The position numbers were made by a program, and so were the translations under genes. Below the pieces are notes generated by a model that was given only the letters and a program-made list of their open reading frames with translations, searched no databases and was not told the origin of the DNA. From a virus: a stretch of 51,071 bases of DNA. The DNA lies in the IMG/VR virus record IMGVR_UViG_3300008267_000194, positions 1 through 51,071 of that record; one strand, written 5' to 3'. Positions 1 through 51,071 of this stretch are shown in pieces (positions within the stretch are counted from its first letter, which is position 1; each line of letters begins with the position of its first letter).

Positions 1-264
1 CAGGGCGTTCAAGGTAACCAAGGTGTTCAGGGAGCACAGGGTGTTCAAGGTGCTCAAGGGTTCCAAGGTTTCCAAGGAGTCCAAGGAGCGCAAGGAGTCC
101 AAGGCCACCAAGGCGTACAGGGTTTCCAGGGCGTTCAAGGAGCGCAAGGTGTACAAGGTGCTCAGGGTGTTCAGGGTGTTCTTGGTGCTCAAGGCAACCA
201 AGGCGTTCAAGGTGCTCCTGGTTCCGCTGAAGATGCAATTGTTTATGCAATCGCTCTAGGTTGA
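1..264 (+). CDS. Collagen-like fibre protein, C-terminal fragment
   Basis: Open from the first base in frame 1 and ending at TGA 262-264, so the 5' part lies outside the window (87 residues seen). It is almost entirely Gly-X-Gln triplets ([15 protein letters not shown]), the pattern of a collagen-like triple helix. It finishes with a short non-repeat tail, [13 protein letters not shown]. Unlike the fibre at 630 it has no S74 chaperone domain. It is probably a trimeric tail fibre or other virion appendage, judged by the repeat and by the neighbouring structural genes. The exact virion position cannot be told. Confidence 0.8.
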
Positions 265-269
265 GCCCA

Positions 270-277
270 ACTAAATA
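270..277 (+). promoter_or_regulatory. Possible T4-type late promoter (ACTAAATA)
   Basis: The octamer ACTAAATA differs from the T4 late consensus TATAAATA at the first two bases. It sits 24 bases before the ATG at 302, in the only gap between the two fibre genes. A similar CTAAATAC form lies before gp13. Weak on its own; supported by its position. Confidence 0.35.
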
Positions 278-301
278 TAAAAGTTAAGTTAAAAGAATAA
301 A

Positions 302-628
302 ATGGCCAGCGCATTTAAAAATTATTATACAAACAGCATTGGTACTACCAACACCAGTATTTTTACCGGTCCCAGTGGTGCTCAGACTACTGTTATCGGT
401 TTAACACTAACCAATATAGAAGCTCAACCAATTGAAGTGACACTATTCATGAGTGTTGGTGGAGCAAATACCTACATTATCAAAGGTGCTACTGTTCCAA
501 AAGGATCAGCATTAGTTCCTGTAGGCGGTGATCAGAAGTTAGTTGTTGAAGCAAACGATGTGCTTTACGTTCATTCAAATACTGCATCTTCCGTAGATGT
601 GGTCATTTCCACTTTAGAGATCACATAA
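302..628 (+). CDS. Small putative virion structural protein
   Basis: A 108-residue protein with no membrane segment, rich in Thr, Val, Ser and Gly, with alternating hydrophobic stretches that suggest a beta-sandwich (for example [21 protein letters not shown]). I do not recognise a named family. It sits between two collagen-like fibre genes, and its stop lies one base before the next start, so it is probably made together with them. It may be a fibre-attachment or head/tail decoration protein; that is inference from context only. The upstream sequence has no clear Shine-Dalgarno. Confidence 0.65.
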
Positions 629-629
629 T

Positions 630-3600
630 ATGGCATTTATAGGTAACGCACCAAATGTTACGGGCGCAACAGGCGCTCAAGGTTATCAAGGTGTCCAGGG
701 CGCTCAAGGTGTTCAGGGTCATCAGGGTGTTCAGGGAGATCAGGGCGTCCAGGGAAACCAGGGTGTTCAAGGTGCTCAAGGTGTGCAGGGAAACCAGGGT
801 GTTCAAGGCCATCAAGGTGTTCAAGGATACCAAGGTGTACAGGGTGCTCAGGGTAACAATGGTAACTTCGGTGGAGCTACTTTTGATTACACATTTGATA
901 CGGATACTAATAACACCGATCCTGGGGCTGGTGGTTTAAAGTTTAATCAAGTAAACTTAATTAGTGCTACTAATTTATGGATCGATGATGAGAATGATAA
1001 CTTAACCGATCTTCAAGATTTTTTAAGAACGATAGATGACTCCACGTCCACTATCAAAGGTCACTTCAGAATTTCTAAGAAATTCGATGCAGCTGCGTTT
1101 GTGTTGTTTACAATCTCTTCTATTTCCGAGCAAGCTGGATATTTCCAAGTTGATTGTGCATATGTAACAGGAAGTTCTTCGGCACCTTTCACTGATGGTG
1201 AGGATGTATTAATCACATTTGCTAGAACTGGTGATGTTGGTGCGCAGGGTGTGCAGGGTGCTCAGGGGGTCCAAGGTCATCAAGGAGTACAGGGTGCTCA
1301 AGGTGTTCAAGGAGCTCAAGGCGTTCAGGGTGATGTTGGAGCTCAGGGTCATCAAGGCATTCAGGGTGCTCAAGGAGTTCAAGGCCATCAGGGCGTGCAG
1401 GGAGAACAAGGTGTTCAGGGCGCTCAGGGAGTCCAGGGTCATCAAGGCGTTCAGGGTGCTCAAGGCGTCCAGGGTGAGCAGGGTGTACAGGGAGCTCAAG
1501 GTGTCCAAGGAGCACAAGGTGTTCAAGGAGCCCAGGGTGTTCAAGGTGATCAGGGCGTACAAGGTCACCAGGGTGTCCAAGGTGATGTTGGTGCGCAAGG
1601 TAATCAAGGTGTACAAGGTGCACAGGGTGTACAGGGTTTCCAGGGTGTTCAGGGAGATCAGGGCGTTCAAGGCTACCAGGGTGTGCAAGGTGCTCAAGGT
1701 GTACAAGGTGCTCAAGGCGTACAAGGCCATCAAGGTGTCCAGGGCGCTCAAGGTGTTCAGGGTCACCAGGGCTTTGGTTATGCACCACTGACTTCTGGTT
1801 CTGCTCTACCTACAACTAACATATCTGGAAACACGACTGCATATCAATATGTGAGCAGTGCTGATGCATATGCTATTGGTGATTATGTAATCATTAACGA
1901 TACTGATAGCGGATCTACTTTCTTCCACTATGCAAGAATTAATAATGTTCAATTTGCAGGTGGATTTGGATACGCATTAACTTATGATATGTTGGACGCT
2001 GGTGGTACACCTGTTAATAATCCTTCATACACATGGTCTATCCATTTAACAGGTATCAAGGGATATCAGGGATATCAAGGCGTTCAGGGAGCTCAGGGCG
2101 TTCAAGGCGTTCAAGGTGCTCAGGGTGTGCAGGGTGTTCAAGGATTCCAGGGTGTTCAAGGCGCACAGGGCGTTCAGGGCGCACAGGGCGTTCAAGGTCA
2201 CCAGGGTGTTCAAGGCGCACAAGGCGTTCAGGGCCATCAAGGCCAGAGTGGTGCGTTCGGTGGTGCTGCTTTTGAGTACACATATGATTCTGATACAACT
2301 AATTCAGAACCAGGTGATGGTTTTATTAGGTTCAGTAACGCAGACATAGCCGTTGCAGCTAATTTGTATATTGATCAGCAAGATGGTGCGACTCCATCTG
2401 CTAATATCTACAACTTCCTACAGACGATTGATGATTCTACATCAGCAATAAAAGGTCACTTCACAATTACTGAAGTCTCCAACACTGACCACTATGCTTT
2501 GTTTACCATTACTGGTTTACACACGCACAACACACACTACTTCAGTGTTCCTGTAACGTTTATTTCAGGAAGCAATTCTTGGTCAGACAATACAAACACA
2601 ATCATCACATTTGCAAGAACTGGTGATCAGGGTGATGTTGGCGCTCAAGGTAGTCAAGGTGTTCAAGGTGCACAAGGTGTTCAGGGTGCTCAAGGTGTCC
2701 AGGGTGCCCAAGGTGTTCAGGGTGCGCAAGGTGTTCAAGGACACCAGGGTGTTCAAGGAGCTCAGGGTGTTCAAGGTCACCAAGGTGTTCAAGGTGCTCA
2801 AGGCGTTCAAGGTGCGCAGGGCGTACAAGGAGCTCAAGGCGTCCAGGGTGTTTTAGGCGCCCAGGGTAATCAAGGTTTCCAAGGTGTTCAAGGAGCCCAA
2901 GGTGTACAGGGTCACCAGGGTGTTCAGGGAGCTCAAGGTGTCCAGGGAGCTCAGGGTCGTCAAGGATTCCAGGGTGTTCAGGGTGCTCAGGGTGTTCAGG
3001 GTGTTCTAGGAGCTCAAGGTTTCCAAGGTGTTCAAGGTGCTCAGGGTGTTCAGGGCGTTATCGGTGCTCAGGGTAACCAAGGCGTTCAAGGAGCACAGGG
3101 TGTTCAGGGTGTATTGGGAGCTCAAGGCAATCAGGGTGTCCAGGGTGCTCAGGGACGTCAGGGTGATCTTGGAGTGCAGGGTGCTCAAGGACGACAAGGT
3201 GCTCAAGGCGTTCAAGGTGTTATAGGTGCTCAGGGTGCTGTTGGTGCGCAGGGTGCTGTAGGCGCTCAAGGAACAGTTGGTGCGCAGGGTGCTGTAGGTG
3301 CTCAGGGAACTGTAGGTGCCCAAGGTGCTGCTGGTGCTCAGGGTGTACAAGGTGCTCAAGGACGACAAGGTGCTCAAGGTGTTCAGGGTGTTATTGGTGC
3401 TCAAGGTGCTGCTGGTGCTCAGGGTGCTGTTGGTGCTCAAGGTAACCAAGGTGTCCAAGGTGCTACCGGTCTTGTAACAGGCACAAATTCTAACTGTAAC
3501 TCGTTTGGTGTAGGTACAGCTGCTTCCGGTACTGCTGGTGAGATCAGAGCTACAAACAACATTACAGCTTATTATTCTGATGATCGTTTGAAAGTCAGAA

Positions 3601-3878
3601 TCGGTAATATTGAAGATGCTGTTGATAAAGTCAGACAACTAACAGGCTTCTATTATACTGCTAACGAATTAGCAAAGAGCTTCGGTTACCAGGGTGAGTT
3701 ACAAGTTGGTGTTTCTGCACAGGAAACACAAAAAGTACTTCCAATGGCTGTCGTTCCAGCTCCTATCGATGATAGATTCCTAACAGTTAGATATGAAAAA
3801 ATTATCCCATTGTTGGTTGAAGCGATCAAAGAATTACAACTTCAAATTGACTTAATAAATAAAAGATTAGATAATTAA
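630..3878 (+). CDS. Collagen-like tail fibre with C-terminal S74 chaperone
   Basis: A 1082-residue mosaic fibre. Four runs of Gly-X-Gln triplets (about residues 10-73, 201-380, 475-539 and 667-948) are separated by three globular inserts (about 73-201, 380-475 and 540-667). The first and third inserts are clearly related, sharing FGGA-F-YT-D-DT near their starts and the string TIDDSTS-IKGHF. The C-terminus matches the peptidase S74 intramolecular chaperone: SDDRLK begins at Ser983, followed by GVSAQE and a coiled-coil-like tail. In that family the chaperone cuts itself off in front of the serine after the trimer has folded. The protein is likely a long trimeric receptor-binding fibre. The antisense and shifted open frames across the repeats are by-products of the repeat. 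Confidence 0.9.
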
Positions 3879-3904
3879 CAATCTTTCTTTATTATGATTT
3901 TGAA

Positions 3905-4612
3905 ATGAATAGTGATCCTTTTGACCATATTGTAATAGACAACTTCTTAGACGAAAATCTTGCTAAGAAGTTGTCTTCTGAGTTTATGGATTACGACAGT
4001 CCTAATTGGTACTGCTACAACAATCCACTCGAACACAAAAAGACATCTAACAACTGGTATCACTTTCCTCCAGCGACATATCATTATATGTCGTATTTGA
4101 ACTCACCAGAATTCATTAAGCGTATTGAAGATACGACAGGTATCACAGGTCTATACCCCGATATTGGTTTACATGGTGCTGGTTGGCATATCCACGGCCG
4201 TGGGGGCAAGCTAAACGTTCATTTGGATTATTCTATTCATCCAAAGCTTAAGCTCCTAAGAAAACTAAACATCATCATATACCTCGAGCAAGATTGGGAT
4301 CCAGCTTGGGGTGGTGGTTTGGAGTTGTGGTCAAATGATCCCGAGACAAACAAACCTCTCAAAAAAGTTAAGCATGTTGACTATAAGTTTAATCGCGCAG
4401 TACTGTTCGATACTACCCAACACTCCTGGCATGGTTTTGCAGATCCGTTAACCTGCCCTGAACATAAACACAGAAAAAGTATTGCAATGTACTATCTAAT
4501 CGATCCGCCTGAAGGTGTAGATAGTAGAAAGCGTGCTTTGTATGCTGCATCTGAATCGCAAAAGAACGATCCATCTATTAATAAATTTATTGAGGAAAGA
4601 TCCAAGTTATAA
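3905..4612 (+). CDS. 2-oxoglutarate/Fe(II)-dependent oxygenase (prolyl 4-hydroxylase-like)
   Basis: A 235-residue protein with the double-stranded beta-helix oxygenase signature: the iron pair H106-x-D108 (VHLDY), a distal histidine at H176 (SWHGF) and an arginine at R190 expected to hold 2-oxoglutarate. The family uses O2 and 2-oxoglutarate to hydroxylate protein or small-molecule substrates; the substrate here is unknown. It directly follows the collagen-like fibre gene and its stop overlaps the next start (TAATG), so it appears to belong to a four-gene modification cassette. Fibre hydroxylation is an attractive but unproven role. Confidence 0.78.
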   Translation: MNSDPFDHIVIDNFLDENLAKKLSSEFMDYDSPNWYCYNNPLEHKKTSNNWYHFPPATYHYMSYLNSPEFIKRIEDTTGITGLYPDIGLHGAGWHIHGRGGKLNVHLDYSIHPKLKLLRKLNIIIYLEQDWDPAWGGGLELWSNDPETNKPLKKVKHVDYKFNRAVLFDTTQHSWHGFADPLTCPEHKHRKSIAMYYLIDPPEGVDSRKRALYAASESQKNDPSINKFIEERSKL

Positions 4613-7116
4613 TGACTTGTTCTGATAAAATCATTGAGCTTTTAGATAAGCTCAATATCAATGGCCATGATAAACCTGGTGGCACTGATAAAAACACTAA
4701 CCATTCTTACGTTGATGTTTATGGAAACACTCTTTCCAAGTATTTGACAAAAGCTGGTGCATTATTGGAAATTGGTGTTCAGTATGGTGGTTCATCACTT
4801 CTTTGGCATGAGTTATTACCAAACTTCAAACTATGTTTAGTAGATAATGAAGATAAGATGCATGAAGACGTTAAGTCTAAATTGGATCCAAACAGAGTTA
4901 ACTATCTGATTAGAGATGCTTACGATCAGTACACAGCACGTGATGTTAAGAACCTCCACCCAAATGGCTTCGATGTAATTATTGATGATGGACCTCACAC
5001 TCTAAAGAGTCAGGGTCAGTGTATTGATCTGTATCTTGGTTTATTGAAGACTGATGGTTGTTTGATCATCGAGGATATTGCAACAATTGAATATGCACAA
5101 GAGCTTTATGAGTTAGTTCCTAAAGCAAAACACCTCGAAGCAGAGATTATTGATCTTCGCAACGTCAAAGGCAGATTCGATGACATTGTTCTAGTTATTA
5201 AAAAACGCGAAGAGATTCCTGATAATAAGATTGCTGTATTTTACCATGTAGGACAGTTTGGTGAATGGAGAAGACTTTACCAAGAACAAATTAACTCGTT
5301 GTGCGTTAGTAAACTTTACGAAGCATGTGACTTTGTTCATGTTGGTGTAAATGGATCGGAAGAACTTCCATCGACGCTTCCCAAGATGAAAATCAAGTAT
5401 AATGAAAATACAATACTTGAAGCAGACACACTTAAAGCAATGTGGGAGTTTTGTAAGGACAACCCTGATTACAGAGTAATGTACTTCCATACAAAAGGAG
5501 CAACACAAGAAGGATCAGTTCACAGGTACAATGTTGATGCATGGAGACTATACCTTGAATACTTCAACATCCACGAATGGAAAAGAAACTTAGAGTACTT
5601 AAAACAATACGACTGCTCTGGTGCTGAATGGATCCATGAATCAGGATTAGTTAACCAGGCTACTGGTGAGACTACATGGCAAGATACAGGACACTATGCT
5701 GGCAACTATTGGTGGGCCAATGCTTCATACATCAGCAAACTAGATCCTGAATACATCTATGATCCTCTAAACGGATGGACAAGATGGAGAAGTGAACTTT
5801 GGATTGGTACTGGTCACCCCAAACGTTTTAACTTCTATAATACCAATGACTTCTGTAAGTATACAATGAGGACGTATTCTCCCCATGAATATATAATAAC
5901 AGAAGACAATCCAGTGAAAATTGAAAATCAAATTATGTTAAACAATAAAAAAGCTAAGTTTGTAATGATGTCGATGTTCAAGAATGAAGCCAAAACAATT
6001 GGCCGAATGCTTGAATCTTGTTACAAATACATCGACTACTACGTACTTCAAGATAACGGTTCTACAGACGGAACGCCTGAAGTAGTTGCAAACTTCTTCA
6101 AAGATAAAAATATCCCAGGTTATGTTTACAATGTAGAAGAAGGCTGGGTTGGGTTCGGATGGAACAGGGATCACTTGCTCCAAAAAGTTCGTAACACTGA
6201 TCACGGTTGTGACTGGATCCTCAAGATGGATTGTGATGAAATCCTAGAAGTTGATGATGACTTTGATTGGAGCGTCTTCGATGATAAGAACCTTCACAGC
6301 TTTCACGTTCCAGCTAAGTCAGGTAGTACTGTATACCACCGTGCATGGATCTGGAATGCTAGGCTTCCTTGGAGATTCAATCACGACACGGCACATGAAA
6401 CAATTGTGTTGGATGTAGATGGTATTGGTGAAAACTTCAGAAGACACAATCTACCGCTATCGTTTAGACAAGTAGGTTTCGATGATGGCGAAAGTTGGCA
6501 ATCACCAACAAAGTATGTTTCTGATGCATTGAAGCTCGAAGAAAAGCTAATCAAAGAAAACACAATGCTTACTGACTTGTATCATTTCTGGTATGTTGGT
6601 AAGAGTTATTATGATGCATTCAAAGCTGTTGGTTTACCATTAAAACAAAAACATAATAACGAACTAGCTCGTAGATGTATCTTCTATTGCATGGAATTCC
6701 TAGATGTCACTCATAACTACTCATCAACAGGTAGAGCAGATAGAATGGATGAGATGGCATATTATGCTATGATGATGGTCGGTAACTCTTACAGATATAT
6801 TGGTGATACTGATAATGCTCTCAAATATTTGAAGGCCGCAGAGGAATTCTGTTCTGTTAGAAATGAACACCTAATCAACATTGCTGAGATCTATAGAGAT
6901 ATCCAAGACTTCAATAATATGTTCTTAGTGACTCAAAGAATGACAAACTCTAATAGAAAGAATCCTTTCCCAGAGTTCTCATTCATTATCGAAGCTCAGT
7001 GCTATCCTGACACAGGAACGTATTGTCACGAATTGCACGCTTTTGCACAGGAACGGGCAACTGTAACCAATCCTGTGATAAGCAATCCCAAATTTAACTT
7101 GAAGGTGAATTTATGA
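4612..7116 (+). CDS. Multidomain methyltransferase-glycosyltransferase fusion
   Basis: An 834-residue enzyme. Residues about 40-200 form a class I SAM-dependent methyltransferase (LLEIGVQYGGSS, then VIIDDGPHT). Residues about 205-430 form a second domain beginning KIAVFYHVGQFGEW and containing YFHTKGA, resembling uncharacterised glycosyltransferase-like domains. Residues about 446-690 are a GT2-type glycosyltransferase with DNGSTDGT near 481 and a DCDE metal site near 540. The C-terminal part (DNALKYLKAAEEF) looks like a TPR helix pair. It overlaps the following gene by four bases. It probably adds a methylated sugar to a virion component or surface glycan; the acceptor is unknown. Confidence 0.75.
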   Translation: MTCSDKIIELLDKLNINGHDKPGGTDKNTNHSYVDVYGNTLSKYLTKAGALLEIGVQYGGSSLLWHELLPNFKLCLVDNEDKMHEDVKSKLDPNRVNYLIRDAYDQYTARDVKNLHPNGFDVIIDDGPHTLKSQGQCIDLYLGLLKTDGCLIIEDIATIEYAQELYELVPKAKHLEAEIIDLRNVKGRFDDIVLVIKKREEIPDNKIAVFYHVGQFGEWRRLYQEQINSLCVSKLYEACDFVHVGVNGSEELPSTLPKMKIKYNENTILEADTLKAMWEFCKDNPDYRVMYFHTKGATQEGSVHRYNVDAWRLYLEYFNIHEWKRNLEYLKQYDCSGAEWIHESGLVNQATGETTWQDTGHYAGNYWWANASYISKLDPEYIYDPLNGWTRWRSELWIGTGHPKRFNFYNTNDFCKYTMRTYSPHEYIITEDNPVKIENQIMLNNKKAKFVMMSMFKNEAKTIGRMLESCYKYIDYYVLQDNGSTDGTPEVVANFFKDKNIPGYVYNVEEGWVGFGWNRDHLLQKVRNTDHGCDWILKMDCDEILEVDDDFDWSVFDDKNLHSFHVPAKSGSTVYHRAWIWNARLPWRFNHDTAHETIVLDVDGIGENFRRHNLPLSFRQVGFDDGESWQSPTKYVSDALKLEEKLIKENTMLTDLYHFWYVGKSYYDAFKAVGLPLKQKHNNELARRCIFYCMEFLDVTHNYSSTGRADRMDEMAYYAMMMVGNSYRYIGDTDNALKYLKAAEEFCSVRNEHLINIAEIYRDIQDFNNMFLVTQRMTNSNRKNPFPEFSFIIEAQCYPDTGTYCHELHAFAQERATVTNPVISNPKFNLKVNL

Positions 7117-7670
7117 TGGACAAAAGATTATTTGTAGTAGACAACTTCTATGCAAATCCAGATGATGTAAGACAGTTTGCTCTCGGTGTTGATTACGAAG
7201 AGAGCTCTCAGTGGTACAAAGGTAAGCGGTCAAAAGAACAATACAACTTTCCCGGTATACAGGAAGCGTTTGAGGGTGTTATGGGAATGAAACTCAAACC
7301 TTTGAACGAGCATGGTATGTGTGGTAGATTTCAATTGCTAACAGCAAATGATCCGGTAGTTTATCATTATGATAGTCAGCAATGGGCTGCTATGATTTAT
7401 TTGACACCCAATGCACCGGTACAAAGTGGCACTTCTTTGTACAAATCCAAAATTACTGGAGCAAGACGTTTAGAAGATCCCGGCATCGATGACAGCTTTC
7501 CCAGAGGTTTTTACGATAGTTCACAATTCGAAGTTGTAGACCAAATTGGTAACGTGTACAATAGAGCGGTAATCATGGATGCTAGATGCATTCACTCTGC
7601 TTCCATGTATTTTGGAAACAATGATAACAACTGCCGATTGACTCACCTTTTCTTCTTTGATAATGCATAA
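7113..7670 (+). CDS. DUF6445-like putative 2OG/Fe(II) oxygenase
   Basis: A 185-residue protein starting VVDNFYANPDDVRQFAL, the usual opening of the DUF6445 family. It has an H85-x-D87 pair (YHYDSQQW), a distal H161 (CIHSA) and R175 (NCRLTHLFFFD), the spacing expected of a beta-helix oxygenase. Function is unproven. The ATG at 7113 overlaps the stop of the preceding gene (ATGATGA), with a GAAGGTGA ribosome site upstream; ATG 7116 is an alternative. This is the second oxygenase-like gene in the fibre-adjacent cassette. Confidence 0.6.
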   Translation: MMDKRLFVVDNFYANPDDVRQFALGVDYEESSQWYKGKRSKEQYNFPGIQEAFEGVMGMKLKPLNEHGMCGRFQLLTANDPVVYHYDSQQWAAMIYLTPNAPVQSGTSLYKSKITGARRLEDPGIDDSFPRGFYDSSQFEVVDQIGNVYNRAVIMDARCIHSASMYFGNNDNNCRLTHLFFFDNA

Positions 7671-8925
7671 CTACAAATTTAGTTTAATTACGCCTGAACA
7701 TAGTGTTAAAAATATTCCGTTTCTCATTGAGTTGTATGATAGTATCAAGAAACAAACATATGATAATTGGGAATGGATTCTTTACTTAAACAATGGATTT
7801 AAGAAAACCGACTTACCTTTAGAGATCCTTGCTGATCTTAAAGTGGTTATCATTGATGGTGAAACAAACCCCAACATTGGTTACTTGAAGAATAAGGCAT
7901 TCCATGCTGGAACTGGTGACATCCTTGTTGAAGTTGACCACGATGATGAACTAGTTGATGTTTGTTTGGAAAAACTAAACAAAGCCTTCCAGGATGAATC
8001 TATTGGATTCTGCTACAGCGATAACGCTGTTAATCATATGGAAAACAAGTTTATTCCATACAATGAGGCATATGGCTGGAAGCATAGAATGTTCAAGTGG
8101 AAAGATAAGTTACTTTTCGCTATGAACAGCTTCAAACCATCCAGTCATAGTTTGGGTTACATTTGGTATGCTCCAGACCATGTTAGAGCTTGGCGTAAAG
8201 ATGTGTATGTTGCTATTGGTGGCCACAATCCTGAACTATCTATTTGCGATGATCACGAATTGTGTATCCGCACCTACCTAGCTACAAAGATGCATCACAT
8301 TCCGGAGGTTCTTTACATCTATAGAATCACTGGTGATAATACTTGGTTAGAACGTAATGCGGCTATCCAGCAAAAAACTGTTGAGTTATTTAATCAAAAC
8401 GCTCAGCAGTTAGCAGAAAAGGATGCTAGAGATAAAGGTTTAATGTTAATTGATATTGGTGGTGGATTGAATCCTCGAGCTGGTTATCTAACAATTGACC
8501 AAGAAGGTGCTGATATCACCTGCGACCTTAACGATCGCATTCCTCTTCCTGATAATAGTGTTGGGGTTATCAACGCTAGCCACGTCATCGAACATCTGAA
8601 AGATAAAACTAAAACGATGAGTGAGATCCATAGAGTTCTTGCACATGGAGGTTGGGCTTTCATTGAAGTTCCTAGCACAGATGGTCGTGGAGCGTTTCAA
8701 GATCCCACACACGTAAGCTATTGGAATCAAAACAGCTTCCTGTATTACACTGATGCATATCTTGCAGGGTTTATCAGGAACAAAGACATTAAGTTCCAGG
8801 AATTCCGTAAGGAAACATGGTTTCCTAATGAATGGCTGAAGAGTTTGAACGTGTGTGTTACAACGGCTTGGCTTGTTGCAAACAAAGAAGGTGGTGAACG
8901 CCTACCTCATTTGAAGAAAATCTAA
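7663..8925 (+). CDS. Glycosyltransferase-methyltransferase fusion
   Basis: A 420-residue protein counted from ATG 7663; an in-frame TTG at 7657 is a less likely start. The N-terminal part is a GT2-like glycosyltransferase: FSLITPEHS, SIKKQTYDNWEW and the acidic metal motif DHDDE, then ICDDHELCIR. From about residue 255 it becomes a type 11 class I methyltransferase: MLIDIGGGLNPRAGY, LPDNSVGVINASHVIEHL and a GGWAFIEVPS strand. It overlaps the previous gene by eight bases. Like the 834-residue neighbour it joins sugar transfer and methylation, with the domains in the opposite order. The target is unknown. Confidence 0.78.
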   Translation: MHNYKFSLITPEHSVKNIPFLIELYDSIKKQTYDNWEWILYLNNGFKKTDLPLEILADLKVVIIDGETNPNIGYLKNKAFHAGTGDILVEVDHDDELVDVCLEKLNKAFQDESIGFCYSDNAVNHMENKFIPYNEAYGWKHRMFKWKDKLLFAMNSFKPSSHSLGYIWYAPDHVRAWRKDVYVAIGGHNPELSICDDHELCIRTYLATKMHHIPEVLYIYRITGDNTWLERNAAIQQKTVELFNQNAQQLAEKDARDKGLMLIDIGGGLNPRAGYLTIDQEGADITCDLNDRIPLPDNSVGVINASHVIEHLKDKTKTMSEIHRVLAHGGWAFIEVPSTDGRGAFQDPTHVSYWNQNSFLYYTDAYLAGFIRNKDIKFQEFRKETWFPNEWLKSLNVCVTTAWLVANKEGGERLPHLKKI

Positions 8926-8928
8926 CAA

Positions 8929-8970
8929 ATAAAAATCTCCTAAATACCAAGAGTATAAGGAGATTTTTAT
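8929..8970 (+). promoter_or_regulatory. Hairpin covering the gp13 ribosome site and start codon
   Basis: A perfect 13-base inverted repeat: arm 8929-8941 (ending ATCTCCT) pairs with 8958-8970 (AGGAGATTTTTAT) around a 16-base loop. The right arm holds the Shine-Dalgarno AGGAG and the first two bases of the gp13 ATG. Read-through mRNA would therefore hide the start. The late-promoter motif lies at the arm/loop junction, so mRNA begun there lacks the left arm. It may also act as a terminator, since the right arm ends in a T-run. Confidence 0.75.
8940..8947 (+). promoter_or_regulatory. Late promoter before gp13 (CTAAATAC)
   Basis: TAAATA preceded by C, a variant of the T4 late -10 element TATAAATA. 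Initiation about six bases downstream would fall near 8952, inside the hairpin loop, giving a short leader with AAGGAG before the ATG at 8969. Confidence 0.5.
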
Positions 8971-9712
8971 GGCTGTACCTACAAGCAGAGCTACCTTCAA
9001 AGAATATTGCTTACGCAAACTTGGTAAACCAGTAATTGAGATCAACGTCGATGATGATCAAGTAGATGACAGAATTGACGAGTGTATTAGATATTATTGG
9101 GATTACCACTTTGATGGTACAGAGAAGACTTATTACAAGCACTTAATTACTGATCAAACTAAGATCGACAAGTATATTACATTGCCCGAAAACATCATCG
9201 GAGCAATTCGTGTATTCCAAATTGGTGATCCTTCTATTAGAGCTAGCGATATGTTTAATATCCGCTACCAGATTGCTCTTAATGACTTGTACCAACTAAC
9301 TACTGTTTCCTTGCTGCCTTATTATATGGCTATGCAGCACCTGGGAACTATCACTGAACTATTGGTAGGTCAGCAACCCATTAGATACAATAGACATACT
9401 AATAAAATGTATGTTGATATGGATTGGACCAAGATTGATGTTGGCCAATACCTGTTGGTAGAAGCATATGAGGTGATCGACCCCGACACATATACTAATG
9501 CTTGGGGTGATCGTTGGTTGCAAGAATACACAACACAGAAGATCAAATACCAGTGGGGATCCAACCTGACAAAGTTCAATGGAATGGTTCTTCCAGGTGG
9601 TGTTCAATTCAATGGCGAAAGAATTCTCGATGACGCAGAAAAAGCTATTGAAAAACTAGAACAAGAGATGATCAGCAGCTACTCACTGCCTGTAGCAGAT
9701 ATGATAGGCTAA
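8969..9712 (+). CDS. gp13: Neck protein gp13
   Basis: A 247-residue protein opening with FKEYCLRKLGKPVIEINVDDDQVDDRID, split here only by its Asp-rich helix, which is characteristic of T4-like gp13. In T4, gp13 and gp14 form the neck that closes the filled head and receives the tail. It is shorter than T4 gp13 (about 309 residues), as is usual in marine relatives. It is first in the run 13-14-15-16-17. Its start lies within the hairpin at 8929-8970. Confidence 0.88.
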   Translation: MAVPTSRATFKEYCLRKLGKPVIEINVDDDQVDDRIDECIRYYWDYHFDGTEKTYYKHLITDQTKIDKYITLPENIIGAIRVFQIGDPSIRASDMFNIRYQIALNDLYQLTTVSLLPYYMAMQHLGTITELLVGQQPIRYNRHTNKMYVDMDWTKIDVGQYLLVEAYEVIDPDTYTNAWGDRWLQEYTTQKIKYQWGSNLTKFNGMVLPGGVQFNGERILDDAEKAIEKLEQEMISSYSLPVADMIG

Positions 9713-9713
9713 C

Positions 9714-10442
9714 GTGGCAACTAATTTCTTTTTTAACAACTTTCAATCTTCGCAGGAGCAGATGCTCATTGCGGATTTGGTAATTGAATCAATTAAGATT
9801 TACGGTCTTGATTGTTGGTACATTCCCAAAAGAGAAGTAAACAAAGATAACATATATGGAGAAGATTCTCTTGTAGAGTACAACACTTCCTATATGGTTG
9901 AGATGTATGTTAAGAATGTTGAAGGCTTTGCTGGCGAAGGCGACTTCTTATCTAAGTTTAACGTTGAAATCAGAGATCAGATGACTCTGACTATTGCTAG
10001 ACGCACTTTTGAAGATGAAGTTCAGCACTATGAGTCTGGGTATACTAGACCACGTGAAGGTGATTTGATCTTCATGCCTCTCAATAATAAAATATTCCAA
10101 ATTAAATTTGTTGAGCATGAACCCGTCTTTTATCAGATGGGTGCTTTACAAATGTATGACTTGAAGTGTGAGTTGTTTGAATACAGTAATGAAATTATCA
10201 ATACAGGTTTTGATGTTATTGATGATCTTCAAAACAAGTATTCTGATGCAATGAATTCTTTTGCTATTACAACTGAGAGTGATCTAGAACTTAAAATGGA
10301 AGATGGGTATTCACTGATCAGAGAAGAGTTCGATCTAGAAGTTCAAGATGTACTATCAGATAACTTTGATGTTCAAACGGAATCAGATGACTTCTTAGAC
10401 TTTACCGAAGCTGATCCATTCAGTGAAGGAGGTAGGTACTAA
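9714..10442 (+). CDS. gp14: Neck protein gp14
   Basis: A 242-residue protein beginning with a GTG codon at 9714, one base after the gp13 stop, which implies coupled translation. The N-terminus (NFFFNNFQSSQEQMLIADLVIESI) and YNIYG-like region followed by YTRPREGDLIFMP are typical of T4-type gp14, the head-closure partner of gp13. The acidic C-terminal third (repeated DLE, DDF) is variable in the family. Its last base overlaps the first base of gp15. Confidence 0.87.
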   Translation: MATNFFFNNFQSSQEQMLIADLVIESIKIYGLDCWYIPKREVNKDNIYGEDSLVEYNTSYMVEMYVKNVEGFAGEGDFLSKFNVEIRDQMTLTIARRTFEDEVQHYESGYTRPREGDLIFMPLNNKIFQIKFVEHEPVFYQMGALQMYDLKCELFEYSNEIINTGFDVIDDLQNKYSDAMNSFAITTESDLELKMEDGYSLIREEFDLEVQDVLSDNFDVQTESDDFLDFTEADPFSEGGRY

Positions 10443-11278
10443 TGTTGGGTCATACATTTTATCACAATACAATCAGAAGGTATGTAATTCTGTTCGGTAC
10501 ATTATTTAATGATATTCACATTAATAGAGTAGATACCGATAGAAACGTTACACGTACTATCAAGGTTCCCATCTCGTATGGTCCAAAAGAAAAGATGCTG
10601 GCAAGATTGGATGCTGATCCAAACTTAAATAGACCTGCAATCGTTTTGCCTAGAATGAGTTTTGAATTAACAGATCTCAATTATGGGCCAACTAGAAAGC
10701 TAAACACAGTTGGAAAGATTGTTGCTGCTAATCCGGACGATGCTAATTCAGCAAAGTATCAATTCACGCCAGTACCATATGACTTGAATTTTATTCTATC
10801 GATTGCTGTTAAGAATGCTGATGATGGTACTAGAATCCTTGAACAAATACTTCCTTTCTTTACACCCAATTGGAATTCCACTGTGGAATTAATTCCAGAA
10901 CTTGGAATTAAGCTTGATATTCCAATTGTGCTTAATGCTGTTTCTTCTGAAGACACATACGAAGGTAACTTTGAAGAACGAAGATCCATTGTATGGACTC
11001 TAAGCTTCACAATGAAGGGTTACATATTTGGACCAACAAGACCTACCGGTGCAAATGGTTCTGCTCCAATCATTAAACTTGCTAACGTTAACTTTTACGA
11101 TACGTCTACATATACTAATATAGATGATGCTGTAGGTAATCTGGATGTTGTTGAAAACATCACCATTACGCCAGGTATGTTAGCTAATGGTTCACCAACA
11201 ACAAACGCGGCAGCCTCAGTGAGTTCTGATTTAATTAATGCAAACAGTAATTATGGATACATCATCACAAAGTCGTGA
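10442..11278 (+). CDS. gp15: Tail sheath stabilizer / tail completion protein gp15
   Basis: A 278-residue protein with the gp15 opening FYHNTIRRYVILFGTLF followed by TIKVPISYGPKEKMLARL and the conserved LPRMSFELTDLNY. In T4, gp15 caps the tail tube and sheath and docks to the neck. Length is close to T4 gp15 (272). The start ATG 10442 follows an AGGAGG ribosome site. Its 3' end overlaps the small terminase gene in another frame. Confidence 0.88.
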   Translation: MLGHTFYHNTIRRYVILFGTLFNDIHINRVDTDRNVTRTIKVPISYGPKEKMLARLDADPNLNRPAIVLPRMSFELTDLNYGPTRKLNTVGKIVAANPDDANSAKYQFTPVPYDLNFILSIAVKNADDGTRILEQILPFFTPNWNSTVELIPELGIKLDIPIVLNAVSSEDTYEGNFEERRSIVWTLSFTMKGYIFGPTRPTGANGSAPIIKLANVNFYDTSTYTNIDDAVGNLDVVENITITPGMLANGSPTTNAAASVSSDLINANSNYGYIITKS

Positions 11279-11636
11279 TATTATAGCAGACAGCTTAAAC
11301 CTCGAACCTATCGAGAATATCAAAGCTGCTGAACAAAGTCAGATTATTGATGACTTTGAATATGCTCGAGGCAATATGATTGCCGTAATCGAGAAGGGTC
11401 AGGAAGCCCTCAGTGGCATTCTCGACGTTGCTGGTATGAGTCAGCATCCAAGAAGCTATGAAGTCGTTGCAACGCTGGTTAAAGCGGTTGCTGACGCTAA
11501 TAAAGACTTGTTAGAGCTTTCCAAGAAAAGAAAAGATCTTGAGAAAGTAGAAAATGGTGGTCCACAAACTGTAAACAACAATCTATATCTTGGATCGACT
11601 GCTGATCTACTGAAGTTGTTAAAGGACAATAAGTGA
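11253..11636 (+). CDS. gp16: Small terminase subunit gp16
   Basis: A 127-residue, mostly helical protein from ATG 11253 (MDTSSQSRD); ATG 11238 in the same frame is an alternative adding five residues. The central stretch (IIDDFEYARGNMIAVIEKGQ) followed by HPRSYEVVATLVK and a coiled coil (LLELSKKRKDLEK) matches T4-like gp16. This subunit forms a ring that recognises DNA and regulates the packaging motor. It overlaps gp15 by 26 bases and gp17 by four (GTGA). Confidence 0.85.
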   Translation: MDTSSQSRDIIADSLNLEPIENIKAAEQSQIIDDFEYARGNMIAVIEKGQEALSGILDVAGMSQHPRSYEVVATLVKAVADANKDLLELSKKRKDLEKVENGGPQTVNNNLYLGSTADLLKLLKDNK

Positions 11637-13252
11637 GTGAAGGCTATCTTGGTAATAAGAACCTTAAGAAGTCTGATGTAAAGATTGACTTTACTCCTGA
11701 GCAAGTCAGAGAGTATATTAAGTGCGCTAAAGACCCAATCCATTTTATTAAGTCTTACGTTAAAATTATTAACGTTGACCAAGGTTTGATCCCATTCAAA
11801 ATGTGGGAGTTCCAAGAAGACATGGTTCTCACAGCTGTTCAAGAACGCTTTGTTGTCGCAAAGATGCCTCGTCAGGTGGGTAAGACAACAACAGTTGCGT
11901 CTTTGATCCTTTGGCAAATCCTATTCAACGAAAATTATAATGTTGCTATTCTTGCTAACAAAGAAAGACAGGCTCGTGAAATTTTGTCTCGTATCCAGTT
12001 AGCTTATGAACATTTACCTAGATGGATGCAGCAAGGTATTGTTGAGTGGAATAAAGGTAACTTAGAATTAGAAAACGGGTCTAAGGTTCTTGCAAGCTCA
12101 ACCACATCAAGCGCAATTCGTGGTGGATCTTTTAACTTAGTTTACTTGGATGAGTTTGCGTTCGTTCCAACCAACATCCAAGAAGACTTCTTTGCTTCTG
12201 TCTATCCTACTATTTCATCTGGTAAGACTACTAAAGTATTAATCACATCTACACCTAACGGACTTAATATGTTCTACAAGTTGTGGGTGGATAGTGAAGA
12301 GAATAGAAACTCTTATAAGCGTGTGGATGTACACTGGAGTGATATTCCAGGTCGTGATGAAGAGTGGAAAGCTGAAACTATCAAGAATACTTCTGAGGAA
12401 CAGTTCCGTCAGGAGTTTGAATGCGAGTTCTTAGGATCTTCTAACACATTGATCTCGCCTAATGTACTAAGAAGAATGGTGTTCAGGACTCCAATTGATT
12501 CTTCTGAAGAGGGCTTAAAGATCTATTCTGCTCCTATCCAAGATAGACTTTATACATTAGTTGCTGATACGTCAAGAGCCAAGGGTCTAGATTATAGTGC
12601 GTTTGCGGTGATCGATGTTTCAGAAGTACCTTACAAGACAGTGGCCACGTTCAGGAACAATACAGTATCCTCATTGATATATCCAACAGTTATCGAACAA
12701 ACAGCTAAGCATTATAATAGAGCATTGGTTCTTGTAGAGACAAATGACGTTGGCCAACAAGTTGCTGATATCCTGTATCACGAACTTGAATATGACAATA
12801 TCATCTACACTTCAAGCGACGGTGCAGGACAGTATATTTCCACTGGTCACGGAAGAACTCAATCGATAGGTGTTAAGACATCCAAGCAAGTGAAGAGAAT
12901 CGGTTGTAGCGTTCTTAAAACTTTGATCGAGAACAATAAACTCATCATTGAAGATTATAATACAATCAATGAGTTGTCCAGGTTTGCGTTGAAAGGCTCG
13001 TCTTACGAAGCTGAGGATGGTAACGATGACTTGGTGATGTGCCATGTATTGTTTGCATGGATGAGCACTCAGGATTACTTCAAAGAGGTAACTAGTGGGG
13101 ACATCCGGCTAAATCTATATAATGAGCAGCAAAAAATGTTAGAAGAGAGTATGTTGCCCTTTGGTATCATAGATGACAAGAGGGATATGGTGCAAGATTT
13201 CCAAGTAGTAGAATTGGAGCATGTGTCTTTTGATACCTGGATGAGAAGCTAG
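11633..13252 (+). CDS. gp17: Large terminase subunit gp17 (packaging ATPase/nuclease)
   Basis: A 539-residue motor subunit with a GTG start overlapping the gp16 stop. The ATPase domain has Walker A MPRQVGKTT (79-87), Walker B LVYLDE (169-174) and coupling motif LITSTPNG. The C-terminal RNaseH-like nuclease domain shows ADTSRAKGLDYSAF, LVETNDVG and NDDLVMC as expected acidic active-site segments. It packages concatemeric DNA into proheads and cuts it when the head is full. Confidence 0.95.
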   Translation: MSEGYLGNKNLKKSDVKIDFTPEQVREYIKCAKDPIHFIKSYVKIINVDQGLIPFKMWEFQEDMVLTAVQERFVVAKMPRQVGKTTTVASLILWQILFNENYNVAILANKERQAREILSRIQLAYEHLPRWMQQGIVEWNKGNLELENGSKVLASSTTSSAIRGGSFNLVYLDEFAFVPTNIQEDFFASVYPTISSGKTTKVLITSTPNGLNMFYKLWVDSEENRNSYKRVDVHWSDIPGRDEEWKAETIKNTSEEQFRQEFECEFLGSSNTLISPNVLRRMVFRTPIDSSEEGLKIYSAPIQDRLYTLVADTSRAKGLDYSAFAVIDVSEVPYKTVATFRNNTVSSLIYPTVIEQTAKHYNRALVLVETNDVGQQVADILYHELEYDNIIYTSSDGAGQYISTGHGRTQSIGVKTSKQVKRIGCSVLKTLIENNKLIIEDYNTINELSRFALKGSSYEAEDGNDDLVMCHVLFAWMSTQDYFKEVTSGDIRLNLYNEQQKMLEESMLPFGIIDDKRDMVQDFQVVELEHVSFDTWMRS

Positions 13253-13264
13253 AGAATAGCAATT

Positions 13265-13272
13265 TATAAATA
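13265..13272 (+). promoter_or_regulatory. Late promoter upstream of gp18 (TATAAATA)
   Basis: An exact match to the T4 late promoter octamer TATAAATA, followed by C, 50 bases before the gp18 start and inside the gap after gp17. A second copy (13289) lies closer to the gene. Confidence 0.75.
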
Positions 13273-13288
13273 CCTCTAACCGTTCTTG

Positions 13289-13296
13289 CATAAATA
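13289..13296 (+). promoter_or_regulatory. Second late promoter upstream of gp18 (CATAAATA)
   Basis: Seven of eight matches to TATAAATA, 26 bases before the gp18 ATG, leaving about 20 bases of leader with GAGGGAG as ribosome site. Tandem late promoters would suit a protein needed in large amounts. Confidence 0.6.
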
Positions 13297-13321
13297 AAAA
13301 TTCTTTTTGAGGGAGATGAAC

Positions 13322-15388
13322 ATGCCTTTCCAAGTTAGTCCAGGCGTAAATGTTTCAGAAATTGACCTAACAACGGTTGTCCCTGCTGTTTCTTCTACCG
13401 AAGGTGCCATTGCTGGTGTCTTTCGTTGGGGTCCAGTAGGTGAAAGAGTCTTAGTTGACTCCGAGTCAAATCTAGTAAATAGATTTGGCAAACCAACCAA
13501 TCATAATGCTGAAACATTCTTTACCGCCGCAAATTTCTTATCATATGGTAACAAGCTATACGTAGTTAGAGCAGCCAACACCACAGCTAATGCTGATGGT
13601 ACTTCGGTTGTTTTATCTTCTGTTGCTAATACTGGTGCCGTTACAAATACAGAAGTGCAAACCGCAACTGTAAAAAATAGCGATGCTTATGATTCTATTA
13701 CTTTCGACAGCGACATTAAATATGTTGCCAAATACCCAGGTTTAATTGGTGACTCTTTGAAGATCTCTGTTTGCGATTCTGCAGACGCTTTTACTTCTAC
13801 AGCTAACCTCAATGGTGGCAATGCTAACGTTGCTGCAGGTGTTTTGAGTACAGAAGTTGGTAATACAATTATTCGTTTTGCCTTGGCAAATTCTGCTACC
13901 GGCACTTTGGCTGAAGCAAACACACAAGCAAATACTGTTCTAGCAACATTGACAGTTGGCGATTTCGTCAAAGTAGGTAACACAAGTATTGGTGAACAAT
14001 ACATGAAGATTAGTGCTTTGGACGCTGCTCCACAGTCTAATGCAACGCACCGTTACATTGACATCACAACAGAATCAAAGTACCAGTTGTCTACAGCATT
14101 CACTGCTAATACAATCACTCGTTACTGGGAACACTACAACACTGTTGATGGTGCTCCAGGTCAGTCTAACTACCAATTAAACTTTGGTAACACAAGCGCA
14201 AGCGATGAGCTGCACGTTGTTGTAACCGATGAAGATGGTTTGTTCAGTGGTGTTCCAGGAACTATTCTGGAAGTATTTGAGCGTGTTTCAAGATCTACTG
14301 ATGCTAAGAACGAAGATGGTTCTACTAATTACTACAAAACAGTAATCAATGATGGTTCCTCATATGTTTGGTGGGCAGGTGATAGAACAGGTGCTACTTC
14401 AGCAGCTGCAACATCACTAGCAACATCATCAAACTCCAAACCATTGTCACTGAGCTTCCAAGGTGCTAAAGATGGTGAAGTTGAAGGTACTGTTGGTCTA
14501 GGTACAGTTTTAGCTGGTTACGACTTGTTCGGATCTGCTGAAAGTGTAGACATCTCCTTGGTGTTGACTGGTAAGTCTTATGGTGGAACAAATGGTGAGC
14601 AACTTGCTAACTACTTGATCGATAATATTGCTGAAGTTCGTAAGGACTGTGTAGTGTTTGCATCACCACAAAAAGCTGACGTTGTTAACAATGCTGGCTC
14701 AGAAGCGAATGATGTTGTAACATTCCGTAACAGCATGAGAAGCACTTCTTACGCAGTTCTGGATTCTGGTTACAAATACCAGTATGACAAGTACAATGAC
14801 ATCTACCGTTGGATTCCTCTAAACGGCGACGTTGCTGGTCTATGTGTTCGCACTGATGATCAGAGAGATCCATGGTTCTCACCAGCTGGTTTCAACCGTG
14901 GTCAGATCAAGAATCTAGTTAAACTTGCTTACAACCCTGCAAAAGCATATCGTGATCAATTGTATAAGTCTGGTGTGAACCCAGTTGTTACATTCCCAGG
15001 TCAAGGTACGATTCTGTTCGGTGACAAAACTCTGTTGTCTAAGCCAAGCGCTTTCGATAGAATCAACGTACGTAGATTGTTTATTGTTTTGGAAAAAGCA
15101 ATTGCAACTGCTGCTAAGTTTACATTGTTTGAGTTCAACGATGACTTCACAAGAGCTCAATTCCGTAACTTAGTCGAACCATTCTTGCGTGACGTCCAAG
15201 GTCGTCGTGGCATTTATGATTTCAAGGTTGTTTGTGATACTACAAACAACACTGGTGAAGTTATCGACAGAAACGAGTTTGTTGGAGACATCTACATCAA
15301 ACCAGCTAAGTCTATTAACTACATCCAGTTGAATTTCGTTGCCGTTAGAACGGGCGTTGAGTTCTCTGAAGTTGTCGGTCAATTTTAA
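13322..15388 (+). CDS. gp18: Contractile tail sheath protein gp18
   Basis: A 688-residue protein, the contractile sheath subunit. The N-terminus FQVSPGVNVSEIDLTTVVP and the C-terminal region with FEFNDDFTRAQFRNLVEPFLRD are family hallmarks. The start is ATG 13322 behind GAGGGAG; the longer open frame from TTG 13307 runs through that ribosome site and is not credible. Length is close to T4 gp18 (659). Two late promoters precede it, and the tube gene follows behind its own. Confidence 0.95.
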   Translation: MPFQVSPGVNVSEIDLTTVVPAVSSTEGAIAGVFRWGPVGERVLVDSESNLVNRFGKPTNHNAETFFTAANFLSYGNKLYVVRAANTTANADGTSVVLSSVANTGAVTNTEVQTATVKNSDAYDSITFDSDIKYVAKYPGLIGDSLKISVCDSADAFTSTANLNGGNANVAAGVLSTEVGNTIIRFALANSATGTLAEANTQANTVLATLTVGDFVKVGNTSIGEQYMKISALDAAPQSNATHRYIDITTESKYQLSTAFTANTITRYWEHYNTVDGAPGQSNYQLNFGNTSASDELHVVVTDEDGLFSGVPGTILEVFERVSRSTDAKNEDGSTNYYKTVINDGSSYVWWAGDRTGATSAAATSLATSSNSKPLSLSFQGAKDGEVEGTVGLGTVLAGYDLFGSAESVDISLVLTGKSYGGTNGEQLANYLIDNIAEVRKDCVVFASPQKADVVNNAGSEANDVVTFRNSMRSTSYAVLDSGYKYQYDKYNDIYRWIPLNGDVAGLCVRTDDQRDPWFSPAGFNRGQIKNLVKLAYNPAKAYRDQLYKSGVNPVVTFPGQGTILFGDKTLLSKPSAFDRINVRRLFIVLEKAIATAAKFTLFEFNDDFTRAQFRNLVEPFLRDVQGRRGIYDFKVVCDTTNNTGEVIDRNEFVGDIYIKPAKSINYIQLNFVAVRTGVEFSEVVGQF

Positions 15389-15390
15389 TC

Positions 15391-15398
15391 GATAAATA
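15391..15398 (+). promoter_or_regulatory. Late promoter upstream of gp19 (GATAAATA)
   Basis: Seven of eight matches to TATAAATA two bases after the gp18 stop, with AGAGGAG and ATG 15417 downstream. Confidence 0.65.
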
Positions 15399-15416
15399 TA
15401 AAAGAGGAGAACAAAC

Positions 15417-15968
15417 ATGGCTTTTAATGTCAATGAAATCAGAAGTCAGTTAACCCTTGGAGGAGCGAGAGCTTCTCTCTTCCAAGTTCAGTTTACTAAC
15501 CCTGCTAATGCTATTGCTGATCTGAAAGTTCCTTTCATGGTCAAGGCAGCACAAATTCCTGCTTCTACTTTGGGTGTTATCGAAGTTCCGTACTTCGGCC
15601 GTAAAGTAAGATTGGCTGGCGATCGCGTATTTGCTGATTGGACAGTTACCGTTATTAATGACGAAGACTTCCTGATCAGAAACGCAATGGAGCAATGGTC
15701 TAACGAGATCAATTCCCTTCAAGGCAACTTGAGAGGTTTTGGAGCAGCTAGCCCATTACTATATAAATCTACTGCTGAAGTGACACAGTTCTCAAAGACT
15801 GGTGCACCAATCAGAACTTATAAATTTAATGGAATTTTCCCAACAGAAATCTCTCCAATTGAGATGTCATGGGAAACTACTGATGCGATTGAAGAATTCA
15901 CTGTTACTTTCCAGTATGATTATTGGGAAGTTAGTGGAGGTATTACCGGTAATGCTGGTGGTATCTAA
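15417..15968 (+). CDS. gp19: Tail tube protein gp19
   Basis: A 183-residue tail tube subunit. It shows the family pattern LGGARASLFQVQFTNP, KAAQIPASTLGVIEVPYFGRKVRLAGDR and a C-terminal FTVTFQYDYWEV strand. Hexameric rings of gp19 stack inside the sheath and form the DNA channel. Length is near T4 gp19 (163). It is placed directly after the sheath gene as in T4 and has a strong AGAGGAG ribosome site. Confidence 0.94.
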   Translation: MAFNVNEIRSQLTLGGARASLFQVQFTNPANAIADLKVPFMVKAAQIPASTLGVIEVPYFGRKVRLAGDRVFADWTVTVINDEDFLIRNAMEQWSNEINSLQGNLRGFGAASPLLYKSTAEVTQFSKTGAPIRTYKFNGIFPTEISPIEMSWETTDAIEEFTVTFQYDYWEVSGGITGNAGGI

Positions 15969-15978
15969 TATATAAGGT

Positions 15979-16000
15979 AGAGGGGCCATATGGCCCTTCT
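15979..16000 (+). terminator. GC-rich palindromic hairpin between gp19 and gp20
   Basis: AGAGGGGCCA (15979-15988), a two-base TA loop and TGGCCCTTCT (15991-16000) form a ten-pair stem with one G-T wobble. It stands out in this AT-rich genome. There is no proper T-run after it, so termination may be weak; it may limit read-through of the abundant tube mRNA into the portal gene or protect the mRNA end. Confidence 0.5.
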
Positions 16001-16017
16001 CCCACTATGGAGTAAAA

Positions 16018-17610
16018 ATGGCAGAACTATTTGGGTTTGAGATCCGCAGGAAGGGTCTGACAACCAAGCAAGAAGACGAAAACTTACAAACGTTTGCACC
16101 AAAGCAAGAAGATGATGGTGCTCTCGTCGTTGCATCTGGTGGAGCTTACGGAACATATGTTGACCTAGAAGGTGCAGCAAGAACCGAAGCAGAGTTGGTC
16201 ACCAAGTACAGAGACATGATGCAGCACCCAGAAGTCGATGCTGCTGTCGATGATATTGTCAATGAAGCAATTGTGATTGAGAAGGGCACTAAGCCCGTTG
16301 AAATCGATCTAGGAGAGGTTAAACTTTCAGCTAACATCAAGAAGATGATTGCTGAGGAGTTCGACACTATTTTACAATTATTAAAATTCAATACACAGAG
16401 TTATGACTTATTCAAGTTATGGTACGTAGATGGTAGAATTTACTTCCATGCTGTTATTGATGAATCAGATCCCAGAGCAGGGATTAAAGAATTAAGAAAC
16501 ATTGACCCACGTAAGATGCGTAAGGTCAGAGAAGTTAAAAAGAAAAAAGATCCGACTTCCAAAGCGGATATAACCAAAACACAGAACGAATACTTTATCT
16601 ACAACGATAAAGGGTTTGCGGCACTGAATAACTCTTTATCCCAAACAGCTGGTGCTACTGGTTTAAAGATTGCTAAAGACTCAATCATCCATTGCACATC
16701 TGGTTTAATGGATACAAACTCAACACTTGTCCTTTCCTATTTGCACAAAGCAATCAAGCCTCTTAATCAATTAAGAGCTTTGGAGGATGCTGTTGTCATC
16801 TACAGAATTTCAAGAGCTCCAGAACGTAGAATCTTTTACATCGACGTCGGTAACCTTCCAAAGATGAAGGCTGAACAATATCTCCGTGATATGATGGTTC
16901 GTCATAAGAACAAACTTGTGTACGACTCTGCCACTGGCGAGATCAGAGACGATCGTAAGTTCATGACAATGCTCGAAGATTACTGGTTGCCTCGTAGAGA
17001 AGGTAACAGAGGAACTGAGATCACTACATTGCCAGCTGGCCAGAACCTTGGTGAGATGCAAGATGTTGAATACTTTCAGAAGAAGTTGTACAGATCTTTG
17101 ATCGTTCCTGAGACCAGATTGAGCGATGAGAACAATTTCAACTTAGGTAATAATGGTGAGATCTCAAGAGATGAGATCAAGTTCTCTAAGTTTGTTGATC
17201 GTTTAAGAACAAGATTTAATCAGCTGTTCATTAAGGCTTTAGAGAAGCAATGTGTTCTCAAAGGGATTATGACCTCTGATGAGTGGAAAGAAGTTGCTAA
17301 CAGCATCACTTTCCAGTACGCAAGAGATAACTATTTTGCAGAACAAAAGAATAATCAAATTCTTCAAGGTAGAGCAACCCTGCTTATGCAAATGCAACCT
17401 ACTATTGGTAAGTACTATTCTCATACGTGGGTTAGAGAAAACATCCTCATGCAAACAGAAGAGGATATTGAAGAGATGGATCAACAGATTGCAGAAGAGC
17501 AGTCTGTGGAACAATACCAACCAGCCGACGAACGAGCTGGTGGACCTCCTCAAGGTGGCACACCTTTTGGCGGAGGTTCTAGTAATCAAAACCCCAGTGA
17601 ACAAACTTGA
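16018..17610 (+). CDS. gp20: Portal protein gp20
   Basis: A 530-residue portal subunit, length like T4 gp20 (524). Conserved segments include KYRDMMQHPEVDAAVDDIVNEAIV cut into helices, DPRKMRKV, YFQKKLYRSLIVPETRL and DEIKFSKFVDRLRTRF. Twelve copies form the DNA entry ring where the terminase docks. The C-terminal tail is low-complexity (Gly, Pro, Gln). A GGAG lies five bases before ATG 16018. Confidence 0.95.
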   Translation: MAELFGFEIRRKGLTTKQEDENLQTFAPKQEDDGALVVASGGAYGTYVDLEGAARTEAELVTKYRDMMQHPEVDAAVDDIVNEAIVIEKGTKPVEIDLGEVKLSANIKKMIAEEFDTILQLLKFNTQSYDLFKLWYVDGRIYFHAVIDESDPRAGIKELRNIDPRKMRKVREVKKKKDPTSKADITKTQNEYFIYNDKGFAALNNSLSQTAGATGLKIAKDSIIHCTSGLMDTNSTLVLSYLHKAIKPLNQLRALEDAVVIYRISRAPERRIFYIDVGNLPKMKAEQYLRDMMVRHKNKLVYDSATGEIRDDRKFMTMLEDYWLPRREGNRGTEITTLPAGQNLGEMQDVEYFQKKLYRSLIVPETRLSDENNFNLGNNGEISRDEIKFSKFVDRLRTRFNQLFIKALEKQCVLKGIMTSDEWKEVANSITFQYARDNYFAEQKNNQILQGRATLLMQMQPTIGKYYSHTWVRENILMQTEEDIEEMDQQIAEEQSVEQYQPADERAGGPPQGGTPFGGGSSNQNPSEQT

Positions 17611-17616
17611 TAAATA
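17609..17616 (+). promoter_or_regulatory. Late promoter at the gp20 stop (GATAAATA)
   Basis: Seven of eight matches to the late octamer, overlapping the gp20 stop codon and lying 14 bases before the ATG at 17630. Confidence 0.55.
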
Positions 17617-17629
17617 ATTGGAGATTAAT

Positions 17630-17848
17630 ATGCCTGACTATTCTGTAGATATGATAAATTTCGTAGTGGATCAAAAACCTAATGAGTTTGTTAACTCATT
17701 TAATGCTCAAATGCAGCAGAAGGTGACTGATATTATTACTGGGTACAAAGCAGAGTTAGCTAAAGGTTATTTGGCTCCTAAAGAGCCTGAAGAAGAACAA
17801 CAAGAAACCGAGGTTATATCAGATGAAGACTCTGAAACAAATACTTGA
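17630..17848 (+). CDS. Prohead core protein, gp67-like
   Basis: A 72-residue protein from ATG 17630 behind TTGGAG; the in-frame TTG at 17618 lies before that site. The N-terminal half is helical (MINFVVDQKPNEFVNSFNAQ) and the C-terminus is extremely acidic (EPEEEQQETEVISDEDSE). Size, acidity and position after gp20 match T4 gp67, an internal scaffold protein cut by the gp21 protease. The assignment rests mostly on synteny. It overlaps the next gene by 26 bases. Confidence 0.62.
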   Translation: MPDYSVDMINFVVDQKPNEFVNSFNAQMQQKVTDIITGYKAELAKGYLAPKEPEEEQQETEVISDEDSETNT

Positions 17849-18503
17849 ATTATACACACCTGATACTAAGGATGGTAAAGCCTTTGTTCAGAAGCATGCT
17901 GTTGTAAAAACAACTGATGCCAACAAAAACGGTGATGATGTTTTCCAAGCTACTAATGTTAAAAAAGTAGATCGTAAAAAGGAACGTCATGGCCACGAGC
18001 CAGGTGAAGATGAAAAGGTTTACGAAGCTGTAAAGATGTTTGCTGACTTTATCCAAGAAGGTGAAAAGGCTGATCAAGAAGTTTCTGCTGACTACAAAGA
18101 GATTGTTTTGTCTAATGGCAAAGTGATGAAGATTCCAGCTAAGAGAGCTGAAGTCAAAAAAGAAGAGACAGAAATCACAGAGATGGAAAAGTCAATGGCT
18201 TATGCTATTGGTACCAAGTCTGCAATGAAGACTACTGGCGACAAACCACCTCTTGAAAAGTCTACAATCACTAAAGCTCATAAGATTGCTAAGTCCATCT
18301 TGAAGAAAGAAGACTACAATGCTGAAGACTTTAAATCTTTCATCAAGGAACATACAGAACAAATGACTGATGAAGAATTAGATTTAATCGAACAGATCTA
18401 CAATGATCTTGACGAAGAAGAAGCACAAACGTTTGTATCAGTTGTTGAAGCTGGTGAATTGGATTCCTTCCTAGAAGAACTTAATAAAGCATTGGAAGAA
18501 TAA
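17823..18503 (+). CDS. Prohead core/scaffold protein, gp68-like
   Basis: A 226-residue, highly charged protein with no membrane segment. It opens MKTLKQILELY, carries KKVDRKKERHGHEPGEDEKVYE in its first third and ends in acidic helices. Several Leu/Ile-x-Glu triplets could be cleavage sites for the phage prohead protease. Its place between the portal/67-like genes and gp21 corresponds to T4 gene 68, although it is longer than T4 gp68 (141). It is probably a scaffold component digested during head maturation. Confidence 0.55.
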   Translation: MKTLKQILELYTPDTKDGKAFVQKHAVVKTTDANKNGDDVFQATNVKKVDRKKERHGHEPGEDEKVYEAVKMFADFIQEGEKADQEVSADYKEIVLSNGKVMKIPAKRAEVKKEETEITEMEKSMAYAIGTKSAMKTTGDKPPLEKSTITKAHKIAKSILKKEDYNAEDFKSFIKEHTEQMTDEELDLIEQIYNDLDEEEAQTFVSVVEAGELDSFLEELNKALEE

Positions 18504-18763
18504 TGGCAGAGATTATCAAACTAACAGGTGTTGAGATTACACTCAATGCTACAGCTAACCTAGTATCCTCAGCAACGGCACTTAAAGTTACGAACGCAAA
18601 CACCACTACAGTCACGGTGTTGACTATTGTTCCTTCTACTGGCGCAAACACAACAACAACGTTACTTGCGTCATCGACTATCCTATTGCAGAAAGCACCT
18701 GATTCTAAAATCGCTTCTTCTCTGACTAGTTTGGTAACTGCAACACCTATTGCATTCACCTAA
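18503..18763 (+). CDS. Small Thr/Ala-rich putative structural protein
   Basis: An 86-residue protein starting MAEIIKLTGVEITLNATANL, with Thr, Ala, Val and Asn dominating and no charged tail. The pattern suggests a small beta protein. Its start overlaps the last base of the gp68-like gene, and it lies just before the protease gene. Similar small proteins sit here in marine T4-like phages, but I cannot name the function; head decoration is one possibility. Confidence 0.6.
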   Translation: MAEIIKLTGVEITLNATANLVSSATALKVTNANTTTVTVLTIVPSTGANTTTTLLASSTILLQKAPDSKIASSLTSLVTATPIAFT

Positions 18764-18771
18764 GGACTAAC

Positions 18772-19428
18772 ATGAAGTTAATTACAGAACTAAACGAAGA
18801 CGTTAAATGTCTGATTGAAGAAAAAGAAGGCCAGAAGAAGTTCTTCATCACTGGTCCTTTCATTCAGACTGAACAACAGAATAGAAACGGCCGTATCTAT
18901 GGCCGTAGTATCATGGAGAAGGAAGTTAAGCGCTATAACGAGCAGTATGTTAATACTAACCGTGCTCTTGGCGAACTAGGCCACCCAGATGGTCCTTCCA
19001 TTAACCTTGATAGAGTCTCTCATAAGATTGTTAGCTTGCAACAAGAAGGTAACGATTTTATTGGTAAGGCAGAAATTCTTGGAACACCAATGGGTGTCAT
19101 TGCAAGAAACTTGTTGGAGAGTGGTGTTCGTCTTGGTGTCTCTACACGAGGCATGGGTTCTGTAGCACAGAAAAACGGTGTTACTTACGTTCAAGACGAC
19201 TTCCATTTAGCAACCGCTGCTGACATTGTTGCAGATCCCTCCGCTCCCGACGCCTTCGTGCAAGGTATCATGGAAGGTGTTGAGTGGGTGTGGGATAACG
19301 GTATCCTTAAACAGCAACAAATTGAGAGATATAAAGAAGAGGTAGACAGCAGAGTCGGTAAGAGAGATTACGAAGAAACTGCTATTAAAGTTTTCGAACA
19401 CTTCCTCGGTTCTTTAAGAAATAAATAA
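18772..19428 (+). CDS. gp21: Prohead maturation protease gp21
   Basis: A 218-residue serine protease of the T4 prohead type. The conserved block NRNGRIYGRSIMEKEV is followed by GELGHPDG with catalytic H71 and GVSTRGMG with catalytic S124. It degrades the scaffold and trims the capsid protein, typically after Leu/Ile-x-Glu. Length matches T4 gp21 (212). It precedes its substrates gp22 and gp23. Confidence 0.93.
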   Translation: MKLITELNEDVKCLIEEKEGQKKFFITGPFIQTEQQNRNGRIYGRSIMEKEVKRYNEQYVNTNRALGELGHPDGPSINLDRVSHKIVSLQQEGNDFIGKAEILGTPMGVIARNLLESGVRLGVSTRGMGSVAQKNGVTYVQDDFHLATAADIVADPSAPDAFVQGIMEGVEWVWDNGILKQQQIERYKEEVDSRVGKRDYEETAIKVFEHFLGSLRNK

Positions 19429-19431
19429 TAT

Positions 19432-19439
19432 TATAAATA
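19432..19439 (+). promoter_or_regulatory. Late promoter upstream of gp22 (TATAAATA)
   Basis: An exact TATAAATA just after the gp21 stop, 27 bases before the gp22 ATG, followed by TAAGGAG as ribosome site. Confidence 0.75.
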
Positions 19440-19465
19440 AATTAAATAGTTTAAGGAGAAACTAA

Positions 19466-20506
19466 ATGGCCAAAGGTAAATCATTCGGAGACATTGTTAA
19501 GTCAGTGCTATCCGAACAGACAATCGAAGAGAAAGTTGAAGTGGGTGGTGGCGCTACTGGTACAGCACATGGTGTTGATCCTGATGGCGGTCAAGCTCCT
19601 GCTCGCAAAGGCGACAAGCGTAATAGCGAGTCTGCTGAAAAGGGTCAGAACCCAGCTGGTACACCAATTGAAGATACAGGCACAGAAAACAATGCTAAGC
19701 CAACAGGCGATGCATCTGGTGGTAACAAAGCTACGATCAAGGCTAAGCCTAGCGCAGCTTCTGGTTCGATGAAAGAACACATCGATGCTATTTTCAATAA
19801 CGAAGATCTCTCAGAAGATTTCCGTACGAAAGCATCAACAATTTTCGAAGCTGCTGTACAAGCACAGCTTCAAGAAGAGAAGACTAAGTTGGAAGAACAA
19901 TTTGCACTTTCTTTGGAACAAGCCAAAGAGCAGTTGCAAGCTGACTTGGTTGAAAAACTAGACCAGTATACAACGTATGCTGCTGAACAGTGGATGGAAG
20001 AAAATCGAGTTGCGATTGAATCCGCACTGAAGTCTGAGATTACAGAAGATTTTATCAATGGACTCAAAGGTTTGTTCACAGAACATTACATTGAGATTCC
20101 AGAAGATAAGGTGGACGTATTGAGTCAAATGGCTGAAAAAGTCCAAGAACTCGAAGAGAAGCTTAACAGCGCTATCAACGAGAACATGGAATTGAAAGGT
20201 CAAGTTGACGAGAGCGTTCGTGAAAGAATCCTTGCAGATGTATCGGAAGGCCTTGCTGCGACTCAAGTTGAGAAGCTAGCAGCTTTAGCCGAAGGTGTCG
20301 ACTTTGACAATTCTGAAAACTTTAAAAAGAAATTAGAACTTGTTAAAGAGAACTACTTCCCTTCAACAACATCGTCCAAGAAATTGAACGAAGAAGCTGA
20401 AGATGAAGCTCTAGCATTGAACGAGGAAACTACGGCAAGTCCTAAGACAGGGGATAAAGCAGTTAATGCATACGTCTCAGCGTTGTCTAGAACTCTTAAG
20501 AAATAA
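19466..20506 (+). CDS. gp22: Major prohead scaffold protein gp22
   Basis: A 346-residue, mainly helical and coiled-coil protein (for example LQEEKTKLEEQFALSLEQAK and MAEKVQELEEKLNSAINENM). The N-terminus is Gly/Ala-rich and low complexity; the C-terminus ends SALSRTLKK. Position between gp21 and gp23 and overall character match the T4 core protein gp22 (269 residues), around which the capsid assembles before proteolysis. The longer disordered N-terminus is the main difference. Confidence 0.88.
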   Translation: MAKGKSFGDIVKSVLSEQTIEEKVEVGGGATGTAHGVDPDGGQAPARKGDKRNSESAEKGQNPAGTPIEDTGTENNAKPTGDASGGNKATIKAKPSAASGSMKEHIDAIFNNEDLSEDFRTKASTIFEAAVQAQLQEEKTKLEEQFALSLEQAKEQLQADLVEKLDQYTTYAAEQWMEENRVAIESALKSEITEDFINGLKGLFTEHYIEIPEDKVDVLSQMAEKVQELEEKLNSAINENMELKGQVDESVRERILADVSEGLAATQVEKLAALAEGVDFDNSENFKKKLELVKENYFPSTTSSKKLNEEAEDEALALNEETTASPKTGDKAVNAYVSALSRTLKK

Positions 20507-20510
20507 GATT

Positions 20511-20518
20511 TATAAATA
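20511..20518 (+). promoter_or_regulatory. Late promoter upstream of gp23 (TATAAATA)
   Basis: An exact TATAAATA between gp22 and gp23, 38 bases before the gp23 ATG, with AAAGGGG as ribosome site. The major capsid gene in T4 has the same arrangement. Confidence 0.78.
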
Positions 20519-20556
20519 AATCAACTTAACCTGAAATTTTAAAGGGGAAAACTAAA

Positions 20557-21882
20557 ATGTATGTAACTGAAGAACTACAATCTAAGTGGGGCCCAGTTCT
20601 TGATCACGAAGACTTACCTTCGATCAAAGACTCCCACAAGCGTAATGTGACCGCTACCATTCTCGAGAACACAGAACGTGCTCTTCGCGAATCTGGCGCA
20701 CAAGGCGGATTCTTGACTGAGTCACCTATCAACGCTGCTACTAACGTTGCCAACTTCGATCCAGTTTTGATTAGCTTGGTTCGTCGTGCAATGCCTAACC
20801 TAGTCGCCTATGACATCTGCGGCGTTCAGCCAATGACAGGCCCAACAGGCTTGATCTTCGCTATGCGCAGCAAGTACGCTAACAGCTCCGCTGTTGGTAC
20901 AGAGACTTTCTACAACGAAGTTAACACTGCTTTCACTACTGTTAAAGGTGGTGGAGCTCAGTTGGGTAATGCTCACACTGGTACTGCAGTTGGTGGCGCA
21001 AACGGCAACACTGCTAACTTGCCAGCTAACGGCTATAACTTCGCAGAAGGTATGTCTACAGCTACTGCTGAAGCCTTGGGCGACAGCGGCGGTAATGCAT
21101 TCCCAGAAATGGCATTCACGATCGACAAAGTAACTGTTACAGCTCGTAGCCGTGCTTTGAAGGCTGAGTACACAATGGAACTTGCACAAGACTTGAAAGC
21201 TATCCATGGTTTGGATGCTGAGACAGAATTGTCCAACATCTTGACTACAGAGATCTTGGCTGAGATCAACCGTGAAGTTATCCGTTCTGTTAACGTTACT
21301 GCTGTTCGCGGCGCTAACACAGGTACGACAACTGCTGGTGTATTCGATCTTGACACAGACTCTAACGGTCGTTGGATGGTTGAGAAGTTCAAAGGCTTAA
21401 TGTTCCAAATCGAACGCGAAGCTAACCAAATTGCCAAAGACACACGTCGTGGTAAAGGAAACATCCTCATCTGCTCTTCAGACGTAGCTTCTGCATTGCA
21501 AATGGCTGGTGTTTTGGATTACGCTCCTGCATTGAATAGCAACAACTTGCAAGTTGATGACACAGGCAACACATTTGCTGGTGTATTGAACGGCCGTATG
21601 CGCGTTTACATCGATCCATATGTTACTAACAACTACATGACTGTTGGTTACAAAGGTTCTAACCCATTCGATGCTGGTCTATTCTACTGCCCATACGTTC
21701 CATTGCAAATGGTTCGCGCAGTTGACCAAGACAACTTCCAACCAAAAATTGGATTCAAGACTCGTTACGGAATGGCTCCTAACCCATTCGCTAAAGGTAT
21801 CACTGCTGCTAGCAGCACTGCTACTCTTGAAACTGACTCTAACGTCTACTACCGTAGAGTTATCGTTAACAACATATTGTAA
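20557..21882 (+). CDS. gp23: Major capsid protein gp23
   Basis: A 441-residue capsid protein of the T4/HK97 fold. The conserved N-terminal part has LVRRAMPNLVAYDICGVQPMTGPTG-type sequence with motifs around FAMRSKY, and later ALKAEYTMELAQDLKAIHGL. The triplet L53-T-E55 (GGFLTE/SPIN) is a likely gp21 cleavage site that would remove the N-terminal 55 residues. It has its own late promoter and is followed by a strong terminator. No gp24 vertex paralogue follows in this window. Confidence 0.96.
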   Translation: MYVTEELQSKWGPVLDHEDLPSIKDSHKRNVTATILENTERALRESGAQGGFLTESPINAATNVANFDPVLISLVRRAMPNLVAYDICGVQPMTGPTGLIFAMRSKYANSSAVGTETFYNEVNTAFTTVKGGGAQLGNAHTGTAVGGANGNTANLPANGYNFAEGMSTATAEALGDSGGNAFPEMAFTIDKVTVTARSRALKAEYTMELAQDLKAIHGLDAETELSNILTTEILAEINREVIRSVNVTAVRGANTGTTTAGVFDLDTDSNGRWMVEKFKGLMFQIEREANQIAKDTRRGKGNILICSSDVASALQMAGVLDYAPALNSNNLQVDDTGNTFAGVLNGRMRVYIDPYVTNNYMTVGYKGSNPFDAGLFYCPYVPLQMVRAVDQDNFQPKIGFKTRYGMAPNPFAKGITAASSTATLETDSNVYYRRVIVNNIL

Positions 21883-21913
21883 ACCGTACAATAATAATAA
21901 AAAGAACGGTATT

Positions 21914-21940
21914 AAAAGGGAGCTTCGGCTCCCTTTTTTT
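21914..21940 (+). terminator. Rho-independent terminator after gp23
   Basis: AAAAGGGAGC (21914-21923), loop TTCG, then GCTCCCTTTT (21928-21937) and further T. A ten-pair stem closed by the very stable UUCG loop and ending in seven T bases is a textbook intrinsic terminator, placed 31 bases after the capsid stop. Confidence 0.93.
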
Positions 21941-21945
21941 GTCTG

Positions 21946-21953
21946 GATAAATA
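21946..21953 (+). promoter_or_regulatory. Late promoter directly before the 21959 gene (GATAAATA)
   Basis: Seven of eight matches to TATAAATA immediately after the gp23 terminator. Only five bases separate it from the ATG at 21959, so expected initiation falls on or near the start codon. Confidence 0.6.
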
Positions 21954-21958
21954 CATTC

Positions 21959-22480
21959 ATGAGCGCACTAGACAACCAACCAGCAAATAAGAATTTTCTT
22001 TCTCCACTTGGTTTCAAGTTTCAGATTAAGAAAACACCGCACCTGAACTACTTCGTTCAGTCTGTCAACTTGCCAACAGTTTCAATTGGCACGGTTGAGA
22101 TCGGTACACCTTTTACTAAGATTCCATTTCCAGGCGATAAGTTAACCTTCGGTCAGCTTGACGTTACATTCAAGGTCGATGAAGATATGGAGAACTACAC
22201 AGAGATCTTCAATTGGCTGATTGCAATGGGTCACCCTGATAGCTTAACTGATAGTGCTACAATATATTCAGCTCCAGCCATGTCTGGTAATGGTGTGTAT
22301 TCCGATTTGACTTTGGTCATTCTTACAAATACACTGAATGGTAATAAGATAATTAACTTTACAGATGCCTTTCCGGTCAACCTTTCCGACATTACATTCG
22401 ACACAACATTGTCTGATGTTGAGTATGTCACAGCGACAGCAACGTTTGCTTATAGAAGATTTACGCTAGCCTCGTTGTAA
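21959..22480 (+). CDS. Tail tube-like structural protein (possible tail terminator gp3)
   Basis: A 173-residue protein from ATG 21959 (MSALDNQPANKNFLSPLGF). The longer open frame from 21644 overlaps gp23 and the terminator and is rejected. The pattern FLSPLGFKFQIKKTP, VQSVNLPTVSIGTVEIGTP, PGDKLTFGQLDVTF and a final YVTATATFAYRRF echoes the gp19 tube fold. Homologues are found in this place in marine T4-like phages. A tube-terminator (gp3) role is plausible by size and synteny but not certain. No Shine-Dalgarno is visible. Confidence 0.65.
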   Translation: MSALDNQPANKNFLSPLGFKFQIKKTPHLNYFVQSVNLPTVSIGTVEIGTPFTKIPFPGDKLTFGQLDVTFKVDEDMENYTEIFNWLIAMGHPDSLTDSATIYSAPAMSGNGVYSDLTLVILTNTLNGNKIINFTDAFPVNLSDITFDTTLSDVEYVTATATFAYRRFTLASL

Positions 22481-22503
22481 TTTAAACAATTATGTTGTAT
22501 ACT
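22475..22503 (+). promoter_or_regulatory. Putative sigma-70 promoter before uvsY
   Basis: TTGTAA (22475-22480), a 17-base spacer and TATACT (22498-22503). The -35 matches four of six and the -10 five of six consensus bases. It starts the block of recombination and regulatory genes after the late structural genes. Confidence 0.55.
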
Positions 22504-22520
22504 CCCTGCAATTGCGAGGG
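22504..22520 (+). promoter_or_regulatory. Hairpin over the uvsY ribosome site
   Basis: CCCTGC (22504-22509) pairs with GC plus AGGG (22514-22520, one bulged G) around AATT. The right arm contains the Shine-Dalgarno AGGG for ATG 22525. The left arm lies between the -10 and the expected start of transcription of the adjacent promoter, so it would be present only in read-through mRNA. Confidence 0.5.
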
Positions 22521-22524
22521 AATT

Positions 22525-22959
22525 ATGAAGCTAGAGGATATTGAAAACAATTGGGGGCAGGATAGTAAGATCAACTCTGCTGATCTTGCAACAGAAAGTC
22601 TGCGTGTCCCGGAACTACATCACAAATACTTTAAGATCTTTACACAAGAGCGTTTGCTTTTGAAGAAGTTTGAACAAGAGTACAAACAGATGTATAAGTT
22701 GAAGTATGAATATTATATGGGGATTTTGGATGAAGGTGAACTAAAATCTAATGGATGGGAACCTTTTGCATTGAAGGTTCTAAAGACCGACCTTTCAATC
22801 TACATGGAAGGTGATCCTGATCTTGGTAACATAACAAACAAAATTGAATTTCAAAAAGAGAAGATCGCTTTGCTCGAATCAATTATTAAGACTGTAATTA
22901 ATAGAGGCTTTTTAATTAAGAACGCAATCGATTGGAACAGATTTACTAATGGTTCATGA
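22525..22959 (+). CDS. uvsY: Recombination mediator UvsY
   Basis: A 144-residue helical protein from ATG 22525 behind CGAGGGA; a longer frame to 22492 runs across the promoter. It opens MKLEDIENNWGQD and has LLKKFEQEYKQMYKLKYEYYMG, VLKTDLSIYMEGD and the C-terminal INRGFLIKNAIDW typical of UvsY. In T4 it loads UvsX on single-stranded DNA coated with gp32. Length is close to T4 UvsY (137). Its stop overlaps the uvsW start (ATGA). Confidence 0.86.
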   Translation: MKLEDIENNWGQDSKINSADLATESLRVPELHHKYFKIFTQERLLLKKFEQEYKQMYKLKYEYYMGILDEGELKSNGWEPFALKVLKTDLSIYMEGDPDLGNITNKIEFQKEKIALLESIIKTVINRGFLIKNAIDWNRFTNGS

Positions 22960-24407
22960 GTGAAGAAAATCTAGTCATTGAGAAAGTCAATGATGTTTAT
23001 ATGAAGGTTCATTGTGAACCAGGATTAGCTCTTGAGCTAAGTGATTACTTTACGTTCTCTGTTCCTGGTGCAAAGCACATGCCCATGTTCAAAAACAAAA
23101 TGTGGGATGGTAAGATCCGATTATACAATCCAATGTCACGTACATTGTATGTTGGCTTGAGACAATACGTTGAAGAGTTTGCAAAGCAACGTAACTACTC
23201 TGTTGAGTACATGGAGCCAAGAGACTTTGCAGACAATCAGATCTCTTTGATCGAAGCACAAGAATGGGTTGCAAGTGAGAAGTCCTTAACGATGCAACCT
23301 CGTGACTATCAATTAGAAGCTGTCATTCATGCTTTGAGATCTAAACGTGCTCTGATGATTTCACCAACTGCTTCTGGTAAGTCTTTTATGATCTACTTGA
23401 TATGCAAGTACTTAAAGAGACGTGTGCTTGTGGTGGTACCAACAACAACTCTTGTTCATCAGATGACAAGTGACTTTGTTGAGTATGGTGCAAAGGAAGC
23501 TTGGATCCATAAGATCTATGAAGGCCAAGAAAAGATCAACCACAAACCAATTACTATAACCACGTGGCAATCTATCTACAAGCAGCCCAAAGGATGGTTT
23601 GATAAGTTCGAGGTTGTGATTGGAGATGAGGCGCACGGGTTCAAATCAAAAAGCTTGACGGGAATCATGTCTAAGCTAACCAATTGTGAATATAAATTTG
23701 GTTTTACAGGAACACTTGACGGCACACAAACACACAAGCTAGTGCTAGAAGGTTTGTTTGGTCCTGAACGAGTTGTTACTACTACCTCAGAATTGATCGA
23801 ACAACAGCACTTGGCTGACTTTAAGATCAAAGCAATTGTACTAAACCACACTGCTGAAGATAGAGACAAAGCTAAGAAGTATACTTACCCAGAAGAGATT
23901 GACTTTATTCTTGGAAGTGAAAAGCGAAACAAGTTCCTAATGAACCTTGTGTTGTCATTGAAAGGTAATACATTACTTCTATTCAAGAACATCGATCATG
24001 GAACCACCTTACAGAACTACATCAGTAGCAAAGCTAAGGGTCGCAAAGTGTTCTACGTTGATGGCGATGTTAAAGGTGATGTACGAAATGATTACCGCGC
24101 TCAAATCGAAACCGAAACAGATGCAATTATTGTTGCCTCTTTAGGAACATTCAGTACTGGTATTAACATTCGCAACCTACATAATGTAGTATTTGCTAGT
24201 CCAAGTAAGTCACGCGTAAAAGTTTTACAATCAATTGGCCGTGGATTGAGAAAGAGCTCAATTAAGACCAGTGCAGTTTTGTATGATGTAGCTGATGACC
24301 TATCATACAAGTCCCATAGAAACTTCACATTGCAGCATTTTGGTGAACGTATCAGGATGTACAATGAAGAGAAGTTTGAATATAAGATTTACAACGTTCA
24401 AATTTAG
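22956..24407 (+). CDS. uvsW: Recombination helicase UvsW
   Basis: A 483-residue superfamily 2 helicase. The N-terminal region has the DNA-binding FKNKMWDGKIRLYNP. Motif I is PTASGKSF, motif II is GDEAH (VIGDEAHGFK), motif III FTGTLDG, and motif VI QSIGRGLRKS. UvsW branch-migrates forks and unwinds R-loops, switching T4 to recombination-dependent replication. Length matches T4 UvsW (about 500). It overlaps uvsY by four bases. Confidence 0.93.
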   Translation: MSEENLVIEKVNDVYMKVHCEPGLALELSDYFTFSVPGAKHMPMFKNKMWDGKIRLYNPMSRTLYVGLRQYVEEFAKQRNYSVEYMEPRDFADNQISLIEAQEWVASEKSLTMQPRDYQLEAVIHALRSKRALMISPTASGKSFMIYLICKYLKRRVLVVVPTTTLVHQMTSDFVEYGAKEAWIHKIYEGQEKINHKPITITTWQSIYKQPKGWFDKFEVVIGDEAHGFKSKSLTGIMSKLTNCEYKFGFTGTLDGTQTHKLVLEGLFGPERVVTTTSELIEQQHLADFKIKAIVLNHTAEDRDKAKKYTYPEEIDFILGSEKRNKFLMNLVLSLKGNTLLLFKNIDHGTTLQNYISSKAKGRKVFYVDGDVKGDVRNDYRAQIETETDAIIVASLGTFSTGINIRNLHNVVFASPSKSRVKVLQSIGRGLRKSSIKTSAVLYDVADDLSYKSHRNFTLQHFGERIRMYNEEKFEYKIYNVQI

Positions 24408-24415
24408 GAGCCACG

Positions 24416-24802
24416 ATGATTAAAATTATCAAACTTATTAGTGGTGTTGAGGTAGCAGGTGAATTAACAAAAGAGGATGAGTACGGTATCGTTCTTAAAT
24501 ATCCTCTCCAACTTAACTACAAATACTACGTCTCTTCATATCCTTCAGTTAACCTTTCCAAATATATGATGTTTGCTGGTGATGATGAAATACACTTCCC
24601 CTATACAACTATTATCAATATGGTTGATCCAAGATCTGCTTTCGAGGAATATTACGTCAAGGCTGTGGCTGAGACTAAAAGTGAATTAGATATTATGATT
24701 GATAGACAGTTAACTGATATGGTTGAGTCTACTGTCATCACTAGAGATGAAATGTTGGCTGCTCTTTTAGAAGCTATGCCGACACCTGAGTTGGTTAATT
24801 AA
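24416..24802 (+). CDS. Putative Sm/LSm-like small protein
   Basis: A 128-residue protein, ATG 24416 behind TAGGAG. Its first 60 residues (IKLISGVEVAGELTKEDEYGIVLKYPLQL) look like the five-stranded Sm barrel: strand, 'G-E-x-x-G', then 'I-x-x-P'. The C-terminal half is helical and acidic. A second protein of the same design is at 44601. Sm-like proteins bind RNA or assemble rings, but no function is known here. It lies between uvsW and gene 55. Confidence 0.5.
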   Translation: MIKIIKLISGVEVAGELTKEDEYGIVLKYPLQLNYKYYVSSYPSVNLSKYMMFAGDDEIHFPYTTIINMVDPRSAFEEYYVKAVAETKSELDIMIDRQLTDMVESTVITRDEMLAALLEAMPTPELVN

Positions 24803-24809
24803 GGATTTT

Positions 24810-25349
24810 ATGGCTACACATTACGTTGATAATAAACATTTGTATCAAGTTATTATTGAACACAAGAAAAACATTAAGGAAGCAGAAGCTAATGGTAAAC
24901 CGAAACCAGCAATTCCAAACTATGTCGGTCATTGTATTCTTTTGATTGCTAAACGGCTATCATTAAAACCTAACTTTGTTAACTATTCATATCGTGAAGA
25001 GATGATTAGTGATGGTATTGAGAACTGCATCAGCTACTTTGATAACTTTGATCCAGAAAAGTCAACCAATCCTTTTGCATACTTTACACAAATCATCTAC
25101 TTTGCTTTCCTTCGAAGGATCCAAAGAGAAAAGAAACAGCTATACATTAAGCACAAGTCCTATGAAAACAGTATGTTGTTTGAAGGGTCTGCTGAAAACC
25201 ATGAACTGGATGAGAACGACTTCTCACCAAACATTGCTGCCAGTAATGACAACATGCTTGACTTTATTAAAACATTTGAAGACAATCTCGACAAGAAAAG
25301 AGTTAAACGTAAACAAGGTTTAGAAAAGTTTTTTGAAGAGGAACAGTAA
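24810..25349 (+). CDS. gp55: Late-transcription sigma factor gp55
   Basis: A 179-residue protein of the T4 gp55 family. It carries the region-2-like helices IPNYVGHCILLIAKRLSLKPNF, MISDGIENCISYFDNFDPEKSTNPFAYFTQIIYFAFLRRI in broken segments, and a basic tail. gp55 replaces the host sigma subunit and directs RNA polymerase to TATAAATA promoters, coupled to the sliding clamp gp45. Such sites precede gp18, gp22, gp23 and others here. Length matches T4 gp55 (185). Confidence 0.92.
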   Translation: MATHYVDNKHLYQVIIEHKKNIKEAEANGKPKPAIPNYVGHCILLIAKRLSLKPNFVNYSYREEMISDGIENCISYFDNFDPEKSTNPFAYFTQIIYFAFLRRIQREKKQLYIKHKSYENSMLFEGSAENHELDENDFSPNIAASNDNMLDFIKTFEDNLDKKRVKRKQGLEKFFEEEQ

Positions 25350-26408
25350 TTGAAAGTAGCAATACTTGGTGATACGCACTTTGGTGCTCGTAATGATAGT
25401 GCTCACTTCTCCGTATTCTTTGAGAAGTTTTATAAAGAGATCTTCTTTCCGTACCTCGAACAACACAATATATTGCACGTGATCCAGTTAGGTGATGTGT
25501 TTGATAGACGGAAGTATATTAACTTCCAAACTCTAAACCACTGTAAGAAGTACTTCTTTGAGAAGTTGAACAATGAGTATTCATCTTGGTTGCTTGTTGG
25601 CAATCATGATGCCTACTATAAAAACACAAATGAAGTCAACTCGCTTGATATGTTATTAGGTGAGTATCACAACATCAATCTTGTAACAAACCCAACTGAA
25701 TTGGAACTGGAAGATACAAATGTGCTCTTACTTCCTTGGATCTGTGATGATAACTTTAATGATACGATGGAGGCAGTCAATTCTACGAAAGCTCAAGTCG
25801 CTTTCGGCCATTTGGAGTTAACTGGATTTGAGATGTACAAAGGACAGTTGATGGATCACGGAATGGATCCAAACCTGTTCAGTAAGTTTGACATGGTTGT
25901 TTCTGGTCACTACCATCATAAATCCCACGCTAAGAATGTTACCTACACAGGAACACCTTATGAGATGACGTGGTCTGACTATGGAGACTTAAAAGGTTTC
26001 CATATCTTTGATACTGAGACGCGAGAGCTCGAGTTCATTAGCAATCCATTTAAGATGTTCCACAAGTTGCATTATGATGACTTGAACCAACCGGTTGGTT
26101 ATATTAATACATGGGACCTGACCGACATGGCTGGTGCTTATGTGAAGGTGATTGTAAGAAACAAAACAAACACTTTGTGGTTTGATAGTTTGATTGACAG
26201 ACTTGAGAAGTCAGGTGTGTCTGATGTTCAAGTTGTTGAAGATCATTTCCATTTGGATTTGGAGAGTGATGATGATATTGTTAGTCAAGCAGAAGACACT
26301 TTAACTATTTTGCGTAAGTATGTTGACCAGATTGACTCTACAGTTAACAAACCAAGATTAGAGAGCTTGTTGAGAACACTTTACAGTGAAGCATTAAGTA
26401 TAGAATGA
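25350..26408 (+). CDS. gp47: Recombination nuclease subunit gp47 (Mre11/SbcD-like)
   Basis: A 352-residue metallophosphoesterase nuclease. Motifs: GDTHFGARND at the N-terminus, QLGDVFDRR, VGNHDAYYKN, and SGHYHHKS with TGTPYEM. The start is a TTG at 25350 directly after the gp55 stop; the DTHFG motif begins seven residues in, so no later start is possible. With gp46 it resects double-strand ends to feed UvsX/UvsY. Length is close to T4 gp47 (339). Confidence 0.93.
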   Translation: MKVAILGDTHFGARNDSAHFSVFFEKFYKEIFFPYLEQHNILHVIQLGDVFDRRKYINFQTLNHCKKYFFEKLNNEYSSWLLVGNHDAYYKNTNEVNSLDMLLGEYHNINLVTNPTELELEDTNVLLLPWICDDNFNDTMEAVNSTKAQVAFGHLELTGFEMYKGQLMDHGMDPNLFSKFDMVVSGHYHHKSHAKNVTYTGTPYEMTWSDYGDLKGFHIFDTETRELEFISNPFKMFHKLHYDDLNQPVGYINTWDLTDMAGAYVKVIVRNKTNTLWFDSLIDRLEKSGVSDVQVVEDHFHLDLESDDDIVSQAEDTLTILRKYVDQIDSTVNKPRLESLLRTLYSEALSIE

Positions 26409-28123
26409 TTGAATTTAAGACTTTGAGATGGATGAACCTGTTAAGTACAGGAAATGCATTTACGGAAGTCAACTTGAACACACACAAGTCGACTTTGATT
26501 GTAGGACAGAACGGAGCTGGTAAGAGTACCGTTCTTGATGCATTGTCTTTTGTATTGTATGGAAAGCCGTTCCGTAAAATTAATAAACCTCAACTGATCA
26601 ATACCATTAACGGTAAGAACTGTGTAGTGGAAGTTGAGTTTGATGTTGGTAAGAAGAAGTACAAAGTTATACGAGGTATCAAACCAAACATCTTTGAGAT
26701 CTATCATAATGGTGAGATGATCAACCAATCTGCTGATGTTAAAGACTATCAGGATATGTTAGAGAAGACAATTCTCAAACTAAACCATAAGTCTTTTAAT
26801 CAGATTGTGATTCTTGGAAGTGCATCGTTTGTTCCTTTCATGCAACTACCAGCAGCTCACCGTAGAGAGATCATTGAAGACCTTTTAGACATTCAGATCT
26901 TCTCTGTAATGAATAGTTTGTTAAAAGACAAGGCTGCAACTAATAAGTCAGCAATCACAGATAACAAATACAAGTTGGAAATGGTTATCGATAAGATTGA
27001 GATCCACAAGAAGCATTTGGAAGCACAGAAGGTGGACAACACACAACTGATTGCGGATAAACAATCTAAGATTGCCAAACTAACCAGTGATGTTGTTTCA
27101 ATTAAGAAGAACGTAGAGCAGTTTAATAAAGAGATTGAAGAGCTCCGTACTAAACTAATCAGCAAAGATAAGTTATCAGCTAAGCAATCTAAACTGCAAA
27201 CTTTGCAGAGACAGATTGGCGAACGTGTGAAAAAGACAGAGAAAGAGATTGGATTCTTCACTGTTCATGATACTTGCCCAACTTGCAACCAGGATATCAG
27301 TCAAGAATTTAAAGATACCAAGATTAAAGAGAAGTCAGGTCAACATACACAGCTTGTGGAAGGTTTAAACAAGCTACAAGAGGAGCTCGGCATCGTTGTA
27401 GAGTCAATGCAGGAGTTCGCTGAAATAAACGATTCTATCGTGGAATTAAACAAGAATGTAGCTGTTAGCAATAACAATGCTAGGTTTTCCAATGAGGCTA
27501 TCCAGGAATTGCAGATCGAAGTCACTGCTCTTCAAGAGAAGACAATGAACATTGAGAACAATTCAGCAGAGATTAAAAATCTATTGGAAGACCAGAAAGC
27601 ACTAGGACTTGCAAAGATTGAGCTTGATGAAGAGAAGAGTGTTTATGATGTTGCTTCTGTCCTGTTGAAAGATAGTGGGATTAAGACTAAGATCATCAAG
27701 CAGTACATTCCTGTGATCAATAAACTGATCAACAAGTATCTGGCTTCAATGGACTTCTTTGTCAACTTTGAGCTGGATGAGAATTTTGAAGAGAAAATTA
27801 AATCGAGGTTTAGAGATGAATTCAGTTACGCATCTTTCTCAGAAGGTGAAAAGGCAAGATTGGATCTTGCTTTGTTGTTCACTTGGAGATCAATTGCTAA
27901 GTTACGCAACAGCGCTAGTACCAATCTTCTTATACTCGACGAAGTATTTGATGGATCGCTAGACAATACTGGTAATGATGAACTGCTTGGAATCCTACAA
28001 GCATTGACTCAAGGTAATAATGTGTTTGTCATTAGTCATAAGACTGATGCTTACTTGGATAAGTTTGAAAAGGTGTTGAAGTTTGAAAAGCATAAGAACT
28101 TCTCACGTATTGCGGAGGTATAA
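26405..28123 (+). CDS. gp46: Recombination nuclease subunit gp46 (Rad50/SbcC-like)
   Basis: A 572-residue SMC-like ATPase. Walker A is GQNGAGKST (34-42). Two coiled coils flank a zinc hook CPTC with C291 and C294. The C-terminus has the signature FSEGEKARLDLALL and Walker B LLILDEVFDGSLD. Together with gp47 it processes DNA ends. Length matches T4 gp46 (560). The ATGA overlap with gp47 implies coupled, equimolar synthesis. Confidence 0.95.
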   Translation: MIEFKTLRWMNLLSTGNAFTEVNLNTHKSTLIVGQNGAGKSTVLDALSFVLYGKPFRKINKPQLINTINGKNCVVEVEFDVGKKKYKVIRGIKPNIFEIYHNGEMINQSADVKDYQDMLEKTILKLNHKSFNQIVILGSASFVPFMQLPAAHRREIIEDLLDIQIFSVMNSLLKDKAATNKSAITDNKYKLEMVIDKIEIHKKHLEAQKVDNTQLIADKQSKIAKLTSDVVSIKKNVEQFNKEIEELRTKLISKDKLSAKQSKLQTLQRQIGERVKKTEKEIGFFTVHDTCPTCNQDISQEFKDTKIKEKSGQHTQLVEGLNKLQEELGIVVESMQEFAEINDSIVELNKNVAVSNNNARFSNEAIQELQIEVTALQEKTMNIENNSAEIKNLLEDQKALGLAKIELDEEKSVYDVASVLLKDSGIKTKIIKQYIPVINKLINKYLASMDFFVNFELDENFEEKIKSRFRDEFSYASFSEGEKARLDLALLFTWRSIAKLRNSASTNLLILDEVFDGSLDNTGNDELLGILQALTQGNNVFVISHKTDAYLDKFEKVLKFEKHKNFSRIAEV

Positions 28124-28701
28124 TGATTTTAGATTTAGTAAGTAGTGACCATCCTTTGTTGAAGACTAAGATGGAGAAGTGGGACTTTGCTAATCCACCA
28201 ATGGATGCAAATGAGCTTGCAAACAATTTGATTGAGACAATGGTCGACCGTGAAGGTCTAGGTCTCTCAGCAAACCAGTGTGGTCTTCCTTATCGCGTAT
28301 TTGTAATGTGGTCTAATCCAACTAAGGTTTGTTTCAATCCTAGGGTTGTTAACCATGTTGGTGATATGCTTCCATTCTCTGAAGGTTGTCTGTCTTATCC
28401 AAACCTTTATGTAAAGATTAAAAGACCAATGGGTGTTCGTGTTCGTTACCAAACACCTGATGGTGAGACACACACTGAAGACTTTAACGGGATGACAGCT
28501 CGGATATTCCAACACGAGCTTGATCATTTAGAAGGAGTGGTGTATACTTCGAGGGCAAATAAAATTCATTTGGATAGAGCCATGAGAACTAAGAAAGCTC
28601 ATGACCGTATCATTAAGAACACACCAAAACAAGTTGTCCCTACAAGTATGGTACAGCGTATCTTAGAAAAGGCTAATAAAGAAAATGGAAGTACAACCTA
28701 A
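28123..28701 (+). CDS. def: Peptide deformylase
   Basis: A 192-residue deformylase with all three motifs: GLGLSANQ (45-52, family GxGLAAxQ), EGCLSYP (87-93) and QHELDHLEG (130-138) with the metal-binding Cys and two His. It removes the N-formyl group from new proteins. Phage copies are well known in cyanophages, where they may favour fast turnover of host photosystem proteins; this window shows no photosynthesis genes. It overlaps the gp46 stop by one base. Confidence 0.95.
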   Translation: MILDLVSSDHPLLKTKMEKWDFANPPMDANELANNLIETMVDREGLGLSANQCGLPYRVFVMWSNPTKVCFNPRVVNHVGDMLPFSEGCLSYPNLYVKIKRPMGVRVRYQTPDGETHTEDFNGMTARIFQHELDHLEGVVYTSRANKIHLDRAMRTKKAHDRIIKNTPKQVVPTSMVQRILEKANKENGSTT

Positions 28702-28852
28702 AGACCCAAGCAAGAAACATTTTTATGTTAGTCTTGTAAAAAGTGGATTGCGTATTTTTGCTGGAGCTACTTTAGCAGCTGGTCAATTATATGTGGCTGG
28801 AATGTTGTTAATTTTTGCAGAGATGTTAGGTATCGTTGAGGAAATAGTATAA
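28685..28852 (+). CDS. Small single-pass membrane protein
   Basis: A 55-residue ORF with a charged N-terminus (MEVQPKDPSKKHFY) and one hydrophobic stretch (IFAGATLAAGQLYVAGMLLIF, residues about 24-44), ending in acidic EEIV. It overlaps the deformylase 3' end by 17 bases, and its stop overlaps the queE start (TAATG), which supports real translation. Function unknown; an inner-membrane location is predicted. Confidence 0.65.
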   Translation: MEVQPKDPSKKHFYVSLVKSGLRIFAGATLAAGQLYVAGMLLIFAEMLGIVEEIV

Positions 28853-29703
28853 TGGCAAAGTTAAAAGTAGCAGAACTTTTTTATAGTATCCAAGGTGAAG
28901 GTCGTTACATGGGAGTGCCTTCTGTGTTCCTTCGCACATTTGGATGTAACTTTAAATGTGAGGGCTTTGGAATGCCCAAAGGAGAGTTAAGTGATGAACG
29001 AAATGTTATCGCGCTTAAAGTGGATGATATCGGAAGTTACAACAGCCTTCCACTTGTTAGTACTGGCTGCGACTCTTACGCTAGTTGGGATCCTCGCTTC
29101 AAGCATCTTAGTCCTGTTCTTAGTACTGATTCGATTGCCAATACAATTATGGATATGCTTCCGCACAAGAGGTGGGAAGACGAACATCTCGTGATCACAG
29201 GTGGTGAGCCATTGCTTGGTTGGCAGCGTGCTTATCCTGAGTTGCTTGAGAATCCAAACATGCAAGCTCTTGCTGAGTTGACGTTTGAAACAAACGGCAC
29301 ACAAAAACTTGATCCAGCATTCTATGAATATATGATGATGGAGTGGGTAATGGAACGCGGTTATGAAACCCTGACATTCTCTGTATCACCAAAGCTATCA
29401 GTATCTGGTGAGAAATGGGATGAAGCAATATGTCCTGATGTTGTTGCAGAGTATAGTAGCCTTGGTTACACATACTTGAAGTTTGTTGTTGCATCACAGG
29501 ACGACATTGACGAAGCACAGCAAGCTGTTGATGAATACCGTAAAGCTGGATTCGTAGGTCCTGTTTATGTTATGCCTGTTGGTGGTGTAGAATCAGTTTA
29601 TAATATGAATAGCCGTAATGTGGCTGAGTTTGCTATCAAGAAGGGTTGGAGATATTCTGATCGATTGCAAGTTCCACTGTTTAAGAATGAGTGGGGAACT
29701 TAA
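28852..29703 (+). CDS. queE: 7-carboxy-7-deazaguanine synthase QueE (radical SAM)
   Basis: A 283-residue radical-SAM enzyme: FYSIQGEGRYMGVPSVFLR, cysteines C32 and C36 (GCNFKC) and a third at C73 (STGCDSYASWDPRF) after a 36-residue insert, then ITGGEPLLGWQ and FETNGTQ. QueE turns 6-carboxy-tetrahydropterin into 7-carboxy-7-deazaguanine in the preQ0 pathway. It is longer than the classic enzyme (about 220) because of the insert. QueD and a DpdA-like gene downstream point to DNA or tRNA 7-deazaguanine modification. Confidence 0.92.
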   Translation: MAKLKVAELFYSIQGEGRYMGVPSVFLRTFGCNFKCEGFGMPKGELSDERNVIALKVDDIGSYNSLPLVSTGCDSYASWDPRFKHLSPVLSTDSIANTIMDMLPHKRWEDEHLVITGGEPLLGWQRAYPELLENPNMQALAELTFETNGTQKLDPAFYEYMMMEWVMERGYETLTFSVSPKLSVSGEKWDEAICPDVVAEYSSLGYTYLKFVVASQDDIDEAQQAVDEYRKAGFVGPVYVMPVGGVESVYNMNSRNVAEFAIKKGWRYSDRLQVPLFKNEWGT

Positions 29704-30437
29704 TGCATACTGTATATTGGAGCTGCGCACCTCTGACACCTTTGCCTATCAGTAATGACGATATGTCATTGTTGTATGTAGAGCCAGTACCTGTCTATAA
29801 AAAGGTACTGGATGAGGTTGTCAATATGAACATTGTCAAAACAAAAAGAACAGCACAATATTTTTTCAATTGCCCTGCTTTTAAGCAAACTATCAGGAAT
29901 ACTTTTGCAATCCTTGCCCCAATCGATTTGACCATGTCATTAACTCCAACTGAACTTCGTGTAAAAGAATTAAATCAGCGAGAATTCGATTTGTTTATCA
30001 ATGTGAGAAGTCTAGAAGATAAATTTATAGGTTTGAATACAGGATTATTATTATTTTCTGAAAAATCAGTCAATATGACTGCTTACTCTGCATTTCTTTC
30101 TAAAGGAGATGTCGCCCGCAAGACAAGAATCATTCCTGGAACATACAATATATCAAAGTGGTTTAGACCAATAGAATGTCCTTTTATTGTTGATGAGGAA
30201 TGCGATCAAATTTCAATCAAAAGAGGTGACCCACTTTTCTATATTTCGTTTGATTGTGAACAGGATGTTGAATTTAAAAGGTTTAATTGTACACCTGATT
30301 TATCAAGAGAGATGGATAAATGTTTGAATCTCAAAAAATATATTAAAAATATAGGCTTAGATTTATTATATGGAATGTTCTCAGGAGCTGGTGGAAATAA
30401 AAAAGTGGCTCGTTTAATCAAACAAAATTTATTATGA
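29703..30437 (+). CDS. Conserved hypothetical phage protein
   Basis: A 244-residue soluble protein starting at ATG 29703, which overlaps the queE stop (TAATG); the GTG 12 bases earlier is less likely. Features: a short N-terminal segment with WSCAPLTPLP, a central LFINVRSLEDKFIGLNTG, then FRPIECPFIVD and a strand-rich region (ISIKRGDPLFYISFD) resembling a cupin-like barrel. The C-terminus is basic. I do not recognise a named family. It lies between queE and queD and may belong to the same transcription unit. Confidence 0.6.
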   Translation: MHTVYWSCAPLTPLPISNDDMSLLYVEPVPVYKKVLDEVVNMNIVKTKRTAQYFFNCPAFKQTIRNTFAILAPIDLTMSLTPTELRVKELNQREFDLFINVRSLEDKFIGLNTGLLLFSEKSVNMTAYSAFLSKGDVARKTRIIPGTYNISKWFRPIECPFIVDEECDQISIKRGDPLFYISFDCEQDVEFKRFNCTPDLSREMDKCLNLKKYIKNIGLDLLYGMFSGAGGNKKVARLIKQNLL

Positions 30438-30446
30438 GGAGTTAAT

Positions 30447-30788
30447 GTGAATCAAAGACGTAATTTTTTGAAAGGCGTTGGTATTGCTGGCGCTTTTGTG
30501 GCTGGTGTTGCTGCCTATAAGCAGGTGAAAGACATTGCTGACAATAGTAAGGACATTAGCCATCTAGCACCACCAGATAATGCACATACAATACAAGTCA
30601 CAGGAGCTTATGGTCAAGCACCGAAGCCAGTGCCTGTTTATGAAGACTTCAGTATTGGGTCATCATCGTATTACATTAACGGTTACAACAGTGAAGTAAC
30701 TCACAAGGTTGCAATGACAGTAGGTAAAGATAATAGGCTTTGGATTAAAGTTGGCGACGAATGGCGCCGAGTAGCATTAGAGGGATAA
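30447..30788 (+). CDS. Protein with twin-arginine-type signal sequence
   Basis: A 113-residue protein starting at GTG 30447 behind GAGGAG. The N-terminus NQRRNFLKGVGIAGAFVAGVAA has the Tat consensus (R-R-x-F-L-K) followed by a weakly hydrophobic, Gly/Ala-rich segment. The mature part includes ITVTGAYGQAPKPVPVYED-like sequence and ends with WIKVGDEWRRVALEG. This suggests export in folded form by the host Tat system, or membrane anchoring. No catalytic motif is evident. Confidence 0.65.
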   Translation: MNQRRNFLKGVGIAGAFVAGVAAYKQVKDIADNSKDISHLAPPDNAHTIQVTGAYGQAPKPVPVYEDFSIGSSSYYINGYNSEVTHKVAMTVGKDNRLWIKVGDEWRRVALEG

Positions 30789-30789
30789 T

Positions 30790-31296
30790 ATGGAACTACA
30801 ACCAATTACATACAAATACGTTTCAACAAAGGAATATGTTGATGCGTTTCCTGTAGCATACAGGCAATTCAAAGCAGATTCACACTGCAACTTAATCCAC
30901 GGCTATGCATTCAGCATGAAGTTCCACTTTGGAACCAATGATCTCGATGTTCGTAATTGGGTGGCTGATTATGGTGGTCTTAAAGAGCTGAAAGAAGTTC
31001 TACAAGATCAGTTTGATCATACATTGCTTGTTGCAGAGAATGATCCTGAGTTAGAGATATACAAAGAGTTAGAACGTCGTAAGATTGCTAAGCTGACCAT
31101 CCTTCCTAAGTTAGGTTGTGAAGGCCTTGCTGATCAATTGTACCGATATGTTAACGGTGTTTACATTCCTGACTACTGGGGTCCATCAGAAGCTAATCGT
31201 CTGTGGTGCTTCCGTGTAGAAGTTCGTGAGACACAATCCAACATGGCGTTCCGTGAAGGACACCGTGAGTGGAATGAGGACCTGTTTGATGTTTAA
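30790..31296 (+). CDS. queD: 6-carboxy-tetrahydropterin synthase QueD
   Basis: A 168-residue T-fold enzyme. The active-site segment is H32-C33-NLI-H37-GYAF, where the usual HGH reads HGY; then FDHTLL, EGLADQLYRYVN and RVEVRET near the C-terminus. QueD converts dihydroneopterin triphosphate to 6-carboxy-tetrahydropterin, the QueE substrate. The HGY variant occurs in a recognisable subgroup of QueD proteins. It lies one base after the Tat-signal gene. Confidence 0.85.
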   Translation: MELQPITYKYVSTKEYVDAFPVAYRQFKADSHCNLIHGYAFSMKFHFGTNDLDVRNWVADYGGLKELKEVLQDQFDHTLLVAENDPELEIYKELERRKIAKLTILPKLGCEGLADQLYRYVNGVYIPDYWGPSEANRLWCFRVEVRETQSNMAFREGHREWNEDLFDV

Positions 31297-31498
31297 ACAG
31301 TACAAGTGGGTTCCTGATGGAACTTACGACTCTTCTGAATACCTTGTGCGTTATGTTATCGAGGAAGGTAATGCCAAGACAGTGATTTCGAAAATGTGGG
31401 TCGACGAAGGTGGACATGCAACTCTTGGCAAAGAGCTTAGACAGCCATGGGGTGCATTCCCTGACTTTCCACCAAAGCCACCAAAGAAGGTTGACTAA
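31289..31498 (+). CDS. Small hypothetical protein
   Basis: A 69-residue protein from ATG 31289, which overlaps the queD stop by eight bases. It contains YKWVPDGTYDSSEYLVRYVIEE and ends in a Pro/Lys-rich tail (FPPKPPKKVD). No recognised family or membrane segment. Its stop codon overlaps the -35 element of the next promoter. Earlier in-frame starts lie deep inside queD and are unlikely. Confidence 0.55.
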   Translation: MFKQYKWVPDGTYDSSEYLVRYVIEEGNAKTVISKMWVDEGGHATLGKELRQPWGAFPDFPPKPPKKVD

Positions 31499-31519
31499 AG
31501 GTCTGAATTGTGTTATAAT
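31491..31519 (+). promoter_or_regulatory. Strong sigma-70 promoter with extended -10
   Basis: TTGACT (31491-31496), 17-base spacer, TATAAT (31514-31519) with an upstream TG (TGTTATAAT). Five of six and six of six consensus matches. Initiation about seven bases downstream would coincide with the ATG at 31526. Probably an early promoter used by unmodified host polymerase. Confidence 0.82.
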
Positions 31520-31525
31520 CCCCTT

Positions 31526-32395
31526 ATGGAAAACACAATTCAAATTCCTTCTGCAAATTCAATAGTTAAAGTTACTGCTTCATTTAGAAACATTAATTAT
31601 TATACTAGTGAATCAAAACCATTTGATGAATCTATTATCGAAGGTGTTGTAGTTAATAATCCAAAGTGGGTTGATGCTAATTCAATTACTATAGAAACCG
31701 GTAATAAAGATTTTCCAGTTTCTATTATATCGATTAAGAATATTAAGAAAGTTGATATTATCAAAGGTAGCACTTCTGACTCAACCAAGTATTTCAATGT
31801 TCAAGGTTCCAAAGGTAGCACTTATGTGGTATCGGTTCGTGAAAACCAATATTCCTGCACGTGTACTGGGTTCAAATACCACGGGAAATGTAAGCATGGA
31901 GAAGAGGTAATGTCCCCTAAAATCAACAAGTTACAACTGTTGACCTTTTTGGACAAAGCGGATATAATAGACATATCAACTAAGGAAATAAACATGAAAC
32001 AAACCTACTCTGTCAGCTACGATAACGACTTTATGCAACGTAAACTTGACCACTACAATGCGTGGTTATTGAATCCTAAGCGTAAGGTTGAGGACGGTCC
32101 TTACCAGGGCTTTCCTGAAGAAGTAGAGCGTGCAGCTAAACTTGCTAAGGGCCGTGCTATTATGGAAGCTGAGCGTGCAGCTAAGCCTGCAAAGCCTGCA
32201 AAAGTTGTTAAGACTAAAGTAGCCGCTAAGCGTCCCCGTACTGGTGGTCCTACTAAGCAAGACCGTGCTGTAGAGATCTACCGTGCTAACATCAAGCTGT
32301 CTAAGGACAACGTGATTGCAATCATTCGTGAACAGTTGGATATGTCTCCTGCCGGAGCTACAACTTACTACTACAACGCTAAGAAATTAGCTTAA
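31526..32395 (+). CDS. SWIM zinc-finger protein with DNA-binding-like C-terminus
   Basis: A 289-residue protein. The N-terminal half carries a SWIM zinc finger, C111-x-C113-x8-C122-x-H124 (YSCTCTGF to KCKH), predicted to bind DNA or protein. The second half has a basic Ala/Lys/Pro linker (AAKPAKPAKVVKTKVAAK) and a helical C-terminal domain (DRAVEIYRANIKLSK to YYYNAKKL). No Shine-Dalgarno precedes ATG 31526, which sits at the expected transcription start. An internal promoter and ribosome site suggest that the second half is also made separately. Confidence 0.68.
   Translation: MENTIQIPSANSIVKVTASFRNINYYTSESKPFDESIIEGVVVNNPKWVDANSITIETGNKDFPVSIISIKNIKKVDIIKGSTSDSTKYFNVQGSKGSTYVVSVRENQYSCTCTGFKYHGKCKHGEEVMSPKINKLQLLTFLDKADIIDISTKEINMKQTYSVSYDNDFMQRKLDHYNAWLLNPKRKVEDGPYQGFPEEVERAAKLAKGRAIMEAERAAKPAKPAKVVKTKVAAKRPRTGGPTKQDRAVEIYRANIKLSKDNVIAIIREQLDMSPAGATTYYYNAKKLA
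31940..31968 (+). promoter_or_regulatory. Internal sigma-70 promoter inside the SWIM gene
   Basis: TTGACC (31940-31945), 17-base spacer, TATAAT (31963-31968): five of six and six of six matches. It lies within the coding sequence, just ahead of an internal ribosome site (TAAGGA) and ATG 31994. Confidence 0.75.
31994..32395 (+). CDS. Nested in-frame gene: putative basic DNA-binding protein
   Basis: A 133-residue product starting at internal ATG 31994, seven bases after TAAGGA and behind its own sigma-70 promoter. It comprises SVSYDNDFMQRKLDHYNAWL, a histone-like Ala/Lys/Pro linker and a C-terminal helical domain ending MSPAGATTYYYNAKKLA. It shares the frame of the SWIM gene, so the two parts may be separate genes fused by loss of a stop, or a dual-product gene. 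DNA binding is inferred from the basic composition. Confidence 0.6.
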   Translation: MKQTYSVSYDNDFMQRKLDHYNAWLLNPKRKVEDGPYQGFPEEVERAAKLAKGRAIMEAERAAKPAKPAKVVKTKVAAKRPRTGGPTKQDRAVEIYRANIKLSKDNVIAIIREQLDMSPAGATTYYYNAKKLA

Positions 32396-32409
32396 GGGGT
32401 TGAAATATT

Positions 32410-32646
32410 ATGAGTTATAAGCTATCAGAGGTGACTTACCTCAAAGAAAATTTCGATCCAAGTAACTTAAATCACGTCAAGCATTATAAATATTTTTTAG
32501 AAAATAGTCGGTGGAGTGGCTCTTGTCCTTTCAGGATTGAGTGGCCATTCGTGACAGTCCCTGAACTGATCAAGGACCGACTGATTAAAAAATATCTTAA
32601 TAACATCATTGATCACATTGAAGACAACCAAGAACAACATGCTTGA
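32410..32646 (+). CDS. Small hypothetical protein
   Basis: A 78-residue soluble protein (MSYKLSEVTYLKENFDPSNL, then WSGSCPFRIEWPFVTVPELI and a helical acidic tail). No known family. It follows the nested gene by 14 bases and is probably cotranscribed. Its TGA overlaps the TTGACA of the next promoter. AAGGGG precedes the ATG at a somewhat long spacing. Confidence 0.55.
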   Translation: MSYKLSEVTYLKENFDPSNLNHVKHYKYFLENSRWSGSCPFRIEWPFVTVPELIKDRLIKKYLNNIIDHIEDNQEQHA

Positions 32647-32671
32647 CAAATAAGTTTTATTATTTTATAAT
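32643..32671 (+). promoter_or_regulatory. Perfect consensus sigma-70 promoter
   Basis: TTGACA (32643-32648), 17-base spacer, TATAAT (32666-32671): twelve of twelve consensus matches with ideal spacing. It would drive the folE remnant, the nuclease-like gene, the T-fold protein and dpdA early in infection. Confidence 0.9.
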
Positions 32672-32699
32672 AACCTCCACACGCGGGAGGTTTCTTTTT
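32672..32699 (+). terminator. Hairpin with T-run overlapping the promoter start
   Basis: AACCTCC (32672-32678), loop ACACGCG and GGAGGTT (32686-32692), followed by TCTTTTT. This looks like an intrinsic terminator for mRNA coming from upstream. The left arm begins immediately after the -10 box, so mRNA starting here would contain little or none of it and would not terminate. Confidence 0.65.
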
Positions 32700-32712
32700 A
32701 TATGGAGTATAC

Positions 32713-33299
32713 ATGAGTGAATTAGATAAAGGTGAGTATTTCGTTTCCAAGAGAATTAGAGATCGACTAGTGAAGAACGGAGTACGATTCTTTGCTAACG
32801 ATAATATTTGGATACAGGCAGACGTCTTGCTAAAATGTATGTGCATGAGCTAATGGAGGGTCGTTACTCTAAAGAGCCTAAGGCTACATCATTTCCTAAC
32901 GAAGGTCCAGAACGGTTTGAAGGAATGCTTTGCGTTCGTGCTGAGCTCACATCCATGTGCTCACATCACCACCAGCCAGTTCGAGGGATTGCTGTGATCG
33001 GTATCATTCCAACAGGACGTGTGATTGGTTTGTCCAAGTATGTTCGTATTGCACAATGGTGTGCTCGTCGTGGACAGCTGCAAGAAGACTTGGTCAACCA
33101 AATTTCAAGAGCTATTATGCAGAACTGTGACACGGAGAATGTTGCTGTATACATTCAAGCAACGCATGGCTGTATGGAGAACCGTGGTGTGGAAGCACAC
33201 TCTAGCTTAACACAAACATCCGTAGTACATGGATTGTTCCATAATGATTCAGTTAAAGCTGAATTCTTCAACAACGTTAAACTTCAAATGGGTTGCTAA
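32713..33299 (+). pseudogene. folE: GTP cyclohydrolase I (FolE), disrupted by deletion and frameshift
   Basis: ATG 32713 (GGAG six bases upstream) opens a frame reading MSELDKGEYF, VKNGVRFFANDNI, then stops at 32851. The rest of FolE is in another frame from about 32808: DTGRRLAKMYVHELMEGRY, SMCSHHHQP, IGLSKYVRIAQWCARRG, ATHGCMENRG and HSSLTQTS. The zinc ligands and catalytic core are intact. In phage relatives some 35-45 residues separate NDNI from DTGRR; here they are missing and the frame changes. The core could only be made from TTG 32808 or ATG 32835, neither with a good ribosome site. It may be inactive, or the window may carry a sequence error. Confidence 0.75.
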
Positions 33300-33300
33300 A

Positions 33301-33753
33301 ATGAGTGATCGTCTTACCAGTCAATGGACTCCTACTCTCGAACAGGCCTTTGGTGCTTCAGGTGCCAAAGGCCGTGAAGGCGAGATGTTTGTTAAAGAAG
33401 CTGTTGAGAGTTGGGGATGGGATGTAATTGACAATGAAGCCAGTTATGAAGAACAAGTGGCTGGTCAAGATCTATGGATTAAGAAACCTACTTGGCACAA
33501 TCATTACAGTATAGATGTCAAGAATAACATGAATGCCTTTGGTGCATTCTATGTTGATCCAGTAGAATGGATGAAACAAGAAAAGAAGAACCATCGGTTC
33601 TGGCATGTTAATACTGAGACAGGTTGGATGGCTTGGTATGATCGTGAAGAGATGAAGAAATACATTACAGCTAAAAACAAGACCAGTGGGTTTTGGGTTG
33701 GAGTAAAAGATAAACTTCCAGTTAATATCACAAGGAGACACTATGGAAAATAA
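33301..33753 (+). CDS. Putative PD-(D/E)XK-type nuclease
   Basis: A 150-residue protein from ATG 33301, one base after the folE stop; the longer frame to 33229 lies inside folE. The segment GREGEMFVKEAVESWGWDVID is followed by GQDLWIK and YSIDVKNNMN, fitting the E...D...(D)xK arrangement of small PD-(D/E)XK nucleases. It could be a resolvase-like or restriction-like enzyme. This rests on motif spacing alone. It overlaps the next gene by 11 bases. Confidence 0.5.
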   Translation: MSDRLTSQWTPTLEQAFGASGAKGREGEMFVKEAVESWGWDVIDNEASYEEQVAGQDLWIKKPTWHNHYSIDVKNNMNAFGAFYVDPVEWMKQEKKNHRFWHVNTETGWMAWYDREEMKKYITAKNKTSGFWVGVKDKLPVNITRRHYGK

Positions 33754-34135
33754 AAGTTTTATTTGGGTAACATTTCAAAAAGAAGGCATTCATCGCTATC
33801 CTGGCGCTGATACTGACCCAACGCTAGCAACCGAAGATTGGTTAGATGTATCATTCCTTGGTGTTCCTCATCGTCACATCTTCCACTTTCGTTTAGAGAT
33901 GGAAGTGTTCCACGACAACCGTGATGTTGAGTTTATTCAATTGAAACGAATCCTTGAAAACTTCTATGCTGATGGTACATTACAAATGAACCACAAGTCC
34001 TGTGAAATGATGGCTCGTGAGTTATATGCACGTGCATATGCTTCTTGGCCAGACCGAGACTATGTTGTGGAAGTATCTGAAGACGGTGAGAATGGTTGTC
34101 GCATTTACTTTCCCAAGGAAGCAATTAAATTATGA
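33743..34135 (+). CDS. T-fold (PTPS/QueD-like) hypothetical protein
   Basis: A 130-residue protein, ATG 33743 behind AAGGAG. It contains FLGVPHRHIFHFRLEMEVFH, then EFIQLKRIL, NHKSCEMMARELYARA and VVEVSEDGENG. The order of a His pair, 'EF..LK..L', a Ser/Cys-E-x-x-A helix and a final acidic strand parallels 6-pyruvoyl-tetrahydropterin synthases. It may be a diverged QueD relative. It sits just before the DpdA-like gene (ATGA overlap), in the deazaguanine block. Confidence 0.45.
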   Translation: MENKSFIWVTFQKEGIHRYPGADTDPTLATEDWLDVSFLGVPHRHIFHFRLEMEVFHDNRDVEFIQLKRILENFYADGTLQMNHKSCEMMARELYARAYASWPDRDYVVEVSEDGENGCRIYFPKEAIKL

Positions 34136-34980
34136 TTAACTTTTGCCACATTACACCAACACCGTTCTTAGAGGTGTTTGCACCTATGAGCGGTGCTCAT
34201 TTGATTCTAGCTCACTTGGTTGAGTCTGATCCAGTATACGCTAAGTTCTACGCTGATCTGGATGATGGTAAGCCAAAGATTATGGACAACTCTGCTTTTG
34301 AGATGTTCAAGCTCGGACGTCCAATGTACCCATCAGAGAAGTTGATTGAAATGGGTAAGAAAGTTAAAGCTGATTACATTGTAATGACTGACTATCCAAA
34401 AGAGCATTGGAAGAAGACAGTTGACAAAGCTAAAGAAATGATACCCGAATTGAAAGCTGCTGGCTTCAAAACATTCTTCTGCCCACAGAGTGAGTTGGGA
34501 GATATGGAAGGTCTGTTGGCTTCTATGGAATGGGCTTTGAGGAATTCAGATATTGGATTGATTGGTTTGTCAATTCTTGCTTGTCCAATTGCTTGTGGTA
34601 TCAACGAAACTACCTTCAACGGTGGTAAGCGTAGTGATGCTTATAAGATGCAACGATTCCTTTCTCGTTGGAAAGTTCTGACAGAGTTGAAACGTCGCGG
34701 TCTATTGGATTATGTGCATAATAAATTCCATTGTTTGGGAATGGTTGATGGTCCAAATGAGATTGATTTGCTAAGCGAATTCCACAACTCAATCTTTAGT
34801 TGGGATTCGAGTGCGGCAGTATGGGCTGGCTTGAACTACATTCGTTTCGATCAATCGCCATCTGGTTTGATGGAAGGTAAGTTTGAACATGAAGTTAACT
34901 TTGATCACAATGCGTGTGATCTTGACTCAATCAAAGATGCAATGTATAATTGCTCTTTTATTAATAAGAAAGTAAAATAA
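34132..34980 (+). CDS. TGT-like transglycosylase, DpdA-family candidate
   Basis: A 282-residue TIM-barrel-like protein. The segment PKIMDNSAFEMF resembles the TGT active-site strand (DSGGF with catalytic Asp). The C-terminal half has HCLGMVDGPNEI and SWDSSAAVWAGLN, typical of the barrel end in phage DpdA/TGT-like proteins. It also has ADYIVMTDYP and GLIGLSILACP. DpdA exchanges guanine in DNA for a 7-deazaguanine base. Together with queD and queE this predicts base-modified phage DNA, though tRNA as substrate is not excluded. Confidence 0.65.
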   Translation: MINFCHITPTPFLEVFAPMSGAHLILAHLVESDPVYAKFYADLDDGKPKIMDNSAFEMFKLGRPMYPSEKLIEMGKKVKADYIVMTDYPKEHWKKTVDKAKEMIPELKAAGFKTFFCPQSELGDMEGLLASMEWALRNSDIGLIGLSILACPIACGINETTFNGGKRSDAYKMQRFLSRWKVLTELKRRGLLDYVHNKFHCLGMVDGPNEIDLLSEFHNSIFSWDSSAAVWAGLNYIRFDQSPSGLMEGKFEHEVNFDHNACDLDSIKDAMYNCSFINKKVK

Positions 34981-35297
34981 TGTACAAGTATAATGAAGAT
35001 CTTTACATTAAAGATATCAAAGACTATGTTGACTCAACTTATGGTCAGCATTATGTTAATGATGGTATTCAAGTAGTTGATGTTTGGAAAGCTCGTGGTA
35101 CTTTAGATACCACAGCTGCTGATACTGCTATCAAGTATATTATGCGTTACGGTAAGAAAGATGGAAAGAACCGTAAGGATTTGTTGAAAGCCGTTCACTA
35201 CATTATGTTAATGATGTATGCTGACGATAACACTATGGAGAAAAATATTGAAACACGTACTCGGACCTTCGTCCCGGTCGGCATTGACCGAAGTTAA
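34980..35297 (+). CDS. DUF3310-like protein
   Basis: A 105-residue protein whose ATG overlaps the previous stop (TAATG). It contains YVNDGIQVVDVWKARG and AIKYIMRYGKKDGKNRKDLLKAVHYI, the typical DUF3310 sequence found in many phages and sometimes called a nucleotide kinase-like domain without strong evidence. It overlaps the following gene in another frame by about 50 bases. Confidence 0.7.
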   Translation: MYKYNEDLYIKDIKDYVDSTYGQHYVNDGIQVVDVWKARGTLDTTAADTAIKYIMRYGKKDGKNRKDLLKAVHYIMLMMYADDNTMEKNIETRTRTFVPVGIDRS

Positions 35298-35748
35298 AGA
35301 AGGCGACTCACAACCAAATGCTGTAGACTTGAGATTGGGATCAATCTTCAAGATCAGTGATAATGTTTTTGAGATTTCTAATGAACACAAAAGACACAGA
35401 GGGACAGACCACGAACTTGTCACAGACTTTCTTGGATACTATACGCTCCAACCAGGACGATATGAAGTCGTTATGGAAAACGTCATCCACGTGGGAGATG
35501 GCGAAGCTGGTTGGGTCATTACACGTTCTACTCTTAATCGTAATGGCCTTTACCTCACTAGTGGCCTTTACGACTCTGGTTATCATGGCGTTATGGCTGC
35601 CGTTCTCCATGTTACTACTGGCGTTGCACGGATTAAGAAGGGGACTAGGATTGGACAGTACCTCAGCTTCGAGGCTGAATCGTTAAGTAGTTATGATGGT
35701 GACTATGGACTTAATAAACAACACGACCAAAAATATGGAGTTAAATAA
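35248..35748 (+). CDS. dUTPase / dCTP deaminase family protein
   Basis: A 166-residue protein if it starts at TTG 35248 (MKHVLGPSSR), with GGAG seven bases upstream; ATG 35218 gives ten more residues but no ribosome site. Motifs: NAVDLRLG, ITRSTLNRNGL, GLYDSGYHG and RIKKGTRIGQYL. They follow the dUTPase/dCTP deaminase trimer fold, with GLYDSGYHG in the place of the dUTPase motif 3. It keeps uracil out of DNA or feeds dTMP synthesis. Which reaction it performs cannot be settled from sequence alone. Confidence 0.75.
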   Translation: MKHVLGPSSRSALTEVKEGDSQPNAVDLRLGSIFKISDNVFEISNEHKRHRGTDHELVTDFLGYYTLQPGRYEVVMENVIHVGDGEAGWVITRSTLNRNGLYLTSGLYDSGYHGVMAAVLHVTTGVARIKKGTRIGQYLSFEAESLSSYDGDYGLNKQHDQKYGVK

Positions 35749-36605
35749 TGGCCTTTGAAGTGAAAGTATCTATTGAGGATTTGCGTAAGCGCAAACTGTT
35801 CCTTGCAACACCGATGTATGGTGGCAACTGTGTGGGAATGTATACACGTGCTGTTGCAGACTTAGCAGCTATCTGTGCAAAGTATCAAATTCCTTTGCAG
35901 CTGTATTTCTTGTTTAATGAGTCGCTGATCACTCGTGCACGTAACTATTGCGCTGATGAGTTCTTGCGTAGCGATGCAACCCATCTGTTATTCATTGACA
36001 GTGACATTGGTTTCAATCCACAAGATGTGCTAGCTTTGCTTGCAATGCAAGATGATGATAGCGACTATGATGTGATTGGTGCTCCTTATCCCAAGAAGTG
36101 TATCAGTTGGGAAAAGATCAAGATGGCAGTTGATAAAGGTATTGCTGACGAAGATCCAAACAAGCTAGAGAAGTTTGTTGGTGATTATGTGTTCAATCCT
36201 AAAGGCGGTCAACGTGAGATCCCAATTGGTGAGCCAGTTGAAGTGATGGAGATGGGTACTGGTTTTATGATGATCCGCCGTAAAACATTTGACAAATACA
36301 AAGAGGTATTTCCACACTTGCATTACAAGCCAGATCACATTCGTACGGATGCTTTTGACGGATCACGTGAGATTATGGCATACTTTGATTGTATCATTGA
36401 TCCAGTATCTAAGCGTTACTTGTCTGAGGACTATATGTTCTGCTACAACGTCCAGAAAGCTGGTATGAAGGTTTGGTTCTGCCCATGGATGCAGACACAG
36501 CACGTAGGAACCTATGTGTTTGGTGGTAGTTTGGCTGACTTAGCATCGATTGGTGCTTCTGCGACAGCTGATTCTGGTCAGTTAAAGAAAGATAAGGCAA
36601 AATAA
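35748..36605 (+). CDS. GT-A-type glycosyltransferase
   Basis: A 285-residue protein with the nucleotide-sugar fold: LFLATPMYGGNCVGMY, RARNYCADEFLRSDATHLLFIDSDIGF with a DSD metal site, IGAPYPKK, EMGTGFMMIRR, and YLSEDYMFC with a possible catalytic acid. Such proteins are common beside the clamp gene in marine T4-like phages. The substrate is unknown; DNA, glycan and protein acceptors are all open. It overlaps the flanking genes by one base each. Confidence 0.75.
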   Translation: MAFEVKVSIEDLRKRKLFLATPMYGGNCVGMYTRAVADLAAICAKYQIPLQLYFLFNESLITRARNYCADEFLRSDATHLLFIDSDIGFNPQDVLALLAMQDDDSDYDVIGAPYPKKCISWEKIKMAVDKGIADEDPNKLEKFVGDYVFNPKGGQREIPIGEPVEVMEMGTGFMMIRRKTFDKYKEVFPHLHYKPDHIRTDAFDGSREIMAYFDCIIDPVSKRYLSEDYMFCYNVQKAGMKVWFCPWMQTQHVGTYVFGGSLADLASIGASATADSGQLKKDKAK

Positions 36606-37267
36606 TGAAATTATCAAGTAGAACACTTCAAGTATTGAAGAACTTTTCTACTATCAACCCCTCATTGTTGTTCAAGAATGGTAATGTTATCACTACCATG
36701 TCACCTAATAAAACGGTAATGGCACGAGCAACAGTGGGTGAGGTCTTTCCACAGACCTATGCGATTTACGATTTGTCACGGTTCATTGGCGTTCTGTCAA
36801 TGTTCAATGATCCTGATATTGCAATGGGTGATAGTTTCTTGGTTATCTCTGAAGGCAACCGTGTCGTTAATTACACATACGCCGATCCTGAAATGATTGT
36901 TACACCACCAGATAAGCCAATCAAGTTCCCTGAGGATGCTGAGATTGAGTTTACAATGTCTGCTGATGTGCTCTCGAGTGTGTTGAAAGCGATCAACATT
37001 CTACAAATGCCTGAGCTCTCTGTTAGTGGAGAAGATGGTAAAGTGTATGTTGGTGCAATGAACTCTAAGAACCCAACTGGCGATACATTCAAGATCGAGG
37101 TTGGTACAACAGAACATAGCTTCAGTATGATGTTCAAAGCTGAGAACATTAAGATTATCAGTGGCGACTATAACGTAAAGATTACTTCTAGAGGATTAGC
37201 GTACTTTCGAGGGGATGAGGTAGAATACTGGATCCCTACAGAATCTAGTTCATCTTTCGGAGGCTAA
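36605..37267 (+). CDS. gp45: Sliding clamp gp45
   Basis: A 220-residue clamp, length close to T4 gp45 (228). It opens MKLSSRTLQVLKNFSTINPSL and carries AIYDLSRFIGVLSMF and ISGDYNVKITSRGLAYF. It encircles DNA, tethers polymerase gp43 and activates late transcription together with gp55. It heads the 45-44-62-regA replication block, as in T4. Confidence 0.94.
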   Translation: MKLSSRTLQVLKNFSTINPSLLFKNGNVITTMSPNKTVMARATVGEVFPQTYAIYDLSRFIGVLSMFNDPDIAMGDSFLVISEGNRVVNYTYADPEMIVTPPDKPIKFPEDAEIEFTMSADVLSSVLKAINILQMPELSVSGEDGKVYVGAMNSKNPTGDTFKIEVGTTEHSFSMMFKAENIKIISGDYNVKITSRGLAYFRGDEVEYWIPTESSSSFGG

Positions 37268-37268
37268 T

Positions 37269-38210
37269 TTGCGTGAAGACTACCTTTGGGTCGAGAAGTA
37301 TCGACCACGTACCATTGCGGATACGATTCTTCCAATCAACTTGAAGAAGACTCTTCAACAGTTCGTTGATGATAAGAATGTTCCAAACCTACTGCTGACA
37401 GGCAGAGCTGGTATTGGAAAGACAACAGTAGCACGGGCAATGCTAGATGAGCTTGAGAGTGACTACATTGTTATCAATGGATCGTTGAATGGTAATATTG
37501 ATACACTAAGAAACGATATTATGTCGTTCGCTTCGTCGGTATCGTTTCATGGTGGTCGGAAGTATGTAATCCTCGATGAAGCTGATTACTTGAACCCCAA
37601 CAGCACTCAACCAGCTCTCCGTAACTTTATGGAAGAGTTTAGTAAGAACTGTGGGTTCATTTTAACTTGCAACTTTAAGAACAAGATCATTGATCCTTTG
37701 CACTCTCGGTGTTCTGTAGTTGAGTTTACCATTCCGAAAGATGATAAGCCTAAGCTGGCTGCTAAGTTCTTCAACCGAGCTATTGATATTTTAAAGAGAG
37801 AGAATGTTGAGCATGTTCCTAAAGCTGTTGCTGCTGTCGTTGAGAAACACTTCCCCGATTTCCGCAGGACTCTCAATGAGTTACAACGTTATAGCGCAAC
37901 AGGTAATATCGACACTGGAATTCTTTCCAACTTTGAAGAAGATAATTTTAAAGCACTTATAGACTTCATGAAGAAGAAAGACTTCACCAATGTTCGTAAG
38001 TGGGTTGGTGAGAACACGGATATTGACCCAGTTGTCCTTTTTAGAAGACTGTATGATAATGCATCTATGTTACTTGCAGACAATGCTAACGTTGCTCAAT
38101 TGGTTATGATATTAGCCAACTACCAACACAAGGCTGCGTTCGTTGCTGATCAAGAGATCAACACAACTGCATGTATGGCTGAGATCATGGTTAATATGGA
38201 ATGGAAATGA
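37269..38210 (+). CDS. gp44: Clamp loader ATPase subunit gp44
   Basis: A 313-residue AAA+ ATPase, length like T4 gp44 (319). It has WVEKYRPRTIAD, Walker A LTGRAGIGKTT, Walker B YVILDEADYL and the SRC sensor (LHSRCSVVEF). Four copies with one gp62 load gp45 on DNA. The start is TTG 37269 with GGAGG just upstream; no in-frame ATG exists near the conserved N-terminus. Confidence 0.95.
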   Translation: MREDYLWVEKYRPRTIADTILPINLKKTLQQFVDDKNVPNLLLTGRAGIGKTTVARAMLDELESDYIVINGSLNGNIDTLRNDIMSFASSVSFHGGRKYVILDEADYLNPNSTQPALRNFMEEFSKNCGFILTCNFKNKIIDPLHSRCSVVEFTIPKDDKPKLAAKFFNRAIDILKRENVEHVPKAVAAVVEKHFPDFRRTLNELQRYSATGNIDTGILSNFEEDNFKALIDFMKKKDFTNVRKWVGENTDIDPVVLFRRLYDNASMLLADNANVAQLVMILANYQHKAAFVADQEINTTACMAEIMVNMEWK

Positions 38211-38428
38211 AGAAGTATAGTTACGGCTTGAAGAAGGTCATTTGCGTTGATGGTTCTATTGGTTATGAGGATTGCAACTTTGGTAACGGAACTTACCGAA
38301 TTCGTATTCCTAATAAGTTTTGGCCTTTCCCTGAAGTCGTAACTCTACCTCGCTCTGCATTTACATATTGCAAAGAGCAAGATCACATGAAACCAAGTTT
38401 TGATAATATAGAAGAGGCTCCGTTTTGA
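38207..38428 (+). CDS. Small hypothetical protein
   Basis: A 73-residue protein from ATG 38207 (ATGA overlap with gp44; ATG 38201 is an alternative). It shows YGLKKVICVDGSIGYEDCNFGNGTYRIRIP and ends acidic. No recognised family. It is the first of several genes inserted between gp44 and gp62, which are adjacent in T4. Confidence 0.55.
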   Translation: MKKYSYGLKKVICVDGSIGYEDCNFGNGTYRIRIPNKFWPFPEVVTLPRSAFTYCKEQDHMKPSFDNIEEAPF

Positions 38429-38886
38429 ATACTACTTACAAATTAGATATCGTAGAAGGCGATGATGGAGATCAACTGCTCCAGTTGTCTGAAGATTTCT
38501 GCAAAGATCAGGACTGGCGTGAGGGTGATGTGATTAGTTGGGACATTAGAGATGGTTCGGTGATTGCCACTAACAAATGTGCTCAAGAACGTAAAAACAA
38601 ATCAGGTAAGAAGTTGGTACTCGTTGAGACTGTTTCGGTGTTCCGTCACCGATATGTTGTCGAATGCAATGAGGAAGAACATGCGTCTGATGAGGTGGTT
38701 TGTAGATTGGGTAACGATGACTTTGAAGAGTTTTCTCAGCACCATGTTGACGAAAGTATTTCATCTACTCGTGTAATTAATGAGCAAGAATACTTGGAGT
38801 TGTTTGATAAAGATAACAACTACCTTGCTGCATGGGACGTCGAACAAAAGAAACGTTTCATTAACAAGATCAATTATAATGAATGA
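38425..38886 (+). CDS. Hypothetical protein with AbrB-like N-terminus
   Basis: A 153-residue protein starting at TTG 38425, which overlaps the previous stop (TTGA). The first 50 residues (LQLSEDFCKDQDWREGDVISWDI) resemble the swapped-hairpin AbrB/SpoVT fold. The middle part (KLVLVETVSVFRHRYVVEC) followed by EVVCRLGNDDFEEFSQHHVDE recurs in many phage proteins of unknown function. Function unknown. Confidence 0.55.
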   Translation: MNTTYKLDIVEGDDGDQLLQLSEDFCKDQDWREGDVISWDIRDGSVIATNKCAQERKNKSGKKLVLVETVSVFRHRYVVECNEEEHASDEVVCRLGNDDFEEFSQHHVDESISSTRVINEQEYLELFDKDNNYLAAWDVEQKKRFINKINYNE

Positions 38887-39169
38887 TATATTTTTAAACA
38901 CGTTCAAATGGATCAAAGATGACTGGTATAGTAATCGTTTTCGTTTCTGCATTGAGCTTATTGCTTGGGGCATTAGTATTGGGTGTTCTATTACCATGGC
39001 TCTCACTGTCCCGAACCCGCCCTTACTTACTCTTTACCCTATATGGATCCTCGGCTGTGGTCTCTATGCTTGGGCTGCTTTTACTCGGAAATCTTTTGGG
39101 ATGCTGGCTAACTACCTGCTCCTAACAACGATAGATAGTATTGGACTTATTCGTATGCTAATGGGATAG
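38879..39169 (+). CDS. Small integral membrane protein
   Basis: A 96-residue protein from ATG 38879, overlapping the previous gene by eight bases. It has two to three hydrophobic segments: FCIELIAWGISIGCSITMAL, LTLYPIWILGCGLYAWAAF and MLANYLLLTTIDSIGLIRML. Similar membrane proteins occur in marine T4-like phages; a resemblance to part of PnuC-type transporters is possible but weak. Function unknown. Confidence 0.65.
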   Translation: MNDIFLNTFKWIKDDWYSNRFRFCIELIAWGISIGCSITMALTVPNPPLLTLYPIWILGCGLYAWAAFTRKSFGMLANYLLLTTIDSIGLIRMLMG

Positions 39170-39171
39170 AA

Positions 39172-40386
39172 ATGAAATATGATGCTATAGTTTTGGGCGG
39201 CGGTGTTATTGGTATCACCACCGCTTTTTATTTGTGGGAAAGAGGTCTGGAAGTTGCTGTTGTTGAGAGACAACCAGAAGCTGCTGAGGAGACCTCTTTT
39301 GCCAATGGTGGACAGATATCTGTCTCACATGCTGAGCCTTGGGCCAATCCAGGAGCTCAGTGGCAAGTACTTAAATGGTTGATGAAGAAAGATAGTCCTC
39401 TTTACTTCAAACCAAAGGCTGACCTGCACCAACTCAAATGGATTGCTCAATGGTTACGCAACTGTTCACGCACTAGAACAGACGAGAACACGACAAACTT
39501 AGTCCATCTAGCCATGGACTCCCGTAGAGAGCTGATTCGTGTTAGACGTAGATCTAAAGTAAGGTATGACCATCTCACAAAAGGCATTCTTCACTTCTAC
39601 CGTGACCAAAAAGAGTATAATAAAGCTCTTTATGCAATGGATGTAATGAAGCAAGCTGGTCTGTCTATCGAAACAACTTCATTTGATCAGATGGCTGTTA
39701 TGGAACCAGCTCTTGCTCATCTGGGCGACGAGATTGTTGGGGGAACATTTGCACCTAATGATGAAAGTGGTGACTGTAACTTATTCACTAAGAACTTAGC
39801 CCACTTCTTAGAGTCAAATGGTGTTAGATTCTTCTATGATTGTTCTGCTGTTGCATTGAAAGATAATCAAGTTGAAATCCACCAACACAATAGCGATACA
39901 GCTTTTGTTCTCTCATCCAAGCAGTTTGTAGTATCGATGGGTTCTTATAGTTACCAGTTTGTCAAAGCAAACTTTGGTAAAGAGCTGATGATTTACCCTG
40001 CTAAAGGCAGTTCCGTCACTGTTCCTGTTATAGATAGTAAAAAGGCACCTACTATAAGTCTAACAGATGATGAAAACAAGCTGGTATTTTCTCGTTTCGG
40101 TAATAGGCTGCGTATTGCTGGCACTGCTGAACTTGCTGGATGGGATTCTTCAGTCAACGTTGAACGTTGTAAAGTCGTTCACAACAAAGCTAGAGACCTA
40201 TTTGGAGACGGATGCGAATGGTCGAACGCGCTATACTGGTCTGGACTGAGACCCACCACACCTTCAAACCTACCCTACATCGAACGTCTTAACGACACCG
40301 TTGTACTCAACTGTGGCCACGGGACGTTGGGTTGGACGTTGGCTTGTGGATCCGCTAAGCGTGTTGCAGATATAATTATAAAATGA
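39172..40386 (+). CDS. dadA: D-amino-acid dehydrogenase-like FAD oxidoreductase
   Basis: A 404-residue DAO-family flavoprotein. The FAD-binding motif is AIVLGGGVIGITTAFYL, followed by VVERQ and ETSFANGGQISVSHAEPWANP, a hallmark of the DadA small subunit. The C-terminus has YWSGLRPTTPSNLPYI and LNCGHGTLGWTLACGSAK. DadA oxidises D-amino acids (chiefly D-alanine) to keto acids and passes electrons to quinone. It sits inside the clamp-loader operon with tight junctions, so it is probably made at middle times as an auxiliary metabolic enzyme. Confidence 0.9.
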   Translation: MKYDAIVLGGGVIGITTAFYLWERGLEVAVVERQPEAAEETSFANGGQISVSHAEPWANPGAQWQVLKWLMKKDSPLYFKPKADLHQLKWIAQWLRNCSRTRTDENTTNLVHLAMDSRRELIRVRRRSKVRYDHLTKGILHFYRDQKEYNKALYAMDVMKQAGLSIETTSFDQMAVMEPALAHLGDEIVGGTFAPNDESGDCNLFTKNLAHFLESNGVRFFYDCSAVALKDNQVEIHQHNSDTAFVLSSKQFVVSMGSYSYQFVKANFGKELMIYPAKGSSVTVPVIDSKKAPTISLTDDENKLVFSRFGNRLRIAGTAELAGWDSSVNVERCKVVHNKARDLFGDGCEWSNALYWSGLRPTTPSNLPYIERLNDTVVLNCGHGTLGWTLACGSAKRVADIIIK

Positions 40387-40808
40387 ATCCCTTTGACTAC
40401 GTAAACTCAATAAACTCAAACAAGAAGGACATGATGACCGGAACAGACAACGATGAGTTGGCTGAAAAAGGTTATCAACCTTTCCTGGTGAATAGAGCAC
40501 TTTCTTACTTCCCTGATACACTGATGCACGCGCATGCAATGTCGGGGTTCCAAACCTTGGACAACAAGCTACAATACTCTTATCTTCTAAATATCGTTAG
40601 ACCATCTAAGCGTTTTGCTAAGTGGGTGAAGAAACAAGACAGTAATGACATAGAAGCCGTTAAACAATACTACGGTTATGGGAATGAAAAAGCGTTAGAA
40701 GCGTTATCGATACTGTCTGGTGAGCAATTAACTATAATAAAAAATAAACTTGCTAAGGGTGGAAATAATGAATGTGATCGACAACCTCATAGAGGTGACA
40801 CTTCCTAA
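40383..40808 (+). CDS. gp62: Clamp loader small subunit gp62
   Basis: A 141-residue protein with FDYVNSINSNKKDMM, FLVNRALSYFPDTLMHAHAM, LDNKLQYSYLLNIVRPSKRFAKW and VKQYYGYGNEKALEAL. These conserved blocks identify the short marine form of gp62 (T4: 187 residues). It completes the gp44/62 loader. It overlaps dadA by four bases, and its last 41 bases overlap regA in another frame. Confidence 0.88.
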   Translation: MNPFDYVNSINSNKKDMMTGTDNDELAEKGYQPFLVNRALSYFPDTLMHAHAMSGFQTLDNKLQYSYLLNIVRPSKRFAKWVKKQDSNDIEAVKQYYGYGNEKALEALSILSGEQLTIIKNKLAKGGNNECDRQPHRGDTS

Positions 40809-41163
40809 TGAAGAAGACTTCCTAAAGATCAAAGAGACCTTGACTCGAATTGGTGTGGCATCAAAAAAAGACCGAAAACTTTATCAGTCTTGTCATATCT
40901 TACATAAACAGGGAAAATACTATATCGTTCACTTCAAAGAGTTGTTTGCTCTTGATGGTAAGCCTTCCAACTTCTCTGAAGAAGATGTAGGGAGACGTAA
41001 CACAATTGTAAACCTTTTAGCTGAATGGGGATTGCTTAAAATAGTAATCATTGAAAAATCGCAAGAGCCTCGCACACCACTGTCGCAGATTAAGATCCTA
41101 GCTTACAAAGACAGAAATGAATGGGAGCTTGTTGCAAAATATAATATTGGTCGGAAGCTTTAA
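40768..41163 (+). CDS. regA: Translational repressor RegA
   Basis: A 131-residue protein starting at ATG 40768 (ribosome site AAGGGTGG); TTG 40750 is not credible. It closely resembles T4 RegA: EVTLPNEEDFLKIKETLTRIGVA, LYQSCHILHKQGKYYIVHFKELFALDG, EDVGRRNTIVNLLAEWGL and ELVAKYNIG. RegA binds ribosome sites of early and replication mRNAs, including its own. Overlap with gp62 ties its synthesis to the clamp loader. Confidence 0.95.
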   Translation: MNVIDNLIEVTLPNEEDFLKIKETLTRIGVASKKDRKLYQSCHILHKQGKYYIVHFKELFALDGKPSNFSEEDVGRRNTIVNLLAEWGLLKIVIIEKSQEPRTPLSQIKILAYKDRNEWELVAKYNIGRKL

Positions 41164-41639
41164 TGAATAATATTTGGGATGAACGGTTTTTAGGTCTAGC
41201 ACAGCATGTAGCAACATGGTCAAAAGATCCAAGAACTAAAGTAGGTGCTGTGTTGGTCAATGAGACCAAACAAGTTCTTAGTGTTGGTTACAATGGCTTT
41301 CCTCGTGGAGTGTTTGATTTGCCAAACCGGTATGAGGACAGGCCAACCAAATTGATGTTTGTTGCCCACGCAGAGCGCAATGCTCTGGACAACTGCTTTG
41401 CTGATACACGTGGTTCGACTTTGTATGTTACACTTCCTCCTTGCAACGAATGTGTCAAGTCCATTATCCAAAAAGGTGTTAAACGAATTGTATCGTTGAC
41501 TTCTGACGCGAGGCCACAGGATAATAGTGATGTAGCAATGATAATGCTTGCAGAAGCAGGCATCCAACTTGATTTTATTGATTATGATTCTAACTCACAA
41601 ATTCAGCAAGACGAATCCCAGCGAGGTTTTGTTTTTTAA
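41163..41639 (+). CDS. cd: dCMP deaminase
   Basis: A 158-residue cytidine-deaminase-fold enzyme: TKVGAVLV, GYNGFPRG, zinc motif HAE (69-71) and PPCNEC (92-97). It converts dCMP to dUMP for dTTP synthesis, fitting the dUTPase-family gene upstream. Its start overlaps the regA stop by one base. Confidence 0.93.
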   Translation: MNNIWDERFLGLAQHVATWSKDPRTKVGAVLVNETKQVLSVGYNGFPRGVFDLPNRYEDRPTKLMFVAHAERNALDNCFADTRGSTLYVTLPPCNECVKSIIQKGVKRIVSLTSDARPQDNSDVAMIMLAEAGIQLDFIDYDSNSQIQQDESQRGFVF

Positions 41640-41904
41640 ACGAGACCGCTCTATAGCTATCGGTGAGTATACCGATGAATCGTTTGTGTTGTTAGAGGAT
41701 GGTAATGGCGAGCTTAAGAGCTTTGCTAATGCCATGCAAGCATTTTCATATCTACGCTCTATCCATGAGCCTACAAGAGCAAGTCCTAAGACTGTTGCTG
41801 TATTCGAGACTCCTGCAAGAGCTGTTGATAACCTTTCGAAATACAAAGGTAATCTAGCTCTCAAGGAAGTAACTAAAGACGTATTTTTTGCACATCGATC
41901 ATGA
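41584..41904 (+). CDS. Hypothetical protein
   Basis: A 106-residue protein counted from ATG 41584 (ILTHKFSKTNPSEVLFFKRD); the frame extends to 41548, and 56 bases overlap the deaminase gene even from the later start. Segments include SIAIGEYTDESFVLLEDGNG and AMQAFSYLRSIHEP. The C-terminus ends with DVFFAHRS at an ATGA overlap with the next gene. No family recognised. Confidence 0.5.
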   Translation: MILTHKFSKTNPSEVLFFKRDRSIAIGEYTDESFVLLEDGNGELKSFANAMQAFSYLRSIHEPTRASPKTVAVFETPARAVDNLSKYKGNLALKEVTKDVFFAHRS

Positions 41905-42752
41905 AAATTCAATTAGCCAGTGATGTCCACTTAGAGTTTGGACCCATTTCATTTGACAACCACGGTGCAGACGTCCTTGTGTTGTCTGGTGATATTTGCG
42001 TTGCTGCAGACCTATTGAATCGTGATGAGACGGGAATCATAGATCGTTTCGATCGTTCATCTAGAATTCACACATTCTTCCAAGAGTGCTGTTCTCGTTT
42101 TAAGAATGTAATCTACATTATGGGTAACCACGAACACTACCATGGCGACTTTGCAAAGACGTTCGATAAGCTCAAAGACCGTTTGGGATACCTGGTCAAC
42201 TTGCACATTCTTGAAAAAGAATCAGTAATGATCGACGATGTGACCTTCATTTGTGGTACTCTTTGGACTAATATGAACAAAGAAGATCCAATGACTATGG
42301 CACACATTCGTAGTATAATGAACGACTACAGAATCATTGACGATTCTCGTGAGCCAGTTCACTATAGAGATGCTGATGGTAACTTCCATACCCGTACTGG
42401 TAAATTCTCTGCCATGGGTTCTGTTGTTGAGCATAAAGATATGCTTGTGTTTATCAAGAAGACAATCGAAGCTAATCCAACTGGTAAGTTTGTGGTTGTT
42501 GGACATCATGCTCCGAGCAAGTTGTCAACTAAACCTCAGTATGACAAAGAATTCCTTATGAATGGGGCATACAGCTCCGATCTTTCTGAGTTTATTCTTA
42601 ATCATCCTCAGATTAAACTTTGGACACATGGTCATACTCACTCAGCGTTTGATTACTTAATTGGAACTACACGCATTGTTTGTAATCCACGTGGTTATGA
42701 TGGTCATGAAGATAATACAGGTTTTGACATTACGAAGATTCTTGAAGTCTAA
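41901..42752 (+). CDS. Calcineurin-like metallophosphoesterase
   Basis: A 283-residue enzyme with the complete metal set: ASDVHLEF, LVLSGDI, IMGNHEHYHGD, VVGHHAPS and THGHTHS. It is separate from gp47 and lacks its nuclease context. The family includes phosphodiesterases and nucleotide or RNA end-processing enzymes; the substrate is unknown. A hairpin follows the stop. Confidence 0.85.
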   Translation: MKIQLASDVHLEFGPISFDNHGADVLVLSGDICVAADLLNRDETGIIDRFDRSSRIHTFFQECCSRFKNVIYIMGNHEHYHGDFAKTFDKLKDRLGYLVNLHILEKESVMIDDVTFICGTLWTNMNKEDPMTMAHIRSIMNDYRIIDDSREPVHYRDADGNFHTRTGKFSAMGSVVEHKDMLVFIKKTIEANPTGKFVVVGHHAPSKLSTKPQYDKEFLMNGAYSSDLSEFILNHPQIKLWTHGHTHSAFDYLIGTTRIVCNPRGYDGHEDNTGFDITKILEV

Positions 42753-42765
42753 CAAAGTGATAAAG

Positions 42766-42791
42766 AAAATGAATTAGAAAGTTCATTTTTG
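42766..42791 (+). terminator. AT-rich terminator-like hairpin
   Basis: AAAATGAA (42766-42773), eight-base loop, TTCATTTT (42782-42789) and one more T. A perfect eight-pair but AT-rich stem between the phosphoesterase and rubrerythrin genes, so probably a weak terminator. Confidence 0.5.
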
Positions 42792-42828
42792 TACGATAGA
42801 TAATATATGGACTTTTGAAAGGAAAAGA

Positions 42829-43278
42829 ATGTCTGCAACGTTACACAATTTAGAAAAAGCATTGGCAGGTGAGTCAATGGCTCACATTAAGTATCGCTAC
42901 TTTGCAAGGATCGCTCATGAAGAGGGTTTTGAAGATGTAGCAAAACACTTTGAACAAACTGCTGATCAAGAGATCAAGCACGCCTGGGGTCACCTTGAAT
43001 TATTGATTGGTAAGCCTTCAACGAAGGAATGCTTGCAAAAAGCAATTGATGGTGAGACGTATGAGTTTACAGAAATGTATCCTGACTTCCATACAATTGC
43101 TGTTCGTGAAGGTGAATTACAAGCTGCTAAAGAAGCTCAAGATCAAATTGCTGAATCAAAAGAGCATGCTGAGCAGTTCAAGAAAGTTTTAGCATTGGCT
43201 GAGAAGAGATTTGCAGCTTTGAAGAAGGTTGAGGAACGTCATGCTGCTGCTTACACAAAAGTATTGGAGGCACTATAA
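42829..43278 (+). CDS. Rubrerythrin-like diiron protein
   Basis: A 149-residue ferritin-like four-helix protein. Metal-binding motifs: E15 in LAGESMAHIKY, ExxH at 48-51 (EIKHAWGH), GETYEFTEMYPDF, and a second ExxH at 135-138 (EERHAAAY). Rubrerythrins reduce hydrogen peroxide using electrons from a rubredoxin-like site. Here the rubredoxin domain is missing from this chain but is encoded by the next gene, which overlaps the stop (TAATG). Probably an oxidative-stress protein carried by the phage. AAAGGAA precedes the start. Confidence 0.88.
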   Translation: MSATLHNLEKALAGESMAHIKYRYFARIAHEEGFEDVAKHFEQTADQEIKHAWGHLELLIGKPSTKECLQKAIDGETYEFTEMYPDFHTIAVREGELQAAKEAQDQIAESKEHAEQFKKVLALAEKRFAALKKVEERHAAAYTKVLEAL

Positions 43279-43409
43279 TGTCTGAAAAGGTTTACGTTTG
43301 CATTGTTTGTGGCCACACATTGTCAGAAGCTGACTGGTTGAGTTTGCCTGATGAAGTTAACTGTCCTGAATGTGGCGTGTCAAAAAGTGACTATGTCTTG
43401 ATGGATTAA
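43278..43409 (+). CDS. Minimal rubredoxin-like protein
   Basis: A 43-residue ORF with C8-IV-C11-G and C29-PE-C32-G, the paired knuckles of the rubredoxin iron site (VCIVCGHTL and NCPECGVSKSDY). It is shorter than ordinary rubredoxins (about 53) because the stretch between the knuckles is reduced. The one-base overlap with the rubrerythrin gene argues that the two work together as a split rubrerythrin. Confidence 0.85.
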   Translation: MSEKVYVCIVCGHTLSEADWLSLPDEVNCPECGVSKSDYVLMD

Positions 43410-43417
43410 TATAAATA
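43410..43417 (+). promoter_or_regulatory. Late promoter (TATAAATA)
   Basis: An exact TATAAATA one base after the rubredoxin stop, followed by T. Initiation is expected near 43423, about 100 bases before the next ATG. Confidence 0.75.
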
Positions 43418-43422
43418 TCTCA

Positions 43423-43501
43423 TCTCATTCGGGATGGGAACAAGGTGGAGGTAACCTTGTAAAAAACCTTCACTGCTACGCCTTCGGGGTAGTAATTTTT
43501 T
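43423..43501 (+). ncRNA. Candidate structured leader or small RNA
   Basis: From the expected late start the RNA would contain a seven-pair hairpin ACAAGGT/ACCTTGT (43440-43446 with 43454-43460, loop GGAGGTA) and then a terminator-like hairpin with a UUCG loop (43474-43494) and six T. The product would be about 80 bases. It could be a stand-alone small RNA or an attenuator in front of the 43526 gene. No ORF fits. Confidence 0.5.
43474..43501 (+). terminator. UUCG-loop intrinsic terminator or attenuator
   Basis: TGCTAC-G-CC (43474-43482), loop TTCG, GG-GTAGTA (43487-43494) with one bulged G, then A and six T (43496-43501). It lies between a perfect late promoter and the next gene. Confidence 0.7.
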
Positions 43502-43525
43502 AAACTCGCTTAACAAGGAGCAATT

Positions 43526-43738
43526 ATGCTATTTTACGCAAACATGGCTATCGATGCCATTCAATCAGGAAAAACTTCCTGGCTCAATCAATTCGTCCAA
43601 GACGAATCTGTAAAAAAACCTCTCCAACAATTTGTAGATGCACAGACTTTGTTTACTAAACAAGTTGCCAAAACATATTGGGACGTGACTGGTGCTGCAG
43701 CAGAAACATTGGTTTCTAAAGTGTTTACACCAAAGTAA
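43526..43738 (+). CDS. Small helical protein, phasin-like character
   Basis: A 70-residue amphipathic helical protein (FANMAIDAIQSGKTSWLNQF-type start, then LQQFVDAQTLFTKQVAKTYWDV and ETLVSKVF). The 'FVDAQTxFTKQVAKT' region recalls phasins, which coat polyhydroxyalkanoate granules, but similarity is weak and length is short. It has a good AAGGAG ribosome site and follows the structured leader, so it may be a late gene. Function unknown. Confidence 0.6.
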   Translation: MLFYANMAIDAIQSGKTSWLNQFVQDESVKKPLQQFVDAQTLFTKQVAKTYWDVTGAAAETLVSKVFTPK

Positions 43739-43751
43739 TTGGAGATATATT

Positions 43752-44276
43752 ATGACTACTATTTTTTCTATACCTCCTTTCAAGGGCCTTGAAAATTTTA
43801 AGGATATGGATAAATTCTTTGTTGGCTTTGACGATCAATTCAATCGTCTTGCAAAACTTCATGATGATGTAACTAAGAACATTCCTAACTATCCACCTTA
43901 TAACATTAAGAAAACTGGTGACACAACTTATGTAATTGAGTTGGCTGTTGCTGGTTTTGCTAAGCAAGATATTGAGATTGAGCTTGCTGATGGTAAGATG
44001 GTTATCAAAGGCAATGTTCTAAATGCTGAGCAAGAAGATAACTTTCTGTTCAAAGGTATTGCAAACCGTGCATTCACACGTACATTTGCATTAGAAGACC
44101 AGATCGAAGTAAAGAATGCTGAGATGTTTAACGGTATGCTTCAAGTGTTTTTGGAAAGAATTATTCCTGAGCACAAGAAACCAAAGAAGATCGAAGTAAA
44201 AGAGGCCGGAGCTAAAAAGCAAAAGGTCAAACCAATGGGTGAACTTCTTCTCGAAGAAGACGAACGTAACCTGTAA
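43752..44276 (+). CDS. Small heat-shock protein Hsp20 (IbpA-like)
   Basis: A 174-residue protein from ATG 43752 (GGAG upstream); the longer frame from 43692 overlaps the previous gene. It has the alpha-crystallin domain: YNIKKTGDTTYVIELAVAGF, DIEIELADGKMVIKG, FLFKGIANRAFTRTFAL and GMLQVFLERIIPE, then a basic tail. It probably prevents protein aggregation during infection; Hsp20 genes are common in T4-like cyanophages. A terminator follows. Confidence 0.92.
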   Translation: MTTIFSIPPFKGLENFKDMDKFFVGFDDQFNRLAKLHDDVTKNIPNYPPYNIKKTGDTTYVIELAVAGFAKQDIEIELADGKMVIKGNVLNAEQEDNFLFKGIANRAFTRTFALEDQIEVKNAEMFNGMLQVFLERIIPEHKKPKKIEVKEAGAKKQKVKPMGELLLEEDERNL

Positions 44277-44283
44277 ACCAAGC

Positions 44284-44317
44284 AGCCAGCATCCACAAGG
44301 TGCTGGCTATTATTTTG
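44284..44317 (+). terminator. Intrinsic terminator after hsp20
   Basis: AGCCAGCA (44284-44291), nine-base loop, TGCTGGCT (44301-44308), then ATTATTTTG. A perfect eight-pair stem eight bases after the Hsp20 stop. Confidence 0.78.
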
Positions 44318-44329
44318 TTCAAAAGACAT

Positions 44330-44491
44330 ATGGGTAGAAACATGCACCAATTATCAGATTTTTGGAATTGGGTAGAAAAGACATTTACTCCTTCATACCA
44401 ATCGGAAGTAGAAATGTATTTAAATGACGCTGTAGATCATAAAGATCTTGAAAGCAGAATGGCAACTTTAATGCGTAGAGGTCTAATATGA
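44330..44491 (+). CDS. Small DUF3563-like protein
   Basis: A 53-residue protein from ATG 44330 (ATG 44342 also possible; an upstream GTG lies inside the terminator). The core FWNWVEKTFTP, SEVEMYLNDAVDHKDLESRMATL resembles DUF3563, small proteins ending in 'YL..A.D..DLE.R...L'. Function unknown. Its stop overlaps the next small ORF (ATGA). Confidence 0.6.
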   Translation: MGRNMHQLSDFWNWVEKTFTPSYQSEVEMYLNDAVDHKDLESRMATLMRRGLI

Positions 44492-44586
44492 AAATATTTA
44501 AAAAAATTGTTGACTGGATGATTGAAGTAGGTGAAGCTAGGGCTCGGCATTTAGCTAACAATCCTAGCTTGATGAGATGGTATTAA
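44488..44586 (+). CDS. Very small basic protein (DUF1127/YjiS-like)
   Basis: A 32-residue ORF, MKIFKKIVDWMIEVGEARA followed by RHLANNPSLMRWY. The amphipathic, Arg-rich helix recalls short DUF1127/YjiS proteins. Support comes from the ATGA overlap with the gene before it and the next ribosome site just after it. Function unknown. Confidence 0.5.
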   Translation: MKIFKKIVDWMIEVGEARARHLANNPSLMRWY

Positions 44587-44600
44587 TTTAAGGAAAAATT

Positions 44601-44912
44601 ATGGCTTATATTATGGGTGTGCAGTTGGTTAACGGCACAGATTTGATTGGAACTATTGATGGTCTCAATGACAATAGTGCTCACTCTATTACAATTGAGG
44701 ATCCAGCTCAAGTTGCAATGATGCCAACCCAAGGAGGTGCTCCAAACTCTATGAGTATTGGATTACTTCCTTGGATTCCGTACAGTGAAGAGAGTAGGTT
44801 TGTAATTTCAAAAGACAAGATTGTCACATCATACACGCCATCTGTTGACTTAATTAACAACTACAATAGGATCTTTGGATCAGGTATTCAAATTGCTTCA
44901 TCCATTAAATAA
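44601..44912 (+). CDS. Putative Sm/LSm-like small protein (second copy)
   Basis: A 103-residue protein with AAGGAAAA before ATG. The first strands (MGVQLVNGTDLIGTIDGLND, then SITIEDPAQVAMMP) and LLPWIPYSEESRFVISKDKIV fit an Sm-barrel pattern much like the protein at 24416. Possibly an RNA-binding ring protein. Prediction from the strand pattern only. Confidence 0.5.
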   Translation: MAYIMGVQLVNGTDLIGTIDGLNDNSAHSITIEDPAQVAMMPTQGGAPNSMSIGLLPWIPYSEESRFVISKDKIVTSYTPSVDLINNYNRIFGSGIQIASSIK

Positions 44913-45262
44913 TGCTTATGAAAAACCAGAATATTAATTATAAATTTGAAATAGATAAAGTTGGTACAAAAACAGTTAACCAGTTTATTGGCGTTGTTTG
45001 CGAAATACGATATAACTTTATTGGTAGCACAGATAATTACGTGAAGTCACGCCAATACATTCAACCAATAGATACTTCTAATTTGAATGTAAACACCTTT
45101 AAACCTTTGCCTGAGATAACCAAGGATGAATTAATTCAATGGTTAACATCATCTATCAATCCTATAAATTTTCAGCAAATGAAGCAAGCTATTTACGAAC
45201 AACTATATCCCGAGGTTTTGTATTTTAATATAGATTACTTCAAGGATCGTAGTGGATCTTAA
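44912..45262 (+). CDS. Conserved hypothetical phage protein
   Basis: A 116-residue protein whose ATG overlaps the previous stop (TAATG); the second Met at 44918 is another possible start. It contains VNQFIGVVCEIRYNFIGS, a strand-rich half and a helical LTKDELIQWL-like half ending YPEVLYFNIDYF. Similar proteins are found in many tailed phages without known function. It precedes the polymerase promoter. Confidence 0.6.
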   Translation: MLMKNQNINYKFEIDKVGTKTVNQFIGVVCEIRYNFIGSTDNYVKSRQYIQPIDTSNLNVNTFKPLPEITKDELIQWLTSSINPINFQQMKQAIYEQLYPEVLYFNIDYFKDRSGS

Positions 45263-45275
45263 CTGCTTGACATTG

Positions 45276-45281
45276 TATAAT
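45276..45281 (+). promoter_or_regulatory. Putative promoter before gp43 (TATAAT)
   Basis: A perfect TATAAT preceded by TTG. A TTGACA exists at 45267-45272 but only three bases upstream, so it cannot be the -35. At 17-base spacing the -35 (TGGATC) is poor. It may depend on an activator or on upstream contacts, as T4 middle promoters do; no good MotA box is seen. Confidence 0.4.
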
Positions 45282-45282
45282 A

Positions 45283-45299
45283 CTCTTTCATCTAAAGGG
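45283..45299 (+). promoter_or_regulatory. Hairpin over the gp43 ribosome site
   Basis: CTCTTT (45283-45288), loop CATCT, AAAGGG (45294-45299): six pairs with one T-G wobble. The right arm is the Shine-Dalgarno for ATG 45304. The left arm lies between the TATAAT and the expected transcription start. Confidence 0.45.
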
Positions 45300-45303
45300 T
45301 TAC

Positions 45304-47895
45304 ATGAATTTTTACACGAATATCCACATTCGCGGCAACGAGGTATTGCTTAGAGGAATTGAAGACGGAGAGAAGATCCAACTCTCTATTCCTTATAAGC
45401 CATACCTCTTCGTTCCTTCACACGACAACAACACTCCTTACAAGACCCTGAAAGGTCAACCAGTCAAACGTATCGACTTTGAGTCTATGCGTGAGGCTCG
45501 TGATTATGTTAACAGGTACAAAGACGTTAACAACTTTCCTGTTTACGGTCTTACAAACTTTGGCTACACGTTCATTAACGACAAGTACAAAGGTGAGATT
45601 CAGTACGACGTTACAAAGATCTCTGTAGTTACAATCGATATTGAGACCGCCTCTGACGACGGTTTCCCTGACATCGAAACTGCTAACAAGCAGATCACCG
45701 CTATCACACTCCGTAAGAACGACCAAGTAGTTTCTTTTGGTTTGCTTCCTTACGAACCAGAACTACCAAACGTCAAGTACTTCTTCTGTGAGAGTGAAGC
45801 TCACATGCTGGAGCAGTTTATCCAGGTGTGGTGCTCAAAGCAGTTTAGCCCCGACATCATTACTGGCTGGAACGTTGAGTTCTTTGACATGCCGTACATC
45901 GTTAACCGTATTCGACGTGTGCTTGGTGATTACAGTGTGAAGAAGTTGTCTCCTTGGGGAATAATGAATTCACGTGAGTTTGAGATTATGGGTAAGACTT
46001 ACAATCTTGAACAGCCTGTTGGTATCACTATTCTCGACTACATGGCACTGTATAAGAAGTTTTCATTCTCTCAACAAGAGAGTTTCAAACTTGACCACAT
46101 TGCGTTTGTCGAACTTGGCGAACGTAAGTTGGATTACACTGAGCTTGGATTCGAGACTCTCGATGAGTTCTACAAGGGTGACTTCCGCAACTACATGAAC
46201 TATAACATCCGAGACGTAGACTTGGTTTACCGATTGGATCAGAAGCTAAAGTTGATCGAGCAGGTATTTGCCATTGCATATGACGGCAAGGTGAACTACA
46301 TCGATACACTTGCTACTGTGCGTATGTGGGATACAATCATCCACAACTACTTACTCGAGAAGGGTATCGTGGTTGACAATCCAAAGGTGATTGAAAAGCA
46401 ACGTCAGATTGAAGGTGCTTACGTCAAGGATCCACAAGTTGGCAAACATAACTGGGTTGTCTCTTTTGACTTGAACAGTTTGTATCCGCACTTGATTATG
46501 CAATACAACATTAGTCCTGAGACTCTGACTGGCCAGTATGCACGATTTGCAAATAGCGAACGGTTCGATGACGATGGTATTCTGGTTGATTACAAAGTAA
46601 CGGACTCAATTGGAATGATCATCGAGGAGAATGTCCTTGATGATATGTCTATCCGTAATCAGCTCACTCAACAGAATGTAACAATCACACCTACTGGCTG
46701 TATGTTTGATCGTGACTACCAAGGATTCTTACCTAAGCTGATGGAGACTATGTACAACGATCGTTCTGCTTGGAAGAAGCGAATGATTGAAGCTAAAAAG
46801 AAGTATGAGAAGACTCCAACAGAAGCACTTGCTAATGAGGTTGCTCGTTGCCACAACATGCAACTTGCAAAGAAGATCCAACTGAACAGTGCTTATGGTG
46901 CTTTGTCTAACGTGTACTTCCGTTGGTTTGATCCTCGTCTAGCTGAGTCGATTACAAAGGCTGGCCAGTTATCCATTCGCTGGATGGAAAAGAAGATGAA
47001 TGAACATCTCAACAAGTTGTTCAAGACGACTGGTGAAGACTATGTGATTGCTTGCGATACTGACTCAATGTACATTCGTTTTGAGAAGTTAGTCGACACA
47101 GTGTTTAAGGATCAGACCGACCACGAGAAGATTGTTAACTTCCTTGATAAGGCTTGTGAGGAAAAGTTCGAACCGTTCATCGACAAGTGTTATGACCAGC
47201 TTGCTGTTCACGTTAATGCCTATCAACAAAAGATGAAGATGAAACGTGAAGCAATTGCCAACAAAGGTATTTGGACTGGTAAGAAGCATTACATTCTTAA
47301 TGTATATAACAACGAAGGTGTGGCTTACAAGGAACCAAAGCTGAAGATGCAAGGGATTGAAGCTGTAAGGAGTTCTACACCGTCTGCTTGTCGTGACTAC
47401 ATTAAGAAAGCTCTTGGTGTTATTATGAATGGTACACAAGAAGAACTAATATCTTACATCGAAAGAAGTAAGGTTGAGTTCCATAAGAAGCCTTTTGAAG
47501 AAGTAGCTTTCCCACGTAGTGTTCGTGGTCTAAGTAAGTACTACGATTCAAAGAATGGATACAAGAAAGCTTCCCGGGCTGGTGTTCCTATCCACGTCCG
47601 AGCTGCTCTTGTTCACAATCATTTGGTCAAGACAAAGAAGCTAGATAGTACTGTCAGTCCAATCTACGAAGGTGAGAAGATTAAGTTTGCTTACCTTACA
47701 ATGCCCAATCCTGTTCACGAGAATGTGTTTGCTACGACAGGACCTTTACATAAGCAGTTTGGACTTGAGAAGTATATCGATTACGAAACACAGTTCGACA
47801 AAGCATTCGTCGAGCCAATCAGAACAATTGTTAACGTGATGGGTTGGACTACAGAGAAGGCTAGTTCCACGTTAGACGACTTTTTCGGAGACTAA
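45304..47895 (+). CDS. gp43: Family B DNA polymerase gp43
   Basis: An 863-residue replicative polymerase with proofreading. Exonuclease motifs: D112-I-E114 (TIDIETAS), ITGWNVEFFDMPYI and YNIRDVDLVY. Polymerase motifs: A at D389 (DLNSLYPHLI), B KIQLNSAYGALSN, C at D585-T-D587 (CDTDSMYI) and GKKHYIL. The last residues LDDFFGD form the clamp-binding peptide for gp45. Length is close to T4 gp43 (898). No intron or split is seen. Confidence 0.97.
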   Translation: MNFYTNIHIRGNEVLLRGIEDGEKIQLSIPYKPYLFVPSHDNNTPYKTLKGQPVKRIDFESMREARDYVNRYKDVNNFPVYGLTNFGYTFINDKYKGEIQYDVTKISVVTIDIETASDDGFPDIETANKQITAITLRKNDQVVSFGLLPYEPELPNVKYFFCESEAHMLEQFIQVWCSKQFSPDIITGWNVEFFDMPYIVNRIRRVLGDYSVKKLSPWGIMNSREFEIMGKTYNLEQPVGITILDYMALYKKFSFSQQESFKLDHIAFVELGERKLDYTELGFETLDEFYKGDFRNYMNYNIRDVDLVYRLDQKLKLIEQVFAIAYDGKVNYIDTLATVRMWDTIIHNYLLEKGIVVDNPKVIEKQRQIEGAYVKDPQVGKHNWVVSFDLNSLYPHLIMQYNISPETLTGQYARFANSERFDDDGILVDYKVTDSIGMIIEENVLDDMSIRNQLTQQNVTITPTGCMFDRDYQGFLPKLMETMYNDRSAWKKRMIEAKKKYEKTPTEALANEVARCHNMQLAKKIQLNSAYGALSNVYFRWFDPRLAESITKAGQLSIRWMEKKMNEHLNKLFKTTGEDYVIACDTDSMYIRFEKLVDTVFKDQTDHEKIVNFLDKACEEKFEPFIDKCYDQLAVHVNAYQQKMKMKREAIANKGIWTGKKHYILNVYNNEGVAYKEPKLKMQGIEAVRSSTPSACRDYIKKALGVIMNGTQEELISYIERSKVEFHKKPFEEVAFPRSVRGLSKYYDSKNGYKKASRAGVPIHVRAALVHNHLVKTKKLDSTVSPIYEGEKIKFAYLTMPNPVHENVFATTGPLHKQFGLEKYIDYETQFDKAFVEPIRTIVNVMGWTTEKASSTLDDFFGD

Positions 47896-47896
47896 T

Positions 47897-48172
47897 ATGA
47901 CCTTAAACGAAGATGATGACTTTGGCTTTTCAGCTGTTAGTGAAGAAGAGCTTAGAAAATATGAGAATGAACTTAAAGCCGCTGTTGACGAGACTACTAC
48001 AACTGCTGTAGAATTAGAAGATAGATTAGCAAAACTATACGCCGCTATCATGCCGTTATTGAATAACCTAGAAAAAAATCCAGAGAGGGAATACATTCTC
48101 TGGCCTGGGCGTGATAAGAAGATTAAACAATTCAGAACTAAATTGAAAAATATTTACGAAGGGAAACCGTGA
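47897..48172 (+). CDS. Conserved hypothetical protein
   Basis: A 91-residue protein with an acidic N-terminus (MTLNEDDDFGFSAVSEEEL), a helical middle, and AAIMPLLNNLEKNPEREYILWPGR near the C-terminus followed by a basic helix. The last part is well conserved among T4-like marine phages. No function known. Two bases separate it from gp43, and its stop overlaps the next start (GTGA). Confidence 0.65.
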   Translation: MTLNEDDDFGFSAVSEEELRKYENELKAAVDETTTTAVELEDRLAKLYAAIMPLLNNLEKNPEREYILWPGRDKKIKQFRTKLKNIYEGKP

Positions 48173-48768
48173 TTAGATTTTATACAGACCACTTACATCC
48201 TTTGTATAGTTTAGATTATACGGTCCCTAAAGGTGGTGCTCATGATAACAATGGTAGTGACCACTTTGTAAGTTTTTATGAAGGTAAGGCGATTAACTAC
48301 CTGGATTTGGGTTGTGCTGGGGCTGCTATAGTTGAGTCTATGTTCAATAAAGGCCACAATTCATTTGGTGTTGACGGATCGGATGCTCAAAAGAAACAAG
48401 GAATGAATAGCTGGGGTAGAATCCCTGAGCGTTTGTTTAATGCTGATATTACAGAACCTTTCCATTTTGTTGATGAAGAAACAAAAGAAACATTTAAGTT
48501 TGATGTCATAACAGCCTGGGATGTAATGGAGCATCTATACGAAGACAAGCTTCCTGGATTTTGTAATAACCTGAAAAGTAACTTGAAACCAGATGGTGTG
48601 TTTATTTGCGGTATTGCTGATTTTGCTGATGAAGGATACCATGTAACTCTTCATAATAAAGAGTGGTGGATTGATATGTTCGATAAAAACGGAATTGCTT
48701 TGGTTTCTGATCAGTTTGATGAAATAGCAAGACACACAAGTTTCCATTTAAAATTGAAAATAAAATGA
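48169..48768 (+). CDS. Class I SAM-dependent methyltransferase
   Basis: A 199-residue protein starting at GTG 48169. SAM-binding motif I is LDLGCAGAAI, then an acidic residue in VDGSDAQ, VITAWDVMEHL as motif IV and DGVFICGIADF as motif V. It resembles small-molecule or glycan methyltransferases (type 11/23) rather than DNA methylases, lacking DPPY/NPPF. The substrate is unknown. It lies between gp43 and uvsX. Confidence 0.85.
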   Translation: MIRFYTDHLHPLYSLDYTVPKGGAHDNNGSDHFVSFYEGKAINYLDLGCAGAAIVESMFNKGHNSFGVDGSDAQKKQGMNSWGRIPERLFNADITEPFHFVDEETKETFKFDVITAWDVMEHLYEDKLPGFCNNLKSNLKPDGVFICGIADFADEGYHVTLHNKEWWIDMFDKNGIALVSDQFDEIARHTSFHLKLKIK

Positions 48769-48950
48769 AAGACTTTGAAACACATCCTAGAGGTACAGCA
48801 GAAGAGATTAGGTTGTCTCGAGCTCTTGCAAATGAGATTGAACAAATTACACATCAGTACGGTGGAGTAGTTCCGCACAACGTTATGGTGGCGTATAATA
48901 AGCTATACGAGCACTACGTGAAACAAATACAACATGAGGAAATGGAATGA
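48765..48950 (+). CDS. Small conserved hypothetical protein
   Basis: A 61-residue helical protein (GTAEEIRLSRALANEIEQI, then YNKLYEHYVKQIQHEEME). ATGA overlaps on both sides with the methyltransferase and uvsX make translation very likely. No family named. Possibly a small replication accessory, by position only. Confidence 0.6.
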   Translation: MKDFETHPRGTAEEIRLSRALANEIEQITHQYGGVVPHNVMVAYNKLYEHYVKQIQHEEME

Positions 48951-49972
48951 GTGATTTTTTAAAGGCATTGGTCAAGGATCTAAAGGATGACAATACTTCA
49001 ATTCTTGGAGATGGTGAATCTTCTGCTGAGTTTAGTGGCTGTATCGATACTGGTTCTTATGCACTGAATGCTGTTCTTTCTGGCAGTCTCTACGGTGGTG
49101 TTCCTAACAACAAGATCACAGCGTTTGCTGGTGAGTCTGCCACTGGTAAGACGTTCTTCGTACTGGGTGTGGTTAAACAGTTCCTACAAGACAATCCGAC
49201 CGGTGGAGTGATATATTATGATACAGAGGCTGCTGTTACTCGTGATATGATGTCTAGTCGTGGAATTGATCCTAAACGAGTGATCATTGCTGAACCTGAT
49301 ACTATTCAGAAATTCCGTACTCATGCCCTAAAAGTAATTGAGTCATATGAGAAGACACCTAAGGACACTCGTCCTCCAATGCTGATGGTACTAGATAGTC
49401 TCGGTCTGTTGTCAACTGCTAAAGAAGTAGAAGACTCGACTGAAGGTAAAGATGTTCGTGACATGACGAAGTCCCAATTAATTAAGGGAGCTTTCCGTGT
49501 CCTTACTTTGAAGCTAGCTCAAGTTGGTATTCCAATGCTAGTAACAAATCACGTGTATGAAGTCATTGGTTCTTATGTACCTACAAAGGAGATGGGTGGT
49601 GGTTCAGGTCTCAAATATGCAGCTAGCACGATTGCTTTTCTCGGAAAGAAAAAGGAAAAAGATGGAGATGGAGATGTTGTCGGTAACATCATCAAAATTA
49701 AAATGCAAAAGTCCCGCTTCACCAAAGAGCACAGTCAAGTCGAAGTGTTACTTACTTTCAACAAAGGACTCGATCGGTACTATGGTCTTTTAGAGATTGC
49801 TGAGAAGTACGGTATCTTTAAGAAGGTATCAACACGGTATGAGTTACCTGATGGTAAGACTGCTTTTGGTAAACAAATTAATAGTGAACCAGAGAAGTAC
49901 TATACAATGGAAGTGATGGAGCAGCTTGAAAAAGCTGTTGCAAAAGAATACAAATACGGAAACAACGAATGA
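48947..49972 (+). CDS. uvsX: RecA-like recombinase UvsX
   Basis: A 341-residue strand-exchange protein. It has FSGCIDTGSYALNAVLSGSL, Walker A GESATGKT, YYDTEAAV, Walker B LMVLDSLGLL, LVTNHVYEV and a loop-2-like GGGSGLKYAAS. It coats single-stranded DNA loaded by UvsY and starts recombination-dependent replication. Length is near T4 UvsX (about 390), shorter at the C-terminus. Confidence 0.95.
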   Translation: MSDFLKALVKDLKDDNTSILGDGESSAEFSGCIDTGSYALNAVLSGSLYGGVPNNKITAFAGESATGKTFFVLGVVKQFLQDNPTGGVIYYDTEAAVTRDMMSSRGIDPKRVIIAEPDTIQKFRTHALKVIESYEKTPKDTRPPMLMVLDSLGLLSTAKEVEDSTEGKDVRDMTKSQLIKGAFRVLTLKLAQVGIPMLVTNHVYEVIGSYVPTKEMGGGSGLKYAASTIAFLGKKKEKDGDGDVVGNIIKIKMQKSRFTKEHSQVEVLLTFNKGLDRYYGLLEIAEKYGIFKKVSTRYELPDGKTAFGKQINSEPEKYYTMEVMEQLEKAVAKEYKYGNNE

Positions 49973-51071
49973 TTGAACAAAGTATTCTCTCTAACCTGAT
50001 TAACAATGAGCAATACTTCCGCAAATCAATTCCCTTCCTTAGACAAGAATACTTTCAAGACCGTTCGCACAAGCTAGCATTTAAGTTGATCGATGAGTAT
50101 GTTAAGAAGTATTCCTCGCAACCTACAGTTAAAGCTCTTGCTATTGATCTTGAGAGTGAGCCTCTTAATCAAGAAGAGATTGATAATGTAAAGACTTTGA
50201 TCAATAAGCTTGACGCTGAGCCTATTAAGGACAACGAATGGTTACTTGATCAAACAGAGAAGTTTTGCCAAGACAAAGCAATCTACAATGCTATCATGAG
50301 TAGCATTAACATCCTTGATGGTAAGACTGAAAAGACTAAAAATGCCATACCGCAAATATTATCAGATGCGCTGGCTGTGTCTTTTGATACCAATGTAGGC
50401 CATGACTTTTTAGAAGACTATGAATCACGTTACGACTTTTATCACAAGAAAGAGCAAAGAATTCCTTTCGACCTTGAGTATTTCAACAAGATTACAAAAG
50501 GCGGCATCCCTAATAAGACTCTCAATATTGCCCTCGCTGGTACTGGTGTTGGTAAGTCTTTGTTCATGTGTCATTGTGCAGCAGCAAATCTCACAAGGGG
50601 AAATAATGTTCTTTACATTACGCTAGAGATGGCGGAAGAGAAGATTGCTGAACGTATTGATGCTAACCTTCTCAATGTAACAGTCGATGAGCTTGCTATG
50701 CTTCCTAAGGATGCTTATGACAAGAAGATCGAACGTGTAAGAGGTAAAACAAACGGTAAGCTAATCATCAAAGAGTACCCAACAGCAACTGCTGGTTCTG
50801 CTAACTTTAGACATTTGTTTAATGAGCTGAAGATCAAGAAGGGTTTCGTTCCTGATATTGTTTACATTGACTATTTAAATATTTGTAATTCTTCTAGGAT
50901 TAAACAAGGTGGCAGCGTTAACAGTTACACATATATTAAGGCGATTGCGGAGGAGCTTCGTGGTTTGGCGGTCGAGCAGAATGTACCGATTATCTCGGCG
51001 ACTCAGACTACTCGTTCTGGATTCACAAATACAGACCTTGGACTCGAAGATACAAGCGAGTCGTTCGGACT
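49969..51071 (+). CDS. gp41: Replicative DNA helicase gp41 (5' part)
   Basis: Starts at ATG 49969 (ATGA overlap with uvsX) and runs off the window after about 367 codons. The N-terminal domain (MIEQSILSNLINNEQYFRK) is DnaB/gp41-like. The RecA core shows GGIPNKTLNIALAGTGVGKSLF (Walker A AGTGVGKS), YITLEMAEEKIAERIDA, DIVYIDYLNIC (Walker B) and IISATQTTRSGF. It unwinds DNA ahead of gp43. T4 gp41 has 475 residues, so roughly 100 are missing. Confidence 0.95.
   Translation, partial: MIEQSILSNLINNEQYFRKSIPFLRQEYFQDRSHKLAFKLIDEYVKKYSSQPTVKALAIDLESEPLNQEEIDNVKTLINKLDAEPIKDNEWLLDQTEKFCQDKAIYNAIMSSINILDGKTEKTKNAIPQILSDALAVSFDTNVGHDFLEDYESRYDFYHKKEQRIPFDLEYFNKITKGGIPNKTLNIALAGTGVGKSLFMCHCAAANLTRGNNVLYITLEMAEEKIAERIDANLLNVTVDELAMLPKDAYDKKIERVRGKTNGKLIIKEYPTATAGSANFRHLFNELKIKKGFVPDIVYIDYLNICNSSRIKQGGSVNSYTYIKAIAEELRGLAVEQNVPIISATQTTRSGFTNTDLGLEDTSESFG

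Follow-up and report, generated by a model that had tools for sequence, protein, structure and literature searches.

A late promoter embedded in a start-covering hairpin before the neck gene g13 of T4-like phages: a predicted lock on upstream read-through

In phage T4, the Shine–Dalgarno (SD) sequence and start codon of the lysozyme gene e are held in an RNA helix in long transcripts initiated upstream, while late promoters are located in the 5' strand of this helix and late transcripts are made without it (PMC3014915). The hairpin represses gene e about 100-fold, and the same mechanism operates at soc, gene 49 and I-TevI (PMC3014915). Hairpins that sequester the ribosome-binding site (RBS) have also been described at segB and at mobE of phage Aeh1 (PMC2988022). 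In this study, we analysed a stretch of viral DNA of 51,071 nucleotides (IMG/VR record IMGVR_UViG_3300008267_000194, the whole of which is referred to here as the window), in which the promoter and hairpin geometry of soc, 49, I-TevI, segB and mobE recurs before g13, a gene for a neck protein. A first-pass annotation of this DNA had named T4 e and soc as precedents, which is correct and can be extended to 49 and I-TevI (PMC3014915).

The locus resembles T4 gene e in that the SD and start would be hidden in the long transcript, the late promoter lies in the 5' strand and the late form would be free. However, gene e is a lysis gene that is reached by early transcripts and has been tested experimentally, whereas g13 is a head-neck gene located below a variable cassette and its lock is a prediction from sequence; also unlike gene e, the arms at g13 have been rewritten between relatives. 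The soc, 49, I-TevI, segB and mobE group consists mostly of accessory, homing or recombination genes on early or middle transcripts, whereas read-through at gp13 may itself be late. The gp13 protein is essential in T4. A third likeness is to the marine cyanophages S-PM2, Sf-CH1b and ACG-2014i, in which the boundary between the upstream gene and the same gene, g13, carries a long hairpin enclosing TAAATA; in these phages, however, the stem is located 5' of the RBS and closes with a run of T, so that it resembles a terminator whose loop contains a promoter more than it resembles an RBS lock. While the mechanism is already known from T4, we found no report of a start-hiding hairpin at g13, or of its evolutionary upkeep there, in the literature searched, the coverage of which was partial. 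The evolutionary support for the g13 case is unusually good, and what we say of its function is prediction from sequence and modelling.

The g13 junction and its late-transcription context

The window derives from a freshwater T4-like phage and encodes the neck proteins gp13 and gp14, sheath, tube, scaffold and major capsid proteins, UvsY, a late sigma factor and a sliding clamp. Cultured phages are all distant, and the best match of gp13 among their proteins, with 66% identity, is in Stenotrophomonas phage DLP6. The components of T4 late transcription that were found are a gp55-type late sigma factor and a gp45 clamp homologue (phrog_223, E 3.3e-72). The features needed for the argument are as follows.

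272-277, plus strand: TAAATA, candidate late promoter of the upstream block, ahead of the ORF at 302
7657-8925, plus strand: upstream gene, family 2 glycosyltransferase plus methyltransferase, on the same strand as gp13
8929-8941, plus strand: left (5') arm of the hairpin, ATAAAAATCTCCT, including the anti-SD sequence TCTCCT and lying 5' of the predicted late +1
8941-8946, plus strand: TAAATA, T4-type late promoter element, at about -11 to -6 of the predicted +1
near 8952, plus strand: predicted late +1, placed by T4 late promoter spacing, giving a leader of about 17 nt
8958-8970, plus strand: right (3') arm, AGGAGATTTTTAT, comprising the SD AGGAGA (8958-8963), a spacer and bases 1 and 2 of the start codon
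8969-9712, plus strand: gp13, neck protein / head-tail adaptor Ad2, 247 aa (PHROG match, E 1.6e-41)
9714-10442, plus strand: gp14, neck protein / head closure Hc2, starting 1 nt past the gp13 stop
24810-25349, plus strand: gp55-like late sigma factor (phrog_234 late sigma transcription factor, E 3.6e-60)

At other places in the window, TAAATA stands directly ahead of the plus-strand late genes for sheath, tube, scaffold and major capsid protein, and it was therefore identified as the late promoter element; this agrees with NATAAATA, which has been put forward as the late promoter of cyanophage S-PM2 (PMC2984593). The form CTAAATA was rejected as the promoter motif, with only 3 occurrences in the window, below chance (8.9 expected), and TAAATA with a variable preceding base was the useful one. 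TAAATA itself is also rarer in the whole window than expected (29 found, 40 expected), and many of its occurrences stand before plus-strand late genes, as if stray late promoters were avoided. One of them, at 21948-21953, has a strong terminator just 5' of it and would make the A of the ATG at 21959 the late +1, so that the late mRNA of this gene, a second tail-tube-like gene (phrog_45), may be leaderless. We also note, at 630-3878, a collagen-like protein of 1082 aa that consists mostly of GVQGAQ-type repeats.

The end of the glycosyltransferase/methyltransferase gene (8925) and the gp13 start (8969) are bridged by an inverted repeat, the arms of which (8929-8941 and 8958-8970) are each 13 nt long, 100% complementary and separated by a gap of 16 nt. 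The first-pass annotation had described a perfect 13-pair repeat enclosing the SD and start codon, with TAAATA at the junction of left arm and loop. The repeat and the position of TAAATA, the first T of which is the final base of the left arm, are confirmed; the right arm takes in the entire SD but, of the ATG at 8969, only the A and T, leaving the G outside. The predicted fold of 8926-8975 has an energy of -16.2 kcal/mol, and all 200 dinucleotide-shuffled sequences were less stable (z -5.9). From Markov shuffles, 0.07 repeats with perfect 13-bp arms and a loop of at most 20 nt would be expected in 51 kb, and the window has two; the other such repeat (3937-3976, 14-nt arms, 12-nt loop) is located within the start of a 2OG-Fe(II) oxygenase gene. 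Searches against Rfam families gave sub-threshold matches only (25.6 and 19.8 bits against gathering scores of 47 and 55, respectively).

As the T4 late box is found about one helical turn 5' of the transcription start (PMC2988020), the late +1 is expected at about 8952, which would put the left arm at -23 to -11. This agrees with the earlier claim that transcription from the late promoter would yield an mRNA without the left arm. When both mRNA forms were folded, the region from SD to AUG was predicted to be open in the late form, the leader of which is unstructured around the SD, and hidden in the read-through form, the predicted cost of freeing it at the window locus being 3.1 and 15.1 kcal/mol, respectively. 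Averaged over 45 loci, the opening energy was 2.9 kcal/mol for late and 7.7 kcal/mol for read-through forms, compared with 5.6 kcal/mol when the upstream sequence was swapped (Wilcoxon p 6e-4). The g13 locus thus shares with T4 e, soc, 49 and I-TevI an SD and start paired in the predicted fold of the long transcript, a left arm that lies 5' of the late +1 as placed by T4 spacing, a predicted open RBS in the short late mRNA, and pairing that is kept in relatives, although not universally, about one-third of them being weak.

Pairing among gp13 loci and its turnover

Eighty gp13 loci were first fetched from IMG/VR and 225 more came from three later scans; the analysis used those in which TAAATA precedes the start codon at a distance of about 19-42 nt. 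For each locus, a stretch U upstream of the predicted +1 (in the main test, the 30 nt before it) was paired in silico with R, the leader plus 12 coding bases, either its own or those of all other loci. Such swaps keep composition and motif, because the promoter is common to all U and an SD-like stretch to nearly all R. In a set of 45 loci, own pairs gave -13.2 kcal/mol and swapped pairs -10.7 kcal/mol (z -6.5). The signal was also present in 101 non-redundant loci (z -8.7) and, on their own, in the 58 loci from the later scans that were absent from the first test (z -4.6). Neither the choice among four redundancy cut-offs nor that among three assumed start sites removed it (z -6.8 to -9.5), and moving the assumed +1 by -1 or +2 nt had little effect. 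Controls on the first set, in which U was shifted upstream, coding sequence was used or R was reversed, gave z between -1.4 and 0, and U shifted to -80..-51 and to -110..-81 in the pooled set gave z -2.0 and -0.1. With a sliding 15-nt arm, the signal came mainly from -31 to -5 and peaked at -28 to -11, directly 5' of TAAATA. That the left arm lies 5' of the predicted +1 in relatives follows from the way U was defined, but its closeness to the promoter does not.

About one-third of the relatives have TAAATA and an SD and a weak or absent occluding arm; in the cultured phage DLP6, too, TAAATA is present and a strong hairpin absent. No TAAATA was found within 80 nt before g13 in phiN3, Melnitz, P-RSM6, P-TIM40, RHph_I1_18 and RB33. 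Loss of arm pairing in relatives that keep promoter and start had been named in the first-pass annotation as speaking against its reading. Pairing is maintained overall, and we do not take the loci with little or no occluding arm, which do count against the reading, as refuting it.

In the nearest relatives (L358, L002, L462, L442 and L003), the TCTCCT/AGGAGA core is fixed and the loop is variable, and each of three pairs beside the core shows one A-U to G-C double change (in L462, L442 and L003). Shuffled sequences would give 0.5 double-changed pairs against the three observed, and 2 of 500 shuffles reached as many; shifting the alignment register loses the pairing. In more distant loci, the same promoter is again surrounded by stems, of unrelated sequence and 7-19 bp in length (L060, L081, L045, L005 and L011), among them stems of 19 bp in L060, 12 bp in L081 and 13 bp in L045 and a GGTGTCT/AGACACC stem in L011 and L471. 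In some loci the arms are carried on the promoter's own flank, as TACTCC/GGAGTA or TAAATATCT/GGATATTTA. Compensatory arm changes, which had been proposed as a check, are therefore found, and pairing is also kept by hairpins rebuilt from new sequence.

The effect was looked for at other late genes as well. A promoter-proximal arm signal was absent at the major capsid gene g23 (z -0.1, 8 loci), the sheath gene g18 (z -0.2, 30 loci) and the tube gene g19 (z -0.3, 12 loci), where the g23 and g19 controls rest on only these 8 and 12 non-redundant loci. When U was extended to -55..-1, sheath reached z -3.0 and tube z -2.2, but neither showed the signal close to the promoter that is seen at g13, and late promoters other than that of g13 in four near-complete relatives and the window gave z -1.6 (p 0.06). 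A generalization to other late genes was hence rejected. Single-gene look-alikes, in which a late promoter stands inside a strong SD-covering hairpin, were seen in G004:C1 near 98810 (TTTTTTTTCTCCTAAATACCCCATAAAAGGAGAAAAAAATG) and 119065, both on the minus strand, and in G005:C1 near 16189; the products of these genes have no clear function.

Insulation, timing and other readings of the hairpin

We suggest that the hairpin probably acts in cis as a lock against read-through into gp13, whether the benefit is one of insulation or of timing. RNA entering from upstream would carry the left arm, which would fold over the SD and start codon, and gp13 would be poorly translated. RNA polymerase with gp55 would start at TAAATA inside the hairpin, and such a start would give a transcript without the left arm, from which gp13, and gp14 behind it, would be translated; gp14 adjoins the gp13 stop without a TAAATA of its own and therefore probably follows gp13. 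In this way gp13 would answer only to its own late promoter. What the analysis shows is the sequence, the predicted folds, the pairing conserved through sequence turnover and its specificity among the gene starts tested. The +1, the read-through transcription and the repression are what we infer.

The main rival is an intrinsic terminator, in which the hairpin and the following TTTTTAT would end upstream transcripts just before gp13 and the promoter in the loop would restart transcription. The window stem is flanked by AAAAA and TTTTT, and its U-rich tail would permit a weak terminator; an ordinary terminator precedes the window late promoter at 21948; and at the g13 junctions of S-PM2, Sf-CH1b and ACG-2014i the stems are richer in GC, enclose TAAATA in their loops and are followed by a T run. 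Cyanophage g13 late promoters in such terminator-like loops, for example AAATCCCTATCTG-aTAAATA-CAGGTAGGGATTTTT, were located as follows.

L327 (S-PM2), about 950-987: terminator-like g13 hairpin
L593 (Sf-CH1b) and L600 (ACG-2014i), just before g13 at 401: terminator-like g13 hairpins

In the window, however, the core stem, at -8.0 kcal/mol and with the large loop of the 16-nt gap, is weak beside the tight terminator after g23 (-13.4 kcal/mol), and a compact GC-rich stem with a conserved U tract was not found: the tract is present in the window, but compensatory changes in near relatives put C into it while keeping the pairing. At least five T in 7 nt occur in only 5 of 29 strong-hairpin loci, and the right arms of relatives track the SD rather than a T run. 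A simple terminator scan also did not return this site, although the scan allows only loops of 3-8. We therefore regard termination as an unlikely explanation for the window hairpin, though lock and terminator functions could coexist. It is very improbable that the pairing is a by-product of anti-SD-like sequence favoured near promoters, or of shared composition, with no role in translation. Pairing is weak in many relatives and late promoters are A+T rich, as this would have it; yet the signal is lost in the swap, shifted, reversed and coding controls, in which composition or promoter is retained, near relatives show double changes, and the effect is absent from the proximal arms of g23, g18 and g19 and reaches only z -1.6 at other late promoters. 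Scarcely probable, too, is a processing site at which an enzyme of the RNase III or E type cuts the stem and frees gp13 mRNA from a long transcript: the stem is perfect and stands in an intergenic gap, and T4 mRNAs are known to be processed, but 13 bp is short for RNase III, and the placement of the promoter and the pairing of the SD would be left unexplained.

Within the read-through lock, the readings differ only in what is blocked. A timing lock as at T4 gene e, where the hairpin prevents premature synthesis of neck protein from early or middle read-through, follows exactly the logic of e, soc, 49 and I-TevI and suits gp13 as a late structural gene, but we consider it rather unlikely. The gene before gp13 varies among phages and encodes a glycosyltransferase/methyltransferase, nucleotide-sugar epimerase, tail fibre, fibre assembly protein, holin, endolysin or oxygenase; such a variable cassette slot was seen in L003, L007, L011, L026, L035, L045, L080, L344 and the window. 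Several of these gene types, such as those for tail fibre, holin and endolysin, are normally late. Since the upstream genes are variable and many are probably late, insulation from read-through is favoured over strictly late timing. The claim that the hairpin keeps neck synthesis 'strictly late' is consequently unsupported, given also that the upstream block has a candidate late promoter of its own, at 272. Timing accounts for the observations no better than does insulation from whatever transcription reads through from upstream, the molecular step being the same in both, and we think that the selected benefit is mainly insulation of the neck gene from the changing upstream cassette, with late timing as a possible extra. 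Where the upstream gene is antisense, no lock would be needed; hairpins at the 10 such loci were weaker on average (-7.9 compared with -9.0 kcal/mol), but as a predictor of hairpin strength upstream gene orientation gave a trend only (p 0.18).

Going beyond the window locus, we tentatively propose, as a conjecture with somewhat less than even chances, that the g13 junction of T4-like phages represents a family of self-escaping insulators, that is, late promoters within read-through-blocking hairpins that would shield neck genes from a hypervariable upstream cassette rather than set timing, and that would have been rebuilt repeatedly in at least four forms. The proposed forms are an anti-SD arm before TAAATA, the promoter-borne TACTCC/GGAGTA, the TAAATATCT/GGATATTTA pair, and a terminator with TAAATA in its loop.

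These findings broaden the picture from a few T4 genes studied singly to a core structural gene in a large group of uncultured phages. The double changes, the repeated rebuilding and the gene specificity are evolutionary evidence that selection maintains a promoter-embedded RBS lock, and they suggest how the output of a core gene can be kept independent of the gene next to it even where that position is a cassette slot of rapid turnover.
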